From Winogradskyella sp. J14-2 (GTDB lineage Bacteria > Bacteroidota > Bacteroidia > Flavobacteriales > Flavobacteriaceae), in the NCBI RefSeq assembly GCF_001971725.1, contig NZ_CP019388.1:1364001-1428000 (forward strand): 64,000 nucleotides of DNA, written 5' to 3'. The translations under genes were made by a program, and so were the position numbers. Numbering within the stretch: position 1 is the first letter of the stretch; each line of letters opens with the position of its first letter. Below, in pieces: positions 1 through 64,000 of the stretch. The notes beneath the pieces were generated by a model, which was not told the DNA's origin, ran no database searches, and was given only the letters and a program-made list of their open reading frames with translations.

Positions 1-1002
1 TCAGCAAGTATTCTTAATTTGGTAGGTAACCCGTTCCCTTCTTACTTGGATGCCCAAGCTTTTTTAACTCAAAATGCTGCGGTTTTAGATCCGAGTGCCG
101 TGGTGATTTATGGTTATAATGACAGTACTGACGGTACTTCTGCTGATGATTACACGATTATCAGTGCCATAGAAAACAATACACTAAACATTGCCCCTGG
201 TCAAGGGTTCTTTGTAGCTTCTAATGTTGTTGGTGGCAACCTTCAGTTTACAACAAGCACTCCAGATATGCGTATTATATCTACCGATGACGACTTTATT
301 GCTGGTAGATCGGCTATATCGAACGTTAATATCAATTTAAGTAATGCTACAGACAATTTTATCACTAAGGTATATTTTACAGCCTCTAGTGGCTTAGGTT
401 TAGACCCTGGTTACGATGCTAGTCTGCTTGGTGGTGTGGCACCAGCTTTTTCCTTGTTTTCACACTTAGTAGAAGAGAATATGGACGTGCCGTTTGCAAC
501 GCAGGCCATTGGAAAAACAGATTATAACGACACAACTATTGCACTGGGTGTTAATGCTAATATGGGTGAGCAGTTGACTTTTAGCATTGCTGAAAACACA
601 ATGCCAGCCTCTATTGAAGTGTATTTGGACGATACACTAACCAGCACCTCTACTCTATTAAACGCTGCTGATTATGTCTTAACCCCTTCTGAGGATTTAA
701 ATGGTACGGGACGTTTTTACTTAAGGTTCTCTAATAGTGCATTGTCTACAACAGATGCTATTTTTGATGGTATTTCAATCTATGGCAACCAGACCAACAG
801 AACTATCAGTATCGCAGGACAGCTAACCGAAGGGACCTCTGCTAATGTATATGATATACAAGGACGTTTAGTTACTGCGAGACCGTTAGTATCTGACTCA
901 ACATTACAGACTATTGATGCCAGCAACTTACATACAGGCGTGTATATTGTGAAGCTCGTTAATGGCAATGTCGTTAAAGCTGAAAAAATTATATTGAAAT
1001 AA
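1..1002 (+). CDS. T9SS-secreted protein, C-terminal part (5' end outside window)
   Basis: The reading frame is open from base 1 and ends at TAA 1000-1002, so the true start lies upstream. The visible 333 residues are almost the same as the last 333 residues of the next gene (five differences by eye). The last 70 or so residues have the form of a type IX secretion (Por) C-terminal tail: a VYDIQGRLV strand followed by HTGVYIVKLVNG and a Lys-rich end. The protein is therefore probably exported by the Sec system and then sent across the outer membrane by T9SS, to be released or anchored at the surface. I recognise no catalytic motif in the visible part. A hairpin terminator follows at 1027, so this gene and its paralog are likely separate transcripts. 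Confidence 0.8.
   Translation, partial: SASILNLVGNPFPSYLDAQAFLTQNAAVLDPSAVVIYGYNDSTDGTSADDYTIISAIENNTLNIAPGQGFFVASNVVGGNLQFTTSTPDMRIISTDDDFIAGRSAISNVNINLSNATDNFITKVYFTASSGLGLDPGYDASLLGGVAPAFSLFSHLVEENMDVPFATQAIGKTDYNDTTIALGVNANMGEQLTFSIAENTMPASIEVYLDDTLTSTSTLLNAADYVLTPSEDLNGTGRFYLRFSNSALSTTDAIFDGISIYGNQTNRTISIAGQLTEGTSANVYDIQGRLVTARPLVSDSTLQTIDASNLHTGVYIVKLVNGNVVKAEKIILK
1..1002 (+). repeat. Direct repeat copy 1 of a 1002-bp coding segment
   Basis: Every base aligns without gaps to 2418-3419 (offset 2417). I count about 16 substitutions, five of which change the protein. The repeat may begin further upstream, because the window edge cuts it. It ends exactly at the stop codon: the sequences after the two stops are unrelated. 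Confidence 0.9.
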
Positions 1003-1026
1003 AGAGAAAAAATTCTCATTAATAAT

Positions 1027-1057
1027 AAAACGCACTCAGTATTGGGTGCGTTTTTTT
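1027..1057 (+). terminator. Rho-independent terminator after first T9SS gene
   Basis: The arm AAAACGCACTCA pairs with TGGGTGCGTTTT around a 4-base loop (one G-T pair) and runs into seven T residues. It lies 25 bases after the stop codon of the upstream paralog. Confidence 0.85.
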
Positions 1058-1123
1058 ATTGTTTTAGAAATACCGATCTATGAACTTTAGATCAGTAAGA
1101 TGTATTAAATCTGAAAAAAAAAC

Positions 1124-1131
1124 TATATTTG
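1124..1131 (+). promoter_or_regulatory. Probable -7 box for T9SS gene at 1173
   Basis: TATATTTG matches the Bacteroidota -7 consensus TAnnTTTG and lies about 40 bases before the ATG. I see no clear TTG -33 element at the expected distance. Confidence 0.45.
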
Positions 1132-1172
1132 GTTTTATCTAATTATCATAATATCACATCTATAATAAGCTT

Positions 1173-3419
1173 ATGAGACAGTTTTACATTTTTATTTCAT
1201 TTTTGTTTTGCGCACTTACTTCTTTTGCTCAAGTTACCTATAATGGTAATGGTAATTCTGGTTTTGGAGGAGCAGTTGGTGGTAGCAATATGACTATTAC
1301 AGACAACGGAACAGACATCACCATTACGTTTAATCGAGGTCCAGGCACTTTTGACAACGAAATGGTTATCTATATCGATAGCAGAACAGGTGGGTTTAGT
1401 TCTACGGTGGATTTTGCTGACCCAGATAATGGTGACAAGTTACGCAGAGCCATAAATGGTGCTGGTACTTTTGCTGGTGCTACACGCTCTACAGTAAATT
1501 TTCCTGTGGGAATGGAAGCTGATTTTGCTATTGCTGTGAACACCTCTTTTGGTGGACTATGGGAATTGGTTAATAACGCTTCGTTTCCTTTTATATCGGG
1601 TGTTGGAAACCCAACTAGTAATACCGAAACTAGCTTCACGATGAGCTTTTCAAAGGCAGATATTGGTATTGGTGTCAGTGACGCCATTGAATTTACATTT
1701 GTTGTTACCTATCTTGATGGTTTTGGTGGTGGTGGAGTATTTAGATCAGATGAAGGCTATGGAAATGGATTACCCACAGGCAATCCAGGAACTAGTGATA
1801 TTACCTTTACAACATCAGAGTTATACCGAGAGTCTACCACATATACCTATAACAGTTCTTGGTCTCCAAGTGATCCCAACGGTACATCTACTCTAAATGA
1901 TATATTTTTAATAACGTCAGATAATGCTATCATTTCAACAAATACTAATGCAAAACTCGTCACTGTAAGTCCAGGAGCGGCTTTAACAATAAATTCAGGT
2001 GTTAACCTCAATGTGGCGGATGCTCTAACTTTAGAATCTGTTTCAAATAGTTACTCTAGTCTTATACCAGTAGGAACGGTTACGGGTACTGTAATCTATA
2101 ATCGTTATGTTAATGATAATGGACCTATTAACGGTAATGACTTAATTAGCGCACCTGTTTCTGGTCAACAATTCAATACTTTTATAGGGAACAACACCAA
2201 TATTTTAGCCAATCCTTCAGGCACAGATGTTCTTTTCGGTGGTTTTGACAATGATAATGCTACGGAACCGTATGAGCTTTGGGATGAAACTGATACTACA
2301 CCACTTACCGCAGGTGTTGGTTACCGTAGCGGTATTGATCCTGTTGCCGGTTCAAATTTAGTATCTTTTGAAGGTACTGTAAATACTGGTTTGGTAGAGG
2401 TTGCTATAAACCAAGGTTCAGCAAGTATTCTTAATTTGGTAGGTAACCCGTTCCCTTCTTACTTGGATGCCCAAGCTTTTTTAACTCAAAATGCTGCGGT
2501 TTTAGATCCGAGTGCCGTGGTGATTTATGGTTATAATGACAGTACTAACGGTACTTCTGCTGATGATTACACGATTATCAGTGCCATAGAAAACAATACA
2601 CTAAACATTGCCCCTGGTCAAGGGTTCTTTGTAGCTTCTAGTGTTGTTGGTGGCAACCTTCAGTTTACAACAAGCACTCCAGATATGCGTATTATATCTA
2701 CCGATGACGACTTTATTGCAGGTAGATCGGCTATATCGAACGTTAATATCAATTTAAGTAATGCTACAGACAATTTTATCACTAAGGTATATTTTACGGC
2801 CTCTAGCGGCTTAGGTTTAGACCCTGGTTACGATGCTAGTCTGCTTGGTGGTGTGGCACCAGCTTTTTCCTTGTTTTCACACTTAGTAGAAGAGAATATG
2901 GACGTGCCGTTTGCAACGCAGGCCATTGGAAAAACAGATTATAACGACACCACTATTGCACTGGGTGTTAATGCTAATATGGGTGAGCAGTTGACTTTTA
3001 GCATTGCTGAAAACACAATGCCAGCCTCTATTGAAGTGTATTTGGACGATACACTAACCAGCACCTCTACACTATTAAACGCTGCTGATTATGTATTAAC
3101 GCCTTCTGAGGATTTAAATGGTACGGGACGTTTTTACTTAAGGTTCTCTAATAGTGCATTGTCTACAACAGATGCTATTTTTGATGGTATTTCAATCTAT
3201 GGCAACCAGACCAACAGAACTATCAGTATCGCAGGACAGCTAACCGAAGGGACCTCTGCTAATGTATATGATATACAAGGACGTTTGGTTACTGCGAGAC
3301 CGTTAGTATCTGACTCAACATTACAGACTATCGATGCCAGCAACTTACATACAGGCGTGTATATTGTGAAGCTCGTTAATGGTAATGCCGTTAAAACTGA
3401 AAAAGTTATTTTGAAATAG
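1173..3419 (+). CDS. T9SS type A sorting domain-containing secreted protein
   Basis: 748 residues. Residues 1-20 form a Sec signal peptide (hydrophobic FIFISFLFCALTSFA, then Gln as the likely mature start). Residues 20-220 are a Gly/Thr/Asn-rich beta region, residues 220-330 look like a linker with beta-helix-like short strands, and the last 333 residues are the module shared with the preceding gene. The last 70 or so residues are a type A Por secretion tail with VYDIQGRLV and GVYIVKLVNG. The substrate or binding partner is unknown; an adhesin or surface-layer role is only a guess. The ATG at 1173 is preceded by a -7 box at 1124. Sharing a C-terminal module with its neighbour points to a duplicated family with exchanged N-termini. 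Confidence 0.8.
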   Translation: MRQFYIFISFLFCALTSFAQVTYNGNGNSGFGGAVGGSNMTITDNGTDITITFNRGPGTFDNEMVIYIDSRTGGFSSTVDFADPDNGDKLRRAINGAGTFAGATRSTVNFPVGMEADFAIAVNTSFGGLWELVNNASFPFISGVGNPTSNTETSFTMSFSKADIGIGVSDAIEFTFVVTYLDGFGGGGVFRSDEGYGNGLPTGNPGTSDITFTTSELYRESTTYTYNSSWSPSDPNGTSTLNDIFLITSDNAIISTNTNAKLVTVSPGAALTINSGVNLNVADALTLESVSNSYSSLIPVGTVTGTVIYNRYVNDNGPINGNDLISAPVSGQQFNTFIGNNTNILANPSGTDVLFGGFDNDNATEPYELWDETDTTPLTAGVGYRSGIDPVAGSNLVSFEGTVNTGLVEVAINQGSASILNLVGNPFPSYLDAQAFLTQNAAVLDPSAVVIYGYNDSTNGTSADDYTIISAIENNTLNIAPGQGFFVASSVVGGNLQFTTSTPDMRIISTDDDFIAGRSAISNVNINLSNATDNFITKVYFTASSGLGLDPGYDASLLGGVAPAFSLFSHLVEENMDVPFATQAIGKTDYNDTTIALGVNANMGEQLTFSIAENTMPASIEVYLDDTLTSTSTLLNAADYVLTPSEDLNGTGRFYLRFSNSALSTTDAIFDGISIYGNQTNRTISIAGQLTEGTSANVYDIQGRLVTARPLVSDSTLQTIDASNLHTGVYIVKLVNGNAVKTEKVILK
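2418..3419 (+). repeat. Direct repeat copy 2 of the 1002-bp coding segment
   Basis: Second copy of the segment at 1-1002. Protein differences include Asp/Asn in the YNDST(D/N)GT stretch, Asn/Ser before VVGG, and three changes in the last dozen residues. Confidence 0.9.
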
Positions 3420-3559
3420 TAAAAACTAAAACACTGTAATTTTCGTAAGTTTAGCAAAGGTGAAAGGTTTTTTGATTTTATTTCTATTTGAGTATACTAA
3501 TTGAATTGAAAAACCTTACTTTTAAACATTAGTTTGAATAAACCTTTTTACATTTTTTA

Positions 3560-3588
3560 TTGATAAATAAATTATTTTATTATTTTTG
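3560..3588 (+). promoter_or_regulatory. Promoter of the peptide/kinase/nucleotidyltransferase unit
   Basis: TTG at 3560-3562, an 18-bp spacer and TATTTTTG at 3581-3588 match the Bacteroidota TTG/TAnnTTTG promoter. Transcription would begin near 3595. That rules out the in-frame TTG at 3586 as a start and supports the ATG at 3610. Confidence 0.6.
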
Positions 3589-3609
3589 AACCGAAATCTA
3601 GGCTTGGCC

Positions 3610-3771
3610 ATGAAAAAAGATAACCATACCGATAAAATCACTCGTAAAGACGCTATTAAAAAAATGGGCAAATATGCAGCTTTAACTGCTGTTGGAACAT
3701 TTGTGATTTTAAATCCACTCAAAGCACAGTCCTCTTCACCTCCAGATCCAGGAGGTAACCCTTTTGATTAA
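3610..3771 (+). CDS. Small secreted or precursor peptide, RiPP-like
   Basis: 53 residues from ATG 3610. A TTG eight codons upstream is in frame but overlaps the -7 box. The N-terminus is charged (KKDNHTDKITRKDAIKKMGK), followed by a hydrophobic stretch AALTAVGTFVILNP, then KAQ, then a short tail SSSPPDPGGNPFD. This layout resembles a leader/signal with a cleavage site after Ala-Gln and a 13-residue Pro/Gly/Ser product; TRKD...KK loosely resembles a Tat leader but lacks the RR pair. The kinase-like gene starts 13 bases later, so the two are probably co-transcribed and the Ser-rich tail is a plausible substrate. I recognise no named family; the precursor role is inferred from context. Confidence 0.6.
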   Translation: MKKDNHTDKITRKDAIKKMGKYAALTAVGTFVILNPLKAQSSSPPDPGGNPFD

Positions 3772-3784
3772 TTTGTAACATACA

Positions 3785-4918
3785 TTGAAAAACAACTTAG
3801 CGCCAACATATCAATATTTGTTTGGTCATTACTGGGTGCTTTGGTATAAAGAGTCTAATAGTTACAGTATAGTAGATAGGGATTTTAAACATTTGCTATA
3901 CATGTATCTTCAAGCTCCGTCGCTTAACAAATTTAAATCTGGTCTATTCGCTGTTGATTCTAGTTTAGATGCTGATACTGTTGCCAATAATCTACAAGCT
4001 TATTTAATGCAATGCAATACGGCACAGCATGATGATACCACATTGAGCGCCGATTTTATTGCTACCAGATCTAATATATTCAAGACATACGTTTTTAATG
4101 ACAAGGCGTTTCAGGTTAATTTTGATTCTGAATTAGTAGAAAAAACCATTCATCCAAGTATCGCCCATTTAGAAATAAAAGAACCCATTACACCACATAC
4201 GACCTACAATATTTATGTAGAAAATGACCAACTGTGTTTGTTTAGAAATGAAACATTGATAAGCATGGTTCCTAAACGCGACTACCATCTTATACAAGGC
4301 AAGTTTGCAATGGAACTTCTTTCATTTGCGCACAGTAAAGAAGAATCGGATTGGTTGGGAACTTTTCATGGCTCAACCATTGCCGACGGAAACCATTCTA
4401 TTTTATTCATAGGAGCGTCTGGCAAGGGTAAAAGTACATTATGTGCTTTATTGGCAACCAAAGGTTTTGAGTTAGTTGCGGATGACGTTTCACCTATGCT
4501 CGCTTCTAATTTTAACATTTACCACAACCCATCTGCAGTATCGATAAAGGAAGGATCTTTTGAATTGTTACGCCCATTGATTGGTGATTTTGATAGTTTC
4601 CCAAACACAGTTTTTAATAAAACCAAAGGCATCATTAAATATGTACCTTGCAAAAATCCCATAAATGATAAATACCCTTGTAAAGCTATTATTATGGTGA
4701 ATTACAAAAAGAGAAGCAAAACCAAACTTGAATCCATATCAATAAAAGAAGCTCTAGAAACTCTTATTCCTGAGTCTTGGTTATCTCCAAATCCTTTTCA
4801 TGCAAAACAGTTTTTAGATTGGCTGTCCCAAACACCCGTTTATAAACTCACATACAGCAATACAGAAAGTGTAACCAGAGAAATAGCGAATTGTTTTGAG
4901 CAATTTAACTACCATTAA
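3785..4918 (+). CDS. HPr kinase-like protein, possible peptide-modifying kinase
   Basis: 377 residues from a TTG start. An in-frame TAA at 3776 and the lack of a nearby ATG make TTG 3785 the best choice. The C-terminal half carries an HprK-type core: HGSTI at 195-199, Walker A GASGKGKST at 210-218 and the second acidic motif ELVADD at 229-234, as in HPr kinase/phosphorylase. Residues 1-80 may be a PqqD-like peptide-binding domain, but that is a weak impression. Kinases of this type are known in lasso-peptide loci, where they phosphorylate a C-terminal Ser. Position between a tiny Ser-rich peptide and a nucleotidyltransferase supports a tailoring role. There is no HPr gene nearby, so classic catabolite control is unlikely. 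Confidence 0.7.
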   Translation: MKNNLAPTYQYLFGHYWVLWYKESNSYSIVDRDFKHLLYMYLQAPSLNKFKSGLFAVDSSLDADTVANNLQAYLMQCNTAQHDDTTLSADFIATRSNIFKTYVFNDKAFQVNFDSELVEKTIHPSIAHLEIKEPITPHTTYNIYVENDQLCLFRNETLISMVPKRDYHLIQGKFAMELLSFAHSKEESDWLGTFHGSTIADGNHSILFIGASGKGKSTLCALLATKGFELVADDVSPMLASNFNIYHNPSAVSIKEGSFELLRPLIGDFDSFPNTVFNKTKGIIKYVPCKNPINDKYPCKAIIMVNYKKRSKTKLESISIKEALETLIPESWLSPNPFHAKQFLDWLSQTPVYKLTYSNTESVTREIANCFEQFNYH

Positions 4919-4946
4919 TTATATTAGTGGTTACTAATTTTATCTT

Positions 4947-6005
4947 ATGGGTAATTTAGCAAACACATACCAATATATCGCTGATATTTTGAGTTTTAGA
5001 TCTTCTAAAGATGAATTAGAAAAAGTACTTGGCAACAAAGATTTTAATTGGGATAATATAGTCATTGAAGGCAGCAAACATCTTGTATTACCAACAATTT
5101 ACTGTCGGTTAAAATCGAAACAACTTACGTATGTTTTACCAAAAGAATTAGATTCGTATCTAGAAGAAATTACCTCTTTAAACAGAAACAGAAACACACA
5201 AATAATATCTCAAGTACACGCACTAACAGAGTTGTTAAAGGCTCATAACATAGAACATGTATTCTTAAAAGGTGCTGCATTAATCTCTTGCTGTTATTAT
5301 GGTGACATAGCAGAACGCATGCTCGGAGATATCGATATTTTGGTTAACGAAGATCACCTTGACTTGGCCTTTAATATTTTAAAAAACAATAGTTATTACC
5401 CTATAGAACAGACATTGGGTAACGATTTTTTTGAGCACAAGCATTTACCAAGATTAAAAACAGACAAATATATATGTGCGGTTGAATTGCACAAAAAGCT
5501 TTTTGTAACCTATAAAAACGAAGAATTACAAAGTCCAAAAGTACTATCTTCAAAAACAATTGTAAATGGTATTTTCGTTCCTTCACCAAAACACTTATTA
5601 CTTCATAATATTCTAAACTATCAGATTAATGACAAAGGCAATCTTTACAACAGTATAAATTTTAGATCGGCTTATGATTGTATTGTGTTGTACAACAAAG
5701 CAAATATAGATTTACCAAAAAATTCTAAAACAATTAGAAAGTATTACAACTTATTAGGTCTATTTTTTAGTGATATTCCTAATAAACACAAAAATACAAA
5801 TAGCACAACAAGTTTTTATTTCTACAAATTAAATCATATTGGTTTTTATAAGGTTTGGAATAAACTCTTAAAACTTCTAGATTTTTCATGGACAGTAATG
5901 AGCAGAGTTCCTTATTTAATAGGTAATAAAGCATATAGAATGGCTTTATTTAAAGACCGAAAGCGAATTTTAACCTATATTAGTTCTGTTTTAAAACGCA
6001 CATAA
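4947..6005 (+). CDS. Nucleotidyltransferase-fold protein (NTP_transf_5-like)
   Basis: 352 residues. FLKGAAL at 106-112 and, after an Arg-containing stretch, GDIDILV at 127-133 form the usual signature of the uncharacterised nucleotidyltransferase family often found next to HprK-like kinases in lasso-peptide and related peptide loci. The DxD (Asp128, Asp130) would bind metal and nucleotide. It starts 28 bases after the kinase gene on the same strand, so it is very likely in the same operon. The substrate is unknown; transfer of a nucleotide or sugar-phosphate to the phosphorylated peptide is an inference from the known loci. Confidence 0.7.
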   Translation: MGNLANTYQYIADILSFRSSKDELEKVLGNKDFNWDNIVIEGSKHLVLPTIYCRLKSKQLTYVLPKELDSYLEEITSLNRNRNTQIISQVHALTELLKAHNIEHVFLKGAALISCCYYGDIAERMLGDIDILVNEDHLDLAFNILKNNSYYPIEQTLGNDFFEHKHLPRLKTDKYICAVELHKKLFVTYKNEELQSPKVLSSKTIVNGIFVPSPKHLLLHNILNYQINDKGNLYNSINFRSAYDCIVLYNKANIDLPKNSKTIRKYYNLLGLFFSDIPNKHKNTNSTTSFYFYKLNHIGFYKVWNKLLKLLDFSWTVMSRVPYLIGNKAYRMALFKDRKRILTYISSVLKRT

Positions 6006-6028
6006 TTATATTTACATTTAATATTAAA

Positions 6029-6048
6029 TAACTTTGTACCTATATTTG
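6029..6048 (+). promoter_or_regulatory. Two -7-like boxes upstream of outer-membrane protein
   Basis: TAACTTTG (6029-6036) and TATATTTG (6041-6048) both match TAnnTTTG. Either could drive the gene at 6097; no clear -33 TTG is present for the second. Confidence 0.4.
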
Positions 6049-6096
6049 TTTTCTAAATCATAAAGTTTAACTTTGATTTTTAAATAAATTTTTTTT

Positions 6097-6663
6097 ATGA
6101 AAAAATTACTCATACTAACAGCCTTTTTTACACTAACTTTAAACTCATACAGCCAGTCAAATTCAGCTGAGTGGTTTGGAAGCGTAGGTCTTAACGCTGT
6201 TAACAGCGCCGGAACTCGGTCTCCTATTAATGGGATGACAGATTGGGCCATTAATTTGCCTATTTCACTTGGTGTAGAGGTGGGTTGGACTTCTGGTTTA
6301 TCAATTGAGCAAGCCTTTACCTTAAATTCATTTGCGAAGGGTGATAAGATCGATAATTTTGAACTTCAAGAGGATTATACCTATTACTCTTTTGACACAC
6401 ATGCAAAATACTATTTTGGTAAGCATATTTTTCCATCAGCAGATTGGATAGATTTTTACGGTAATGCAGGTGTTGGTTTCTTTAATATAGACGAAACTAA
6501 TATATCTTTAAATCTTGGTGGTGGTGTTTTATTTTGGTTAAATAGACGACAAACGTTTGGAATAAGAGCACAGATTATTGGAAAATTTGCTTTAGACCAT
6601 GCTGAAAGTGGTTTAGATAACAATCATTATCAAACACACATACAAGCGGTATTTGCATTGTAA
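6097..6663 (+). CDS. Small outer-membrane beta-barrel protein
   Basis: 188 residues with a 20-residue signal peptide ending SYSQ. The rest alternates amphipathic strands with Gly/aromatic residues (INLPISLGVEVGW, AKYYFG, IDFYGNAGVGFFN, GGGVLFWLN, RAQIIGKFAL). The length suits an eight-stranded barrel like the N-terminal domain of flavobacterial OmpA-type proteins, but there is no peptidoglycan-binding OmpA domain. It is predicted to sit in the outer membrane; its function is unknown. It is a single-gene unit ending at a strong palindromic terminator shared with the convergent gene. Confidence 0.65.
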   Translation: MKKLLILTAFFTLTLNSYSQSNSAEWFGSVGLNAVNSAGTRSPINGMTDWAINLPISLGVEVGWTSGLSIEQAFTLNSFAKGDKIDNFELQEDYTYYSFDTHAKYYFGKHIFPSADWIDFYGNAGVGFFNIDETNISLNLGGGVLFWLNRRQTFGIRAQIIGKFALDHAESGLDNNHYQTHIQAVFAL

Positions 6664-6677
6664 AACAACGTGTACAA

Positions 6678-6731
6678 GATTAACTAATAAAAAAAGTCTC
6701 TTTTAAAAGAGACTTTTTTTATTAGTTAATC
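6678..6731. terminator. 54-bp perfect palindrome, bidirectional terminator
   Basis: Arms of 27 bases are exact reverse complements with no spacer: core AGTCTCTTTT/AAAAGAGACT flanked by A7/T7 and ATTAGTTAATC. It lies between convergent genes ending at 6663 and 6744, and T-runs follow the GC-containing stem on both strands. Confidence 0.85.
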
Positions 6732-6743
6732 AATTTAAAAATA

Positions 6744-7691
6744 CTAACGCCCTTCTCTCAATAACTGGTCAAAATAATCAATAGTACTTCTTAACCCATC
6801 CTGTAGATTTATTTTTGGTTTCCAACCATCTAGTTCTTTTTGAGCCAAACTTATATCTGGTTGACGCTGCATGGGATCATCTTCTGGAAGTGGCAAGTAC
6901 ACTACCTTAGACTTTGAGCCTGTGAGATCAATGATTTGATCCGCCAGCTGAAGCATAGTAAACTCTTTTGGATTGCCAATATTAACAGGGCCTATAAAAG
7001 CATCTCGAGTACCCATCATCCTAACAGTTCCTTCAATTAAGTCATCGACATATTGAAAACTTCTGGTTTGCCTGCCATCGCCAAATACCGTTATATTTTT
7101 ACCCTTTAGCGCTTGTACTATAAAATTAGATACCACTCTACCATCTTGAGGGTGCATCCTAGGACCATATGTATTAAATATGCGTATTATCTTAATTTTT
7201 ACTTTATTTTCCTTATGATAGTCCATAAATAAAGTCTCAGCACATCGTTTGCCTTCATCATAGCAAGAACGTGTACCAATAGGGTTTACGTTTCCCCAGT
7301 AAGTTTCTCTTTGTGGATGTACAGTAGGATCGCCATAAACCTCGCTTGTAGAGGCTTGCAATATTTTAGCTTTAACGCGTTTAGCCAACCCTAACATATT
7401 AATGGCACCCATTACTGAAGTTTTGGTAGTTTTTATAGGGTTGTATTGATAATGTACAGGAGATGCTGGACATGCAAAATTGTATATTTCATCAACTTCA
7501 GCCATAAATGGATTTGTAATATCATGTCTCACCAATTCAAAATAATGATGATCCATAAGATGCTCAATATTTTGTTTAGAACCTGTAAAATAATTATCTA
7601 AACAGATTACTTCATTCCCCTCGTTTAACAAACGTTCACAAAGATGTGAGCCAACAAAACCCGCGCCACCTGTTACTAATATTCTCTTCAT
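6744..7691 (-). CDS. UDP-glucuronic acid decarboxylase (UDP-xylose synthase), SDR family
   Basis: 315 residues, the full length of bacterial UXS. The NAD-binding Rossmann motif [10 protein letters not shown] is at the N-terminus, a Ser/Thr-rich active-site strand [10 protein letters not shown] is near 120, and the catalytic Tyr-Lys pair is in [17 protein letters not shown] and a C-terminal [14 protein letters not shown] stretch are typical of UXS/dTDP-glucose dehydratase-like enzymes. It oxidises and decarboxylates UDP-glucuronate to UDP-xylose in the cytosol for surface polysaccharide. A box CAAAAATA (complement TATTTTTG) at 7715-7722 could be its own -7 element. No other sugar gene is adjacent. 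Confidence 0.85.
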
Positions 7692-7740
7692 TTATTAACT
7701 AATTACTTGTACCTCAAAAATAATGCTTATTTCTTACTCT

Positions 7741-8544
7741 TCAGTATCCAGCAAAATTAAAGTTCAACATTCGTTTCATGTATTGATATAACTCTGGGTA
7801 ATTAGTTCTGAACATCTCTGGTGTTTCAATAAAGTTTTCTAGCAGTACAGCAAAAAATTCAAATTGATTGGTGTACGCATATGCTCTAAAGTATTTTGAT
7901 GTTGTTAAGTGATCTCTAACCTGCTTATGGGCTTGCAAATAACGCGTTAATCTACTAAAGCCCTGTTTAAAAATCTCACTGCTAATATCCTTATTGCTAT
8001 AAGCGTTTAAATGAATTGCATGCCCAAACTCATGTATGCCCAAGTTTAAATTATCATCACCTATGCGGTATCCTTTCTTAAAATCTTGCCAAGAAAAAAC
8101 AATGGCTTTTAGTTGCGGATTCGTTTCTCCTCTATGGTAGGTTTCATTTATTTTTGAATAATACTCTCTGGGGTAAATAATAATCTTATCTATCAACGTT
8201 ATAAGATAGTTTCTAAAACCAAAAGTTAACATTACCGCTGTTGCAGAAATTAGTGTAATCATCTCTTGGTTTACTGTTAAACCCTCCCTGCCTATAAACT
8301 GTTTACTCTCCATAAATACTGCAAGTCTATGTCTAAAAATAGCTTGCTCGTTTTCATTGAGTCTATTGTAGAAAAGAAATTTATTATTTAAAATGGATAA
8401 TTGATCTTTGGTTAGCCTCTTTCTAAATACTATAAGGTTTAAAAAAAAAGGCTTATTGTATTCTAAGCCATACATAGATTCAAAAAAAACATAAAACCTA
8501 TACACCACTATAACAGCAAAACCAACAAAAAAGATGATTAACAT
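7741..8544 (-). CDS. MtfA-like zinc peptidase (M90), membrane-anchored
   Basis: 267 residues. One N-terminal membrane helix (IIFFVGFAVIVVYRFYVFF) precedes a soluble domain with the zinc motif HEFGH in GIHEFGHAIHL, and a downstream EFFAVLLENFIE stretch that supplies the third ligand or helix typical of MtfA peptidases. In E. coli MtfA is linked to control of the glucose PTS through Mlc; no Mlc or PTS gene is present here, so that role should not be assumed. It is 49 bases upstream of the UXS gene on the same strand. A separate -7 box may lie between them. Confidence 0.7.
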   Translation of the reverse strand: MLIIFFVGFAVIVVYRFYVFFESMYGLEYNKPFFLNLIVFRKRLTKDQLSILNNKFLFYNRLNENEQAIFRHRLAVFMESKQFIGREGLTVNQEMITLISATAVMLTFGFRNYLITLIDKIIIYPREYYSKINETYHRGETNPQLKAIVFSWQDFKKGYRIGDDNLNLGIHEFGHAIHLNAYSNKDISSEIFKQGFSRLTRYLQAHKQVRDHLTTSKYFRAYAYTNQFEFFAVLLENFIETPEMFRTNYPELYQYMKRMLNFNFAGY

Positions 8545-9095
8545 AATTAGTCTAAGAGTAGGTTACGTTCTTGGATTTTGAATTCCCAAATAATAAAATC
8601 ACTGACCAAATATAGAAATAAAAAGAATCAAACTATTACTCATACGTTTTTAGAAACCCAAATGCTGAGGTAGGCTCGACTAATTAATACAAGAAATAGC
8701 AAACCCTAGCAAACTTCAACAACTAGTTAACATAGGTTTATAATGCCTACTAATGTTTCTAAACAAATATTCTAGTGCTTAATTTTTAGCTTTTTGATAA
8801 GTTTTATAATGACAATACGATATCCTCATTTTTAAGAGCATTTTGTCGGAAATTTACAAATTCAATGGCTTTCAAAATATTAGTTTTACCAAAATGCTGA
8901 AAACGGAAAAATTAAAGATGTGCAAATTTCATTAATATTAAAGCTAAAGCTAGCCAACACATTTACTTTACTTTCTAGATACTTTCTGAAGGTTTTTTCT
9001 ATTATTTATAATAGACAACCCCCTTATCAGTAAGCTTAGATAGAATACAAAAAATCATTAATTAAAATATTTTAACCCCATTTAAATTAAATCTT
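8545..9095. other. 551-bp gene-free, AT-rich spacer
   Basis: No intact gene is seen. The only structure is a possible degraded coding fragment on the minus strand (8804-8920, listed separately). There is no convincing promoter for the gene at 9096 and no hairpin terminator. Confidence 0.6.
8804..8920 (-). pseudogene. Possible remnant of a P-loop ATPase gene
   Basis: On the minus strand a short open stretch reads ...HFGKTNILKAIEFVNFRQN..LKNEDIVLSL and then a stop (TTA at 8804-8806). GKTNILKAIEF resembles the Walker A end and following helix of AAA/ABC-type ATPases (GxxGxGKTNxLxAI). There is no start, the preceding glycines are missing and the rest of the domain is absent, so at best this is a decayed fragment. 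Confidence 0.25.
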
Positions 9096-11780
9096 ATGAA
9101 ACAACTTTTACCTATTATTTATGTCGTATTACTAGCTTTAAGCTCAGGAATACAAGCCCAAGAATCTGGGACACAAAACCTTCTAAATTGTCCTGAAACT
9201 ATAAACCAAACAACAGATCAAGGTCAGTGTGGTGCTACTGTAAGTTACATTGTAGACGATACAATTACCGAAATTTTTGAATATACTGGTAGTGTCAACA
9301 CCTTCACCGTACCGCCAGGCGTTACGTCATTGAATATTTCGGCTTTTGGTGCCGAAGGTGGTTCTAGTAGTATGGCCAGTGGAGGTCTTGGTGCTCATAT
9401 AGTTGGTGATTTAGCCGTAACACCTGGCCAAGTTTTACAAATATTGGTCGGACAAAAAGGAACTGATGGCGGTAACTTTGCTGGCGGTGGCGGTGGCGGT
9501 TCATTTGTTATTTTAGGCAATGATGTTGCAACCGGAACACTCCTTATCGCTGCTGGTGGTGGTGGCGGACGCGGTGCTGGTTTTGCTGGTGGTAGTCAAA
9601 ACCCAGGAGGGCTTGGCGGTGATGGACAGCTTACAGAAAACGGCGGTGCAGCTATTGGTGGTGAATGCAACCCGTGCTCTGGTACTGCAGGAACAAACGG
9701 CAATGGTGCCACAGGTGGTGATAGTTTTGGTGGTCTTGGCGGCGGCGGCGGAGCCGGTTTATTGACAAATGGTGGAGACCGCTCTGGTGGTGCTTTAGGA
9801 GCAACAGGCGGGCAGGCTATTATTAATGGCGGTGCTGGTGGTGCCACCCTTACAAACGATGGTATCCCAGGCGGTTTTGGTGGTGGTGGTGCTGGTGGTT
9901 CTTCATCTGCTGCTGGTGGTGGCGGTGGTGGCGGTTACAGCGGTGGTGCTGGCGGTGGCCAAGGTGGTGTTGTTGGAAGTGGCGGCGGTGGCGGCGGTTC
10001 TTTTAACAGCGGAACAAACCAAGTAAATACTGCTGGTGTTAGGTCTGGTGACGGAGAAATTATTATTACTTACAATGCAATCCTTACACAAACCGCAGGA
10101 CTACCTAATAATTCTTACTTTCCTATTGGAGAAACTATTAATACTTTTGAAACTATTGATGGCTCAGGAAATACAATATCTTGTAGTTTTAGTGTAATAA
10201 TAACCGATGACGAAGATCCAATCCTTACGGTACCAGCAGATATATTGCAAGATACGACTAATGATACTTGTGGGGCTATTGTAAATTATTCAGTTTCTGG
10301 CACTGATAATTGTGCAAGCGGAGAAATAATATTTACAGCATCAGGTACAGTTGAAACTTTTACCGTACCGCCTGGCGTTACGTCATTGAATATTTCGGCT
10401 TTTGGTGCCGAAGGTGGTTCTAGTAGTATGGCCAGTGGAGGTCTTGGTGCTCATATAGTTGGTGATTTAGCCGTAACACCTGGCCAAGTTTTACAAATAA
10501 TGGTCGGACAAAAAGGAACTGATGGCGGTAACTTTGCTGGCGGTGGCGGTGGCGGTTCATTTGTTATTTTAGGCAATGATGTTGCAACCGGAACACTCCT
10601 TATCGCTGCTGGTGGTGGTGGCGGACGCGGTGCTGGTTTTGCTGGTGGTAGTCAAAACCCAGGAGGACTTGGCGGTGATGGACAGCTTACAGAAAACGGC
10701 GGTGCAGCTATTGGTGGTGAATGCAACCCGTGCTCTGGTACTGCAGGAACAAACGGCAATGGTGCCACAGGTGGTGATAGTTTTGGTGGTCTTGGCGGCG
10801 GCGGCGGAGCCGGTTTATTGACAAATGGTGGAGACCGCTCTGGTGGTGCTTTAGGAGCAACAGGCGGGCAGGCTATTATTAATGGCGGTGCTGGTGGTGC
10901 CACCCTTACAAACGATGGTATCCCAGGCGGTTTTGGTGGTGGTGGTGCTGGTGGTTCTTCATCTGCTGCTGGTGGTGGCGGTGGTGGCGGTTACAGCGGT
11001 GGTGCTGGCGGTGGCCAAGGTGGTGTTGTTGGAAGTGGCGGCGGTGGCGGCGGTTCTTTTAACAGCGGAACAAACCAAGTAAATACTGCTGGTGTTAGGT
11101 CTGGTGACGGAGAAATTATTATTACTTATGAAATTAGTCCTATTCAAACTGCAGGTCTTCCTAGCGGAAGTGAATTTCCTGTCGGAACCACTACAAATAC
11201 TTTTACACTTACAGATACTTCCGGAAATTCAATTACCCAAAGCTTTGATGTTGTAATTACCGATAACCAAGACCCTACGATTAATTGTCCTGCTGACTTT
11301 ACTGTCAATGCGGCATCTAACGGGACATACACAATTGAAGATTACACCTCTATTGCTAGCGATAATTGCACAGCTGAAGATAACCTTATAATTACACAAA
11401 ACCCTATTGCTGGTTCTGTTGTAAATACTGGAGTTACTGCAGTCACTGTAAACGTTGAAGACGCTTCGGGGAACATATCTGAGTGCACTTTCGAAATAAC
11501 CGTTGACGCATCACTCGGTATAGAAGATGGATATCTTAATAATAACACAGTTAATGTTTATCCCAACCCTTCAAATAATGTTATAAATATTAACATAGAA
11601 AACTCAACTATTGATTCTGTAGCACTATTTGATCTTAGCGGTAGACAAATTAAATCTTTTAATACGCAATCAAACAATAACGTTCAGATATCTTTACAAG
11701 ACGTATCAACCGGAACATATCTACTAAAAATAGTTTCGGGTTCTGAGCAAATAACAAAGCAAATAGTTAGAAAGGATTAA
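9096..11780 (+). CDS. Glycine-rich, HYR-type T9SS-secreted protein with internal duplication
   Basis: 894 residues. A signal peptide ends near QAQ (residues 20-22). Order: short HYR-like piece (CPETINQTTDQGQCGATVSY), glycine-rich domain 1 (about 70-325) starting TFTVPPGVTSLNISAFGAEGG, HYR-like segment (about 330-405), glycine-rich domain 2 (about 420-680) nearly identical to the first, two more HYR-like segments (TFTLTDTSGNSITQSF, CPADFTV), and a type A Por tail from NVYPNPSNNV to the end. HYR and glycine-rich domains of this kind are seen in extracellular adhesive proteins. It is predicted to be exported through Sec then T9SS. A terminator follows at 11807; no partner gene is adjacent. Confidence 0.8.
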   Translation: MKQLLPIIYVVLLALSSGIQAQESGTQNLLNCPETINQTTDQGQCGATVSYIVDDTITEIFEYTGSVNTFTVPPGVTSLNISAFGAEGGSSSMASGGLGAHIVGDLAVTPGQVLQILVGQKGTDGGNFAGGGGGGSFVILGNDVATGTLLIAAGGGGGRGAGFAGGSQNPGGLGGDGQLTENGGAAIGGECNPCSGTAGTNGNGATGGDSFGGLGGGGGAGLLTNGGDRSGGALGATGGQAIINGGAGGATLTNDGIPGGFGGGGAGGSSSAAGGGGGGGYSGGAGGGQGGVVGSGGGGGGSFNSGTNQVNTAGVRSGDGEIIITYNAILTQTAGLPNNSYFPIGETINTFETIDGSGNTISCSFSVIITDDEDPILTVPADILQDTTNDTCGAIVNYSVSGTDNCASGEIIFTASGTVETFTVPPGVTSLNISAFGAEGGSSSMASGGLGAHIVGDLAVTPGQVLQIMVGQKGTDGGNFAGGGGGGSFVILGNDVATGTLLIAAGGGGGRGAGFAGGSQNPGGLGGDGQLTENGGAAIGGECNPCSGTAGTNGNGATGGDSFGGLGGGGGAGLLTNGGDRSGGALGATGGQAIINGGAGGATLTNDGIPGGFGGGGAGGSSSAAGGGGGGGYSGGAGGGQGGVVGSGGGGGGSFNSGTNQVNTAGVRSGDGEIIITYEISPIQTAGLPSGSEFPVGTTTNTFTLTDTSGNSITQSFDVVITDNQDPTINCPADFTVNAASNGTYTIEDYTSIASDNCTAEDNLIITQNPIAGSVVNTGVTAVTVNVEDASGNISECTFEITVDASLGIEDGYLNNNTVNVYPNPSNNVININIENSTIDSVALFDLSGRQIKSFNTQSNNNVQISLQDVSTGTYLLKIVSGSEQITKQIVRKD
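9306..10072 (+). repeat. 767-bp intragenic direct repeat, copy 1
   Basis: Begins at ACCGTACCGCC and ends at ATTATTACTTA. It aligns to 10362-11128 with an offset of 1056 bp; I count three substitutions. It encodes the glycine-rich domain. Confidence 0.9.
10362..11128 (+). repeat. 767-bp intragenic direct repeat, copy 2
   Basis: Second copy of 9306-10072. The only protein change seen is QILVGQ to QIMVGQ. The offset of 1056 bp is a multiple of three, so the frame is kept. Confidence 0.9.
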
Positions 11781-11806
11781 TATTAGTTTCTAATTTATCA
11801 ATGACC

Positions 11807-11842
11807 AAAAGAGACTGTTTAAATGACAGTCTCTTTTTTTTC
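11807..11842 (+). terminator. Terminator after glycine-rich protein gene
   Basis: AAAAGAGACTGT and ACAGTCTCTTTT form a 12-bp stem around a 7-base loop followed by a T-run. It is 26 bases past the stop codon. Confidence 0.85.
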
Positions 11843-12180
11843 TATTTTCCTATTATAATTAATTTTAAAAATGAAACTTTAACAGATAAGTTGATCATAA
11901 GGTAGACGCTCTACTAATGGAAAAAAGGTGTTCTATTTTTATGAACTACTAAGATTGAAACTAAACCTTGTGGTTTGTCCTTGTTTATAATGCTCTTTGA
12001 GATTGACGCTTCATGACATGGTTTAACGCGTATCATTTTAAACATTGACACATTTAAGTACTATTGATTTCAACACTGAAGTTTTTAGATATTGATGTTA
12101 CACTAAGTACTTGATGGCATCTAAAAAACATTTGAAAATACGTGATCTTCACCACATAAAAAGCAAATTTTATAAAACTA
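11843..12180. other. Gene-free spacer between terminator and tRNA-Arg
   Basis: About 340 bases of AT-rich sequence with stops in all frames. I see no gene, promoter box or long repeat. Confidence 0.6.
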
Positions 12181-12227
12181 AAAAGGGATAAAACAGAATA
12201 AAGTTAATTCCGTATTTTATCCCTTTT
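12181..12227 (-). terminator. Hairpin downstream of tRNA-Arg
   Basis: AAAAGGGATAAAA (12181-12193) pairs with TTTTATCCCTTTT (12215-12227), and the loop has further GAAT/ATTC pairing. It lies 11 bases past the 3' end of the minus-strand tRNA and ends in Ts on both strands, so it probably terminates the tRNA transcript. Confidence 0.65.
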
Positions 12228-12237
12228 AAATTAAATG

Positions 12238-12311
12238 TGACCACGGTAGGATTCAAACCTACGACCGCTGGAGCCGAAATCCAGTGCTCTATTCAGCTGA
12301 GCTACGTGGCC
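12238..12311 (-). tRNA. tRNA-Arg (anticodon TCG)
   Basis: On the minus strand, acceptor GGCCACG pairs with CGTGGTC (one G-T pair), the D-stem is GCTC/GAGC, anticodon stem CTGGA/TCCAG encloses loop TTTCGGC with anticodon TCG, and the T-loop is TTCAAAT. The discriminator is A and the CCA end is not encoded. It reads CGA and, by wobble, other CGN codons. Confidence 0.93.
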
Positions 12312-12343
12312 ATATATTTCTACTTTTGCAGAAACGTAGTAAT

Positions 12344-12793
12344 TTAAGCTAATTTTGCTTTTACAATCGTAGAAATGGTTTTTCCATCTGCTTGGCCTGC
12401 CAGCTCTTTACTCACAATACCCATAACCTTACCCATATCTTTCATGCCTTCTGCACCAATATTGTCTATGGTCATTACAACAACTTTCTCAATTTCTTCT
12501 TCGCTTAAAGCTTCTGGTAAAAATTGACTGATCACTTCGGCTTGGTCTAATTCTGGTTGCGCCAAATCCTCTCGTCCTTGTTCTTGAAAAATGGTTGCAC
12601 TGTCTTTACGTTGCTTTACCATTTTAGAAAGAATCTTTATCTCTTGTTCTTCCGATAACTCATCGCTTCCATCAGAGGCTGTTTTGGCTAATAAAATTTC
12701 AGATTTTACAGCTCTTAATGCGGCCAATGCTGTTTGGTTCTTTTCTTTCATTGCTACCTTCATAGCAGACATAACGTTATCTTGTAAACTCAT
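12344..12793 (-). CDS. GatB/YqeY domain-containing protein
   Basis: 149 residues, the usual length of YqeY. Features are the N-terminal helix SLQDNVMSAMKVAMKEKNQ, LAALRAVKSEIL, EEQEIKILSKMVKQRKDS and the C-terminal GMKDMGKVMGIVSKELAGQADG, which matches the helical tail domain shared with the GatB subunit of Asp/Glu-tRNA amidotransferase. The family is thought to bind tRNA, but no catalytic role is shown. It lies downstream of ftsZ on the same strand, 146 bases away, and next to tRNA-Arg; that spacing suggests its own promoter rather than dcw membership. Confidence 0.85.
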   Translation of the reverse strand: MSLQDNVMSAMKVAMKEKNQTALAALRAVKSEILLAKTASDGSDELSEEQEIKILSKMVKQRKDSATIFQEQGREDLAQPELDQAEVISQFLPEALSEEEIEKVVVMTIDNIGAEGMKDMGKVMGIVSKELAGQADGKTISTIVKAKLA

Positions 12794-12939
12794 ATTACCG
12801 TAATCTATTTTGAGGTGCGAAGATACTAAAAAGTTAGGTTTCTTTTTGATTTAAAACTCTTGAAAACAAAAAGCTCAAAAAGTTTGAGGACACTTTTTGA
12901 ACTTGACAGTGGTGTGATAACACTAAACTGAATTTGCTA

Positions 12940-14865
12940 TTAATCTACGTTATCGTGTAAAAATGAATTATTGCTTCTTAACTGAATGTCGTCATTATCA
13001 TCTGTACCGACAGACAGCCTCGAGGCATTAGTCTCAGAAGAATGCTGCGCTTCTTCTAAATTAACACCTTGTCTTTTGTAAGCAGGCTCTTTTTCTATTT
13101 CGTCAATCTTAGCTGTATTGAACTTATAATTAAAGTCTTTCATGTGCTTTCTGCGTTCGTCTGCACGGGCTTTTATTAAGTCTGAAATTGGACTGTTCAT
13201 TGGGTCAATTTCATCCTCTGAAATAGCTTCTGTTTCTTCAACAGGAAGTACTTTCTTTTCAAAAACGACTTCTTCCTTGACTTCTGTTTCTGTTTTCGTA
13301 TTCATTGAAGACTCGTAGGCCTCAACATCATCTAGTGCATAACGCTTTTCACCTTGTTCATTAACCTCTGTGACCGAAATTATTTCTACGGGCTCATTTA
13401 CATTAATATCTTTTACGTCTTCATCTAAACTAAAGAACATCATTTCTTCGCCAGATTCTGGCTCTTCTACTGTTTCTTGTTCATTATTATTAGACAATGG
13501 CAAATCAAAAGTTAGTGTAATCTGCTCTTCTTTCTCTTCAATAATGGGCTCTGCCTTATTTTCTATTGGTGTAATAATGAATTCCTCAGGCTCTTCATTT
13601 AACTCTGCTCTTGTGTCTAATACTTCATCGTATACTACATCGATGTTTCTTAATAAATCTGTAGTTGCAATTAAATCCCTATTAGGCGTTGCAGATGTGT
13701 CTGGGTCTTCCTCATCTAAAAGCGTATGACGCACTATCGGGTCTTCTTTCTTTTCTTCGAGAACAATGTCTGGCGTTATAATGGCAGGTTCTTTTTCTTG
13801 CGTACTTACTTCTTCAATAACTTCTTCTTCTAAAGCATGAATGACTTTTTTAGTTTCGGTATTAGAGATTTCATTTTGCTGATCGATATTGAAACCTGTT
13901 GCAATAATGGTTACCGCGATAGATTCCTCTAGTGAATCATCTTCACCAACACCCATAATAATGTTTGCACCATGGCCTGCTTCATTTTGTATATGGTCAT
14001 TAATCTCACCGATTTCATCGATAGTAATTTCTTGAGAACCTGAAACGATCAGCAACAATACGTTTTTAGCTCCAGTGATTTTATTATCGTTGAGTAATGG
14101 CGAATCTAAAGCTTTCATAATAGCTTCTTGCGCTCTGGTCTGACCAGAGGCTGTAGCCGATCCCATAATGGCTGTTCCGCTGTTACTCAATACTGTTTTA
14201 GCATCACGTAAATCGATGTTTTGTGTGTAGTGATGTGTTATAACTTCTGCTATACCTCTTGATGCTGTTGATAAGACTTCATCTGCTTTAGAGAACCCTG
14301 CTTTAAATCCAAGATTACCATAAACTTCACGAAGCTTATTATTATTAATTACAATCAGCGAATCCACATGCTCTCTTAGGTTTTCGATACCACGTTGTGC
14401 TTGCTCATTACGCATTTTCCCTTCAAACTGAAATGGCATAGTAACGATACCAACAGTAAGTATATCTAATTCCTTAGCCATTTTTGCGATGATTGGCGCT
14501 GCACCAGTACCTGTACCACCACCCATTCCGGCAGTGATAAATACCATTTTGGTATTGGTATCTAGCATTCTTCGGATATCTTCTAAACTTTCTACTGCCG
14601 CTTGCTCACCAACATCTGGGTTAGCACCAGCACCTAATCCTTCAGTTAAGTTAACTCCTAATTGTATTTTATTTGGAACACCACTATTTTGAAGCGCTTG
14701 TGCATCTGTATTACAGATTACGAAATCTACTCCTTTAATACCTTGCTGAAACATGTGATTAATGGCATTACTACCTCCACCACCTACACCAATAACCTTG
14801 ATGACGTTAGATTGATGTTTTGGTAAATCGAATGCGATATTTCCAAATTCGTTGCTGTTACTCAT
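12940..14865 (-). CDS. ftsZ: Cell division protein FtsZ
   Basis: 641 residues, much longer than the usual 350-400. Residues 20-320 are the tubulin-like GTPase: IGVGGGGSNA near 25-34 and the signature GGGTGTG at 115-121, with the T7-loop region IDLRDAKTVL. From about 330 to 625 follows a Glu-rich, low-complexity tail (many EE, EPEE and EEKEE runs), ending in a short conserved-looking tip LRSNNSFLHDNVD. It polymerises with GTP to form the Z ring and recruits FtsA. Long acidic linkers are known in some Bacteroidota FtsZs, but this one is large. It is the last gene of the dcw cluster, 48 bases after ftsA. Confidence 0.97.
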   Translation of the reverse strand: MSNSNEFGNIAFDLPKHQSNVIKVIGVGGGGSNAINHMFQQGIKGVDFVICNTDAQALQNSGVPNKIQLGVNLTEGLGAGANPDVGEQAAVESLEDIRRMLDTNTKMVFITAGMGGGTGTGAAPIIAKMAKELDILTVGIVTMPFQFEGKMRNEQAQRGIENLREHVDSLIVINNNKLREVYGNLGFKAGFSKADEVLSTASRGIAEVITHHYTQNIDLRDAKTVLSNSGTAIMGSATASGQTRAQEAIMKALDSPLLNDNKITGAKNVLLLIVSGSQEITIDEIGEINDHIQNEAGHGANIIMGVGEDDSLEESIAVTIIATGFNIDQQNEISNTETKKVIHALEEEVIEEVSTQEKEPAIITPDIVLEEKKEDPIVRHTLLDEEDPDTSATPNRDLIATTDLLRNIDVVYDEVLDTRAELNEEPEEFIITPIENKAEPIIEEKEEQITLTFDLPLSNNNEQETVEEPESGEEMMFFSLDEDVKDINVNEPVEIISVTEVNEQGEKRYALDDVEAYESSMNTKTETEVKEEVVFEKKVLPVEETEAISEDEIDPMNSPISDLIKARADERRKHMKDFNYKFNTAKIDEIEKEPAYKRQGVNLEEAQHSSETNASRLSVGTDDNDDIQLRSNNSFLHDNVD

Positions 14866-14913
14866 ATTTTTTGAGATTATGGGATTCTATGTCTTAATTA
14901 ATTATTGTTACGT

Positions 14914-16245
14914 CTATTCTGCGTTGTCTAAAAATTCTTTAACACGCTCTGTTAACTTATCTAAGAATGAACGACGCTCTTTCTTAGGTTCTTCTGTTAC
15001 AATGTCTTGTTGCGCTTCAGAAATTGTTCCTTCACTTTCATTTTCAACAACCTCTTCAGCAACTTGTTCTGCTTTTTTACGATCTTGTCGCTTAAGACCA
15101 TCCATTACTAAACCAACTGCCGTTGCAAATAATGGACTAGCGATATCTTCATCACTATCACCTGCTAAATGCTCATTTGGATATCCTATTCTAGTATCCA
15201 TTCCTGTGATATACTCTACTAATTGCTTTAAATGTTTTAACTGGCTTCCACCTCCTGTTAAAACAATACCAGCAATCAGCTTTTTCTTTTGCTCTTCGTG
15301 TCCGTAGTTTTTAATTTCTACATAAACCTGCTCAATAATTTCTACAACTCTTGCATGTATAATCTTTGACAAGTTCTTTAGGGTGATTTCTTTTGGTTCT
15401 CTTCCTCGTAGTCCTGGGATAGAAACAATTTCATTATCCTTATTTTCGCCTGGCCACGCAGAGCCAAATTTTATCTTTAAAAGTTCTGCTTGCTTTTCTA
15501 TAATTGAGCAACCTTCTTTAATATCTTCTGTGATCACATTTCCACCAAATGGAATTACGGCTGTGTGGCGAATAATACCATCTTTGAATACGGCTAAATC
15601 GGTTGTACCACCACCTATATCAATCAATGCCACACCTGCTTCTTTCTCTTCCTGGCTTAACACTGCATTTGCGGATGCTAAAGGTTCTAAAGTGATACCC
15701 TCTAACTCCAGGCCTGCACTTTTAACACAGCGACCAATATTTCTGATTGATGATACTTGCCCTACAACAACATGAAAGTTAGCCTCTAGCCTTCCTCCAT
15801 ACATACCGATTGGCTCTTTGATTTCTGCCTGGCCATCAACCTTAAATTCTTGCGGTAAAACATGAATAATTTCCTCTCCTGGAAGCATCACTAGTTTATG
15901 CACCTGATTTATTAAACGATCAATATCTGTTTCGTCAATAACCAATTCAGAATTTGGTCTTGTGATGTAATCGCTATGTTGCAGACTACGAATATGCTGG
16001 CCTGCAATACCTACGGTTACATCTTCTATCTTTTCTGATGCTGCAGCTTCTGCTTCTTGTACCGCTTGCTGGATAGATTGTATCGTCTGTGTAATATTGT
16101 TTACCACACCACGATGCACACCTAAACTTTTGGATTTACCTACACCAAGTATCTCAACTTTACCGTACTCATTTTTACGACCAATCATGGCCACAATTTT
16201 TGTGGTTCCTATATCTAAACCTACCGAAATTTGATGCTTGTCCAT
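14914..16245 (-). CDS. ftsA: Cell division protein FtsA
   Basis: 443 residues with the actin-like ATPase fold: phosphate-1 VGLDIGTTKI at 8-17, GVALIDIGGGTTDLAVF near 205 (phosphate-2) and the adenosine motif GIVLTGGGSQLKHL near 330. The C-terminus, LDKLTERVKEFLDNAE, is an amphipathic helix that would bind the membrane. It tethers FtsZ filaments to the inner membrane. The gene lies 3 bases after ftsQ and just before ftsZ, the standard order. Confidence 0.96.
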   Translation of the reverse strand: MDKHQISVGLDIGTTKIVAMIGRKNEYGKVEILGVGKSKSLGVHRGVVNNITQTIQSIQQAVQEAEAAASEKIEDVTVGIAGQHIRSLQHSDYITRPNSELVIDETDIDRLINQVHKLVMLPGEEIIHVLPQEFKVDGQAEIKEPIGMYGGRLEANFHVVVGQVSSIRNIGRCVKSAGLELEGITLEPLASANAVLSQEEKEAGVALIDIGGGTTDLAVFKDGIIRHTAVIPFGGNVITEDIKEGCSIIEKQAELLKIKFGSAWPGENKDNEIVSIPGLRGREPKEITLKNLSKIIHARVVEIIEQVYVEIKNYGHEEQKKKLIAGIVLTGGGSQLKHLKQLVEYITGMDTRIGYPNEHLAGDSDEDIASPLFATAVGLVMDGLKRQDRKKAEQVAEEVVENESEGTISEAQQDIVTEEPKKERRSFLDKLTERVKEFLDNAE

Positions 16246-16248
16246 AGT

Positions 16249-16968
16249 CTAAATTTTGGTGCAAATCACTTGTTCGTCAAATTTGAGATTTACAAGCTTA
16301 TAGTTATCTAAAATCTTATCTTTTAAAGCCTTCTGATAGAAGGCTTTGAAATTATTTATCTTCTTTTGAAGCTGATTTAAGGTTCCTAAGTGAACTTTAA
16401 AATTGCTTTTTCTAATTCTAAAATCAATGGTTTCATCCTCATTTTGATGAATTTCAATGACATGCTTTTTTAAGAATTCGTCCTCATCTACAGCCTTTGC
16501 AAATTGAAATACTGTATTGAGGTTATTTTTCTTAATATTACCAGTAACTAATGGCACTCTAGCTGCAAAATTTGAAGACAAGGGCATATACGAGCCCTCA
16601 TCATCAATGTAATACGATGCATTAGTATGCACTCTAGCGATAGGTCGTTTTTGTTCAATTTCTGCTGAAAGCTCACCGTTTACTGACATAAACACCTCTG
16701 CTTTCTTTATCATCGGATTAGAATTTAGGGCAGCTTCTAAATCGTTCAAATCTATAATTTCTTTAGGTTGTCCCGTAACTGCGGCTTGATTTTGTATTAA
16801 CAATTTACTAACAGTGGCCTCTGTTATAAACAACTTATTTTCTCCTGTAAATTCTATGTTTGGCTCCGACACTTTTCGGTTGTCATTTCTGTAATTAGAA
16901 AACGCAAAAAGGAAGCTAACCAAAATCAGTAACACTATGACTTTTATGTAGTTAAGATTAACTCGCAA
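16249..16968 (-). CDS. ftsQ: Cell division protein FtsQ-like
   Basis: 239 residues. One N-terminal membrane helix (YIKVIVLLILVSFLFAF) is followed by an extracytoplasmic domain with a POTRA-like part (NKLFITEATVSKLL ... LEAALNSNPMIKKAEVFMSVNGELSAEIEQKRPIARV). The NPMIKKAEVF strand and QKRPIARV are typical of FtsQ/DivIB. It scaffolds the FtsL/FtsI/FtsW septal synthase. The start overlaps the murC end by 11 bases and the gene is followed 3 bases later by ftsA. Sequence conservation of this family is low, so position is important evidence. Confidence 0.9.
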   Translation of the reverse strand: MRVNLNYIKVIVLLILVSFLFAFSNYRNDNRKVSEPNIEFTGENKLFITEATVSKLLIQNQAAVTGQPKEIIDLNDLEAALNSNPMIKKAEVFMSVNGELSAEIEQKRPIARVHTNASYYIDDEGSYMPLSSNFAARVPLVTGNIKKNNLNTVFQFAKAVDEDEFLKKHVIEIHQNEDETIDFRIRKSNFKVHLGTLNQLQKKINNFKAFYQKALKDKILDNYKLVNLKFDEQVICTKI

Positions 16969-18367
16969 TACTAAAGGCTTCTTTTATCTGTTTTACTTCT
17001 ACTCCAATATCTCCAGCACCTATTGTTAAAACAACATGTGCATCAGAAACTTTAATTTCATCAATTATAGCTGACTTAGAAATCAGCTTTTTATTAGGAT
17101 TTTCAATTTTACTTAATAGCCATTCCGACGTTACTCCTTCAATTGGTAATTCTCTTGCCGGATAAATATCCAAGAGCAGTATTTCATCAAACTTTGAAAG
17201 ACTTTGTGCAAACCCATCAACAAAATCTCTGGTGCGACTGTACAAATGCGGCTGAAAAATTGCCAACACCTTTTTATCTGGATACATTTCGCGAACCGCT
17301 TGGTGCACTGCATTTATCTCTTCAGGATGATGTGCATAATCATCAATAAATACAAAATTTTCAGTTTTAATCTGGTATGTAAATCGACGTTTAACACCCT
17401 TGTAAGATGCTAAACCCTTGGCGAGCTGGTTGTAAGGGCAACCGTAGTCAGCAGCCATCGCCAAGGCGATTATTGCATTCGACAAATTATGTCTACCAGG
17501 TAGGTTAAATTGAAAATCTTTATGTGTTCCGTTAGGTGTTTTCAAATCAAACACATAACTGCCGTTTTTTATTCTAATATTTTTTGCACTGTAATCAGCG
17601 TTGTCATCTACTCCGTATGTAATGCCTTTTAGTGGCAACCCATTTTTTACAAAAAGCTTACCGTGAGGCTTTATACATTCTGAAAATGCTTTAAACGTTT
17701 TTGTAAGTTCATTAGCATTACCATAAATATCGAGATGATCTGCATCCATTGATGTGATGCAAGCCAAATCTGGCGATAAGGTTAAAAAAGAACGATCAAA
17801 TTCATCTGCCTCCACTACTGTAACCTCTGTACCATTTATGATTAAGTTAGAGTTATAGTTTTCGCTAATTCCCCCTAAAAATGCTATAACTGGAGCATTA
17901 CACTCATTTAACAAATGCCCTAAAATGCTTGTCGTTGTGGTTTTACCATGTGTTCCTGCAACCGCGAGACAGGTTGTTTGCCTAGTAACTTCACCAAGTA
18001 CTTGAGAACGTTTATACACCTTAAAACCATTATCTTTAAAGTAGTTTAACTCTGAATGGCTTTTTGGAATTGCTGGTGTAAACACAACCAAAGTCGTTTC
18101 TTTATCTAAAAACTCTTGTTTAACTTCTGAAATACTATCATTAAAATGGACCTCAACACCTGACTCTTGCAAAAGCGTTGTAATATCTGAAGGTGTTTTG
18201 TCATAGCCAGCAACGTGCTTTCCGTTAGCCACAAAATAACGCGCCAGTGCACTCATACCGATACCACCAATACCGATAAAATAGATGTTAGAAGCCCATC
18301 CCAAACCCTTCCCAGCAGGAAGGGCTTTTTCACTGTTGCTTATATTTTTTTTGTCTTTTTTATTCAT
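16958..18367 (-). CDS. murC: UDP-N-acetylmuramate--L-alanine ligase
   Basis: 469 residues. The N-terminal UDP-binding domain has [16 protein letters not shown] (about 28-43), the central ATP site is [10 protein letters not shown], and the C-terminal domain contains [10 protein letters not shown] and HLYSRTRDF, as in MurC. It adds L-Ala to UDP-MurNAc in the cytosol. The first 25 or so residues ([13 protein letters not shown]) are not part of the normal fold and are encoded by a palindromic repeat at 18292-18327. The 3' end overlaps ftsQ; the 5' end overlaps the murG stop by 8 bases. Confidence 0.97.
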
Positions 18368-18409
18368 TTTCTTTGAGTTTCTTCCCTAGGGAAGACGGAA
18401 GATGGGCTT
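18292..18409. repeat. Inverted pair of intragenic palindromic elements across murG/murC junction
   Basis: Element A (18292-18327) has CCCTTCC-CAGC-style arms and outer end AAGCCCATC. Element B (18377-18409) contains the perfect 14-mer CTTCCCTAGGGAAG and outer end GATGGGCTT. The two are in opposite orientation, so a 118-bp piece is bounded by AAGCCCATC and GATGGGCTT. They encode the MurC N-terminus (LPAGKGLGW) and the MurG C-terminus (HLPSSLGKK). Confidence 0.65.
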
Positions 18410-19499
18410 TATTCAATAATTTTTCAACCTCATCAACAATATCGTTGGTTGCATTCACCAATGCTAAGGCTTCAATATTTTTACTAAGTTCTGTCTGTTT
18501 TTCTTCATTAGTAATTAATTCAGAAAAATGCTTCTGAAAGTCATTATCTAAATCACTCTCCTTTATTAAAATCGCTGCATTTTTTTCCGCGACAGCAAGC
18601 GCATTCTTTGTTTGATGATCTTCTGCCACATTAGGCGATGGTATAAAAATGGTTGGCTTACCAACGATACAAAGTTCAGAAACTGAAATAGCTCCAGCTC
18701 TAGAAATAATAACATCTGCAGCCGCATATGCCATATCCATATTATTTAGAAAGGTATGCACCTGAACATGTTTTAAATCATTATACTGCTTGTATTTATC
18801 GTAATACAACTTACCACACTGCCAAATAAGCTGTACATTTTGGGCTTCAAAAAAATCGAGATTCGCCTCAATCAACTCATTGATACGTCTTGCGCCAAGA
18901 CTACCGCCTAACACCAACAATGTATGTTTACTATGAATAAGATTAAAAGCATCTTTACCTTCAATATGCCTACCTTTTACAGCTAACAACTCTTTTCTTA
19001 TTGGGTTACCAGTAAGCTTTAATTTTTCTTTTGGAAAGAATTTATCCAAACCATCATAAGCCACACAGATCGTATCTACTTTCTTACCTAACAATTTATT
19101 AGTAATTCCAGGATACGAATTCTGCTCTTGTATTAAACACGGTACACCTTTGGACGTTGCCATTTGCAATAATGGTCCGCTTGCAAATCCACCAGTACCT
19201 ATGACCACATCAGGCTTGAAGGTTTTTATGATTTTTCTAGATCTCAATAAGCTTGTCATTAACTTAAAAGGAAACATTAAATTCTTCAGCGTCAATTTTC
19301 TTTGAATACCAGAAATCCATAGTCCTTCAATTGTATAACCAGCCTGAGGCACCTTATCCATTTCCATACGGTCAGAGGCACCTACAAATAAAAATTCAGC
19401 ATTTGGATAACGCGATTTTAATTCGTTAGCAATAGCGATAGCAGGATAAATATGACCTCCTGTACCGCCTCCTGACAATATGAATTTATAATTACTCAT
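18360..19499 (-). CDS. murG: MurG, lipid II-forming N-acetylglucosaminyltransferase
   Basis: 379 residues. The GT-B fold is clear: glycine loop [16 protein letters not shown] at 9-24, QEQNSYPG near 125, [12 protein letters not shown] near 190 and the C-terminal donor site [31 protein letters not shown]. It adds GlcNAc to lipid I at the inner face of the membrane to make lipid II. The final 15 or so residues come from a palindromic repeat. Its first base is the last base of the ftsW stop codon; its end overlaps murC by 8 bases. Confidence 0.97.
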
Positions 19500-20695
19500 T
19501 AAATTGTTTCACTTAAAATATCTAAAGGATTATCACCTTCCAAAACTTCATTTTCTTTTATTTCCTGGCGTTTTGCACTCACACTTAATATTATTCCTAT
19601 TGCCATACAAGTCATCCAAATGGACGTACCTCCACTACTTATTAATGGCAATGTTTGTCCTGTAACCGGAAATAATTCAACTGCAACTGCCATATTAATT
19701 AAGGCCTGAAACACAATTGGCAGGCCAACACCAAGCACCAACAACATACCGAAAGTGGTATCAGCTTTTTGCGACACCACAACAATTCTAAACAACAGCC
19801 AAGAGTACATTATCAATAAAAAAATACCACCAAACAAACCATACTCTTCAATGATGATTGCGAATATGAAATCTGATGATGATTGTGGTAAAAAGTTTTT
19901 CTGAACACTTTTTCCTGGACCCAATGGCTTTATTCCTGTTGCAATTGCAATTTTTGCTTTTTCAATTTGATAGTCTGCCTCTGTGTCTTCGCCATTTGCA
20001 AAATTTTCAATTCTGCTCATCCATGTATCTACACGATTTGGCATGGCATCTGGAAATGCCTTCGCCACCAAAATAAATAGCACCAAAGCCAACAAACCTG
20101 AACCAATTATTACTGCGAGATACTTTATTGGATAACCACCTATGAATGCCAGCATCATTACCATAGTAAAAATGATTGCTGTTGTAGAAAAATTAGCAGG
20201 AAGAATGAGAATTAGAACAAAAAATACTGGTCCCCAAAGTGGTAAAATAGTGTCTTTAAAACTTACACTTTTCTCTCTAATCTTTGAAAGGTATCGCGCC
20301 ACATAAACCATTAAAACAACTGCCGCAAATGTCGATGTCTGAAAGGACATATTTACAATTGGAATTTGTATCCAACGGCTTGTGTTTGTGCCTTGACTGT
20401 TAGTTGACCCTTGTAAAATTGTAATGAGAAGAAGTACTAAAACTACAGGAATCAACACCATAGAAAGTCCTTTAAAATACCTATACGGAATTTTATGAAC
20501 TGCATACATTATTGCAAAGCCTAAGGAAAGGTGCATAAAGTGTTTCACAAAAAAAGAAAAAGTATTACCTGTACCACCAACATATGCCAAATTACTGGCA
20601 GCACTATAAACTGGTAAAAATGAGAATATCGCCAATAGCGTTACTATTGCCCAAATTGCTCTATCTCCTTTTATTTGTGAAAAAATATTTTGCAC
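19499..20695 (-). CDS. ftsW: FtsW, septal peptidoglycan glycosyltransferase (SEDS family)
   Basis: 398 residues with about ten membrane helices. SEDS features are present: the long extracellular loop after [33 protein letters not shown], and the C-terminal [17 protein letters not shown]. It polymerises lipid II with FtsI. The gene is placed between murD and murG, the common dcw order. The C-terminal cytosolic tail ([16 protein letters not shown]) is short. Confidence 0.96.
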
Positions 20696-20740
20696 GCTTA
20701 ACCTTTTATCGCTGCCTCCCTAATTCAGCGTTTTAAATTT

Positions 20741-22147
20741 TTATAAATTTCTCACAGCATCTTTAAATTGACGTCCGCGATCCTCATAGTTTTCAAACAA
20801 ATCGAAGCTAGCACATGCTGGTGACAATAATACATTATCGCCTGCCTCAGCTACTTTGTAAGCAATCTTAACAGCCTCGCTCATGTATTGTGTTTCCACA
20901 ATAACATCTACCATATTACCAAAAGCTTCTATTAGTTTTTTGTTGTCTACACCAAGACAGATTATCGCTTTTACTTTCTCATTAACAAACTGAAACAATT
21001 CTTTATAATCATTACCTTTATCTACACCTCCAACAATCCAAACTGTTGGTGCATCCATACTTTCTAGTGCAAAATATGTTGCATTAACGTTTGTCGCTTT
21101 AGAATCGTTGATGTACTGTACTTTATTAATTTTAAGTACGTGTTCTAGACGATGCTCTACCCCTTGAAAGTTCTCTAAACTCTCTCTTATAGTTTGCTTT
21201 CTTATCTTGAGCAAATGCGCTACGGTAGAGGCAGCCATAGCGTTTTTAACGTTATGCTTACCCTCTAAGGTTATGTTTTCTGTTGGCATAATTATTTTGG
21301 TGTTATCTATTGTTATTATTATTTTATTGTCTTTATAGTAAGCCCCTTCTTCGATTTCTTTTATTAGTGAAAAAGGCAACTTTTTAGATTGAATCTCATG
21401 GTTTTGTAACCAATCTGTTATAACCTTATCATCTGCATCGTAAATGAAATAATCATCTTCGGTTTGGTTTTCTACAATTCTAAATTTTGAAGCGATGTAG
21501 TTTTCAAACTTATAATCGTAGCGATCTAAATGATCTGGTGTTATATTGGTTAAGACTGCTATTTTGGGTTTGAAATCATGGATGTCATCTAACTGAAAGC
21601 TGCTTACCTCTAACACGTAATTCTCATGATTCTTCTCCAAAATTTGCTTTGCAAAACTGTCTCCGATATTTCCTGCTAACCCAACATCTAATTCTTGCTT
21701 TAACAAATGATGCGTTAGTGTTGCCGTTGTTGTCTTGCCATTACTACCTGTTATTGCAACCAATGTGGCATCCGTATAGCTTGAAGCAAATTCGATCTCG
21801 GAAACCACCTTAATACCAGCATCTCGAATCTGTTTCACCAAAGTCACTTTATCTGGAATACCAGGACTTTTCATTACGATGTCTGCATTCAGAATTTTAG
21901 ATTCTGTATGCTGTTCATCTTCAAATTCAATCTCATTATTTAAAAGAACGTCTCTGTACTTTTCTTTAATTTTTCCTTTGTCGGACACAAATACTTCATA
22001 TCCTTCTGCCTTCGCTAAAAGTGCTGTACCCACACCACTTTCTCCACCGCCAAGAATTACTAAAAGCCCTTTCTGCCCCTTCCTAAATCCTTCTCCAGAA
22101 GGGAAGGACTTCTTTAACTTTTGCTGACTCTTTTCATTTTGCATCAT
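20741..22147 (-). CDS. murD: UDP-N-acetylmuramoylalanine--D-glutamate ligase
   Basis: 468 residues. After a repeat-derived start (KKSFPSGEGFRKGQKG, residues 12-27), the UDP-binding domain begins LLVILGGGESGVGTALLA. The ATP loop is ITGSNGKTTT, and ILTNITPDHLDRYD and the C-terminal YINDSKATNVNAT ... GGVDKGNDY and LSPACASFDLFENYEDRG are characteristic of MurD. It adds D-Glu to UDP-MurNAc-L-Ala. Two in-frame ATGs open the gene (MM); normal MurD would start close to LLVILGGG. It lies 45 bases before ftsW. Confidence 0.97.
   Translation of the reverse strand: MMQNEKSQQKLKKSFPSGEGFRKGQKGLLVILGGGESGVGTALLAKAEGYEVFVSDKGKIKEKYRDVLLNNEIEFEDEQHTESKILNADIVMKSPGIPDKVTLVKQIRDAGIKVVSEIEFASSYTDATLVAITGSNGKTTTATLTHHLLKQELDVGLAGNIGDSFAKQILEKNHENYVLEVSSFQLDDIHDFKPKIAVLTNITPDHLDRYDYKFENYIASKFRIVENQTEDDYFIYDADDKVITDWLQNHEIQSKKLPFSLIKEIEEGAYYKDNKIIITIDNTKIIMPTENITLEGKHNVKNAMAASTVAHLLKIRKQTIRESLENFQGVEHRLEHVLKINKVQYINDSKATNVNATYFALESMDAPTVWIVGGVDKGNDYKELFQFVNEKVKAIICLGVDNKKLIEAFGNMVDVIVETQYMSEAVKIAYKVAEAGDNVLLSPACASFDLFENYEDRGRQFKDAVRNL
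22075..22111 (-). repeat. Intragenic palindromic element in murD 5' end
   Basis: On the coding strand, TCCTTCCCTTCTGGAGAAGGA is followed by TTTAGGAAGGGGC. It shares the CCTTCC-loop-GGAAGG-TTTRGGAWGGG layout of the murC element and is in frame, adding about 12 residues (SFPSGEGFRKG). Confidence 0.6.
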
Positions 22148-22224
22148 ATTTCTGCTCTAACCAGCCTTTTTCTATACTATTTATAATTTTTTGATCACTC
22201 TAAATTCCCTCCCTCTGAGTGGGT

Positions 22225-23466
22225 TTACCTAATCTTCAATGTCACGATTGAAATGATAGCTAACAGAATGCCCACAATCCAAAATCGTGTGACTATTTTA
22301 CTTTCGTGGTATCCTGATTTTTGATAATGATGGTGCAATGGAGACATCTTAAAAATCCGCCTACCTTCACCATATTTTTTCTTTGTGTATTTGAAATAAC
22401 TCACCTGCATCATTACTGATAAGTTTTCAGCTAGGAAGATGCCACATAGTACAGGTATTAGCCATTCTTTTCTTACTGCTATTGCTATTACAGCAATGAT
22501 TCCACCAATAGTTAAACTTCCTGTATCTCCCATAAATACTTGTGCTGGATAAGCATTATACCATAGGAATCCGACGAGTGCTCCCACAAATGCTGCGATG
22601 TATATCGTGATTTCCTCTACTTGAGGGATATACATGATGTTGAGATATTTAGAAAAAATAATATTACCAGATACCCAAGCAAAAATCCCTAAAGTCAATA
22701 CTACTATAGCAGATGTTCCTGCTGCCAAACCATCAATACCATCGGTTAAATTTGCACCATTGGATACAGCCGTTACAATGATGATGCTCACCAACACGAA
22801 AATGATCCAAGCGTAGCTTTCTAAATCTGGACTTATCCAAGTGATTAAATCAGAATAATCGAACTCATTATTTTTTACAAACGGAATTGTTGTTTTTGTT
22901 GACTTTTTAGCCACATCAAACAATTGCGCTTCAGGTACGTTAGGATTTTCAGCCAACAATTCTTGTTGTTGCTGCAGCGGTAATTCTTCTTTTATGGTTA
23001 CATCGTCATGAAAATACAAAGTCAAACCAATGATAAGCCCTAAACCTACCTGTCCTAAAACTTTAAACTTTCCTTTTAGACCTTCTTTATCATTTTTGAA
23101 TTTTTTGATGTAATCATCGATAAACCCAATAGTTCCCATCCAAAGTGTCGTAATGATGAGTAGGATGATATAGATGTTTTCAAGTTTAGCTATTAATAAT
23201 ACAGGAAGTAACGTCGCCAGTATAATTATAAGTCCACCCATAGTTGGTGTACCTGCTTTTTCTACCTGACCTTCTAAGCCTAAATCGCGTATAGTTTCAC
23301 CAACTTGTTTTTTACGTAAAAACTCTATAATACGTTTACCATAAATAGTAGAAATTAACAATGACAAAATAACTGCCATTGCCGCCCTAAAGGTTAAGAA
23401 CCCAAACAGTGATGCTCCAGGAAACTGGAATTGTTTTTCTAAATATTCGAATAAATAATATAGCAT
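22225..23466 (-). CDS. mraY: Phospho-N-acetylmuramoyl-pentapeptide transferase
   Basis: 413 residues, about 50 longer than E. coli MraY. Ten or so membrane helices; [11 protein letters not shown] near 73, [13 protein letters not shown] near 117 (catalytic Asp pair region), [15 protein letters not shown] near 237 and [12 protein letters not shown], with [11 protein letters not shown] in the C-terminal loop. The extra length is a hydrophilic insert around 155-210 ([20 protein letters not shown]) that seems usual for Bacteroidota. It makes lipid I from UDP-MurNAc-pentapeptide. The gene directly abuts murE with no gap. Confidence 0.96.
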
Positions 23467-24930
23467 CTACTTCTGTAATTGTTTTAAAAATTCTTGTACT
23501 ATTTTATAGTCATCAAAATCAAAGCGTTCGCCCTTAATTTCTTGATACGTCTCGTGCCCTTTACCCGCAATTAAGATGATATCTTTAGCTTCAGCCATCT
23601 GACATGCTGTTTTTATGGCTTGTTTTCTATCTGTAATTGATAATGTCTTTTTGAAATTTTGAGGCTCAACTCCTTTTTCCATATCCTCAATGATCGCCTC
23701 AGGAACTTCTGTGCGTGGATTATCGCTCGTAAAAATCACTTTTGTGCTTAATGCCGAAGCAATATGCGCCATCTTTGGCCGCTTGGTTTTGTCTCTATCT
23801 CCTCCACAACCCACAACTGTAATTAGCTCTTCATTTTTAGTACGAATACTATTTATGGTTTCGAGTACATTTTTTAGAGCATCTGGCGTGTGCGCATAAT
23901 CAACAATAGCAGTTATTTTTTCGTCTGAAATAAAATATTGAAAACGACCAGAGACATTATCTAATTCGCTTATTAACCTTAAAATTTCATCTTTTTCTAA
24001 GCCTAATAATTCTGCTGCACCATAGATTGCCAAAATGTTGTATGCGTTAAAACTTCCGATAAGCTTTGTCCACAGCTCGCTATCATTCACCTTTAACAAC
24101 AAACCACTGAATTCGTTTTCTAAAATCTGTGCTCTGTAATCTGAATAATTCTTTAAAGCATAAGTATATTTCTTCGCTTCAGTATTTTGAAGCATTATCA
24201 ATCCATTTTTATCATCCATATTAGACAATGCAAATGCATTTTTTGGTAAGTGATCGAAAAATGATTTTTTTACATCTCTGTATTCTGCGAAAGACTCATG
24301 ATAATCTAAATGATCATGAGATAGATTTGTAAAAATGCCTCCTGTAAATTTTAAACCTTCAGTTCTGCTTTGATGTATACCGTGCGAACTCGCTTCCATA
24401 AAGCAAAATTCCACACCTTCTTCGTTCATAAGTTTTAAATACTTATTGATAGTTAAAGAATCTGGTGTTGTATGGGTTGCCTTATATTCGGTATTATCTA
24501 CCATAATTTTTACGGTAGACAATAAGCCAACTTTATAACCTGCTTTTTTAAACAACTGATACAACAAACTCGTTACTGTTGTTTTACCATTGGTACCTGT
24601 AACACCAACAAGTTTTAAATTCTCGGAAGGGTGCTCAAAGTAATTTGCAGCCATAAAAGCCAATGCTTGGTTAGAATTAGCAACTTCCACATAGGTAATT
24701 CCATCTTGCAAAGTTTCAGGCAACACTTCACAAACTATAGATGTTGCACCATCTGCAATTGCTTTATCTATATACTTATGGCCATCAGTAAGCGTTCCTC
24801 TTACGGCCACAAAAACATCATTGGTTTCAATTTTACGAGAATCGAATTCAATTTTGTTTACGGCAGCGCTTGTACTACCTACAACAGCATTTAAAGTAAC
24901 CTTGTATAATATGTCTTTTAGTAGCTTCAT
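23467..24930 (-). CDS. murE: UDP-N-acetylmuramoyl-L-alanyl-D-glutamate--diamino acid ligase
   Basis: 487 residues. Domain 1 contains FDSRKIETNDVFVAVRG, the ATP loop is VTGTNGKTTVTSL near 110-122, then THTTPDSLTINKYL, and the C-terminal domain has TSDNPRTEVPEAIIEDM. The motif DNPR is that of meso-diaminopimelate-adding MurE (rather than Lys-adding), so the stem peptide likely carries mDAP. Overlaps the ftsI stop/start by 4 bases. Confidence 0.96.
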   Translation of the reverse strand: MKLLKDILYKVTLNAVVGSTSAAVNKIEFDSRKIETNDVFVAVRGTLTDGHKYIDKAIADGATSIVCEVLPETLQDGITYVEVANSNQALAFMAANYFEHPSENLKLVGVTGTNGKTTVTSLLYQLFKKAGYKVGLLSTVKIMVDNTEYKATHTTPDSLTINKYLKLMNEEGVEFCFMEASSHGIHQSRTEGLKFTGGIFTNLSHDHLDYHESFAEYRDVKKSFFDHLPKNAFALSNMDDKNGLIMLQNTEAKKYTYALKNYSDYRAQILENEFSGLLLKVNDSELWTKLIGSFNAYNILAIYGAAELLGLEKDEILRLISELDNVSGRFQYFISDEKITAIVDYAHTPDALKNVLETINSIRTKNEELITVVGCGGDRDKTKRPKMAHIASALSTKVIFTSDNPRTEVPEAIIEDMEKGVEPQNFKKTLSITDRKQAIKTACQMAEAKDIILIAGKGHETYQEIKGERFDFDDYKIVQEFLKQLQK

Positions 24931-26942
24931 GATGCTTCGAGGACTATTGTTTGGTTAGGCTTTAATTTTTGATGTCTTTCAACAGATTGTGATCTTACGG
25001 TCCCACTACCCTTTAATTTCACTGTAACATTAACCTGAAGATTTTCTAATAAGGCAACAGCATCCATTGCTGGCATACCAACGACACTAGGCATTAACTC
25101 CTTGTACTTATTTACATTATCGAAATAATTTTCATAATCTTCATTAACGAGCTTACTCTTAAAGTCTAATGTTTTTACCTCGTCAACTAATGGTGTGTCT
25201 GTGTATATTTTTTGAGCGATTCGTTTAAAAACAGGGCCAGAAACATCTGCACCATAATAGCCTATTTTAGTACTTGGCTTATGAATTACTACAATGCATG
25301 AATACTTAGGATTTTCAGCTGGAAAATAACCCGCAAACGATGAGACGTATTTTTTATCTTTTTTCCACTCTTCAAAGTTGGCATAATCTGTCCAAGCAGT
25401 TCCTGTCTTTCCTGCCATAGAGAATGTCTCAGAATACATACTTTTACCAGTACCTCGAATAACAACATTCTTAAGAATATCTTGAATTTCATTCAAAGTT
25501 TTATCTGAACAAAGCTTCTCAACTAAAACCTCTTTTTGAAAGGTTTCAATGGCCTTATCAAAAGATTTTACTGAACGTATAAACCTTGGCTTAATTAGCT
25601 CTCCATCATTGGCTATCGCATTATAAAATGCTAAGGTTTGTAAAGGAGTCATTTTCATATTGTACCCATAAGCCATTGATGGCAAGGCATTTTTACTCCA
25701 GTTAGCTGCACCTGGTCTTGGAATATCTGGCTTACCCTCACCAATTATAGACACGCCAAGCGGCTGGTCTAGTTTCCACTTACTTAAGCGATCTAGAAAT
25801 TTTTCTGGCTTTTTTGAATAATAATCATCTACAATTGTTGCCAAACCAATGTTTGAAGATACCTCTAAGGCTTTTGCGGCAGAAATTTTACCATAACCAC
25901 CACGATGCGAGTCGCTAATAGTTCTGCCATAAAAATACTTTGTTCCGCTTTTTGTATCAATTATAGTAGCGGTATCTATCACTCTATCTTCTAAAGCAGC
26001 CATTAAGGCCATGGTCTTAAAGGTAGATCCAGGTTCATGGCTCTCACCCACAGCATAGTTTAGTTTCTCGTAATATGTTCCTTTAGAAGTTCTTGCCAAA
26101 TTAGAAATTGCTCTAATCTCACCTGTTTTTACCTCCATAACAACAACGCAACCATGCTCAGCTTCGTAAGTTTCTAGCTGTTTTAAAAGCGAATGATGCG
26201 CAATATCTTGAATATTTACATCTATAGTTGTATACACATCATAACCATCTTGCGGTTCAACTTGATCAAAATCAGCAATTGGTTTCCATTGCCCATTCCC
26301 TATTTTCTGTTTTAAGCGTTTTCCTTTAACACCTCGTAAATATTTTTCACCGAAAGCACCATCAATCCCAACTCTGGTTGCATACTGATTCTCATCAATA
26401 CGCTCATAACCTATAGATCTTGCTGCTATCTCACCCATTGGATGCTCGCGCCTTGTAGTCTGCTCCACAATTAAGCCTCCACCAATAGCACCTTTATTAA
26501 GAAGCGGAAAGTTTCTTAATCTTATATAGTCTGAATAACTGATATTTCGAGCTAGCAAAAAGTATCTATTCTTATTTCTACGTGCCTTACGTATAATATC
26601 TTTATAGTAACTTGCCGATTTACCTTTGTAAGCTGAAAGCGAATCTGCCAAAGCACTAATATGCTCATCAAAAACGGCTTGCTGAGCTTGTACTGCATCA
26701 AGTCTTATATCGTATTTAGGTATAGACGTAGCCAATAAACTTCCATCAGCAGAATACACATTACCTCTATTAGGTTCAATATCAAAATCTTTTACCGTAC
26801 GCTTTTCTGCCAATTGACGGTACTCTTCACCCTGAATAAACTGAATGCTAACCAACTTAAATACCACAGCAAGTGCAAACACAAACATGCTACCTGCCAC
26901 AAAGTATAATCTGTTTAATATGTTAGTTTCTGTTGTTGCCAA
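24927..26942 (-). CDS. ftsI: FtsI/PBP3-type septal transpeptidase with PASTA domain
   Basis: 671 residues. One N-terminal membrane helix (RLYFVAGSMFVFALAVVF), a dimerisation/pedestal region with RGNVYSADGSLLATS, then the penicillin-binding domain: STFK at 306-309 (catalytic Ser306), SSN at 362-364 and KTG in MAGKTGTAW near 500. The C-terminal 60 residues (MPSVVGMPAMDAVALLENL ... KPNQTIVLEAS) are a PASTA domain. It crosslinks septal peptidoglycan in the periplasm with FtsW. It lies 3 bases after the ftsL-like gene. Confidence 0.95.
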   Translation of the reverse strand: MATTETNILNRLYFVAGSMFVFALAVVFKLVSIQFIQGEEYRQLAEKRTVKDFDIEPNRGNVYSADGSLLATSIPKYDIRLDAVQAQQAVFDEHISALADSLSAYKGKSASYYKDIIRKARRNKNRYFLLARNISYSDYIRLRNFPLLNKGAIGGGLIVEQTTRREHPMGEIAARSIGYERIDENQYATRVGIDGAFGEKYLRGVKGKRLKQKIGNGQWKPIADFDQVEPQDGYDVYTTIDVNIQDIAHHSLLKQLETYEAEHGCVVVMEVKTGEIRAISNLARTSKGTYYEKLNYAVGESHEPGSTFKTMALMAALEDRVIDTATIIDTKSGTKYFYGRTISDSHRGGYGKISAAKALEVSSNIGLATIVDDYYSKKPEKFLDRLSKWKLDQPLGVSIIGEGKPDIPRPGAANWSKNALPSMAYGYNMKMTPLQTLAFYNAIANDGELIKPRFIRSVKSFDKAIETFQKEVLVEKLCSDKTLNEIQDILKNVVIRGTGKSMYSETFSMAGKTGTAWTDYANFEEWKKDKKYVSSFAGYFPAENPKYSCIVVIHKPSTKIGYYGADVSGPVFKRIAQKIYTDTPLVDEVKTLDFKSKLVNEDYENYFDNVNKYKELMPSVVGMPAMDAVALLENLQVNVTVKLKGSGTVRSQSVERHQKLKPNQTIVLEAS

Positions 26943-26945
26943 AGT

Positions 26946-27269
26946 TTATTTTTCAACTGATGATTTAACTTTAATTTTTGTTGGTGGAATCTCAGAAATG
27001 TGGATTCCTTTGTCCGCTACTTTTCTTATTATGGTCGATTCCATTTTTAATCGCATTAACTTTGAACGACCATCAACAAATGCAGATCTTAATTCTTTTA
27101 CTTCATTATTCAATTTTGCAATTTCATGTACTTTTTTATCAGCACTATGAGAGCTCGCAATCATTATAATGGCGAGGAACGAAATAAAAATGATGATGCG
27201 CCAATTTTTAAACGAATCATCACTGATTAGAAACTTACCTCTTAATATGCTGTAGATACTTTTCTTCAT
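26946..27269 (-). CDS. FtsL-like cell division protein
   Basis: 107 residues. A short cytosolic N-terminus, one membrane helix (WRIIIFISFLAIIMIAS), then a heptad-like region (IAKLNNEVKELRSAFVDGRSKLMRLKMESTI), ending with a short tail. Topology, size and place between rsmH and ftsI are those of FtsL. The KGIHISEIPPTKIKV end is typical of Bacteroidota FtsL-like proteins. It would bridge FtsQ and FtsI/FtsW. Confidence 0.85.
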   Translation of the reverse strand: MKKSIYSILRGKFLISDDSFKNWRIIIFISFLAIIMIASSHSADKKVHEIAKLNNEVKELRSAFVDGRSKLMRLKMESTIIRKVADKGIHISEIPPTKIKVKSSVEK

Positions 27270-27316
27270 ACGACTTACTGCGTAGGCAGGAATCTTTTAT
27301 TCTTTATTCTATTTCG

Positions 27317-27340
27317 TTGTGGCTTCGAGAGCCTCAGCCA
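27317..27340. repeat. Dispersed palindrome (CTTCGA...CTCAG family) upstream of ftsL
   Basis: TGGCTTCGAGAGCCTCAGCCA is an imperfect palindrome (TGGCT/AGCCA) in the 77-base gap between rsmH and ftsL. It is nearly the same as the element at 50595-50619 inside the GIY-YIG/kinase gene. Confidence 0.7.
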
Positions 27341-27346
27341 CCACTC

Positions 27347-28255
27347 TCATATTTTTTCAGCAATTCGAAGTTTTGCACTTCGCGCTCTATTGTTCATTTT
27401 TATTTCTGACTCTGTTGGCACAATTAAGCCACCTACTTTTTTTAATGGCACTTCAAAATTGCCAAACACATCACGTTCTGGCTCTCCTTCAAACATGCCG
27501 TTTCTTATAAAGCGTTTTACCAATCGGTCTTCTAGCGAGTGATAAGAAATAAAACTCAACCTCCCTCCTTTTTTTAAAATCTCTGGCATTTGCAAAAGCA
27601 ACTCTTTTAAAACTTCAATCTCTTGATTGACCTCTATTCTTATAGCTTGATAGATTTGGGCTAAAATCTTATTCTCCTTCCTATGATTCAGAAACTTCTT
27701 CAACACCAATTTTAACTGCTCACTTGTTTCAATTGGATCATCCTTGCGTTCTGAAACTATCACTCTCGCCATTGCTGGCGCTTGCCTTAACTCACCGTAC
27801 TGCAACAAAACATCTCTTAGCTGCTCTTCCTCATATTCGTTGATGACCTCAAAGGCAGATAACTTCTTATCCTGATTCATTCGCATATCCAACTTTGCTT
27901 CAAATCGTGTTGAAAACCCGCGTTCAGCAACATCAAACTGATGCGAAGACACACCAAAATCCGCTAAGACTCCATCAACCTCTTTCACACCATAAAACCT
28001 CAAAAAACGCTTGATATACCTAAAGTTTTCATTGATAAGAACAAAACGGTCATCATCAATTTTATTTGCTAAAGCATCTTTGTCCTGATCGAACGCATAT
28101 AGCTTTCCTTCATCACCCAACCTTGACAAGATTTCCCGACTATGTCCACCACCACCAAATGTGACATCCACATAAACACCATCTGGTTTTATGTTTAAGC
28201 CATCAACCGTTTCTTTGAGTAAAACTGCATTATGATATTCCATTGTCATCATCAT
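27347..28255 (-). CDS. rsmH: 16S rRNA (cytosine-N4-)-methyltransferase RsmH
   Basis: 302 residues. SAM-binding motif VDVTFGGGGHSREIL near 30-44, DFGVSSHQFD near 100, RGFSTRFEAKLDMRM and the C-terminal RLSFISYHSLEDRLVKRF are all typical. It methylates C1402 of 16S rRNA. The gene opens with MMMTM; the fourth Met (28243) may be the real start. It overlaps mraZ by 26 bases from 28255, or 14 bases from 28243, so translation is probably coupled. Confidence 0.95.
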   Translation of the reverse strand: MMMTMEYHNAVLLKETVDGLNIKPDGVYVDVTFGGGGHSREILSRLGDEGKLYAFDQDKDALANKIDDDRFVLINENFRYIKRFLRFYGVKEVDGVLADFGVSSHQFDVAERGFSTRFEAKLDMRMNQDKKLSAFEVINEYEEEQLRDVLLQYGELRQAPAMARVIVSERKDDPIETSEQLKLVLKKFLNHRKENKILAQIYQAIRIEVNQEIEVLKELLLQMPEILKKGGRLSFISYHSLEDRLVKRFIRNGMFEGEPERDVFGNFEVPLKKVGGLIVPTESEIKMNNRARSAKLRIAEKI

Positions 28256-28700
28256 CTTGTCCCATTACTTCTTCTGCTAAATCCGCAAAATCAGACGCAG
28301 CATCATCAATAGCCTGTTCATATTTGTCCTTATCCCATATTTCAATGATGTTTACCGCAGAAGCTAACACTACTTCTTTTGTAATTCCGGAGAAACCAAC
28401 TAAGTCTTTTGGAATTAATAAGCGACCTGCACTATCAACCTCGACCACCTTAACACCTGCCGTAAAACGTCTAATGAAGTCGTTATTCTTTTTCTTAAAG
28501 CGATTAAGCTTATTAATTTTCGCCATCAAAGCATTCCACTCAGACATAGGATACAACTCCAAGCAAGGTTGAAACACAGCACGCTTAAGCACAAAACCAT
28601 CTTGTAAAGCAGCAGACATTTGCTTTTTTAGAGCAGCAGGAACCATTAACCTCCCTTTTGCATCTGCTTTACACTCGTATGTTCCAATAAATGAATTCAA
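28230..28700 (-). CDS. mraZ: Transcriptional regulator MraZ
   Basis: 156 residues with two SpoVT/AbrB-like halves: YECKADAKGRLMVPAALKKQM near 7-27 and VVEVDSAGRLLIPKDLVGF near 90-108, each with the family signature DxxGRxxxP. MraZ binds repeated GTGG-type boxes in front of its own operon; three such boxes are seen upstream at 28754-28777. First gene of the dcw cluster. The C-terminus is acidic (EEVMGQDDDDNG). Confidence 0.95.
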   Translation of the reverse strand: MNSFIGTYECKADAKGRLMVPAALKKQMSAALQDGFVLKRAVFQPCLELYPMSEWNALMAKINKLNRFKKKNNDFIRRFTAGVKVVEVDSAGRLLIPKDLVGFSGITKEVVLASAVNIIEIWDKDKYEQAIDDAASDFADLAEEVMGQDDDDNGIS

Positions 28701-28733
28701 TACCCTTGATTTTCCACTTTAACGTTTAAGAAT

Positions 28734-28741
28734 CAAATATA
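28734..28741 (-). promoter_or_regulatory. -7 box of the dcw operon promoter
   Basis: CAAATATA on the plus strand is TATATTTG on the minus strand, an exact TAnnTTTG box, 33 bases before the mraZ ATG. No TTG -33 element is seen; that position is taken by the MraZ boxes. Confidence 0.6.
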
Positions 28742-28753
28742 TTGAAAATTTTA

Positions 28754-28777
28754 CCACATTTTACCACATACTCCCAC
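28754..28777 (-). promoter_or_regulatory. MraZ operator: three GTGG boxes at 10-bp spacing
   Basis: On the minus strand GTGGGAGTAT, GTGGTAAAAT and GTGGTAAAAT follow each other head to tail; the CCAC cores are at 28754, 28764 and 28774. Tandem TGGG/GTGG boxes at this spacing are the known MraZ target. They cover the -33 region of the mraZ promoter, which fits autorepression. Confidence 0.75.
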
Positions 28778-28926
28778 TTTTGTTGATAAGTTTTAAATTT
28801 TCGAATTGAGAAAAATCAAAAAGCACAATGAAATAAACCTCCAGCGCTTCAATTTTGAAGTGGTAATTATCAACAACATTCAATCGTAAAAAATCACTCC
28901 AAAAGCATTCAATAGGAATAATTGTA

Positions 28927-28956
28927 TTTGTTTTAAAAAGGATTTAGTTATATTTG
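28927..28956 (+). promoter_or_regulatory. Promoter of alpha/beta hydrolase gene
   Basis: TTTG at 28927-28930, an 18-bp spacer and TATATTTG at 28949-28956 fit the Bacteroidota consensus closely. The ATG follows at 28985. Confidence 0.7.
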
Positions 28957-28984
28957 TTTTTAACACTAAGCACTGATATTATAG

Positions 28985-29749
28985 ATGGCACACCTTTTAA
29001 AAAAAGAAAAGGATTATAGATATATTGAAGTAGGAGAAGGCACACCAATCATAGTGCTTCACGGTTTAATGGGAGGTTTAAGTAATTTTGATGCTGTAAC
29101 TGGTTTTTTTAGTGAGAATGGGTACAAAATTATCATTCCAGAACTCCCAATCTACACAATGTCGCTTTTAAAAACCAATGTAAAAAGCTTTGCAAACTAC
29201 TTAAAGGATTTTATAGAGTTTAAGGGCTTAGAAAATGTTATCCTTTTAGGAAATTCATTAGGTGGACATATAGGGCTTTATCACACCAAATTATATCCCG
29301 AAAAAGTAAAAGCTCTGGTAATTACTGGCAGTTCTGGTTTGTATGAAAGTGCTATGGGAAGTGGTTATACAAAGCGCAGTGATTATGAGGTAATAAAAAA
29401 GAAAGCTCAAGATGTTTTTTACGATCCTGCTGTTGCTACAAAGGAAATTGTGGATGAAGTTTACGAAACTGTAAATGATAGAAATAAACTTGTAAAAACC
29501 TTAGCTATTGCAAAAAGTGCAATACGACACAACATGGCAAAAGACTTACCTAAAATGAATACACCAACGTGTATTATTTGGGGAAAGAATGACAACGTAA
29601 CTCCACCTGAAGTTGCGGAAGAATTCCACGAACTTTTACCAGATTCTGACTTATTCTGGATTGATAAATGCGGCCATGCTGCAATGATGGAGCACCCTGA
29701 AGAGTTTAATAAAATTTTGAATTCTTGGCTTGAGAAGCGTGGATTTTGA
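28985..29749 (+). CDS. Alpha/beta-fold hydrolase
   Basis: 254 residues. Oxyanion motif HGLMGG at 26-31, nucleophile elbow GNSLGG with Ser91, acid in WGKNDNVTP and catalytic His in CGHAAMMEHPEEF near 235, all in the right order. No signal peptide, so probably cytosolic. Substrate unknown: the family covers esterases, C-C hydrolases and others. Transcribed away from mraZ, followed 84 bases later by engB on the same strand. Confidence 0.8.
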   Translation: MAHLLKKEKDYRYIEVGEGTPIIVLHGLMGGLSNFDAVTGFFSENGYKIIIPELPIYTMSLLKTNVKSFANYLKDFIEFKGLENVILLGNSLGGHIGLYHTKLYPEKVKALVITGSSGLYESAMGSGYTKRSDYEVIKKKAQDVFYDPAVATKEIVDEVYETVNDRNKLVKTLAIAKSAIRHNMAKDLPKMNTPTCIIWGKNDNVTPPEVAEEFHELLPDSDLFWIDKCGHAAMMEHPEEFNKILNSWLEKRGF

Positions 29750-29832
29750 AGCTCTCATAAAGTTGCTATGGCAAAGATTATAATTCAATAAGTTTAATTT
29801 AAAAGAGATTCTCACTTCAGTGAGAACTGAAG

Positions 29833-30447
29833 ATGAAGATAAAATCAGCTGAGTTTGTAATGAGTAATTCTGATGTGGCAAAATGCCCTAAGAATCGTAT
29901 TCCTGAATATGCTTTTATTGGTAGAAGTAATGTAGGCAAGTCTTCACTTATTAATATGCTTACGGACAGAAAAAGCTTAGCAAAAACCTCTGGTCGACCA
30001 GGAAAAACACAATTAATCAATCATTTTATTATTAACGACGAGTGGTATTTGGTTGATTTGCCGGGTTATGGTTATGCCAGAGTTTCAAAAACTTCAAAAA
30101 AGAAATTTCAGAAATTTATAACCAATTATTTTGAACAAAGACAACAATTGGTTTCTGCTTTTGTTCTTGTTGATATTAGACATGAGCCTCAAACTATAGA
30201 TTTAGAATTTATGCAATACTTGGGTGAAAATGGAATTCCGTTTGGAATTATTTTCACCAAAGCAGATAAGCTAAAACCCAATGCTATAGATAATCATGTT
30301 GAAGACTATTGCAAAGAACTATTAAAAACTTGGGAAGAGTTGCCTCCTTATTTTATTACATCGTCTTCTAAGAAGATAGGTCAGGATGATGTTTTAAACT
30401 TTATTGAGGCTACTAATGAAGAGATTGAGGCTTTGAAAAACGAATAG
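29833..30447 (+). CDS. engB: Ribosome biogenesis GTP-binding protein EngB (YsxC/YihA)
   Basis: 204 residues. G1 [10 protein letters not shown]2 region [14 protein letters not shown]3 [12 protein letters not shown]4 TKADK and G5 TSSSK occur in order. Length is normal. It is a TRAFAC GTPase for 50S subunit assembly. The gene ends one base before the end of the convergent permease gene. Confidence 0.95.
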
Positions 30448-30448
30448 A

Positions 30449-31540
30449 CTAAGTTTTTACATCTAGAGCGTCTCTTAGAGCATTTCCAACCAACATAAAT
30501 GCCATTACCAAAAGCATGATACAAATTCCAGGTATTAATGCTAAATACGGTTTCCCAAGAATGATGTAATTATAATGATCTTTAATCATAGCTCCCCAAC
30601 TAGCCATTGGTGGTTGTGCACCAATTCCTAAAAAGCTCAGTCCACTTTCAATAAGTATTGCTGCTGCGAAATTTGCTGCGGAAATTACTATTAATGGTCC
30701 AAATATATTAGGTAAAATATGCTTTGTTATAATTCTGTAATCTGTATATCCTAATGCTCTTGCTGCGGTAATATACTGCATCTCTTTGGCACTTATAATC
30801 TGCCCTCTTACAACTCTTGCCACCTCAACCCACATGGTTAAACCCACGGCAATAAAGACTTGCCAAAAGCCTTTACCCAATGCTAATGTTATCGCTATGA
30901 CTAAAAGTAAGGTTGGTATGGACCATGTGACATTTATAATCCACATTACAACTGCATCTATTTTACCTCCATAATAACCTGCCAAACTTCCCATTAGCAA
31001 ACCAACCATCAAAGAAATAAAGACAGCAATAAAACCAATAAAAAATGAAATACGAGACCCAATTAAAATACGACTCAGGTAGTCTCTTCCATATTTATCT
31101 GTACCAAAAACGAAACTCCTATTTTCTATAAAAGATTTGTAAACGGAATTAGGAAAACGCTCTAAATCTATTTGCTCTTCTATGCCTTGGAGACCATCTG
31201 AAGCATATTCAACGTAAGTCAATACGTCATCTTTTACAGCATAAGATTGTATCGGAATTTCGGTATCAGTATTTTCAGAACCAAAAAAAAGTTTAGATAA
31301 AAAACCTTGCTCAGATTTAATACTTGAGGGAAGTGTAAGTATCTGCACTTTAAATCCAGGAGGTTTTGAATGAATAGACAAATGCATTTGATTGGCATTC
31401 TTAGAAGCATCTGGCGCAAATATGTATGCAAAAACCGAAACCAAACCTATACAAACAATTATCCCCAAACTGAAAACGCCCCAAAAGTTTTTTTTAAACT
31501 TTTGAAGCGCTAAACTTGTTAATGAGTTGGTTCTATTCAA
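30449..31540 (-). CDS. ABC transporter permease, OppC/DppC type
   Basis: 363 residues, about six membrane helices. N-terminal helix GVFSLGIIVCIGLVSVFAYIFAP, a periplasmic insert of about 110 residues, then the permease core FGTDKYGRDYLSRILIGSR, YITAARALGYTDYRIITKHILPN (EAA loop) and GAQPPMASWGAMI at the end. Imports peptides or similar solutes when paired with an OppB-like permease, an ATPase and a binding protein, none of which is adjacent. Such orphan permeases are common in Flavobacteriia. Confidence 0.85.
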   Translation of the reverse strand: MNRTNSLTSLALQKFKKNFWGVFSLGIIVCIGLVSVFAYIFAPDASKNANQMHLSIHSKPPGFKVQILTLPSSIKSEQGFLSKLFFGSENTDTEIPIQSYAVKDDVLTYVEYASDGLQGIEEQIDLERFPNSVYKSFIENRSFVFGTDKYGRDYLSRILIGSRISFFIGFIAVFISLMVGLLMGSLAGYYGGKIDAVVMWIINVTWSIPTLLLVIAITLALGKGFWQVFIAVGLTMWVEVARVVRGQIISAKEMQYITAARALGYTDYRIITKHILPNIFGPLIVISAANFAAAILIESGLSFLGIGAQPPMASWGAMIKDHYNYIILGKPYLALIPGICIMLLVMAFMLVGNALRDALDVKT

Positions 31541-31556
31541 AATTAGCTTATATAAA

Positions 31557-31580
31557 ATGCTTCGACAAGCTCAGCATGAC
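31557..31580. repeat. Dispersed palindrome (CTTCGA...CTCAG family) between permease and prc
   Basis: ATGCTTCGACAAGCTCAGCAT is an imperfect palindrome (ATGCT/AGCAT) with the same CTTCGA...CTCAG core as the elements at 27317, 50255, 50595 and 50654. It lies in the 53-base gap between two minus-strand genes. Confidence 0.7.
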
Positions 31581-31593
31581 ATCCAAATTTTAA

Positions 31594-33771
31594 TTAATTC
31601 TTTACTTCTGCTACTTTATTTTTAATAGCATAGGTCATTTTTAAATCGTGCAGTACATTTAGAGCCTCCTCGATATAAACATCCTTGGCTAAACTTTGAT
31701 GCCAGCGATTTCGCTTTTCTTTAAGCACAGAGTCTTGTTCCATAAGCTTAATTTCGTATGGCAATGAGGTAAAGGTTAGATTTGTTTGATACTCTGATAA
31801 TTTTTCAAAACGCTTTGCCTCTTCTTCATTGAGCTCCATTTCTCTTTTGTAGTTTTCATAATTTAAAGAATAGCTCTCGCGATCTCTTATTTTCTTTACC
31901 CATTTAGCATTAGCATCGATTAACTTTAATTGTTCGTTAGCAGCCATACGTGCCTTGCTTTTAGCTATAGTAGTATCGTAATCAAAATAATTACCCCAAA
32001 CATCATAATCTACAGCATCTATTTTATCCCAAGGCAGCGGATTTTCCTGATCCTTTTCACCTATATCGATATAGCTATATCTATCTGGCACTACCACATC
32101 ACTCTTAACACCTTCTAGCTGGGTAGAACCTCCATTTACTCTATAGAACTTCTGCGTTGTAAACTTTAATGCTCCTAAATCTCCATTGGAATTATTTCGA
32201 ACCAATCGGTTTAGATCTAACACATTCTGAACAGTTCCTTTTCCGTAAGTTTGCTTACTACCAATCACTATTGCACGTTTATAATCTTGCATTGCTGCCG
32301 CTAAGATTTCAGATGCTGAAGCCGATAATTCATTTACCAAAATCACCAAAGGCCCATCCCAAACAATAGATTTGTCTCTATCTTTTAAAACCTCTTTTGG
32401 CTGGCCAGTCTCTTTAACCTGCACCACAGGTCCTTCTTCTATAAATAAGCCTGCTATATCGACAACCGTCTGCAACGATCCGCCACCATTATTTCTTAAG
32501 TCGAGTACTAAACCTTCAACGCCTTCTTGCTTTAATCTAATAATTTCTTGTTTTATATCTGATGCAGCATTTCTGTTCTTATAGTCTTCAAAATCGACAT
32601 AAAATTTTGGAAGGTTTATGACGCCAAATTTCTTATCATCCTTTATAACAGTAGATGACTTTGCATAGGTTTCTTCCAATTCTACGATATCTCTGGTAAT
32701 TGAAATATCTTCGATAGTACCATCAACTTTCTTTAGGGTTAAAACTACTGTTGTACCTTTTGGTCCTTTTATCAACTTAATAGCATCATCGAGACGCATA
32801 CCAACAATATTCACTGGCTTTTCTTCATTTGATTGACGCACTTTTAAAATTTGATCACCTACTTCTAATTCATTAGCTCTCCAAGCAGGACCACCACTAA
32901 TGATTTCATTTACCATAATAGCGTCCATTTTCTTTTGAAGTCTTGCACCAATTCCTTCAAAATTACCAGACATCGCTACATCAAAACGGTCTTTGTCTTC
33001 TGGTGCAAAATAGAATGTGTGTGGGTCAAACTCTTCAACAATGGCATTGATGTAAACCGCAAACCAATCTTTGCGTTGTCTGTCATCAATGAAATCGTAT
33101 AACTCATCAAGAGAACGTTTTGTTGCTTCTCTTGCTTCCTTTTCTAGGGCTTTTAAAGATTTTTTATCTTTTGGTTTTGATTTTTCATTTTGAGCTGAAA
33201 AGACACTTTCTGGAAGCGCATTAGCCTCTAGATCTGTATTTCGCTGTGAAATGGCATCATCATAATTAGCAATGGTTGAAAACTTAAGTTGTTGCCTCCA
33301 ACGCTCTTTCATTTCGCGCTTGCTCTTAACGTACTCTAAGGTTTCATAATCAGCCGTATAACTTTCGTCTTTTGTAAAATCGAATGGCTTTTCTAAAATT
33401 TCTGCATAAATAACTTTAGACTCTTCAATTCGCTTTAACAAACGCTCGTGCGTTAAATTGAAAAATGCCACATCGTAATCCTTAATCTGATCATCTAATT
33501 GTGTTCTAAAGGCCTCAAATTCCTTGATGTCAGACTCATAGAAATAACGCTTAAATGGATCTAACTGATTTAAGTAATCTTCAAATACATTTTCAGAAAA
33601 ATTATCATTTAAATCTTGTGGATTAAAATGACCATTATCCAGCACATAGGTAATAAGCTGTATAAGCAATTTATCTTTATCTGGATTATCATCAAATTTC
33701 TTACTCGTAAAGCTACATGAGGCAAATGCTATTAAAAATGCCAACAGTAAAAACTTATAATTCCCTTTCAT
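31594..33771 (-). CDS. Carboxy-terminal processing protease (Prc/tail-specific, S41)
   Basis: 725 residues, similar to E. coli Prc. A lipoprotein-like signal (LLLAFLIAFASCS) suggests attachment at the cell envelope. After a helical N-terminal region come a PDZ domain (about 245-340, GIGARLQKKMDAIMVNEIISGGPA), the S41 core with NELSASASEILAAAMQDY (catalytic Ser) and GSKQTYGKGTVQ (catalytic Lys), and a Prc-type C-terminal helical domain. It degrades or trims periplasmic proteins from the C-terminus. Divergent from surE. Confidence 0.9.
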   Translation of the reverse strand: MKGNYKFLLLAFLIAFASCSFTSKKFDDNPDKDKLLIQLITYVLDNGHFNPQDLNDNFSENVFEDYLNQLDPFKRYFYESDIKEFEAFRTQLDDQIKDYDVAFFNLTHERLLKRIEESKVIYAEILEKPFDFTKDESYTADYETLEYVKSKREMKERWRQQLKFSTIANYDDAISQRNTDLEANALPESVFSAQNEKSKPKDKKSLKALEKEAREATKRSLDELYDFIDDRQRKDWFAVYINAIVEEFDPHTFYFAPEDKDRFDVAMSGNFEGIGARLQKKMDAIMVNEIISGGPAWRANELEVGDQILKVRQSNEEKPVNIVGMRLDDAIKLIKGPKGTTVVLTLKKVDGTIEDISITRDIVELEETYAKSSTVIKDDKKFGVINLPKFYVDFEDYKNRNAASDIKQEIIRLKQEGVEGLVLDLRNNGGGSLQTVVDIAGLFIEEGPVVQVKETGQPKEVLKDRDKSIVWDGPLVILVNELSASASEILAAAMQDYKRAIVIGSKQTYGKGTVQNVLDLNRLVRNNSNGDLGALKFTTQKFYRVNGGSTQLEGVKSDVVVPDRYSYIDIGEKDQENPLPWDKIDAVDYDVWGNYFDYDTTIAKSKARMAANEQLKLIDANAKWVKKIRDRESYSLNYENYKREMELNEEEAKRFEKLSEYQTNLTFTSLPYEIKLMEQDSVLKEKRNRWHQSLAKDVYIEEALNVLHDLKMTYAIKNKVAEVKN

Positions 33772-33838
33772 GTTTCTAATTTTTCTAATTACAATAAGTG
33801 GATAGTGATTAATGTTACTAAAATAGAAGAAAAAACCA

Positions 33839-33858
33839 TGCCATAAAAAATCATGGCA
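33839..33858. repeat. Short inverted repeat between prc and surE
   Basis: TGCCAT and ATGGCA flank an 8-base A-rich loop in the gap between the divergent prc and surE genes. It could be an operator or nothing; no T-run makes a clear terminator. Confidence 0.3.
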
Positions 33859-33940
33859 CTAATTTTTTGTTAAAGGTATAAATACTTCTACTTCTTAAGG
33901 TTTTTAGTATTTTTACGCTAGTTAAAACCTCTAGTAGATT

Positions 33941-34711
33941 ATGGCAAATCGCCCTTTAATTTTAGTGACTAATGATGATGGCATAACTGCTCCTGGCATA
34001 CGTACACTAATTAGTGTAATGAACGCTATTGGAGATGTTGTGGTCGTTGCACCAGACAGTCCGCAGAGTGCCATGGGACATGCTATTACTGTAAACTCAA
34101 CACTCTACATAGAAAAAGTAAATATTGACGGAAAACAGCCAGAATACAGCTGCTCTGGTACACCTGCCGACTGTGTTAAACTGGCAGTTAGAGAAATTTT
34201 GGATCGTAAACCAGATATTTGTGTTTCTGGCATTAATCATGGTTCTAACTCTTCTATAAATGTGATTTATTCGGGCACTATGAGTGCTGCTTTAGAGGCT
34301 GGTATCGAAGGGATTCCGGCAATTGGCTTTTCGCTTTTAGATTATAACTGGAATGCTAATTTTGAGCATTGCAAATCTTTTGTTGAAACCATTACCAGAC
34401 AAGTTTTAGAACATGGCTTACCTGATGGAGTGGTATTGAATGTCAACTTACCCAACCTTCACAAAAAAGATATTAAGGGTATAAAAGTTTGCAGACAAGC
34501 ACGCGCCAATTGGGTTGAAGAGTTTGATAAACGTATTAATCCAATGGGTAGAGAATACTATTGGTTAGCAGGAAAATTTGTGAATATGGATAATGGTGAA
34601 GACACAGATGAATGGGCTTTAGAACATGGCTATGTATCAATTGTTCCTGTTCAGTTTGATTTAACTGCTCATCATACTATTCAATCCCTCAATACATGGA
34701 AATTGAATTAA
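33941..34711 (+). CDS. surE: 5'/3'-nucleotidase SurE
   Basis: 256 residues. The metal-binding motif VTNDDGITAPG is at 7-17, followed by VVAPDSPQSAMGHAIT, CSGTPADCVKLA and SGINHGSN, all family signatures. It removes phosphate from nucleoside monophosphates. Followed 13 bases later by a small membrane protein and then lpxB, probably one transcript. Confidence 0.95.
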   Translation: MANRPLILVTNDDGITAPGIRTLISVMNAIGDVVVVAPDSPQSAMGHAITVNSTLYIEKVNIDGKQPEYSCSGTPADCVKLAVREILDRKPDICVSGINHGSNSSINVIYSGTMSAALEAGIEGIPAIGFSLLDYNWNANFEHCKSFVETITRQVLEHGLPDGVVLNVNLPNLHKKDIKGIKVCRQARANWVEEFDKRINPMGREYYWLAGKFVNMDNGEDTDEWALEHGYVSIVPVQFDLTAHHTIQSLNTWKLN

Positions 34712-34724
34712 TCTTCAGAATGAA

Positions 34725-35039
34725 ATGACATTAACACCAACTAAAAATGCAAATTTAAATAAAGATATAGCTATTGGGTTTTTAGTTGCTATTATTGGTA
34801 CATTTTTAGGGCTTTTAATAACTACACAAATTTTTGGAAATGACGATGATTGGCTATTAGTGTTAAGGCAAAGTGTACACCGTGGTATTTTAACCAAGAT
34901 GATTAGTCTCGGTGCCTTACCTAATCTGGCGCTTTTCTTTTTCTTTTTAAGAAAGAAAAAAGATCATAGAGCGCAAGGTGTTCTTATAGCGACAATGTTA
35001 ATTTTTATAATAACCATGATTATTAAATTTTTTAATTAA
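34725..35039 (+). CDS. Small integral membrane protein, unknown function
   Basis: 104 residues with three hydrophobic segments (IGFLVAIIGTFLGLLITT, LGALPNLALFFFFL, GVLIATMLIFIITMIIKFF). The start and spacing (13 bases after surE, 2 bases before lpxB) suggest it is translated with its neighbours. I do not recognise a family. Confidence 0.75.
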   Translation: MTLTPTKNANLNKDIAIGFLVAIIGTFLGLLITTQIFGNDDDWLLVLRQSVHRGILTKMISLGALPNLALFFFFLRKKKDHRAQGVLIATMLIFIITMIIKFFN

Positions 35040-35041
35040 TA

Positions 35042-36160
35042 ATGAAATATTACATCATTGCTGGCGAAGCCTCTGGCGATTTACATGGATCTAACCTTAT
35101 GAAAGCTTTATTAAAAGAAGATAGTAAAGCCGATATTCGTTTTTGGGGAGGTGATTTAATGAAAGAGGTTGGTGGTGAATTGGTGTTGCACTATAAGGAG
35201 CGTCAGTTTATGGGTTTTGCTGAAGTGATTATGAATCTTAGAAAAATTTCTGGTCATATAAAATTCTGCAAAAAAGATATTGCGCAGTTTCAACCAGATG
35301 TCATCATATTTATAGATAATTCTGGTTTTAACTTAAGAATTGCCAAATGGGCAAAAGCACAAAACTTTAGAACGCACTATTATATTTCTCCTCAGGTTTG
35401 GGCATCTAGAGCAAGTCGTGTTGAAAAAATAAAACGTGATGTGGATGCTATGTATTGTATCCTTCCGTTTGAAAAAGCGTTTTATAAAACGTATGATTAT
35501 GATGTTAATTTTGTTGGCCATCCATTAATTGATGCCATTGCAGACCGACCACAAGTTGACGAAACTGAATTTAGAAAAACACATCGGTTAAATAATCAAC
35601 CTATTATTGCATTATTGCCAGGAAGTAGAAAACAAGAAATCACCAAAATGCTTGGTGTTATGCTGAGCCTAGTTGATGATTTTAAAGATTATCAATTTGT
35701 AATTGCTGGTGCTCCGAGTCAAGATTATGAGTTTTACAAAACCTTTATTAAAAAGAACAACGTTAGTTTCATTTCCAATAAAACCTATGACCTGCTGAGC
35801 ATTTCTTATGCTGCTTTGGTGACATCTGGTACTGCCACCTTAGAAACAGCATTATATAAAGTTCCGCAAGTTGTATGCTATAAAGCAAATGCTATTTCTT
35901 ATCATATTGCAAAGCGCATTATTACTTTAAAATTTATTTCGCTCGTAAACCTTATTATGGACAGAGAAGTTGTTACTGAGCTTATACAAGGTAACCTCAA
36001 CAAAAAGCGTTTAAAACAGGAGTTAAACGCTATTTTAAATTCAGATAAACGAGACCAATTATTTTTAGATTATTTTGAACTTGAAAAGAAACTAGGAGGT
36101 AAAGGAGCAAGTGCAAAAGCGGCTAAACTTATTGTTGAATCAGTAAACAGTATTCAGTAG
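35042..36160 (+). CDS. lpxB: Lipid-A-disaccharide synthase
   Basis: 372 residues. IIAGEASGDLHGSNLM at the N-terminus, FIDNSGFNLRIAKWAK, YYISPQVWASRASRVEKIK and the donor motif LLPGSRKQEI near 190, with TSGTATLETALYKVPQVVCYK near 265. It joins UDP-2,3-diacyl-GlcN and lipid X in lipid A synthesis at the inner membrane. Follows surE and a small membrane gene, a common Bacteroidota neighbourhood. Confidence 0.95.
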   Translation: MKYYIIAGEASGDLHGSNLMKALLKEDSKADIRFWGGDLMKEVGGELVLHYKERQFMGFAEVIMNLRKISGHIKFCKKDIAQFQPDVIIFIDNSGFNLRIAKWAKAQNFRTHYYISPQVWASRASRVEKIKRDVDAMYCILPFEKAFYKTYDYDVNFVGHPLIDAIADRPQVDETEFRKTHRLNNQPIIALLPGSRKQEITKMLGVMLSLVDDFKDYQFVIAGAPSQDYEFYKTFIKKNNVSFISNKTYDLLSISYAALVTSGTATLETALYKVPQVVCYKANAISYHIAKRIITLKFISLVNLIMDREVVTELIQGNLNKKRLKQELNAILNSDKRDQLFLDYFELEKKLGGKGASAKAAKLIVESVNSIQ

Positions 36161-36184
36161 ATAGTATTCAGTATATAAAATCTT

Positions 36185-36697
36185 ATGAAAAAAATTATAT
36201 TACTTATTTGTGTTATTACCGTCTTAACGAGTTGTAAAGCCAAGAAATCATATTCTACCGCAAAGAAGCGACAAACACATACAGTAAAAGTAAACCCAAA
36301 TATTAAACCTACACAAGAAGGAGTAGCTATTGCCAGATATGCTAAAAAATTTAATGGCACACGTTACAAGTATGGTGGCACAACAAAGCGTGGTATGGAT
36401 TGCTCTGGATTGGTCTACACTACATTTAAAAACAATAACGTTTCTGTACCAAGAACAACTGGTAGCCTATCCTCTTATGGAGATTGGGTAGATCTAAAAG
36501 AAGTTAATGTTGGTGACTTGGTCTTCTTTGCTACAAAAAAAAATAGCAGAAAAGTTAATCATGTTGGTATTGTAACCAATGTACGTACTGGTAATGTAGA
36601 ATTCATACATGCCTCAACAAGTAGAGGAGTTATGATTTCTTCTTTAGCAGAAAAATACTGGTATTTTGCATTTGTGCAGGCTAGGCGCGTACTTTAA
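36185..36697 (+). CDS. NlpC/P60 (C40) peptidase, lipoprotein
   Basis: 170 residues. A lipoprotein signal (IILLICVITVLTSC, lipid Cys near 17) precedes a basic linker and an NlpC/P60 domain: catalytic Cys in GMDCSGLVYT, His in NHVGIVTN and the third residue in EFIHAST. It hydrolyses D-Glu-diamino acid bonds of cell wall peptides in the periplasm. It begins 24 bases after lpxB, and a lone family member in this position is common. Confidence 0.9.
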   Translation: MKKIILLICVITVLTSCKAKKSYSTAKKRQTHTVKVNPNIKPTQEGVAIARYAKKFNGTRYKYGGTTKRGMDCSGLVYTTFKNNNVSVPRTTGSLSSYGDWVDLKEVNVGDLVFFATKKNSRKVNHVGIVTNVRTGNVEFIHASTSRGVMISSLAEKYWYFAFVQARRVL

Positions 36698-36781
36698 TGA
36701 TACGACTTATTTATTATCATTCTATTTATTAATAATTAAATAACAAAGTTTACGATAGAAATACTTTTTCTTAATGATGCA

Positions 36782-36815
36782 TTGAAAATGTGTTAATACG
36801 GTCCAAGTAGTTTTG
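36782..36815 (+). promoter_or_regulatory. Possible promoter of PhoX-like/peroxidase operon
   Basis: TTG at 36782-36784 and TAGTTTTG at 36808-36815 are separated by 23 bp, at the wide end of the Bacteroidota range. The ATG follows at 36840. Confidence 0.4.
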
Positions 36816-36839
36816 TATTAATTAATCAATATAACTACA

Positions 36840-38297
36840 ATGAAAACATTAAAACACATTACATTATTAGTCATTTTTGCTTGTTTTGCATCGTGCAAAA
36901 ACGATGATAACAACAACAGCCAACCTCAAAATTTGGTTGAGTTAAACTCTCACTCTCAGACACCTGTTTTTCTAAAGCTAGAACCTGAGTTTTCTAACGT
37001 AAACATTTACAATTTTTTATCTTCCGAAGATCAGCTAGCAGACACACCAAACTTTGTATATGGTTCTATGGCAGATGGTGCTGGCCTCTTAAAAAACTCA
37101 GACAACACTTACACGCTTATAAATAATATTGAGGCAGATTACTCTATTGCTAGAGTTACATTAGATGAAACTTTTAAACCTATCGCTGGCGAATATATAC
37201 TTAATGCCGCTGCCACTGCTGCTACTGCTCAATGCTCTGGCTCTTTAATCACTATGGAAGAGCATGGATTTGGCCCACTATATCTTTCTGGTGGTGAATG
37301 GGGAGGTGCATCTAAAGGTGTATTTGCAACAGACCCTTATAAATCTGCAAACTCTGCCTCTTCTGCGTTAATGCTTCCTGCTTTTGGGCAATGGTCTACA
37401 GAAAATGCTGTGGTAATAGGCAAAGATGCTTACCCAAATAAAACGGTTGCTTTTATTGGCGACGATCATTCAGACAACGCAATTCCTTCTGGACAATTAG
37501 GTATGTATGTTGGTGACTTTGCTGATTTAAATGGTGGACAGCTTTACGGACTAAGAGTAACACAAGCTGGTATTAACTTTGAAATGGATATGCAAGAAGG
37601 GCAATCTTACCCAATTGATTTTGTTGCTTTAAACGAAACTAATATCGATTTGTTAGATGCCGAAGCAAAAACCAAAGGTGTAATGGGCTTTTCTAGATTA
37701 GAAGATATTGATTGGAGAAGAGGTTCTGCATCAAACAATAGAGAAATTTATTTCTGTGTTACTGGCAGAAAAAAGCCAGATTTAGTAGGTAAAGGTACAA
37801 TTTACGGCCGTATATATAAAGTTGTTTTAAATGATAATGATCCTACAGGTGCTGGTACAATAATATGCGTATTAGACGGTGATTTACAAAATGGCATCGC
37901 TAAAGCTTTTCATAGCCCAGACAATATTTTAGTAACAGAAAACTATGCGTACATTCAAGAAGATCCAAATGGTTACTTTGATAATGCAGACAAAATGCAC
38001 TACGCTCGTTTATATCAATATAACCTAAATACTGGTGCACTAAAAGTTGTACTAGAATGCGACCAAGAAACAGCTTCTGCTCAAGGCTACGGTACCACTA
38101 CTGGTGTTTGGGAATTAACTGGTATGATTGATATCTCGGATATCATTGGCATAGATGAATCCTTTGTTTTAATTACCCAAAATCACGGTTGGGAACCTGC
38201 AGATGGTTCTGCTTTTACTGACCCTAATGCCAACCCAGCAGCAGATAGCAGAAAAGAAGGAAGCATGTTATACGTATTACAAGGATTAGATAGATAA
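36840..38297 (+). CDS. PhoX-like (DUF839) beta-propeller lipoprotein
   Basis: 485 residues. Lipoprotein signal (LLVIFACFASCKNDD, lipid Cys near 19). Motifs FSRLEDIDWRRG near 280, GTIYGRIYKVVLND, SPDNILVTENYAYIQED near 360 and DSRKEGSMLYVLQ resemble the PhoX alkaline phosphatase/DUF839 propeller, which uses Fe and Ca ions. The match is partial, so phosphatase activity is unproven. It sits 1 base before the peroxidase gene; co-transcription is near certain. Confidence 0.55.
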   Translation: MKTLKHITLLVIFACFASCKNDDNNNSQPQNLVELNSHSQTPVFLKLEPEFSNVNIYNFLSSEDQLADTPNFVYGSMADGAGLLKNSDNTYTLINNIEADYSIARVTLDETFKPIAGEYILNAAATAATAQCSGSLITMEEHGFGPLYLSGGEWGGASKGVFATDPYKSANSASSALMLPAFGQWSTENAVVIGKDAYPNKTVAFIGDDHSDNAIPSGQLGMYVGDFADLNGGQLYGLRVTQAGINFEMDMQEGQSYPIDFVALNETNIDLLDAEAKTKGVMGFSRLEDIDWRRGSASNNREIYFCVTGRKKPDLVGKGTIYGRIYKVVLNDNDPTGAGTIICVLDGDLQNGIAKAFHSPDNILVTENYAYIQEDPNGYFDNADKMHYARLYQYNLNTGALKVVLECDQETASAQGYGTTTGVWELTGMIDISDIIGIDESFVLITQNHGWEPADGSAFTDPNANPAADSRKEGSMLYVLQGLDR

Positions 38298-38298
38298 G

Positions 38299-40104
38299 AT
38301 GAATATAACCACATTAAAAAAGGCATACATTTTACTGGTATGCCTTTTTGCTTTAAATTACAGTTGCAAAAACGACAAAGATTATACTGCTGTATCTCAA
38401 AATGAGAAAGCAATTCCACTTGCGCTTTTAGAAAACCACTATAAGACAAAGTTGAGCCAATGCATTAACGCTCTTGAGGCACTTGAAAATGCAACAAGTT
38501 TTGAAACCGCTCTTTCTAATTACAAAGATGCCAGAAACCATTTTAAAAGCATAGAGCCAATCCTGGCATTTGTAGATAAGAACAATTATATGTCCTTAAA
38601 TGCACCTAACATTTTAAAAGTTGAAGAGGAAGATGCGACAGACATAAAAATCAAAACACCGTTTGGCTTTCAGGTTATAGAAGAAAAACTGCACGACGAA
38701 CCTTTAGACCTTAAATCTGTTGCAAAAATTACCAAAAAAACCAAAAATAGATTACAGCTTATTGAACAAAACACCTATGTAAAGCTTAAAGATTATCATG
38801 TCATTTGGCTTATTAGAGATCAAATTGCTAGAATTGCTTTAACAGGTATTACTGGTTTTGATTCGCCTGTATTAGAAGCTTCTTTAACCGAAGCTCAACT
38901 AGGTTATGCAACCGTTAAAAATATTTTAAATACATATACTGAAAACTTTTCTGACCCAGCGTTATTAAAAAAGTGGAATACTGAAATAAAGGCATCAATT
39001 AAAGCACTTCAAACAGACTTTAATAATTTTGACAGGTATCTTTTCATTAAAAATCATACACATAAGCAACTAGCACTACTCAATAATACTGTGAAAGATT
39101 GGAATGTAGAGTTCCCTTTTGAATTAGCTTTCAACAATACGATGACATCGCTATTTTCTAATAACACTTTTAATATTGATTTTTTTGCAGACTACGTAGA
39201 AATTGATTCTTTAAAACACAATAAACAACAGCTAGGAAAGACCCTTTTTAATGATAGGAAACTATCAGCCAACAATGCGATGAGTTGTGCAACTTGCCAC
39301 AAACAAGAATTAGCGTTTACAGATGGTTTAAAGATTTTTCCAAAGCAGAAACGCAATACACCAACGTTAACCTATGCTGCATTGCAGCAAAGCTTTTTCT
39401 ACGATGGAAGAACAGGTAATTTAGAAGGGCAAATTGTAGATGTGGTAAACAATGTTAACGAGTTTCATAGCGATTTATCAAATTTGCAAACGGTAATAAA
39501 AACGGATAGCACTTACGTTAAATTCTTCAACAAACTATATCCAAATGGTGTTACAGATGCTAATATTAGAAATGCTATTGCAGTATACATTAGAAGTTTG
39601 AATACATTCAACTCTAAATTTGACAATAACATCAACGACATTGAGCAAACTATTAGCCAATCTGAGATTAATGGTTTTAATCTATTTATGGGAAAAGCAA
39701 AATGTGCCACTTGTCATTTTGCACCAGTTTTTAACGGTACAGTACCTCCAAATTTTACAGAAACTGAATTTGAACTTTTAGGTGTGCCAAAATCAACCAA
39801 TTTGCCTGCTATTGCAGACACAGATTTTGGAAGGTATGATGTGTTTAAAACCGAAGAGCGAAAGCACTTTTTTAAAACACCAACGGTTAGAAACATTTCT
39901 AAAACTGCACCATACATGCACAATGGTGTTTACGCAGATTTAGAAGCCCTAATGGATTTTTATAATAACGGAGGTGGTGCTGGTCTGGGCTTAGAATTTG
40001 AATACCAAACTCTCCCTCCAGATTCATTAAACTTACAACCAAATGAGATAAAAGATATTATTGCATTTATGAATAGCCTAGAAGATAAACAACCTATACT
40101 ATAA
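38299..40104 (+). CDS. Di-haem cytochrome c peroxidase with imelysin-like N-terminal domain
   Basis: 601 residues. Lipoprotein signal (YILLVCLFALNYSCKND). Residues 30-300 are helical and resemble imelysin-type iron-responsive domains (DARNHFKSIEPILAFVD, TPFGFQVIEEKLHDE). The C-terminal half has two haem motifs, CATCHK near 330 and CATCHF near 468, with GRTGNLEGQIVDVVNN and PYMHNGVYADLEALMDFYNNGG, typical of bacterial peroxidase/MauG proteins. Expected to act in the periplasm on H2O2 or a partner protein. Fused form known from flavobacteria. Confidence 0.85.
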   Translation: MNITTLKKAYILLVCLFALNYSCKNDKDYTAVSQNEKAIPLALLENHYKTKLSQCINALEALENATSFETALSNYKDARNHFKSIEPILAFVDKNNYMSLNAPNILKVEEEDATDIKIKTPFGFQVIEEKLHDEPLDLKSVAKITKKTKNRLQLIEQNTYVKLKDYHVIWLIRDQIARIALTGITGFDSPVLEASLTEAQLGYATVKNILNTYTENFSDPALLKKWNTEIKASIKALQTDFNNFDRYLFIKNHTHKQLALLNNTVKDWNVEFPFELAFNNTMTSLFSNNTFNIDFFADYVEIDSLKHNKQQLGKTLFNDRKLSANNAMSCATCHKQELAFTDGLKIFPKQKRNTPTLTYAALQQSFFYDGRTGNLEGQIVDVVNNVNEFHSDLSNLQTVIKTDSTYVKFFNKLYPNGVTDANIRNAIAVYIRSLNTFNSKFDNNINDIEQTISQSEINGFNLFMGKAKCATCHFAPVFNGTVPPNFTETEFELLGVPKSTNLPAIADTDFGRYDVFKTEERKHFFKTPTVRNISKTAPYMHNGVYADLEALMDFYNNGGGAGLGLEFEYQTLPPDSLNLQPNEIKDIIAFMNSLEDKQPIL

Positions 40105-40149
40105 ATAAGAAACAGACTACAAATTTTATTATATTAGTAACTCACAATC

Positions 40150-42177
40150 ATGAAGTTACTAAATTTTACCATAATAAAACTTACAGTTTGTCTTATTCTA
40201 GGCATTTGTATTGCCCATTATTTTAAACCAAGTTTTAGCATAGCCATTTACCTATCCTTAGGTTTAATGGCTATACTTTTTCTCTACTATTTAATACTAA
40301 AAGGCAAGCATAGCAAACAACCACTCTTTGGATTAATTTCTTATTTCTGCATGATAAGTCTAGGAATTAATGCTTATAATTTTGAGAACGAGAAGATCCA
40401 TCAAACCCATTACAGCAACTTAGATTTTAATGCCTTAATTGAATTAAGATTAAAAATCAAAGAGCGCCTAAAATCAGATCTCTATAACGATAAGTATATT
40501 GCTTCATTGATTTCTGCTAATAAGCGTGAAGCATCAGGACAACTACTTATTAATATTAAAAGAGATTCTTCATCAAGCCCATTACCTGTTGATGCTATTA
40601 TTTACACTAAATCAGTTTTAAAAGATATTCAGAAACCGCTGAATCCGCATCAATTTGATTACAGCAGATATTTAGAACTAAGACAAGTTTATAGTCAAAT
40701 CTATCTTCAACACAATCAATTCTTAATTCTTTTTGACCAACCTACTACTGTTTATGGTTTTGCTGACTTATTTAGGACTTCCATCAACAAAAAATTGATT
40801 GATGCTGGTTTTAAGGATGAAGTTTTAAGTATTATTAACGCATTACTTTTAGGTCAAAGACAGACAATTGATAAAAGCATCTATAATAATTATGTGAATT
40901 CTGGCACTATTCATATTCTAGCTGTTTCTGGTCTGCATGTTGGAATTTTATTACTGATTCTCAATTTTGTTTTTAGACCTCTACTACTCTTTAAATACGG
41001 ATACGTTCTTAGACCAATAATTATTATTACTATACTTTGGTTATTTGCCGTTATTGCCGGATTATCACCTTCAGTTACCAGAGCCGTAACCATGTTTAGC
41101 GTTATAAGTTTTGCCATGCATCTTAAACGGCCTGCAAATATCTATAACACACTAGCCATATCAGCCTTTTTTATTCTACTTGTAAAGCCTACATTTTTGT
41201 TTGAAGTTGGTTTTCAGATGAGCTATTTAGCTGTTTTAGGCATTGTAAGTATTCAACCTATTTTATATAAACTCTGGCAACCAAAATATTGGATTTTAGA
41301 TAAACCTTGGCAAATATTTACAGTAACATTAGCAGCACAAGCTGGTGTTCTACCGATTAGTCTATTCTATTTTCATCAGTTTCCTGGCTTGTTTTTTATA
41401 TCTAATCTTGTGGTGATTCCGTTTTTAGGATTAATTCTTGGTTTTGGCCTTTTTGTAATTGCTATGGCTTTAGTTGGTTTTCTTCCTAAACCTATAGTTG
41501 AAATTTATAGTTTAATTATAGAGTCGTTAAATGGATTTATTGCTTGGATTGCTCAGTTTGAAGACTTTTTATTTAAAGACATTCCCTTTACCTTGATGCA
41601 GGTGTTGTGTGCTTATAGCATAATAATAAGCGGTATTCAGGTTTATAAATTAAGAACTTTTAAATGGTTGGCTATTTGCCTTGTTAGCATTATTACTTTG
41701 CAAGGCACTTATCTTTTTAATAAGTTTCAAAGTAAAGATGAAGCTTTTATCGTTTTTAACAAAAGTCGCTTTTCTGTTATAGGATTTAAACAGAGTGACA
41801 GACTTGTGGTTCATCATAATCTAGATACTTCAAAACTTAAAAATGATAACATTATCAAGAATTATAAAGTTGGTGAATTAATTGACAGTGTAGCTCAATC
41901 TAATCTGCAAGATATTTATCAATTTAAAAACAAGCGATTATTAATTATAGATAGCTTAGGAGTATACAGAAATCTGTCTTTTCAACCAGACCTCATCTTA
42001 CTTCGTGATTCACCAAAGGTTAATTTAGAAAGAGTTATTGATAGTATTAAACCTGAGCAAATTATTGCAGATGCAAGTAATTACAAGACTTACATAAAAC
42101 GTTGGAAAACTACATGCAGAAACAAAAAAATCCCTTTCCATTATACGAATGAAAAGGGAGCATTTATCTTGAAATAA
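40150..42177 (+). CDS. ComEC/Rec2 family DNA-uptake channel
   Basis: 675 residues. An N-terminal pair of helices and a soluble DUF4131-like domain (about 60-210) precede the Competence domain with about eight helices, including INALLLGQRQTI, SGTIHILAVSGLHVGILLLIL and RAVTMFSVISFAMHLKRPAN. The C-terminal 170 residues follow a last helix but lack the HxHxDH motif of the metallo-beta-lactamase domain seen in ComEC of Bacillus. Likely forms the inner-membrane DNA channel. The stop lies 5 bases from the convergent thioredoxin gene. Confidence 0.88.
   Translation: MKLLNFTIIKLTVCLILGICIAHYFKPSFSIAIYLSLGLMAILFLYYLILKGKHSKQPLFGLISYFCMISLGINAYNFENEKIHQTHYSNLDFNALIELRLKIKERLKSDLYNDKYIASLISANKREASGQLLINIKRDSSSSPLPVDAIIYTKSVLKDIQKPLNPHQFDYSRYLELRQVYSQIYLQHNQFLILFDQPTTVYGFADLFRTSINKKLIDAGFKDEVLSIINALLLGQRQTIDKSIYNNYVNSGTIHILAVSGLHVGILLLILNFVFRPLLLFKYGYVLRPIIIITILWLFAVIAGLSPSVTRAVTMFSVISFAMHLKRPANIYNTLAISAFFILLVKPTFLFEVGFQMSYLAVLGIVSIQPILYKLWQPKYWILDKPWQIFTVTLAAQAGVLPISLFYFHQFPGLFFISNLVVIPFLGLILGFGLFVIAMALVGFLPKPIVEIYSLIIESLNGFIAWIAQFEDFLFKDIPFTLMQVLCAYSIIISGIQVYKLRTFKWLAICLVSIITLQGTYLFNKFQSKDEAFIVFNKSRFSVIGFKQSDRLVVHHNLDTSKLKNDNIIKNYKVGELIDSVAQSNLQDIYQFKNKRLLIIDSLGVYRNLSFQPDLILLRDSPKVNLERVIDSIKPEQIIADASNYKTYIKRWKTTCRNKKIPFHYTNEKGAFILK
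42123..42159 (-). terminator. Terminator for thioredoxin gene embedded in comEC 3' end
   Basis: On the minus strand CCCTTTTCATT pairs with AATGGAAAGGG (one mismatch) around CGTAT, then ATTTTTTTGT. It lies 24 bases after the thioredoxin stop and inside the last codons of comEC. Confidence 0.6.
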
Positions 42178-42182
42178 AACCA

Positions 42183-42752
42183 CTACTCCTTAAAAGAAGG
42201 TTCGAAGTTTTTATAATACTCATTAAACTTCTCTTGGGTATCCATTTCTTTGTACTTATCTGTCTTAAATAGTTTTAAGTACAATTCTATTTGGCGTGGT
42301 TTTAAATATCCAGAAATTGGGGCAATATACTCACCCTTTTCGTCAAAAAACACCATTGTTGGGTACGCTCTTACACCAAGTGTACGCGTTAGCTCGTGGG
42401 CACTATTACGTCTATTTGCCTTTGCAGGATCGTAATTAGGATTGGAGTATGTTTTGTCTTTATAGGTTACGGTGTCATTACCTTCACCATTAAATTTTAC
42501 GGCATAATAATGCTTATTTATATAATCTACAACATCCGCATTATGAAATGTGTGTTTATCAAGCATTTTGCAAGGGCCACACCAATTGGTGTACACATCC
42601 ATAATAATTTTTTTAGGTGCTTTTTCCTGAAGCTTAATAGCTTCCTCTAAAGTCATCCAATTAATCTCTTTTTCTAAGGGTTCACTTGCGTTTTGAAACG
42701 AAACCAATGTTCCAAAAGCTATAAAGGCTATAAGTAATTTTATTTTTTTCAT
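42183..42752 (-). CDS. Periplasmic thioredoxin-family protein
   Basis: 189 residues. A signal peptide (LLIAFIAFGTLVSFQNAS) is followed by a thioredoxin fold with the redox pair CGPC in TNWCGPCKMLDKHTF near 57-60 and the cis-Pro in GVRAYPTMVFFDEKG near 133. An insert after the first strand (NGEGNDTVTYKDKTYSNPNYDPAKANRR) is of the DUF255/thioredoxin_7-like type. Likely thiol-disulfide reductase of envelope proteins. Own terminator in comEC. Confidence 0.85.
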   Translation of the reverse strand: MKKIKLLIAFIAFGTLVSFQNASEPLEKEINWMTLEEAIKLQEKAPKKIIMDVYTNWCGPCKMLDKHTFHNADVVDYINKHYYAVKFNGEGNDTVTYKDKTYSNPNYDPAKANRRNSAHELTRTLGVRAYPTMVFFDEKGEYIAPISGYLKPRQIELYLKLFKTDKYKEMDTQEKFNEYYKNFEPSFKE

Positions 42753-42804
42753 TTTATGCTGAATTTATTTCAGTACCTATTTTGTTGCAAATCTTGTACC
42801 GAAC

Positions 42805-42836
42805 TTACAAAAAATGCTCCTAATGTGGAGCATTTT
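42805..42836 (-). terminator. Terminator of the POT transporter operon
   Basis: AAAATGCTCC and GGAGCATTTT form a 10-bp stem with loop TAATGT, followed on the minus strand by TTTTTTG. It is 23 bases after the stop of the POT gene ending at 42859. Confidence 0.8.
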
Positions 42837-42858
42837 CTATTATTTTTAACGGTAAGTA

Positions 42859-44634
42859 CTAACGTACTCCATGCATTAAACGCTTTAATAATGGATGTAA
42901 TGCAAATGAGACCAGTCCTAATGCAATTGGCACAACCGTAAATATTAAGAAGAAGTATGACAGACCATCTTCTTTTGTAATTTTCTCAATATCACCACCT
43001 ACATAATGTGCCATTTTATTTCCTATAGCTATTGCTAAGTAATATACACCGAACATAAAGGCCACCATTCTCGCTGGCACTAATTTACTTAGGTATGATA
43101 ATCCCATTGGTGACAAACATAATTCACCAAGCGTGTGAAATAAATAAGCCAGCACTAGCCAAATCATACTTAACTTTGCTGTTTCTGCACCTAAAGGTAC
43201 ATTTCTGGTAGCAAAGGCTAACAACCCAAAGCCAATAGCCATAATTATGAGGCCCAAACCGTATTTTACAGATGCTGGCGGATTGTATTTACTATCCCAC
43301 CATTTTGTGAATAATGGTGCGAAAACAATAATGAATAATGAATTAAGAATGGCAAACCATGTTATTTCAACTTCTTTAGCTTCTGCACTAAAATTGATAT
43401 AAAGCTTATAGATTACCAAAGCCCAGATAATAACAAAACTTATTGCTAAAACAATATTTGAAAAACCTATTCTACTAAATGTTTGTCTGAATAAACTTAT
43501 TAAAACATAGGTTATAATTCCGATAGGTACAATAGTCACAATTGCATCTATAATTTTAAATATTGAAGCTGCGTTTCCTTCCAGAACTCTATCAGTAAAA
43601 TCTCTAGTGTAAATCGGCAATGAACCTGCTGCTTGCTCAAACGCAGCCCAAAAGAAGATTGTAAAAATACAGAAGATTGTAAAAGCAATCATTCGGTCTC
43701 TCACAACTCTTTCATATCGCGGAATTCTAACAACAAGGATTAAAATAAATACTATTGCCGCTAACAACGCAAAAAATAGTGAGTCAGTCATACCTGCGAC
43801 TGTAAAATTTAACGTGTTGATGTTACCTATTTTACTTAATGGATCGTTGACTATAAAAATGAGTGCAGAAATGATAAAAACACCTATTAAAACATAATCA
43901 ACAGTCACAAAATAATTTAGCTTACCACTTATCTTTTCTTTAGAAGTTTCTAAACCTTCAGACAATGTATCTATTATACCCTTCTTCTCATTTTTAGGTC
44001 TGGCGCCTACATCTCCAAATAATGGCTGTGCATAATAAAACTGAACCATACCTAAAAACATAAAAATTCCAGCTAATCCAAAGCCATAACTCCAACCTAC
44101 GTTTTCGCCAAGCCAACCGCAAAGCATAATTCCGAGAAAAGCACCAGCATTTACTCCCATATAAAAGATATTATACGCGCCATCTTTCTTTTCATCATGA
44201 CCTTCATACATTTTAGATATTATTGATGTCATATTAGGTTTAAAAAATCCGTTTCCTAATATTAAAAGGGCAATTCCTATGTAAAGAAACGTAGGTGTTT
44301 CTACTGCCATAGATGCGTGTCCAAGTGTCATAAGCAGTGCACCTATAACAACAGCTAATCTATAGCCAATTTTGTTGTCTGCTAACCAACCACCAACAAT
44401 TGGTGTTAAATAAACAAACATAGCGTACGTTCCTAATAGCGATAAGGCGGCTGGCTTATCCCAACCCCAACCAGGATTGTCACCAACAAGAGCACCTGTT
44501 AAAAATATAACAAGAATAGCGCGCATTCCGTAATACGAAAAACGCTCCCACATTTCGGTAAAGAATAGAACAAATAAACCTGCTGGATGTCCCATTACTT
44601 TAGTTTCGAAAAAATTTTCGGATGAATTATTCAT
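42859..44634 (-). CDS. POT family peptide MFS transporter
   Basis: 591 residues, about 14 helices. The family signature FFTEMWERFSYYGMRAILVIFL is at 25-46 (ExxER region), followed by GGWLADNKIGYR, a typical H+-coupled di/tripeptide transporter. FYMGVNAGAFLGIMLCGWLGE is the second POT signature. Internal loop around 210-240 is charged. Located directly downstream of a second POT gene and a dipeptidyl peptidase; a terminator at 44660 lies between the two POT genes, so it may have its own promoter. Confidence 0.92.
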   Translation of the reverse strand: MNNSSENFFETKVMGHPAGLFVLFFTEMWERFSYYGMRAILVIFLTGALVGDNPGWGWDKPAALSLLGTYAMFVYLTPIVGGWLADNKIGYRLAVVIGALLMTLGHASMAVETPTFLYIGIALLILGNGFFKPNMTSIISKMYEGHDEKKDGAYNIFYMGVNAGAFLGIMLCGWLGENVGWSYGFGLAGIFMFLGMVQFYYAQPLFGDVGARPKNEKKGIIDTLSEGLETSKEKISGKLNYFVTVDYVLIGVFIISALIFIVNDPLSKIGNINTLNFTVAGMTDSLFFALLAAIVFILILVVRIPRYERVVRDRMIAFTIFCIFTIFFWAAFEQAAGSLPIYTRDFTDRVLEGNAASIFKIIDAIVTIVPIGIITYVLISLFRQTFSRIGFSNIVLAISFVIIWALVIYKLYINFSAEAKEVEITWFAILNSLFIIVFAPLFTKWWDSKYNPPASVKYGLGLIIMAIGFGLLAFATRNVPLGAETAKLSMIWLVLAYLFHTLGELCLSPMGLSYLSKLVPARMVAFMFGVYYLAIAIGNKMAHYVGGDIEKITKEDGLSYFFLIFTVVPIALGLVSFALHPLLKRLMHGVR

Positions 44635-44659
44635 AAATCTTAAAGTATTTAGTTAGTAG

Positions 44660-44691
44660 AGAAAACCCTTGTAAAAGATAATCTACAAGGG
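44660..44691 (-). terminator. Terminator between the two POT genes
   Basis: CCCTTGTA (44666-44673) pairs with TACAAGGG (44684-44691) around a 10-base loop; on the minus strand it is followed by TTTTCTC. It lies 14 bases after the end of the upstream POT gene. Confidence 0.55.
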
Positions 44692-44704
44692 AATTGATTT
44701 ATTG

Positions 44705-46531
44705 TTAGTTATTAATATCTGGATCGGCCAGTTCATACTTTTCTGCTTCAAGCATTTCGTGTTCATTATCCTCTGCACCGTGTGTTAACTTCTTTAATTT
44801 CTTTAAAAACAAGATAAGAAGCAAGCCAAATGCAACAGTAAAAATTACCAACCATTTAAAAGTAGTATATTCTACCTCACTTTGTTGCTCTTCTAAAACA
44901 AAAGACACACCATAATCTTTACCATCGCCTTTATTTTCTGTTATTTGAGCCTTATCCTTATCCTTTTCAAAAACTAGTTTAGCATGATATGGGTTAGAAG
45001 CTGTAATATTATTTTCTTTTAAAGTTGCTAAAAGCTCTGATGTGTTAGAATCTTCTTTTTTAGAAAGCTCAAATATGCTATTTAGATCTGTTCCTTTTTC
45101 ATATTCTTTAAAAATCACTTTATCGTTCTCAGAGTAAACAGATGCTTTTACCGTAAAGTTTTTGTCTTCATTTATCGGATAATCAAAAATCTTTTTTATT
45201 CCACTTTCTGTCTTCACCTCAATTGTATCTTTACTCATAAATGGTATTACTGCTTCTTTACTGACGGTCATCTGCCCCTTAAATGGTTCTAATTGAGCAG
45301 ACTCACCAATACTTCCTGCAAGTTTATTTCCAAAACCTGTTGCTGCAAAATACACACCCATCATAATTGAAGCATATTTTAAAGGCGCTAATTTAGTAAT
45401 GAACGACAGTGCAACTGGCGAAGTACACAATTCACCAATGGTATGAAATAGGTATGCTAAGAAAATCCATATCATAGCTGCTTTACCAAAGGTTTCTGCA
45501 CTTGCTTCTTTTGAGGCAAGCATCATAAAAACATAACCAAGTCCCATTATAATGGTACCAATTGCCATTTTAAATAATGAAGAAGACTCTTTTCCTTTCT
45601 TTTTCCACCAGATCCAGAAACCACCAATTAAGGTTCCAAAAATAATGATGTAACCTGCATTTAACGACTGAAATACGGCAGCTGGTATTTCTTCTAACCA
45701 ACTCCACCCTGTTGTTCTATCTACTTTTGCATCTGTGTAAAGATTCATTAATCCTCCGGCTTGCTCAAAAGCTCCCCAAAACACTACTACAATTAAAAAG
45801 GAAATAAGTAATACTACTACTCTATCCTTTTCAATTTTATTTAAAGGTCGTTTTGAAGCTTCTTGTTCTGCCAACGAAGCTTCCTTTCCTCCAGAAAACT
45901 CACCAACACCTTTTAAGAATTTTTGTCCCCAAACAAACACTAATTGCCCAAGTAACATACCTATACCTGCTAAACCAAATCCGTAATGCCAACCATAGTA
46001 ATATGCCACAAGACCTACAGTGATACTAGCTAAAAATGCACCTATATTAATACCAATATAAAATATTGTAAATCCACTATCTCTTCTAATGTCCCCTTCT
46101 TTGTACAATCCACCAACCATAGTAGAAATGTTAGGCTTAAGACCACCAACACCTAAGATGATTAAAAGTAATCCAGTAAAAAACGCCCAATCTTGCGGTA
46201 TTGCTAAAATACCATGTCCAAAACAGAGTAAAAGTCCACCAAGCATTACGGTCTTCTTTTGACCCAAAAACTTATCAGCAATCCAACCGCCTGGTATTGA
46301 AGCAACATACACCAACATTGTATACCATCCGTACAACCAAATAGCATCTTTATTTGTCCATCCTAATCCTGGATCTATTGCTGTAGCAGAAGTTGCCATA
46401 TATAATACCAAGATACCACGCATACCATAATAAGAAAAACGCTCCCACATTTCGGTAAAAAACAAAATGAATAAACCTACTGGATGCCCAAATAGTTCTT
46501 TTTGGTGCGGTTGTTTAATTGCTGTTGACAT
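44705..46531 (-). CDS. POT family peptide MFS transporter with large periplasmic insert
   Basis: 608 residues. It shares the signature FFTEMWERFSYYGMRGILVLYM with its neighbour, plus FYIGINIGAFLASITVGLVAYYYGW. Between two late helices it has a hydrophilic insert of about 130 residues (roughly 425-560, rich in Lys/Glu/Thr, starting after SAQLEPFKGQMTVSKEAVIPF). Imports di- and tripeptides with protons. It lies 28 bases downstream of the dipeptidyl peptidase gene, which would supply its substrates. Confidence 0.92.
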   Translation of the reverse strand: MSTAIKQPHQKELFGHPVGLFILFFTEMWERFSYYGMRGILVLYMATSATAIDPGLGWTNKDAIWLYGWYTMLVYVASIPGGWIADKFLGQKKTVMLGGLLLCFGHGILAIPQDWAFFTGLLLIILGVGGLKPNISTMVGGLYKEGDIRRDSGFTIFYIGINIGAFLASITVGLVAYYYGWHYGFGLAGIGMLLGQLVFVWGQKFLKGVGEFSGGKEASLAEQEASKRPLNKIEKDRVVVLLISFLIVVVFWGAFEQAGGLMNLYTDAKVDRTTGWSWLEEIPAAVFQSLNAGYIIIFGTLIGGFWIWWKKKGKESSSLFKMAIGTIIMGLGYVFMMLASKEASAETFGKAAMIWIFLAYLFHTIGELCTSPVALSFITKLAPLKYASIMMGVYFAATGFGNKLAGSIGESAQLEPFKGQMTVSKEAVIPFMSKDTIEVKTESGIKKIFDYPINEDKNFTVKASVYSENDKVIFKEYEKGTDLNSIFELSKKEDSNTSELLATLKENNITASNPYHAKLVFEKDKDKAQITENKGDGKDYGVSFVLEEQQSEVEYTTFKWLVIFTVAFGLLLILFLKKLKKLTHGAEDNEHEMLEAEKYELADPDINN

Positions 46532-46559
46532 ATAATTTAATTTAGTTAGTTATTTTTAG

Positions 46560-48791
46560 CTAGCCTTTAATTTTAGATGACTCTTTCTCTTCTTTCTTAT
46601 TGTCTTCTATTTTATCGCCCAAAGTCTTGTGAATAAAATTTGTCATCTTTTTGTAAAGGTGTAATCTTGTGTTACCGCCATAGATACCATGATTTTTATC
46701 TGGATAAATCATCCATTCAAATTGCTTATCTGCTTGTATTAAAGCTTCAACCATACGCATGGTATTCTGCACATGTACATTATCATCTCCTGTTCCATGT
46801 ATTAATAAAAAGTCTCCTTTTAATTTATCGACATGGTTTATTGGAGAATTGTCGTCATAACCACTAGGATTTTCGTCTGGCGTGGTCATGTAACGCTCGG
46901 TGTAAATAGTATCATAAAACCTCCAACTTGTAACAGGTGCTACTGCAATGGCCATTTTAAAAACATCATTGCCTTTAAATAAAGCATTACTACTCATAAA
47001 ACCGCCATAGCTCCAACCCCAAATTCCGATGCGAGAAGCATCTATATAAGGCAATGCACCTAACTTTTTAGCCGCTTCTATTTGGTCTTCAACTTCATAT
47101 TTCCCTAATTCTTTCTGCGTTACTTTTTTAAAGTCTGCCCCTTTAAAACCAGTACCTCTACCATCAACACAGACTACAATATAACCTTGTTGTGCTAGCA
47201 TCTGATACCAATAATCATTAGCACCATTCCAACGGTTGGCTACTTGCTGAGAACCTGGACCTGAGTATTGATACATAAATAATGGATACTGTTTATTTTC
47301 GTCAAAATCAGCAGGTTTTATCATCCACATATTTAAATCGTTGCCATTAACATTTATAGTACTAAACTCTTTTTTAGACGTTACATAGTCTCCTACTTTT
47401 TGAGCTAAGCGATCGTTATCCTTAATTCCTTTTACAAGATTTCCATTCTTAGAATCATGCAAGGTATATTCGTAAGGTGTGGTTGCACTAGAGTGCGTAT
47501 TGATAAAATAAGTGAAATCAGCACTAAAAGAAGCACTGTTAGTTCCTTCGGTTTTTGTTAATTGTGTTTTATTCTTACCGTTTAGCTTAATGGAATACAC
47601 ATCTCTGTTTATAGAACCGTTTTCAGTAGATTGATAATAAATAGTATTGGCCTTTTCATTAAAGCCATAATAATCTGTAACTTCCCAATTACCATCTGTT
47701 ACCTGATTAATCAACTTTCCTGATTTGTCATAGTGATAAATATGATTAAAACCATCTTTTTCACTCGTCCAGATAAAGCTATTATCTTTCAAGAATGTTA
47801 AATTGAAGGTTACATCGATATACGCATCATCCTTTTCTTGCAAAACTAAATCATAATCTATAGCATAGGTATCTATAAACCAGAGGTCTAATTCATTTTG
47901 ATGACGGTTCATGTATTGGGCACTTAGCACATTAGGATCGTTTGTCCACTTTATTCTTGGAATATAAAAGTCCTCATAAGTTTTATCAACTTCTAGTTCT
48001 TGTAGTTTATTTGCCTGTAAATCGTATAAATGAAGTGATACTTTAGAGTTTTTCTCACCAGCTTTAGGATACTTAAAAACCTGCTGTGTTTGATAAAGAC
48101 CAGAACCATACACATCCATAGAAAACTCTGGAACTTCAGATTCATCAAAACGGATAAAAGCGATTAAGTTGCTATCTGCATTCCAATCAAACGCCCTTAC
48201 GAAGCTAAATTCTTCTTCGTAAACCCAATCCGTAATACCGTTGATGATTTTATTCTTCTCACCATCATCAGTAACTTGTGTCACTTTACCTGAATTTAAA
48301 TCTTTTATATAGAGGTTATTTTCAAAACCATAAGCAATTTTAGTTCCATCTGGCGATAATGTTGGTTCTTGCACCATTTGATCAGACACCTTAGTCAACT
48401 GCTTCGTATTGATATCATATACATAATATTCACCTAAAGCAGATCTTCTATAGACAGGAATTTCGTTGGTTGTTAAAACCACTTTAGACTCATCTTTGCT
48501 AAACGTATAATCAAAAAAACCTCGTATCTCTTGTATATCTTCAGAAGACACCAAGGTTTTTACCTTTTTTAAAGTTTTGTAATCATAAATATCTATGGTA
48601 GCTGTACCGTTTTGTCTGTTGTAGTTTAATACGGAATACTGTGTGCCGTTATTCATAGAGTGTAAGGCTTGCATACCTTCTGTTCTAAAGACTCCACTCC
48701 AAATGTCTTCGAGGGTAATTTGTTTATCCTGACTGTAAATCAAGGAGGTAGTTAGAAATCCAACAATGGCTACGAAGTATCTCAATTTCAT
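46560..48791 (-). CDS. Dipeptidyl peptidase IV (S9)
   Basis: 743 residues. Signal peptide (FVAIVGFLTTSLIYSQ), an N-terminal eight-bladed propeller (DPPIV_N, WVYEEEFSFVRAFDWN gives the Glu pair that holds the peptide N-terminus), then the alpha/beta-hydrolase domain with GIWGWSYGGFMS (catalytic Ser near 590), an Asp in HGTGDDNVH and the His in DKNHGI. It cleaves X-Pro or X-Ala dipeptides in the periplasm. Same strand and 28 bases from the POT transporter, so dipeptides released can be taken up directly. Confidence 0.93.
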   Translation of the reverse strand: MKLRYFVAIVGFLTTSLIYSQDKQITLEDIWSGVFRTEGMQALHSMNNGTQYSVLNYNRQNGTATIDIYDYKTLKKVKTLVSSEDIQEIRGFFDYTFSKDESKVVLTTNEIPVYRRSALGEYYVYDINTKQLTKVSDQMVQEPTLSPDGTKIAYGFENNLYIKDLNSGKVTQVTDDGEKNKIINGITDWVYEEEFSFVRAFDWNADSNLIAFIRFDESEVPEFSMDVYGSGLYQTQQVFKYPKAGEKNSKVSLHLYDLQANKLQELEVDKTYEDFYIPRIKWTNDPNVLSAQYMNRHQNELDLWFIDTYAIDYDLVLQEKDDAYIDVTFNLTFLKDNSFIWTSEKDGFNHIYHYDKSGKLINQVTDGNWEVTDYYGFNEKANTIYYQSTENGSINRDVYSIKLNGKNKTQLTKTEGTNSASFSADFTYFINTHSSATTPYEYTLHDSKNGNLVKGIKDNDRLAQKVGDYVTSKKEFSTINVNGNDLNMWMIKPADFDENKQYPLFMYQYSGPGSQQVANRWNGANDYWYQMLAQQGYIVVCVDGRGTGFKGADFKKVTQKELGKYEVEDQIEAAKKLGALPYIDASRIGIWGWSYGGFMSSNALFKGNDVFKMAIAVAPVTSWRFYDTIYTERYMTTPDENPSGYDDNSPINHVDKLKGDFLLIHGTGDDNVHVQNTMRMVEALIQADKQFEWMIYPDKNHGIYGGNTRLHLYKKMTNFIHKTLGDKIEDNKKEEKESSKIKG

Positions 48792-48911
48792 ATTAATCTT
48801 TTTTCAATAAAGCAATGCCAAGTTTACTAAAAAATATGCAAAAATCAGGCATTATTAACAGTAAATCGGCAATAATAGTGGAATAGGGACACATTTTATG
48901 CCAATCCTAAG

Positions 48912-48919
48912 TATCTTTG
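48912..48919 (+). promoter_or_regulatory. -7 box upstream of HMG-CoA reductase
   Basis: TATCTTTG fits TAnnTTTG and lies 21 bases before the ATG at 48941. Its last three bases form the in-frame TTG at 48917, so that TTG is unlikely to be a start codon. Confidence 0.55.
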
Positions 48920-48940
48920 CAATTCAAAATCAATTTAACT

Positions 48941-50245
48941 ATGCCAACCGCTATTTCTGGCTTCTCTAAACTATCTAAAGCTGAAAAGATTGAATGGCTT
49001 TTAGACACTTATTTTTCTAACAAAGAACATGCACGAAAACTAGTACAACAGTACTGGAATTCTGACGAAAAGCTTCAAAAGCTTCACGATGAGTTTATAG
49101 AAAACACCATTACTAATTATTATTTACCTCTTGGTGTTGCTCCAAATTTCTCAATCAACAACAAACTCTACACCATCCCAATGGCAATAGAAGAAAGTTC
49201 TGTGGTAGCAGCAGCTAGTAAGGCGGCAAAATTTTGGCTAGATAGAGGTGGTTTTAAGGCTGAAGTGATTTCGACAGAAAAAATTGGTCAAGTTCATTTT
49301 ACGTATACTGGTAATTTCGAAAAGCTACAATCTTTCTTCGAAATTGTAAAACCGAAACTGATTGAAGACACTAAAGCCATCACTAAAAATATGGAACGCC
49401 GTGGTGGAGGTATTCTAGATATTGAACTTAAAAATAAAACCAAAGATTTAGAGCACTACTACCAATTGCATGCTACCTTTGAAACACTAGATGCAATGGG
49501 TGCCAACTTTATAAATTCTTGTTTAGAACAATTTGCTAAAACCTTTAAAGCCGAAGCCCAAGCACAATTAGAAGACGATGTGAATATCGTAATGAGTATT
49601 CTCTCTAACTATGTACCTAATTGTCTGGTTAGAGCTGAAGTGTCTTGCCCTATCGCTGATTTAAAAAGTAAAGACATAACAAACCCAACCCTATTTGCCG
49701 AAAAATTTAAACAAGCGGTTAACATCGCTGAAATTGAACCTTACAGAGCTGTAACACACAACAAAGGTATAATGAACGGTATTGATGCTGTGGTTTTAGC
49801 AACAGGTAACGATTTTAGAGCTGTTGAAGCTGGCGTACATGCTTATGCTGCAAAAGATGGAAAATATAAAAGCTTAACGCACTGTTCTATTGAAAACGAT
49901 ACTTTTAAATTTTGGATTGAAATTCCACTTGCATTAGGAACAGTTGGAGGCTTAACAAGTTTACACCCTTTAGTTAAGTTTGCTTTAGAAATGCTAGAAA
50001 AACCATCTGCAAAAGACCTAATGCAAATTGTTGCTGTAGCAGGTTTAGCTCAGAATTTTGCAGCTGTAAAATCCTTAACGACTACTGGTATTCAAGAAGG
50101 CCATATGAAGATGCATTTAATGAACATATTAAATCAGTTTGAAGCTACCTCAGAAGAAAAAGAAAAAATAGTAGCGCATTTTAAAACTAACGTGGTAACA
50201 CATAGTGCAGTTGTTGAAGCTATTGAAAACGTAAGGAAAATTTAA
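48941..50245 (+). CDS. mvaA: Hydroxymethylglutaryl-CoA reductase, class II
   Basis: 434 residues from the ATG at 48941 (MPTAISGFSKLSK). The class II pattern is present: the N-terminal ISGFSKL, PMAIEESSVVAAASKAAKFW near 80-100, catalytic-region NKGIMNGIDAVVLATGNDFRA, and GTVGGLTSLHPLVKFAL. It makes mevalonate from HMG-CoA with NAD(P)H. Classed as degradative by sequence, but in Flavobacteriia this form is used for the mevalonate pathway. The next gene, a GYDIA-type GHMP kinase, supports that. A short palindromic element lies between the two at 50255. Confidence 0.93.
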   Translation: MPTAISGFSKLSKAEKIEWLLDTYFSNKEHARKLVQQYWNSDEKLQKLHDEFIENTITNYYLPLGVAPNFSINNKLYTIPMAIEESSVVAAASKAAKFWLDRGGFKAEVISTEKIGQVHFTYTGNFEKLQSFFEIVKPKLIEDTKAITKNMERRGGGILDIELKNKTKDLEHYYQLHATFETLDAMGANFINSCLEQFAKTFKAEAQAQLEDDVNIVMSILSNYVPNCLVRAEVSCPIADLKSKDITNPTLFAEKFKQAVNIAEIEPYRAVTHNKGIMNGIDAVVLATGNDFRAVEAGVHAYAAKDGKYKSLTHCSIENDTFKFWIEIPLALGTVGGLTSLHPLVKFALEMLEKPSAKDLMQIVAVAGLAQNFAAVKSLTTTGIQEGHMKMHLMNILNQFEATSEEKEKIVAHFKTNVVTHSAVVEAIENVRKI

Positions 50246-50254
50246 TTTTAACTG

Positions 50255-50278
50255 GTGACTGAGCGTAGTCGAAGTCAC
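50255..50278. repeat. Palindromic element left of the GIY-YIG minigene
   Basis: Outer arms GTGACT and AGTCAC enclose a CTGAG...TCGAAG core. It is the left flank of the GIY-YIG coding segment and is in the opposite orientation to the element at 50595. Confidence 0.75.
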
Positions 50279-50294
50279 ATTATTAGTCATATAA

Positions 50295-51590
50295 ATGCCA
50301 AAAGGATACGTTTATATATTAGAATGCGCTGATGGTTCTTACTATACTGGTAGTACTATTGATATTGAAAAACGTATTGCAGAACACATTGATGGTAAAG
50401 GTGCTAATCATACAAAAAAGCGTCTACCTGTAGCGCTAAAATATATTGAAGAGTTTCAAAGAATAGATGATGCTTTTTACAGAGAGAAACAAATTCAAGG
50501 TTGGAGTAGAGCAAAAAAAGAAGCTTTAATCAGCAACAACTCTGACAAATTACCAGAACTTTCTTTGGCTTATAGAGATAAGAAAAATCAATATGGTGGC
50601 TTCGAGAGCCTCAGCCATCAAAAATACGAGGACAACAATAAGTTGAACAAACCGGTGCCTGAGGCACTCGAAAGCACATTATATTATAAAAGCAACGGAA
50701 AATTATTAATCACTGGTGAATACGTTGTGCTAGATGGTGCAAAATCATTTGCCATACCAACAAAATATGGTCAAAGCCTTAAAGTTGAAGAAACCAGTAG
50801 CAATACCTTAACATGGAAGAGCTATGATGAAAAGGATAATGTTTGGTTTGAGAATAGTTTCACTTTAGAAAATGGTGAGCTTCTTAAAACCATTGAGAAT
50901 GATAATGATGTTTCTACTCGATTAGTACAGATTCTTAAAGCCGCTCAACAACTAAATCCAAACTTTTTAGAAAACGAAAAAGGGTATAAGATTTCAACGC
51001 ATTTAGAGTTTAACAGAAAATGGGGTCTTGGAACCTCCTCTACATTGATAAACAATATTGCGCAATGGGCAGATGTTAATGCTTATCAACTTTTAGAAAA
51101 AACTTTTGGCGGTAGTGGTTACGATATTGCTTGTGCCCAACATGACACACCGATAACATTTCAGTTAAAGCCAACTAATTCGCCTATTGTTAACGCAGTT
51201 GAATTTAATCCATCTTTTAAGAACAACCTATACTTTATCTATCTCAACCAAAAGCAAAATAGCAGAGACGGTATTAAAGCGTATAGAGCATTAAATAAAT
51301 TGAATAGTAACATAATTAGTGAAGTCAATTCGCTTACGGAAAGCATTATCAATTGCTCTGAACTTACTGTTTTTGAAAATCTGATAACTAAACATGAAGA
51401 ACTAATAGGTGAATTAATTAATCAAACACCTATTAAATCAAGGCTATTTGACGATTATAATGGATCTATTAAGAGCTTGGGAGCTTGGGGAGGAGACTTT
51501 ATCTTGGCAACTTCAGAAAGTGATCCTAGCAACTACTTTAAATCAAAAGGACTAGATGTTATCATTCCTTTCACTGAAATGGTAAAATAA
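50295..51590 (+). CDS. GIY-YIG nuclease domain fused to GYDIA family GHMP kinase
   Basis: 431 residues. Residues 1-95 are a small GIY-YIG nuclease (YVYILECADGSYYTGS, Arg27 in EKRIAEH, catalytic-type Glu64 in YREKQIQGW). Residues 101-127 are a linker encoded by two palindromic repeats. Residues 129-431 are a GHMP kinase: YKSNGKLLITGEYVVLDGA, ATP loop GLGTSST at 244-250 and GGSGYDIACA at 272-281. The kinase likely acts on mevalonate or phosphomevalonate beside mvaA. It has no ATG or other start of its own at the expected place (TTATATTATAAA), so it seems to be made only as a fusion. Whether the nuclease is active is unknown. Confidence 0.85.
   Translation: MPKGYVYILECADGSYYTGSTIDIEKRIAEHIDGKGANHTKKRLPVALKYIEEFQRIDDAFYREKQIQGWSRAKKEALISNNSDKLPELSLAYRDKKNQYGGFESLSHQKYEDNNKLNKPVPEALESTLYYKSNGKLLITGEYVVLDGAKSFAIPTKYGQSLKVEETSSNTLTWKSYDEKDNVWFENSFTLENGELLKTIENDNDVSTRLVQILKAAQQLNPNFLENEKGYKISTHLEFNRKWGLGTSSTLINNIAQWADVNAYQLLEKTFGGSGYDIACAQHDTPITFQLKPTNSPIVNAVEFNPSFKNNLYFIYLNQKQNSRDGIKAYRALNKLNSNIISEVNSLTESIINCSELTVFENLITKHEELIGELINQTPIKSRLFDDYNGSIKSLGAWGGDFILATSESDPSNYFKSKGLDVIIPFTEMVK
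50595..50619. repeat. Palindromic element in the fusion linker, first copy
   Basis: TGGCTTCGAGAGCCTCAGCCA has the CTTCGA...CTCAG order and is nearly identical to 27317-27340. It is read in frame as GGFESLSH. Confidence 0.75.
50654..50677. repeat. Palindromic element in the fusion linker, second copy
   Basis: GGTGCCTGAGGCACTCGAAA and the bases GCAC that follow form the same family in the opposite orientation to the 50595 copy (CTGAG...TCGAAA). It is read in frame as PVPEALEST. Confidence 0.7.
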
Positions 51591-51647
51591 TAGGTTTTAG
51601 ACTATTAGATCTTTAGATTTTTTGACAAATAGCAAGTAATTAGAAAT

Positions 51648-51682
51648 AAAAAAGGCTTTACAAATATGTAAAGCCTTTTAAA
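51648..51682. terminator. Bidirectional terminator between kinase fusion and PpiD-like gene
   Basis: AAAAGGCTTTACA (51650-51662) and TGTAAAGCCTTTT (51667-51679) form a 13-bp stem around a 4-base loop, with A/T runs on both sides. It serves convergent genes. Confidence 0.85.
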
Positions 51683-51705
51683 TATATTAAAACTTATGCT
51701 ATAAT

Positions 51706-53862
51706 TTATAAAACAGTTTTCGCTCTATTGTCTTCGATATCGGCAGCTTTTTCTAATGCCTGATACACTTTTCCTTGCACAGCACCGCGTCTTGTGTTAT
51801 TTAGACGATTCATTATTGGTGTGTAGTTATCTAACTCAGTAGCTTCAGTTACTTTGGTAACTTCAATTACATAAACACCTTTTTCACCATCAATTGGTTT
51901 AGAGGTTTTACCTTGCTCTAACCCAAATGCAGCACCAATTACTTTTGGCTCTACACCAGCACCTGCAAGGGTAGTATTCTTTAAGGTTAAAGCGGCAGCT
52001 GTTTTAGGACTCTGACCTTGATTTTTGGCAATTTCATCTACAGAAGATGCCTTAATCTTCTCACGGATCATTTTTGCTTTCTTCTCTTTTCTTATTTCAG
52101 GAAGTGCTGTTACCGAAGCATCTTCAACACTCATTAAGCCCTCTTCGTTCTTCTCCACTAACTTAGCAACGATAAATCCAAAACCAGAAATTGGGAAGTT
52201 TTTGTAATCGCCAATATCTGTAGTTTCTTCAAATGCCCAACGTACAACTTGTCTCTGACTTCCTAAACCTGGAATATTTTCGTCTAATTCTTTAAACGTT
52301 ATTGGTTTTACAGCCAACTCACGTTCTTTAGCCAATTCGGTAAAATCGCCATCTTTTGCTGCGATTTCAAACTTAGACATTTTGTTAAATACCTCGTCTA
52401 ATGTTTTTTGAGATGGTTCTATTTTTCGGGCTACAGTGCCTATCTTATATGCATTATTAAAACTTTTTTGTTCTAAGATTTCAATAATATGGTAACCAAA
52501 GGAGGTACCAACAACATCAATATCACCTTTCTTGTTATCAAAAGCAAAGGCTTTAAATTCTGGTGCCATACCTGCATTGTACGCAAATTCTATTTCACCA
52601 TCGTCTTCATTACTCACTTTATCTGATGATAAGTCTAATAAATCTAAAAATTTAGTACCACCTTTAATTTTAGCTAGTATACTATCTGCAGTTTTCTTAG
52701 CTTCTTCTGGTGTTTTAGTAACAGAGGCATCAGCTCTCTGACCACCAGCATACGGTATTAAAATGTGCCTTACTTTTACCGTATCTGGCATTTGCTTTTT
52801 AGCAAGCATTTTTGAAAGTTTAAAATACTCACCATCTCTGTAAGGTCCATAATACTCTCCTACTTCTAACTTTATTATACTATCTTTTGCTACAGCGGGA
52901 ATCTGAGCTGTTCTTAAAAATGTATCATTAAACTTAATATCTGAATTAGAATTTATGAATTCAGCAACATCAGTAACACTGTCAAAACCAGGAATAGTAT
53001 CCGTGTTTCCACTACTCTCGTTATATAAAGGTTGATCACTTTTTAATTTTAAAAGTGAAGCCTTTATAGCATCTTCGTCTTCTTTAGATGCTTCCTCCTT
53101 AAATTCTACATAAACGACTTCTCGGCTTGCGTCTGCTTTAAATTGTTCTTCATGTTCTTTTATGTAAGCCTTAATATCAGACTTAGACACTTGCACCAAA
53201 CTGTCTGCAATAGTTGTGTAAGGGATTTGAACAAAGCGAATATCTACATTTTTTGCATCAGCTAAATACTCATCTTTTGCTTCAGCTATGGTGGTACTTA
53301 CACCAGCTTTAATCATATTGTAATACGTTTGCTGAAGCGCATTCGTTGCAATAGATTGCTCGTTATTTGTCCAGATATCGTAATTGATATTGAATGACTG
53401 TCCTGCAGAAGTTAATGGTGCAGAATCTGGGCTAATATCTTTTAAGTTACTAATGAAAGCATTTAGGCGGTTCACATCAAAATTTCCGTTTTCGTCCTGA
53501 AACTCTGGGTAAGACTGAAAGCTATTTTTTAACAAATCGCGCATTTCATCTTTTTCTACAGATAATCCAAGCGCCTCGTACTCTTCATTTAATATAATTT
53601 TGCGCAACTCTTGGTTGTAAATAGCATTTACTGCCTGAGTGGACGAAATTCTGCCACCTGCTCTGTCTTGATAGTTCTTAACTTTTTGCTGAAAATCATT
53701 TCTGTCTATATCAGTTCCATTAACTGTTGCGACAACACCTTGAGAGTTTGAGAATGCATTTGGGTTATCAATTACACCTTGTATAACAAAAGCAAACAAT
53801 GCTAATGCTATTACTAATATTAAAATTAGTGAACGCTGTCTAATTTTATTTAAAATCGCCAT
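51706..53862 (-). CDS. PpiD/SurA-like periplasmic peptidylprolyl isomerase
   Basis: 718 residues. One N-terminal membrane helix (SLILILVIALALFAFVIQGVI), a SurA-N-like region with repeated helices (ATVNGTDIDRNDFQQKVKNYQDRAG), and a rotamase domain starting VRHILIPYAG near 365 and ending GYHIIEILEQK near 460. C-terminal helices follow. It is anchored in the inner membrane with the chaperone part in the periplasm, helping outer-membrane and secreted proteins fold. Followed on the same strand after 94 bases from a CNNM protein gene. Confidence 0.9.
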   Translation of the reverse strand: MAILNKIRQRSLILILVIALALFAFVIQGVIDNPNAFSNSQGVVATVNGTDIDRNDFQQKVKNYQDRAGGRISSTQAVNAIYNQELRKIILNEEYEALGLSVEKDEMRDLLKNSFQSYPEFQDENGNFDVNRLNAFISNLKDISPDSAPLTSAGQSFNINYDIWTNNEQSIATNALQQTYYNMIKAGVSTTIAEAKDEYLADAKNVDIRFVQIPYTTIADSLVQVSKSDIKAYIKEHEEQFKADASREVVYVEFKEEASKEDEDAIKASLLKLKSDQPLYNESSGNTDTIPGFDSVTDVAEFINSNSDIKFNDTFLRTAQIPAVAKDSIIKLEVGEYYGPYRDGEYFKLSKMLAKKQMPDTVKVRHILIPYAGGQRADASVTKTPEEAKKTADSILAKIKGGTKFLDLLDLSSDKVSNEDDGEIEFAYNAGMAPEFKAFAFDNKKGDIDVVGTSFGYHIIEILEQKSFNNAYKIGTVARKIEPSQKTLDEVFNKMSKFEIAAKDGDFTELAKERELAVKPITFKELDENIPGLGSQRQVVRWAFEETTDIGDYKNFPISGFGFIVAKLVEKNEEGLMSVEDASVTALPEIRKEKKAKMIREKIKASSVDEIAKNQGQSPKTAAALTLKNTTLAGAGVEPKVIGAAFGLEQGKTSKPIDGEKGVYVIEVTKVTEATELDNYTPIMNRLNNTRRGAVQGKVYQALEKAADIEDNRAKTVL

Positions 53863-53956
53863 CTGTTTATTTTTTCGTATAAATAAGTCTGCGAAAATAG
53901 TATTTTCTAGTAAATAATAAAAGGAGAAGTATAGTTTTTGTAAGCCGCTGTAGTCT

Positions 53957-55246
53957 TTAATCTACATCTAGGATTTTAAGCCTTACAATATCTATTTTTG
54001 TGGAGGACACTTCCTCGATGGTGAACTTAAAATTTTTCACTAAAATGTCTTCGTTTTTTTCAGGTATACCTTCGGTTTCATCAACAATTAGGCCGCCTAA
54101 AGTTTCATAGGTCTCACTTTCAGGAAGGTCTAATTTATAAGTTTCATTTATATAATCTACTTCTAACCTTGCGGAAAACCTGTAGGTGTTATCATCTATT
54201 TGTTCTTCTGTCATTTCTAGAGTATCATGCTCATCTTCAATCTCACCAAATAATTCTTCGACGATGTCTTCTACGGACATAAGGCCAGAAGTACCACCAT
54301 ATTCATCAATAACAACTGCGATACTTTGCCGCTTTTTTGTTAAAATATTGAGCACATCTTTTATAAGTATAGTCTCTGGAACAAAGCTTACTGGGATAAT
54401 TATAGACTTAATATCCTTGGGCTTTTTAAACAATTCAAAAGCATGCACGTAGCCTAGAATATCATCTATGTTATCTTTGTAGACGATGATTTTTGTTCGT
54501 CCTGTTTCTATAAATAGCTGTGATAAATTCTCTATAGATTCCGAAATATCTACAGCAGAAATTTCAGTACGCGGCACCATCACTTCCCTTGCCTTAACGT
54601 CTGAAAACTCTAATGCATTTTGAAAAATTTGAATCTCACTATCTACCTCTTCATGATCTTCTACGGACTCCATTTGCTCACTTATGTAATTACCAAGCTC
54701 TACTTTGGTCATTGCCAATACAACATCCTCTCCTTTAGCCTTAAAAACATGTTTTAAAACCGCATCAGAAATCCAAAGTACAAAGTCAGAAATCCAACTA
54801 AAAATTAAATAAAAGATATAGGTTGGCAATGCCAAAACCTTCATTAAGGTATTGGCATAAATCTGAAAAAATACTTTAGGAAGAAACTCGGCTGTGACCA
54901 AAATGACGAAGGTTGATATTATGGTTTGACTGAGTAACTGTAAATCGTTAAAAACATAGTTTAAGAGCATACTACTAGAAGGCAATATGGACTGAAACCA
55001 CCTCACTAATACATCGCCCATTTTTAGTCCATAAATAACCAACGCTATATTATTGCCAATTAGCATAGTGGCAATATATTTTGATGGCTTAGCTGTTAAC
55101 TTGGTTAGTATTTTTCCTAAAAAATCTTCTTGCTTTTTCTCGAGCTCTATATGTATTTTGTTTGAAGACACATAAGCTATCTCCATCCCAGAAAAAAAAG
55201 CTGAAAGTATAAGTGTAACTATGATTATGACTACATCTAGAGTCAT
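53957..55246 (-). CDS. CNNM/CorC (HlyC) family protein with DUF21, CBS pair and CorC domain
   Basis: 429 residues. Residues 1-190 are a DUF21 membrane domain (SAFFSGMEIAYVSSNKI, AKPSKYIATMLIGNNIALVIYG), 200-330 are a CBS pair (VMVPRTEISAVD, VVIDEYGGTSGLMSVEDIVEE), and 340-429 are CorC_HlyC (YRFSARLEVDYINETYKLDLP). The family includes Mg2+/Co2+ efflux proteins and flavobacterial GldE, which aids gliding motility; the sequence does not settle which. Next to it is a 63-residue membrane protein and lptC. Confidence 0.85.
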   Translation of the reverse strand: MTLDVVIIIVTLILSAFFSGMEIAYVSSNKIHIELEKKQEDFLGKILTKLTAKPSKYIATMLIGNNIALVIYGLKMGDVLVRWFQSILPSSSMLLNYVFNDLQLLSQTIISTFVILVTAEFLPKVFFQIYANTLMKVLALPTYIFYLIFSWISDFVLWISDAVLKHVFKAKGEDVVLAMTKVELGNYISEQMESVEDHEEVDSEIQIFQNALEFSDVKAREVMVPRTEISAVDISESIENLSQLFIETGRTKIIVYKDNIDDILGYVHAFELFKKPKDIKSIIIPVSFVPETILIKDVLNILTKKRQSIAVVIDEYGGTSGLMSVEDIVEELFGEIEDEHDTLEMTEEQIDDNTYRFSARLEVDYINETYKLDLPESETYETLGGLIVDETEGIPEKNEDILVKNFKFTIEEVSSTKIDIVRLKILDVD

Positions 55247-55249
55247 AGT

Positions 55250-55441
55250 TTAGTCTTTGTTTCTGTCATTAAATTTGCTAGCGAAACGCTTTCTAAAAAA
55301 GAACATAAATATTGCCAAGGCAACAAAAAAGAGCGACATATAAGCTCTGTTTCTGTCTACCGACCAGTTTGCAATAGCATCCCAAAGAAATAAAACAGCA
55401 AATATGATGTAAGCGTATTGAAATATTTTAAGAAGTTTCAT
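55250..55441 (-). CDS. Small two-helix membrane protein, unknown function
   Basis: 63 residues. Two hydrophobic helices (IFQYAYIIFAVLFLWDAI, AYMSLFFVALAIFMFFF) flank a short loop with SVDRNR, and the end is basic (RKRFASKFNDRNKD). It lies 3 bases upstream of the CNNM gene and 37 bases after lptC on the same strand, so it is likely translated with them. I do not recognise a family. Confidence 0.75.
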   Translation of the reverse strand: MKLLKIFQYAYIIFAVLFLWDAIANWSVDRNRAYMSLFFVALAIFMFFFRKRFASKFNDRNKD

Positions 55442-55478
55442 GTGTTAAATATCTAAGTAAGATTAGGTGCAAAGATAG

Positions 55479-56045
55479 TTAATTATCAAATTCAAAATCT
55501 CCTCCCATTTCTAACATTTGAAATTTCTTAAAGTCCTTATCAGAATCAAAACCTATACCATGTTTAGGACCATCTATTTTGGTAAATACCCACGGCTCAT
55601 TGGTAAAAACCCATTCTAACTTTTCGTTGTAGAATAATTGATCTGTTACGAGCTTTTCGTTTTGGTGTGTAGTAATGGTAACATTTCCTCTTAGGTCTAT
55701 AATATCCGTATCTTTAAAAAAAATAGCGTAGCGAGAAGTTATTGTTGTTATTTTGCCTTCTGTATCGTAGACCTTAAGCACAATACCATCTGGAAACTCT
55801 GAGAACGCAAAATCTCGATTTGAATAATCGAGCATTTTTGGGCTGAGCAAATTTGCTTTTAATCTTACAGAATCTTCGATAAACTCGGTATATTTTAGAT
55901 CTATATTTTCTGCCTCACCAATAGGCTGGTTTTGTAATACACCAACTTTCTGAACCTCGTCAAAATCGTTTTCACATGAAAAAAACAAAGTCACAGTTAA
56001 TACTGTGACTAAGTTTGTTGTAATATGTAAAAATCTTAACTTCAT
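55479..56045 (-). CDS. lptC: LPS export protein LptC
   Basis: 188 residues from ATG 56045. The frame stays open 13 codons further (to 56084), but the ATG at 56045 shares its A with the stop of the upstream gene (TAATG), a normal coupled start, and leads straight into a lipoprotein-like signal (LVTVLTVTLFFSCEND). The rest is a beta-jellyroll as in LptC: GVLQNQPIGEAENIDLKYT, DGIVLKVYDTEGKITTITSRYAIF, DIIDLRGNVTIT and the C-terminal KLVTDQLFYNEKLEWVFTNEP. It passes LPS from LptBFG to LptA in the periplasm. Confidence 0.85.
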   Translation of the reverse strand: MKLRFLHITTNLVTVLTVTLFFSCENDFDEVQKVGVLQNQPIGEAENIDLKYTEFIEDSVRLKANLLSPKMLDYSNRDFAFSEFPDGIVLKVYDTEGKITTITSRYAIFFKDTDIIDLRGNVTITTHQNEKLVTDQLFYNEKLEWVFTNEPWVFTKIDGPKHGIGFDSDKDFKKFQMLEMGGDFEFDN

Positions 56046-57406
56046 TAAATATTTGGTACTGTTACAGAACGCCCAATCCAGCAACCAACTCTAATAGTTT
56101 GTCCTGCATTACCCTCTGTAAAAATATCGGATTTTGAAGGTGCGCTGGCTCTGTAGCTTGCGGCAGTTTTTGCTGCTGCAGATTTTAAACGACCATCTAC
56201 TCTACCTGCTTTTTCTGCTTCTAAAGCTGCTAACCAAAATACTGCTCTTTTATTAAAGTTAGAGTCGCCACAGTTATTAGCACTCTTTGCGTACATTGCC
56301 GCAATAGATAAGTAAGGTGATCCATCAGATGGGTTTAACTTCATAGATTCCATATAGTATTGTCTTGCTTGGCTGTAACTACCTTTAGATTTTAATTCAT
56401 TAGCTAGTTTCTTGTACAGTCTTGCTTTTTTTAACGGATCTGATTCTAATTCTAAAGTCTGATCAAAATATTTTTGCTCGCCTGTTAGTAGATACAAATA
56501 GTAAGATGTATCTGCACTTGGTTCAATACTATTCTTCTGCTGCACCAGCTTTAAGAATAATGGTTCTTCTTTACAGCCTTTAGCGTACATACGGTTCATA
56601 GCTCTCTGTAACCAAACACCGTCATTTTTATTATCTTCGTAATTTTTTTCATATAGAGGAATCAATACTTCACAGTTAGCTCTATCACCCAGCTTTTTAT
56701 CCATGCTTCCTAAAATCTGATTTTCAAAAGCTTCAATATTAGACTCATAACTAGACTTGTATTTAGCTTCTTTTTTTGTTAAAGTACCAGCTTCTTCTTT
56801 TGCTGCATAGGTGTTGAGTTTTGTAGTATATCCGGCAATTAAATTTTCGATTAACTCATTAACATCATCATATTTATCAAACATTTCTTGCGCTGGTTTC
56901 TTACCTGCATCAAATAAATCTACTGCTAGAGAAAAATATGTGTAAAGCCCTTTGGCGCTCGTAAAATTTTTGGCATCTTTTACGTAAGCACTATCAAACA
57001 TGTTATACAACTGCTCGTCTGTTTTGTTAAGCTCATCTTTATACTTGTATGCCAGATTGGCTTTATCAACTAAAACTTCGCCTTCATCATATTTTGATGG
57101 AAAATTCACTCTGCTTTGATCGTAAAGCAACATTAAATCATTGATGTGCCCTACTTGCTCTGCTCCTGTTGTATTTTCAATCTTGTGCATTAATATTTTT
57201 TCACCATGTACATAGATCGCTCTATTAAATTTTGGGCATTTATTTCGAACAATTTTCCATGGCTCGTAAGCATCGTCATATTTTTTTGTTTTTACATAAC
57301 TATCAAAAATTGATAGATTGTTCATACACTCTTCATCTTGCTGAGCAAAACCAATACTGAAGCTTACAAAAATAGCTGCTAATAGTATAGTAATTCTAGT
57401 CTTCAT
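56045..57406 (-). CDS. TPR-containing periplasmic protein
   Basis: 453 residues with a signal peptide (ILLAAIFVSFSIGFAQQ). Helical repeats are seen from about 30 on, and a clear TPR pair is near 330-385 (ARLYKKLANELKSKGSYSQARQYYMESMKLNPSDGSPYLSIAAMYA). No catalytic motif. Overlaps lptC by 1 base and follows the outer-membrane protein gene by 13 bases, so envelope assembly is a fair guess. Confidence 0.75.
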   Translation of the reverse strand: MKTRITILLAAIFVSFSIGFAQQDEECMNNLSIFDSYVKTKKYDDAYEPWKIVRNKCPKFNRAIYVHGEKILMHKIENTTGAEQVGHINDLMLLYDQSRVNFPSKYDEGEVLVDKANLAYKYKDELNKTDEQLYNMFDSAYVKDAKNFTSAKGLYTYFSLAVDLFDAGKKPAQEMFDKYDDVNELIENLIAGYTTKLNTYAAKEEAGTLTKKEAKYKSSYESNIEAFENQILGSMDKKLGDRANCEVLIPLYEKNYEDNKNDGVWLQRAMNRMYAKGCKEEPLFLKLVQQKNSIEPSADTSYYLYLLTGEQKYFDQTLELESDPLKKARLYKKLANELKSKGSYSQARQYYMESMKLNPSDGSPYLSIAAMYAKSANNCGDSNFNKRAVFWLAALEAEKAGRVDGRLKSAAAKTAASYRASAPSKSDIFTEGNAGQTIRVGCWIGRSVTVPNI

Positions 57407-57419
57407 TTTATTTTTATTG

Positions 57420-58742
57420 TTAGTTGTACTTCTTTTGTCTAAACCATCTAGAGTTTAAAGATAAACTTACATTGAAGTTTATAAAATTCTCTTGGATTAA
57501 ATTATTGTTAGTTGTTCCACGTTTTCCGATTTCAAGACCTAGGTTTAAATTCGAGAAAGGATCGCGCGATCTTTGACCAACTGGTAATCCTAGACCAAAA
57601 GATATGCCAAACTCTTTAATCGATTCGTTTTTTACTACCAACCCTGTATTAGCAAAGTTTATTCCTGCTCTATAAACCACACGTTTAAAGTACCCTGTAA
57701 ACGCATCAAAATCAGGAATATAAAAACCACCTAGAGACACCTGAGATGCGTTCTCAAAAGTAGAAACATCGTTGCTATAAAAAGGGTTAGAAAAACGACT
57801 TGTGTTTTGGTGCGTGTACTCAGCACCAATAAACCAAGATTGAGGCTTACCTAAGCCGGTACCAATAGACCAACGAGAAGGAAGTGTTAAATCTGTATTT
57901 CTTAAATTTTGACTTTCTAAATCAATATCTACTGTGTTTAAAACTGTTTCTGTTCCTGTTGCAGTTACATCTATTGTAGAAATTGCACGTGTATTATCTG
58001 AAGACAGTTTGCTTTCTGGGGCAAAAGTTGCGGTAGCAGAAAGTTCTAACTTTTCGGATAGCTTTGTTTTGTAAGCTAATCCAAAATTGAGATTTAGACC
58101 GCTTAAATCAGATCTACTGTCTTCTCTAGTTTGCAACTCTACCAAATCTCCATCATCTGTGTAAGCAAACTCGATTGCAGAATTCTGCACATTACCAAAG
58201 TTGTAATTAATATCAACGCCTGCACTTAATTTCTTTGAAATCTGGTAGCCAAATCCAGCAAAAACTCTATTTACACCACCCTCACCTCTAAAACGATTAA
58301 CAATAGCATCATTATTATTTATATCATCGAGCTTATATCCAACCGAGGTATATGGCATTAAACCAAATCCAAATCCAAATTTACCAATAGGTACAGATAA
58401 CGCAATATAATCAAAAATAGCACTGTTGCCCTCGGCTTCACCAGAGTCGCTCTTTAAGGTTACGTTAGATGAAGTACCTGCAACCGCAAACTTTACAGGC
58501 CTACTCTCACCATCATAAGGGTAAGCGTCTACGTTTTTACCAACATACGAAGCAGGGTTTCTTAAGTTAAGATGTATACTGTCTAAATAAACACCGATTC
58601 CTCCCATACTACGGTTTTCTACAGTACCCTTAAACTTAAGACTGCCTATACCGTAAAATGAATAGGGCGAGGCTGTTCCTTGTTGTGCAAAACCACAAGA
58701 ACTTATAATTGCAATACAAATTACAATGAGTCTCTTTATCAT
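57420..58742 (-). CDS. Outer-membrane beta-barrel protein, FadL/PorV-like
   Basis: 440 residues with a signal peptide (LIVICIAIISSCGFAQQ). The mature start, SPYSFYGIGSLKFKGTVENRSMGGIGVYLDS, followed by NPASY, is typical of flavobacterial outer-membrane proteins of the PorV/FadL-like group. Gly/aromatic-rich strands run to the end. It overlaps coaX by one base and is followed by the TPR gene and lptC. No ligand can be named. Confidence 0.7.
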   Translation of the reverse strand: MIKRLIVICIAIISSCGFAQQGTASPYSFYGIGSLKFKGTVENRSMGGIGVYLDSIHLNLRNPASYVGKNVDAYPYDGESRPVKFAVAGTSSNVTLKSDSGEAEGNSAIFDYIALSVPIGKFGFGFGLMPYTSVGYKLDDINNNDAIVNRFRGEGGVNRVFAGFGYQISKKLSAGVDINYNFGNVQNSAIEFAYTDDGDLVELQTREDSRSDLSGLNLNFGLAYKTKLSEKLELSATATFAPESKLSSDNTRAISTIDVTATGTETVLNTVDIDLESQNLRNTDLTLPSRWSIGTGLGKPQSWFIGAEYTHQNTSRFSNPFYSNDVSTFENASQVSLGGFYIPDFDAFTGYFKRVVYRAGINFANTGLVVKNESIKEFGISFGLGLPVGQRSRDPFSNLNLGLEIGKRGTTNNNLIQENFINFNVSLSLNSRWFRQKKYN

Positions 58743-59470
58743 TATTTTGAATTAAAATCTAGAATGTAATTCAAACCCTCTAGCAGAAAATTTGAATTCG
58801 CAAATATGCTATTTTTTAATTGGTTTGACAAAAAATTGGCATCACCACCTGTTAAAATAACTGTTAAATCTTGGTGTTCAGCTCTATATTGGTCAATAAC
58901 ACCATCAATTTCTTTAATCAAACCCAGAACTACGCCAGAGTGTATTGAAGATTCCGTTGATCTACCAATTAAACTTTTTGGATGTTGTTTATCTAATAAC
59001 GGGAGGTTAGCTGTTAAATTATGGAGTGCGCTATATCTTAGTCTAATGCCAGGTGAAATTGCACCACCAAGATACTCATTTATTTCGGTTACAAAATCAT
59101 AGGTTACACAAGTGCCTGCATCAATAATCAACACCTTATTTTTTGGAAATTGACTTACCGACGCGCTCACAAGGGCTATGCGATCTACACCAAGTGTTTG
59201 TGGTGTTTTGTATAGGTTTTTAAAAGGCAATTTTATCTTATGGTTCAATTCCAAAACTTTTAAATCTTGCTCTAGTAACTCTATTTGCTTTAGAGATAAT
59301 TTACCCACAGAAGAAAGTATAGCTTGTTTTAATTTCGGAAAATCTTTTTTAAGCTTTTTGTATTCCTTTTTAAACTCCGAAACTTTAAAACTAACTTTGT
59401 AAATTAGCGCATCTTTTTGAAAAACAGCTAATTTTACAAAAGTATTACCTACATCAACAATAAGATTCAT
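58742..59470 (-). CDS. coaX: Type III pantothenate kinase
   Basis: 242 residues. The phosphate-binding DVGNTFVKLAVF is at 6-17, IDAGTCVTYD near 115-124 and GGAISPGIRLRY near 133, with GVVLGLIKEIDG and VILTGGDANFL in the second half. Phosphorylates pantothenate, first step of CoA synthesis, with ATP and a monovalent cation. It is the first gene of a four-gene minus-strand run to lptC. Confidence 0.93.
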   Translation of the reverse strand: MNLIVDVGNTFVKLAVFQKDALIYKVSFKVSEFKKEYKKLKKDFPKLKQAILSSVGKLSLKQIELLEQDLKVLELNHKIKLPFKNLYKTPQTLGVDRIALVSASVSQFPKNKVLIIDAGTCVTYDFVTEINEYLGGAISPGIRLRYSALHNLTANLPLLDKQHPKSLIGRSTESSIHSGVVLGLIKEIDGVIDQYRAEHQDLTVILTGGDANFLSNQLKNSIFANSNFLLEGLNYILDFNSK

Positions 59471-59520
59471 ATGCGTTTTATATTGAACAAATTTATAAAA
59501 TCAAATTTTACAATTTTCTT

Positions 59521-59551
59521 TTTGGTAATACTAAAAATGAATTTATATTTG
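59521..59551 (+). promoter_or_regulatory. Promoter of tRNA-Phe
   Basis: TTTG at 59521-59524, a 19-bp spacer and TATATTTG at 59544-59551 is a textbook Bacteroidota promoter. The tRNA begins 21 bases after the -7 box. Confidence 0.8.
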
Positions 59552-59572
59552 CATCCGCTTAATTAAGCAATT

Positions 59573-59648
59573 GGTGCCTTAGCTCAGTTGGTAGAGCAAA
59601 GGACTGAAAATCCTTGTGTCCCTGGTTCGATTCCTGGAGGCACCACCA
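59573..59648 (+). tRNA. tRNA-Phe (anticodon GAA), CCA encoded
   Basis: Acceptor GGTGCCT pairs with AGGCACC, D-stem GCTC/GAGC, anticodon stem AAGGA/TCCTT with loop CTGAAAA (anticodon GAA), T-stem CCTGG/CCTGG with TTCGATT. The discriminator A is at 59645 and CCA is genomically encoded (59646-59648). Confidence 0.95.
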
Positions 59649-59652
59649 GTAA

Positions 59653-59680
59653 AGACCCAACTCCATCGAGTTGGGTTTTT
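59653..59680 (+). terminator. Terminator of tRNA-Phe
   Basis: ACCCAACTC (59655-59663) and GAGTTGGGT (59668-59676) around CATC, followed by TTTT. It begins a few bases past the tRNA CCA. Confidence 0.85.
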
Positions 59681-59893
59681 GGTTTATAAAAATCTTCAAT
59701 AAATTAAATCCTCCTAGTTACGGTTATTTATTAATCATTTGTTGTAATTTAACATATTAGCAATTCCTAGTTAAAGACAAAACCTTAATACATCACTTTG
59801 ATTTTAAAACTAGGATTGAATAATTCCTGAAATTTTATAAATTTATTATATACCCTATTAAATAAATAGTATATAATTCCGAAAATCATAAAT
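59681..59893. other. Gene-free, AT-rich spacer before the PII operon
   Basis: About 210 bases with stops in all frames and no repeat or clear box. The regulatory region proper starts at 59894. Confidence 0.6.
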
Positions 59894-59935
59894 TTAAACA
59901 ATACACCCCTATAAAAATAGGGGTGTATTGTTTAA
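59894..59935. promoter_or_regulatory. Long perfect inverted repeat over PII/amtB promoter
   Basis: TTAAACAATACACCCCTAT (59894-59912) and its exact reverse complement (59917-59935) flank a 4-base loop AAAA. No T-run follows at once and the -7 box begins 5 bases later, so it overlaps where the -33 element should be. It may be an operator or an RNA hairpin. Confidence 0.7.
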
Positions 59936-59940
59936 TAATA

Positions 59941-59948
59941 TAAATTTG
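59941..59948 (+). promoter_or_regulatory. -7 box of the PII/amtB operon
   Basis: TAAATTTG is an exact TAnnTTTG match 44 bases before the ATG at 59993. The -33 position falls in the inverted repeat and has no TTG at normal spacing. Confidence 0.55.
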
Positions 59949-59992
59949 AATAACTACTAAGACCATTCTGAATTAAAAAATCGATTGATAAA

Positions 59993-60331
59993 ATGAAAAA
60001 AGTTGAAGCTATTATTAGAAAATCAAAATTTTCGGCTGTTAAAAGCGCACTGCATGACGTAGGTGTAAATTTCTTCTCTTATTGGGACGTTACAGGTCTT
60101 GGTAATGAAAAAGAAGGCCATGTTTACAGAGGTGTTTCATATAGCACGAGTGATATTCAAAGACGATACCTATCTATTGTAGTGAATAACGATTTTGAAG
60201 AAGTAACTATAAAAGCCATCTTAGAATCTGCTTCAACTGGCGAAGTTGGTGACGGTAAAATCTTTGTATCTGACATTAAGGAATGTTACAGAATACGAAC
60301 GGGAGAAAAAGGTGGTCAAACTTTAAACTAA
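59993..60331 (+). CDS. P-II family nitrogen regulator
   Basis: 112 residues, standard PII length. VEAIIRKSKFSAVKSALHDVGV, a T-loop region GLGNEKEGHVYRGVSYSTSD that keeps the Tyr in the YRG motif but has SDIQRRYL in place of the usual DFLPK, GDGKIFVSDI (B-loop) and the C-loop RIRTGEKG. Senses ATP/ADP and 2-oxoglutarate and would block the neighbouring transporter. It ends 4 bases before amtB, the usual glnK-amtB pairing; the changed T-loop base suggests a distinct partner contact or modification mode. Confidence 0.92.
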   Translation: MKKVEAIIRKSKFSAVKSALHDVGVNFFSYWDVTGLGNEKEGHVYRGVSYSTSDIQRRYLSIVVNNDFEEVTIKAILESASTGEVGDGKIFVSDIKECYRIRTGEKGGQTLN

Positions 60332-60335
60332 AGCA

Positions 60336-61631
60336 ATGGAATTATTTACTACAAACAATGTTTGGATGATGATTTGCACAGCCCTAGTTTTCTTTATGCA
60401 TCTTGGGTTTGCTTTTTTAGAAATAGGATTAACACGTCAAAAAAACACTCTCAACATATTATTCAAAAACATTTTTATCATCACATCTGGTCTTTTACTT
60501 TATTACGTTATAGGTTTCAACCTTATGTATCCTGGTGAGTTTAACGGTTACATAGGATTCTCTGGATTTGGGTTAGATGCTCCATTGACAGATTCTGGCA
60601 CTTTAGACTTAACCTACAATGAAGGCTACACGTTTTGGACAGACTTTTTATTTCAAGGTATGTTTGCAGCAACCGCGGCTACTATAGTTTCTGGCGCCGT
60701 TGCAGAACGCATTAAAATTGGTCCATTTATGGTTTTTGCAGTTTTATATGTAGGACTAATTTACCCTATAGCTGGCTCTTGGAAATGGGGAGGCGGATTT
60801 TTAGACAAACTTGGTTTCTATGACTTTGCAGGCTCAACACTTGTGCACTCTGTTGGTGGCTGGGCTGCATTAGTAGCCGTTTGTTTATTAGGTGCAAGAA
60901 TCGGAAAATTTAAAGACGGAAAACTACAAGCCATACCTGGCCACAATATACCAATCGCCACTGCTGGAGTTTTAATCCTATGGTTAGGCTGGTTTGGATT
61001 TAATGGTGGCTCTGTACTTTCTGCAAATCCAGAAGCGACATCATTAACTTTAGTAACCACCTGCCTTGCTGCTGCGGCTGGCGGAGTTTTTTCAGCGATG
61101 ACCTCTACAATTATGTTTAAAAATCTTGACCTTACCATGTTTTTAAATGGTATACTTGGTGGATTAGTTGGTATTACCGCAGGAGCCGATGTTATGAGTC
61201 CTACAGATGCTATTATAATTGGTGCTGTCTCAGGAATTATTATTGTACTAGCTGTTAGTTTTATTGACAAACTTAAACTGGATGACCCAGTTGGAGCTAT
61301 AGCTGTACATCTTGTATGCGGTATTTGGGGAACTTTAGCAGTAGGGATTTTTGGTTTTAAACCATTAACTAATGATACTGGTGAATTTTTAAATACGAAT
61401 GGCAATGTGGTAGCTTCTGCATTAGAAGCCGCTAACGAACTATCATTTTTGCCTCAACTTTATGGTGTATTGGCTTATGCTGCCATCTGCCTTACGTCTT
61501 CATTTTTAATCATTTTTACGTTAAAGAAAACTGTAGGTATTAGAGTTTCTGAACTTGAAGAATTAGAAGGTCTTGATGCACATGAGCATGGCATGGATGC
61601 TTACCCAGACTTCAGATTGAACGAACATTAA
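60336..61631 (+). CDS. amtB: Ammonium transporter
   Basis: 431 residues, about 11 helices. AmtB pore features: FFMHLGFAFLEIGLTRQKN near 20, FQGMFAATAATIVSGAVAERIK near 106 (Phe gate and support), DFAGSTLVHSVGGWAALV with the conserved Asp and first pore His near 170, GFNGGSVLSAN, and AIAVHLVCGIWGTLAVGIF with the second pore His near 328. Takes up ammonium; blocked by PII when nitrogen is plentiful. Start is 4 bases after the PII stop. Confidence 0.95.
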   Translation: MELFTTNNVWMMICTALVFFMHLGFAFLEIGLTRQKNTLNILFKNIFIITSGLLLYYVIGFNLMYPGEFNGYIGFSGFGLDAPLTDSGTLDLTYNEGYTFWTDFLFQGMFAATAATIVSGAVAERIKIGPFMVFAVLYVGLIYPIAGSWKWGGGFLDKLGFYDFAGSTLVHSVGGWAALVAVCLLGARIGKFKDGKLQAIPGHNIPIATAGVLILWLGWFGFNGGSVLSANPEATSLTLVTTCLAAAAGGVFSAMTSTIMFKNLDLTMFLNGILGGLVGITAGADVMSPTDAIIIGAVSGIIIVLAVSFIDKLKLDDPVGAIAVHLVCGIWGTLAVGIFGFKPLTNDTGEFLNTNGNVVASALEAANELSFLPQLYGVLAYAAICLTSSFLIIFTLKKTVGIRVSELEELEGLDAHEHGMDAYPDFRLNEH

Positions 61632-61666
61632 TCGTTATATATAACCTGTTTTAATTTAAATTTTAA

Positions 61667-61704
61667 AAAACACCCTCTAATTAATTTTAGAGGGTGTTTT
61701 GTTT
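61667..61704. terminator. Bidirectional terminator between amtB and ppc
   Basis: AAAACACCCTCTAA and TTAGAGGGTGTTTT form a 14-bp stem around TTAATT and are followed by GTTTT. It sits between convergent genes. Confidence 0.85.
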
Positions 61705-61727
61705 TATAAATTTTTCTGACTGCTTTT

Positions 61728-64000
61728 TTAAGCAGAATTTCTACTAGCATTAATATTACCAAATAAAGATCTTGTTACCATCTTTTCAAAAACCTCAATC
61801 TTATCAAGATCTTTTTTATCAGCACGTTTTAATTCCTGCATTTTCTTTAATGCATATTGCTGAATCGTTAACAAGGGCAGCACTATAGATTCTCTAACAG
61901 CAATTGAAGCTTTTGCTACAGGTTCATTTTCCATTAATTCATTAAAACCTGTAAGTTTTAAAATAAGACGTTTTGTTGTTTCGTATTCTTTGTAAATCAA
62001 TTTCCAGAACTCACCATATTCAGGATCATCAGCCATATAACGCGTTAAGTCAAAGAACGACTTAGACAAAGACATCATACTATTAGCAATTAAGGTTCTA
62101 AAGAATCGTGATTCTTTATACAAATGCTGAACTTTTTCAAACTCATCCTTATCTTCATAATGCTTTAAAGCTGTACCAACACCAAAGAATCCAGGTACAT
62201 TTTGTTTTAACTGACTCCAAGAACCCACAAAAGGGATGGCTCTAAGATCATTAAAATCTAACCCTTCAGACTTACCTCGCTTTGAAGGTCGACTACCAAT
62301 ATTTGTCTTAGCATAATACTTTAATGTACTCATATGCTCTAAGTAAGACAAAAATTTAGGATGTCCTTTAAAATCTACATAGGCTTGATAACTTAACTCA
62401 GCTAAGTGGTTCATAACCGCTTTATCTTCTGGAGCCATTTCAGTATTCTTATCATTAAGGCGATTCATAATACCAGAACTTATAAGCTGCTCCATATTGT
62501 ATTGTGAAGAATCTAAAGTTCCGAAGTTAGAACTAATCGTCTGCCCTTGAATGGTCAATTGAATTTCTTTATCCTCAATAGTTGGCCCTAAAGATGCATA
62601 AAACTGATGTGTTTTTCCGCCTCCACGCGCAGGTGGCCCACCTCTACCATCAAAGAAAATAACATCGATATCATACTGTCTAGACAACGTTGTTAAAGCT
62701 TCCTTAGCCTTAAAAATTGCCCAGTTAGCCATAAGATAACCACCATCTTTGGTACCATCACTAAACCCTAGCATTATGGTTTGTTTGTTATTTCTATTTT
62801 CTAAATGTGCGCGGTAATGAGGATTGGTGTACAAATCCTCCATTACTTTTGGTGCAGCAATTAAATCAGTCACAGTCTCAAAAAGCGGCACTACATCAGC
62901 GGTTAAATTATCATTAAATGCTACAATTTTTAGCATAGCAAACAACTGTAACACATTCATTGTGGTTTGATTATTACTAATAATGTAACGACTACATGCT
63001 ATTTCACCATTAGTCTCTTGTATAGACTTCATAGCTCTAATGGTTTCTACGATATCTTGAGAAAGTTCTTCTTTAAATTCTAGATCGCCTATAGAACCAT
63101 TAATTGCGGCCAAATGCAATTTTTGGTCCTCCTCAGGTAATTCAAAGAAATTCTTTGGAAACAATTCACTGCCATTGTCTATCAATTCACCTACTAATGA
63201 TCTAAACATTTTATCATGCACACGACTATCTTGTCTTATATCCAAACTCGCAAAATGATAACCAAATAAGGTTAATTTGTTAATTAATGAGGTTACTTGG
63301 TCTAAGTACAATGATTGATGATCTTCGATTAATCGCGTTCTTATTGCATTTAAACCAGATTTTAGCTCCTCTAATGAGATTTGGTTTTCCCTGTAAAGCA
63401 GCGTATTGTATAACTTGTGGTTTATGTCTATAATGTGCTCTCTTATACCTCTAAATGTTAGACGCCTTCTAAGGTACTTTACATCTTTGATGTAGTTTTT
63501 TATAATAGATTCCTTTAGTTTTTTAGCAACATTTAATGTGATTTCTGGTGTAACAAAAGGATTTCCATCTCTATCACCTCCTGGCCAAAAACCAATGTTT
63601 ACAATGGGATTATTTATCGCTTCATAATCAAAAATATTTTGTTGTACATAATCGTAAATACTACCAAAAGAATGGTAAAATACATTTTTTAAATACCAGA
63701 TTAAATTTACTGCTTCGTCATATGGAGTTGGTTTGTGATCTTTAAAGAATGGTGTTTTTCCTAACTGCCCTAGCAGATCACTTATTTCGGTTAAATTATC
63801 TGTTTTAATAGCTTTAGCTAAATCTGTAATAATGCCTAAGACTGCCCCAGGATAAAACTGTGTTGGGTGCGCTGTTAAAACAATACGTACGTTAAAGGTT
63901 TCTAGATATTCCTTTAAAAGTTGTTTCTTGTGTTGTGCAGTGGCATTTTCTTTTAAACTTCTTAAAGACCCAACACCCTCCATGTTATTAACAATAGAAA
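61728..64000 (-). CDS. ppc: Phosphoenolpyruvate carboxylase (N-terminus outside window)
   Basis: The frame is open to base 64000, so the start lies beyond the window; about 757 residues are visible of roughly 850. VLTAHPTQFYPG near the N-terminal end (catalytic His), GFWPGGDRDGNPFVT, LGFSDGTKDGGYLMANW, FFDGRGGPPARGGG (conserved Gly loop) and SRPSKR near 580 are all ppc signatures. The C-terminus (FGNINASRNSA) differs from the canonical QNTG end. Fixes bicarbonate onto PEP to give oxaloacetate, refilling the TCA cycle. Confidence 0.95.
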   Translation of the reverse strand, partial: SIVNNMEGVGSLRSLKENATAQHKKQLLKEYLETFNVRIVLTAHPTQFYPGAVLGIITDLAKAIKTDNLTEISDLLGQLGKTPFFKDHKPTPYDEAVNLIWYLKNVFYHSFGSIYDYVQQNIFDYEAINNPIVNIGFWPGGDRDGNPFVTPEITLNVAKKLKESIIKNYIKDVKYLRRRLTFRGIREHIIDINHKLYNTLLYRENQISLEELKSGLNAIRTRLIEDHQSLYLDQVTSLINKLTLFGYHFASLDIRQDSRVHDKMFRSLVGELIDNGSELFPKNFFELPEEDQKLHLAAINGSIGDLEFKEELSQDIVETIRAMKSIQETNGEIACSRYIISNNQTTMNVLQLFAMLKIVAFNDNLTADVVPLFETVTDLIAAPKVMEDLYTNPHYRAHLENRNNKQTIMLGFSDGTKDGGYLMANWAIFKAKEALTTLSRQYDIDVIFFDGRGGPPARGGGKTHQFYASLGPTIEDKEIQLTIQGQTISSNFGTLDSSQYNMEQLISSGIMNRLNDKNTEMAPEDKAVMNHLAELSYQAYVDFKGHPKFLSYLEHMSTLKYYAKTNIGSRPSKRGKSEGLDFNDLRAIPFVGSWSQLKQNVPGFFGVGTALKHYEDKDEFEKVQHLYKESRFFRTLIANSMMSLSKSFFDLTRYMADDPEYGEFWKLIYKEYETTKRLILKLTGFNELMENEPVAKASIAVRESIVLPLLTIQQYALKKMQELKRADKKDLDKIEVFEKMVTRSLFGNINASRNSA

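Follow-up and report, generated by a model that had tools for sequence, protein, structure and literature searches.

The window, a 64,000-nucleotide stretch of the Winogradskyella sp. J14-2 genome, carries next to an HMG-CoA reductase (HMGR) gene a single open reading frame (50295-51590, 431 aa) that unites a GIY-YIG nuclease with a GYDIA-family GHMP kinase, a predicted enzyme of the mevalonate pathway, through a linker in which palindromes are read in frame (Table 1), a joint that the initial annotation had already described. PF01541 matches residues 3-75 at 64.6 bits (Pfam cut-off 22.6, E = 1e-17), and this score together with Y7, R27 and E64 places the window copy in the GIY-YIG superfamily; the earlier reading of the domain, with its arginine and glutamate kept, was right. 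The Pfam scan of the reading frame returns PF01541 alone, with no HUH Y1 transposase. NF040656 matches residues 131-430 over positions 2-299 of its 299 (437.9 bits, cut-off 225, E = 2e-131). Both domains are folded in the AlphaFold2 model of the fused protein, and pLDDT lies below 50 along residues 98-126. A search for structured RNA in 50150-50750 gave no Rfam family at gathering score.

Table 1. Features of the locus in window coordinates
Feature	Position	Strand	Basis or remark
HMG-CoA reductase (degradative-type model)	48917..50245	+	TIGR00532, 289.7 bits, cut-off 259.95
Left REP palindrome GTGACTGAGCGTAGTCGAAGTCAC, loop class II (CTGAGCGTAGTCGAAG)	50255..50278	+	Sequence; tag side outward
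GIY-YIG nuclease domain, codons 1-80, Y7/R27/E64	50295..50534	+	PF01541
Nuclease C-terminal tail, AYRD type (LPELSLAYRD)	50535..50579	+	Tail type and REP loop class sort together
REP-coded linker, residues 98-126, predicted disordered	50586..50672	+	AlphaFold2
Right REP palindrome GGTGGCTTCGAGAGCCTCAGCCATC (minus strand TGGCTGAGGCTCTCGAAGCCA), loop class I (CTGAGGCTCTCGAAG)	50595..50619	-	Inverted relative to left; core at +23
Third REP palindrome GGTGCCTGAGGCACTCGAAAGCAC, directly 5' of kinase	50654..50677	+	Core at +81, plus strand
GYDIA-family GHMP kinase moiety, lacking its own start codon; left boundary approximate	50679..51590	+	NF040656

That the kinase has lost its own start, as had been proposed, is borne out by the codons preceding SNGK (ACA TTA TAT TAT AAA): none of the codons up to 9 away from the kinase core is ATG, GTG or TTG, and the kinase genes of 22 relatives without the unit start at ATG or TTG. 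The nearest in-frame alternatives, a GTG at -12 and a TTG at -16 codons, both fall within the linker, and internal initiation at these linker codons may occur.

All three palindromes originally marked are present in the sequence, in the order + nuclease - + kinase. The left and right copies do face opposite ways; the third, previously set beside the second, must be corrected in that it faces the opposite way from it. In the kinase frame the right copy is translated as GGFESLSHQ and the third as PVPEALEST. The stem sequences of the three are unlike, and pairing is largely kept. Their tag is TGGT or CGGT (TGGT in the left copy, in place of TGTC/CGTC) rather than the CGTC, TGTC or CCTC of the CGTC REP superfamily. 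The bare core TGAGN5TCGA is found once in the window, which is within chance (0.68 expected), and 101 times genome-wide against 50 for a reversed control, an excess of only two-fold. However, since 37 copies of the longer pattern CTGAGCGNAGTCGAAG occur in the window's genome against none for the reversed pattern, and since the same bracketing recurs in relatives, the arrangement in the window is not due to chance. Of the ten genomes that carry the unit at the same junction, nine have a left palindrome, G037 being the one without. Compared with the copy in G026, the window copy is identical (1.00) over 44 bases in the -45..0 region and 0.92-0.96 identical in nucleotides, by segment, across the nuclease domain, and identity in the C-terminal tail drops to 0.50 (0.69 against G047). 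These segment identities suggest a chimeric origin for the window copy.

Inverted REPs around GIY-YIG genes

We compared GIY-YIG loci by a family-blind test for inverted repeats in the 150-bp flanks, in which a score of at least 14 counts as a pass. In Winogradskyella, 63 of 96 unique GIY-YIG minigenes pass, against 6 of 597 shifted window pairs; other genes of the window's genome with intergenic flanks pass in 3 of 94 cases, and in 0 of 94 at a score of at least 15. Plasmid GIY-YIG loci have inverted flanks in 13 of 16 cases versus 5 of 160, and named genome loci in 55 of 80 versus 19 of 1644, with none among 15 control genes within the latter loci. These two samples are mostly Alphaproteobacteria; outside that class a thin sample gives 5 of 12 (2/7 genome, 3/5 plasmid). 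Below the threshold lie 33 of the 96 genus genes, 25 of the 80 genome loci and 3 of the 16 plasmid loci. The window copy itself scores low (8.5) because its two sides have different loop classes. Its genome holds six GIY-YIG minigenes whose flanking palindromes differ among them, a GIY-YIG gene of another type without matched flanks (L008, score 8.0) and a further one, L007, which we take from its length to be UvrC-like. The arrangement of RAYT/REP pairs, in which a dispersed REP stands in inverted copies on either side of a nuclease gene, is thus present, and the earlier idea of a REP-associated unit holds far beyond the locus from which it arose.

Many of the flanking repeats are canonical CGTC REPs, for instance CGTCATCCCCGCGAAGGCGGGGATCCA in Azospirillum lipoferum. 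A CGTC/TGTC tag, an 8-9 bp stem starting with AT and a CCA tail were recognized by eye in flanks from Azospirillum, Neorhizobium, Shinella and Aeromonas, and outward [CT]GTC-headed hairpins stand on both sides in 31 of the 80 named genome loci. The flank matches of S. meliloti and Rhizobium CIAT894 do not fit this description. Judged by tag or core, the left copy points outward in 45 of 63 genus genes, inward in 7 and both ways in 1, with 10 unreadable; inward-facing matched copies amount to 7/63 in the genus and 4/55 among genome loci. Among the 150 family C copies listed for G001-G028, 17 of 18 close pairs run + then -, so that the tags-outward (HH) dimers typical of CGTC REPs predominate in this family, whose TGTC tag was read in GIY-YIG flanks and not in each dimer. 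In A. lipoferum a complete REP dimer with its tags outward stands on either side of the GIY-YIG gene.

How widespread is the fusion with the kinase? By Pfam, 61 of the 120 best listed homologs are fused, for a query that is itself fused, and fused orthologs occur in other genera. A first motif list found palindrome-coded peptides in 43 of 57 fused linkers, and a broader one, written after the linkers had been seen, in all 57; a search for fusions with palindrome-unrelated linkers thus left the original interpretation standing. Four further fused proteins were missed by the motif, of which P0019, P0040 and P0054 fit by eye and P0057 (Aestuariivivens) has no clear palindrome peptide. In a second protein search, the fused proteins among the matches listed had all been counted already. 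Linkers vary widely in length and sequence. R27 is kept in 53 of the 57 fused homologs (K or S in 4) and E64 in 55 (changed in 2), and dN/dS of the nuclease, 0.03 to 0.43 in pairs with finite dS, indicates purifying selection. Among the 57, C-terminal tail class and REP loop class sort as 21:0 and 0:33, for motif classes set after the linkers had been seen; a fresh set of 106 ECKN tails, covering one half of the match, gives class II in 42, class I in none and neither in 64. One member of the window's nuclease subfamily (L065) is joined by a REP to the start of an hsdS-like gene.

Insertion sites, carriers and REP copy number

Alleles without the nuclease gene exist at two sites. Of 35 genus loci inspected that lack the unit, 22 have a gap of -4 to +5 bp between HMGR and a kinase that starts with ATG or TTG, which agrees with the proposal that the unit inserted at the kinase gene's 5' end. 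A sufB/sufC site without the unit is found in A. ramasamyi, with flanks 96.8% identical. The empty sites that the initial annotation had called for were thus found, clean counterparts being available in relatives for two of three insertion sites looked at; at the third, in Shinella WSC3-e, relatives give partial matches only and no clean empty counterpart. Inspection by eye shows no REP at any of the 22 tight HMGR/kinase junctions, nor at sufB/sufC where the unit is absent. No target site duplication is evident to the eye at HMGR/kinase or sufB/sufC, where inverted ends are present but the spacers have diverged.

Ten of the 12 genus members of the window's nuclease subfamily (at least 69% identity) sit at the HMGR/kinase junction, and 57 of 67 genus genomes with the kinase show no unit, one of them (G033) having an assembly gap at the site. 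Close relatives differ, G026 being a carrier and G023 not. The frame from nuclease to kinase is kept in 8 of 10 carriers. The expected kinase start reads ATA in three, where simple excision would not restore an ATG. On the host tree the carrier state changes 9 times, against 9.2 for shuffled labels, with at least 7 changes on supported branches. A single vertical insertion was considered and rejected, since HMGR and kinase data do not allow the carriers to form one clade (p-AU 8e-94); this may reflect repeated gain or ancestral presence with many losses. Incongruence between nuclease and host trees looks strong on proteins, whereas an AU test on DNA does not reject the host clade (p = 0.079).

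Family A REPs have a median of 33 copies in 10 carriers of the window subfamily versus 4 in 58 other genomes (p = 3.7e-6), and family C 5 versus 4 (p = 0.34). With phylogeny controlled, the family A difference keeps its direction in 3.3-3.9 of 7 pairs and is opposite in 0-0.2 (median p 0.125-0.25). Families B and D, too, have higher copy numbers in carriers (p = 5.5e-5 and 6.6e-4), family A is likewise more abundant where a C-type nuclease is present (p = 0.022), and for family D the effect of its own nuclease on copy number is not significant (p = 0.13). The specificity of copy number is therefore loose.

A candidate enzyme for CGTC-type REPs

REPs are small repeats that are widespread in bacterial genomes. 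Since most of the bacterial loci examined have inverted repeats to the left and right of the GIY-YIG gene, the nuclease is likely to be the missing enzyme that spreads one class of these hairpin repeats, a class with no enzyme known to date. We put at roughly 0.6 the probability that it is a dedicated enzyme that recognizes and cuts its own REP family, with REPs and gene spreading as non-autonomous and autonomous forms of a single element, much as in a RAYT/REP pair although the enzyme is unrelated. The REP would fold into a hairpin or cruciform, and the nuclease, probably guided by its C-terminal tail, would nick at or beside it; host repair or replication would then place a copy of a tags-outward REP dimer, either alone or enclosing the nuclease gene, at a new intergenic position. 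In Flavobacteriaceae, one subfamily sits in the mevalonate operon of scattered species, at the tight HMGR/GYDIA kinase junction. Its right-hand REPs contain no stop in the nuclease frame, which therefore continues through the REP into the kinase. The start codon of the kinase would then have decayed; on this likely order of events most of the kinase would be produced as a fusion protein, its disordered linker encoded by REPs.

Could the gene instead be a free-standing homing endonuclease that invades REP dimers, its target being the dimer spacer, while something else spreads the REPs? Ten of 12 subfamily members at one junction, carrier changes as numerous as with shuffled labels and the full dimer on each flank in A. 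lipoferum all speak for it. Yet the tight HMGR/kinase junctions and the sufB/sufC sites without the unit offer no visible REP to invade, and REP copy number follows the nuclease, if loosely, which leaves homing a rather unlikely explanation. We are more doubtful still of a house-keeping role, in which a host or domesticated nuclease resolves REP cruciforms, or uses the flanking REPs as regulators or terminators, and moves nothing. Purifying selection and the presence of the fusion in several genera would suit such a role; scattered presence (G026 versus G023), unlike palindromes around the six minigenes of one genome and family-matched inverted flanks are, however, traits of mobile elements.

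It is very improbable that the fusion itself was selected, as a bifunctional or localized kinase with the REPs as mere linker relics, even though about half of the best listed homologs of this fused query are fused, most genus carriers keep the frame and three have ATA at the expected start. Most genus kinase genomes do without the unit, linkers predicted to be disordered are highly variable in length and sequence, and the same subfamily is REP-joined to an hsdS-like gene. Passive association, with REPs gathering in intergenic space where GIY-YIG genes happen to sit, is scarcely credible: 9 of 12 REP copies in 464 kb of the window's genome are intergenic, where 12.4% of bases are so by a crude ORF call, but similarly intergenic control genes have inverted flanks in 3/94 and 0/15 cases against 63/96 and 55/80 for GIY-YIG genes, on which ground intergenic clustering was rejected as a chance source of the flanks.

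What would a REP-cutting nuclease imply? We regard it as slightly favoured that GIY-YIG minigenes are the missing mobilizing enzymes of CGTC-type REPs in Bacteroidota and Proteobacteria, and scattered in other phyla, and form a second, evolutionarily independent class of REPtron with a REP-matched C-terminal tail, captured in Flavobacteriaceae as an N-terminal fusion to a mevalonate-pathway kinase. The odd tails of database GIY-YIG proteins (LRLRSATE, VASTPLSH, FDSAQ) would be translated REPs, and at this locus the linker to a predicted metabolic enzyme is encoded by a dispersed repeat. The enzyme question raised in 2013 for the CGTC class becomes a direct cleavage assay, with a small expressible candidate and matched repeats for each family. 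Among the matches listed from the open-access literature, mostly titles and the starts of abstracts, with preprints and most subscription journals outside its range, there is no report of GIY-YIG genes tied to REPs.

T-even phages carry intergenic GIY-YIG genes of the homing type, Seg and Mob. SegA-type free-standing homing endonucleases resemble the present genes in being small, intergenic and patchy in occurrence at one site, but we know of none bracketed by dispersed palindrome families. The closest solved structures by sequence are UPF0213 GIY-YIG proteins (PDB 1zg2, E = 1e-16; 1ywl, E = 6e-11), which were solved unfused. The RAYT (TnpAREP) REPtron, as excerpts of PMC8266576 present it, is likewise a small nuclease gene flanked by REPs, with dispersed tags-outward dimers that have co-evolved with the enzyme, and in excerpts on group 2 TnpAREP the tag is contacted by the C-terminal tail; it differs in its HUH Y1 tyrosine transposase, here replaced by a GIY-YIG nuclease, and in its GTAG tag, here CGTC/TGTC or a variant. 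For CGTC REPs, a class that takes in Neisseria dRS3 and Rickettsia RPE-4/RPE-6, Di Nocera et al. (2013, PMC3733652) report no associated transposase gene and write that the elements "seem lacking a dedicated transposase"; the term GIY-YIG is absent from their paper. Azospirillum lipoferum is on the 2013 list of species, and the tag, stem, CCA tail and tags-outward dimers of this class stand beside GIY-YIG genes in Azospirillum, Shinella, Neorhizobium and Aeromonas, whereas the window's own palindromes have a changed tag. Finally, the palindromic elements of Rickettsia are also read in frame within ORFs, as a tolerated peptide in the extracts of PMC3733652; at the locus described here, by contrast, the palindrome connects a nuclease to a metabolic enzyme.

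The window locus and its apparently hybrid unit

The source genome (G000) is a single contig of 3.35 Mb, with the window at 1,364,001-1,428,000; among the matches listed, the closest protein relative is named Winogradskyella algicola (91% identity), on which the assignment to Winogradskyella rests. The three palindromes and the 431-aa reading frame recognized by the initial annotation are present as described, in the order palindrome (+), nuclease, palindrome (-), palindrome (+), kinase. AlphaFold2 predicts two folded domains joined by a linker (residues 98-126) at pLDDT under 50.

Positions of the features discussed (window coordinates unless a genome or locus is named)
Feature	Position	Strand	Remark
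HMG-CoA reductase (HMGR) gene	48917-50245		TIGR00532 match, precedes the fused frame
Left palindrome	50255-50278	+	loop class II
Fused reading frame	50295-51590	+	PF01541 GIY-YIG and GYDIA GHMP kinase NF040656, profile searches
Right palindrome	50595-50619	-	loop class I
Third palindrome	50654-50677	+	
Further REP, related family	31559-31573	-	TGTCATGCTGAGCTTGTCGAAGCATT
CTGAGCCTGTCGAAG array	G000:C1:541921-544077	one strand	six copies among the matches listed
Nuclease copy away from the kinase	L064, G017:C33:95144		internal stop
Nuclease at a possible second fusion joint	L065 (G040), 739-1260		same subfamily
REP-like stretch in the G046 junction	L042, 1500-1520		TTGGTGCTGAG

The window copy appears to be chimeric. 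Over the left palindrome and codons 1-80 its identity to the unit of genome G026 is 0.92-1.00 by segment, whereas codons 81-95 reach only 0.50 to G026, 0.69 to G047 and 0.64 to G008. The right palindrome is of class I, as in G047, and is paired with an AYRD-type nuclease tail, which together with the segment identities suggests that the tail and the right-hand dispersed hairpin repeat (REP) were exchanged together. Such a joint exchange fits a tail that has to match its REP, but adjacency alone could suffice.

Inverted repeats around GIY-YIG minigenes

GIY-YIG minigenes are associated with REPs that bracket them in inverted orientation, and their sites are patchily occupied. For each gene, the 150-bp flanks on its two sides were compared with each other and the best inverted match was scored, with no palindrome specified beforehand. 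The genus set was drawn from G000 and the stronger of the listed genus matches, and comprised 102 genes in 96 loci, taken as 96 unique minigenes (beyond G000, 30 loci from the nuclease search and 60 retrieved regions). A score of at least 14 was reached by 63/96 unique minigenes (63/102 counting duplicates), as against 6/597 shifted pairs and 3/94 other G000 genes with both gaps of at least 60 bp; at 16 or more the figures are 51/96, 1/597 and 0/94. The link between palindromes and GIY-YIG genes anticipated by the initial annotation is borne out across the genus. Five of the six G000 minigenes pass; only the window copy fails (8.5), its two sides carrying different loop classes. The flanking repeats form several families, many with 5' TGTC or CGTC, and the left copy of the 63 passing genes points outward in 45, inward in 7, both ways in 1 and is unreadable in 10. 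Contrary to this rule, REP-like palindromes face inward on both sides of a decayed-looking nuclease copy in L064 (70% identical).

The bracketing extends beyond the genus. When the G000 gene of locus L006 was used as tblastn query against 72,556 plasmid records, 33 matched, of which 16 were analysed: 13/16 loci pass 14 compared with 5/160 shifted pairs, strong repeats being held by shifted windows too in several passing loci (S. meliloti, Rhizobium CIAT894, Neisseria). Photobacterium (8.0), Rhizobium K1/93 (7.0) and Spirosoma (10.0) fail. On Planktothrix agardhii plasmid p1 (flank score 14.0) the minigene has a type IIL restriction-modification gene (MmeI) on one side and DISARM drmA on the other. 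Among the best 80 of at least 575 relatives from a scan of genome contigs, 55/80 score at least 14 versus 19/1644, and 43/80 at least 20 versus 9/1644; other genes within these loci give 0/15 at 12 or more. Direction is outward in 29 of the 55 passing loci, inward in 4, both in 12 and unreadable in 10. Across the 80 loci, the two 250-bp bins flanking the gene contain 44 and 45 outward [CT]GTC-headed hairpins, and all other bins 0 to 8 each; the inward counts in these two bins, 32 and 26, likewise exceed the 0 to 10 seen elsewhere, as expected if a side often holds a REP dimer. By title, 7/80 loci are not alphaproteobacterial: Parcubacteria (29.0) and one Bacteroidetes (17.5) pass, while the second Bacteroidetes locus, Campylobacterales, Thiobacillus, Cloacimonadota and Ignavibacteriales fail (7.5-13.5), and with the plasmid set included 5/12 such loci pass. 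Eight Mesorhizobium loci (L197, L199, L208, L209, L211, L213, L229, L238) have long composite flanking palindromes, with a nested GCGAAGCAAGGAGCGAAGCGACGC-like insert within a CGTC hairpin loop.

The palindromes are themselves dispersed. CTGAGCGNAGTCGAAG occurs in 37 copies in G000 against 0 for its reversed control, and in 54/68 genus genomes; the bare core TGAGN5TCGA is less distinctive, with 101 matches against 50 for the reversed pattern. The related families CTGAGCNTGTCGAAG, TCGAGCGNAGTCGAGA and CTGAACTNGTTTCAG are likewise dispersed (reversed controls 0), and in 464 kb of G000 a crude ORF call places 9/12 copies of three such motifs between genes. The CTGAGCCTGTCGAAG copies, multiples of 196 bp apart, read as a tandem array containing the REP.

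Insertion sites and the fused kinase

What does the site look like without the unit? The kinase is present in 67/68 genus genomes, and the nuclease stands between HMGR and kinase in 10, fused in eight (G000, G002, G021, G026, G037, G044, G047, G050) and unfused in G008 and G014; two further subfamily members lie elsewhere, in G017 and G040. We inspected 45 junctions, the other 22 being judged from kinase and nuclease searches alone. Empty sites, which the initial annotation had proposed to look for, do exist: in 22/35 inspected junctions without the unit the kinase has its own ATG or TTG within -4 to +5 bp of the HMGR stop. The remaining 13 are longer (30-1070 bp), the kinase start being less clear, and in one of them, that of G033, a unit could be hidden by an assembly gap. 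Of the sisters G026 and G023, whose HMGR are both 96% identical to that of the window, the first has the unit and the second lacks it. In a tree of HMGR and kinase from 45 genomes, 9 changes, at least 7 of them on supported branches, are required to explain the carrier state, versus 9.2 for shuffled labels; this count does not separate gains from losses. The place of the kinase start codon reads ATA in G026, G044 and G050. In G046, the nearest tree relative of carrier G047, a 65-bp junction contains TTGGTGCTGAG, similar to how the left REP begins; it is possibly the scar of a lost unit, though it is short and may be chance. Where its close relative G014 has the unit, G029 instead contains roughly 1 kb that includes a different gene, apparently for an ADP-ribosylglycohydrolase: inserts at this junction vary. 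At a second site, in Azospirillum lipoferum 4B, the nuclease separates sufB from sufC and is flanked on both sides by a REP dimer with its tags outward; A. ramasamyi (96.8% flank identity), A. oryzae (96.3), Azospirillum sp. B510 (95.5) and A. thermophilum (91.0) have unit-free spacers of about 55 to 130 bp. At a third site, in Shinella, a clean unit-free counterpart was not found in the relatives compared.

The nuclease domain is present in 61 of the best 120 listed homologs of 7,999 scored with a query itself fused, under the names Winogradskyella, Flavivirga, Olleya, Pontimicrobium, Bizionia and Aestuariivivens. The linkers can be read as translated REPs, with class II peptides VTERSRS, LRLRSATE and TPLSH and class I peptides VASRTSAT, GGFENLSH and PEALEGT. 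In the 57/61 proteins retained by a sequence motif, AYRD tails go with class I in 21/21 and ECKN tails with class II in 33/33, by motifs defined after the linkers had been seen; one AYRD protein has both classes and two proteins have no tail class. By eye, three of the four dropped proteins fit the REP-linker pattern (P0019, P0040, P0054) and P0057 not clearly. ECKN tails occur in 106 of 120 unfused relatives; 42 of these show class II, none class I and 64 neither. The kinase of fused P0079 is 73-83% identical to unfused kinases among the matches listed, several named Lutibacter, suggesting that it was acquired independently. The 617-aa protein P0048 (Flavobacteriaceae bacterium LMO-SS05) has a 222-residue linker, mostly repeated RLRSATDQDLNSTPEKQQ units, which amount to a tandem array of translated REPs. 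In L065 the frame of a nuclease 69% identical continues across a palindrome (DAERSRSGSDN) and enters another gene at its start, by eye a type I restriction specificity gene (hsdS) with its remainder in a different frame; this appears to be a second REP-made fusion joint. The kinase fusion would most simply be a by-product, arising by readthrough of stop-free REPs where the unit sits, in scattered species, at the kinase site.

REP number and known REP systems

Does REP number follow the nuclease? In the 10 genomes carrying the window's subfamily, the median copy number of family A is 33, compared with 4 among the remaining 58 (p 3.7e-6), whereas family C does not differ (5 against 4, p 0.34); families B and D are also higher in carriers (p 5.5e-5 and 6.6e-4). 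With flank copies removed, tests of each family against its own nuclease give p 0.001 (A), 0.011 (B), 0.025 (C) and 0.13 (D), beside cross effects of C-type nuclease with family A (p 0.022) and A-type nuclease with family D (p 0.028). Under control for phylogeny the direction persists and significance is lost: 3.3-3.9 of 7 pairs go the same way and 0-0.2 the opposite (median p 0.125-0.25). Our best reading, with a probability of roughly 0.6, is that the nuclease cleaves its own REPs and drives their spread.

Among the open-access papers listed in our literature searches we found no report of a GIY-YIG/REP pairing; the RepRanger paper (PMC12306157) contains none of the words nuclease, transposase, RAYT or GIY. 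Di Nocera et al. (2013, PMC3733652) distinguish two super-families of REPs, GTAG and CGTC. CGTC units carry a tag reading CGTC, TGTC or CCTC, a stem of 8-9 bp that begins with AT and a tail that is mostly CCA, occur mainly as HH dimers, with tags outside, and seem to have no transposase of their own (PMC3733652). In Winogradskyella, flank copies of family C start TGTC; among the 150 family C copies listed for G001-G028, neighbours no more than 150 bp apart are arranged + - in 17 pairs and - + in 1, with gaps of 12-35 bp. The window's own family is not strictly filed as CGTC because its tag is altered to TGGT/CGGT. Judged by these features, many of the GIY-YIG-flanking repeats are assignable to orphan CGTC REPs. 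Such REPs occur around GIY-YIG genes in Azospirillum (A. lipoferum 4B, CGTCATCCCCGCGAAGGCGGGGATCCA), Shinella and Neorhizobium (CGTCATCCTCGGGCTTGACCCGAGGATCCA) and Aeromonas (CGTCATTCCCGCGCAGGCGGGAATCCA), where the flanks match the CGTC definition. The model of an enzyme paired with its own REP is TnpAREP, in group 2 of which a C-terminal tail contacts the tag (PMC8266576); the GIY-YIG system follows the same plan, using an unrelated nuclease.
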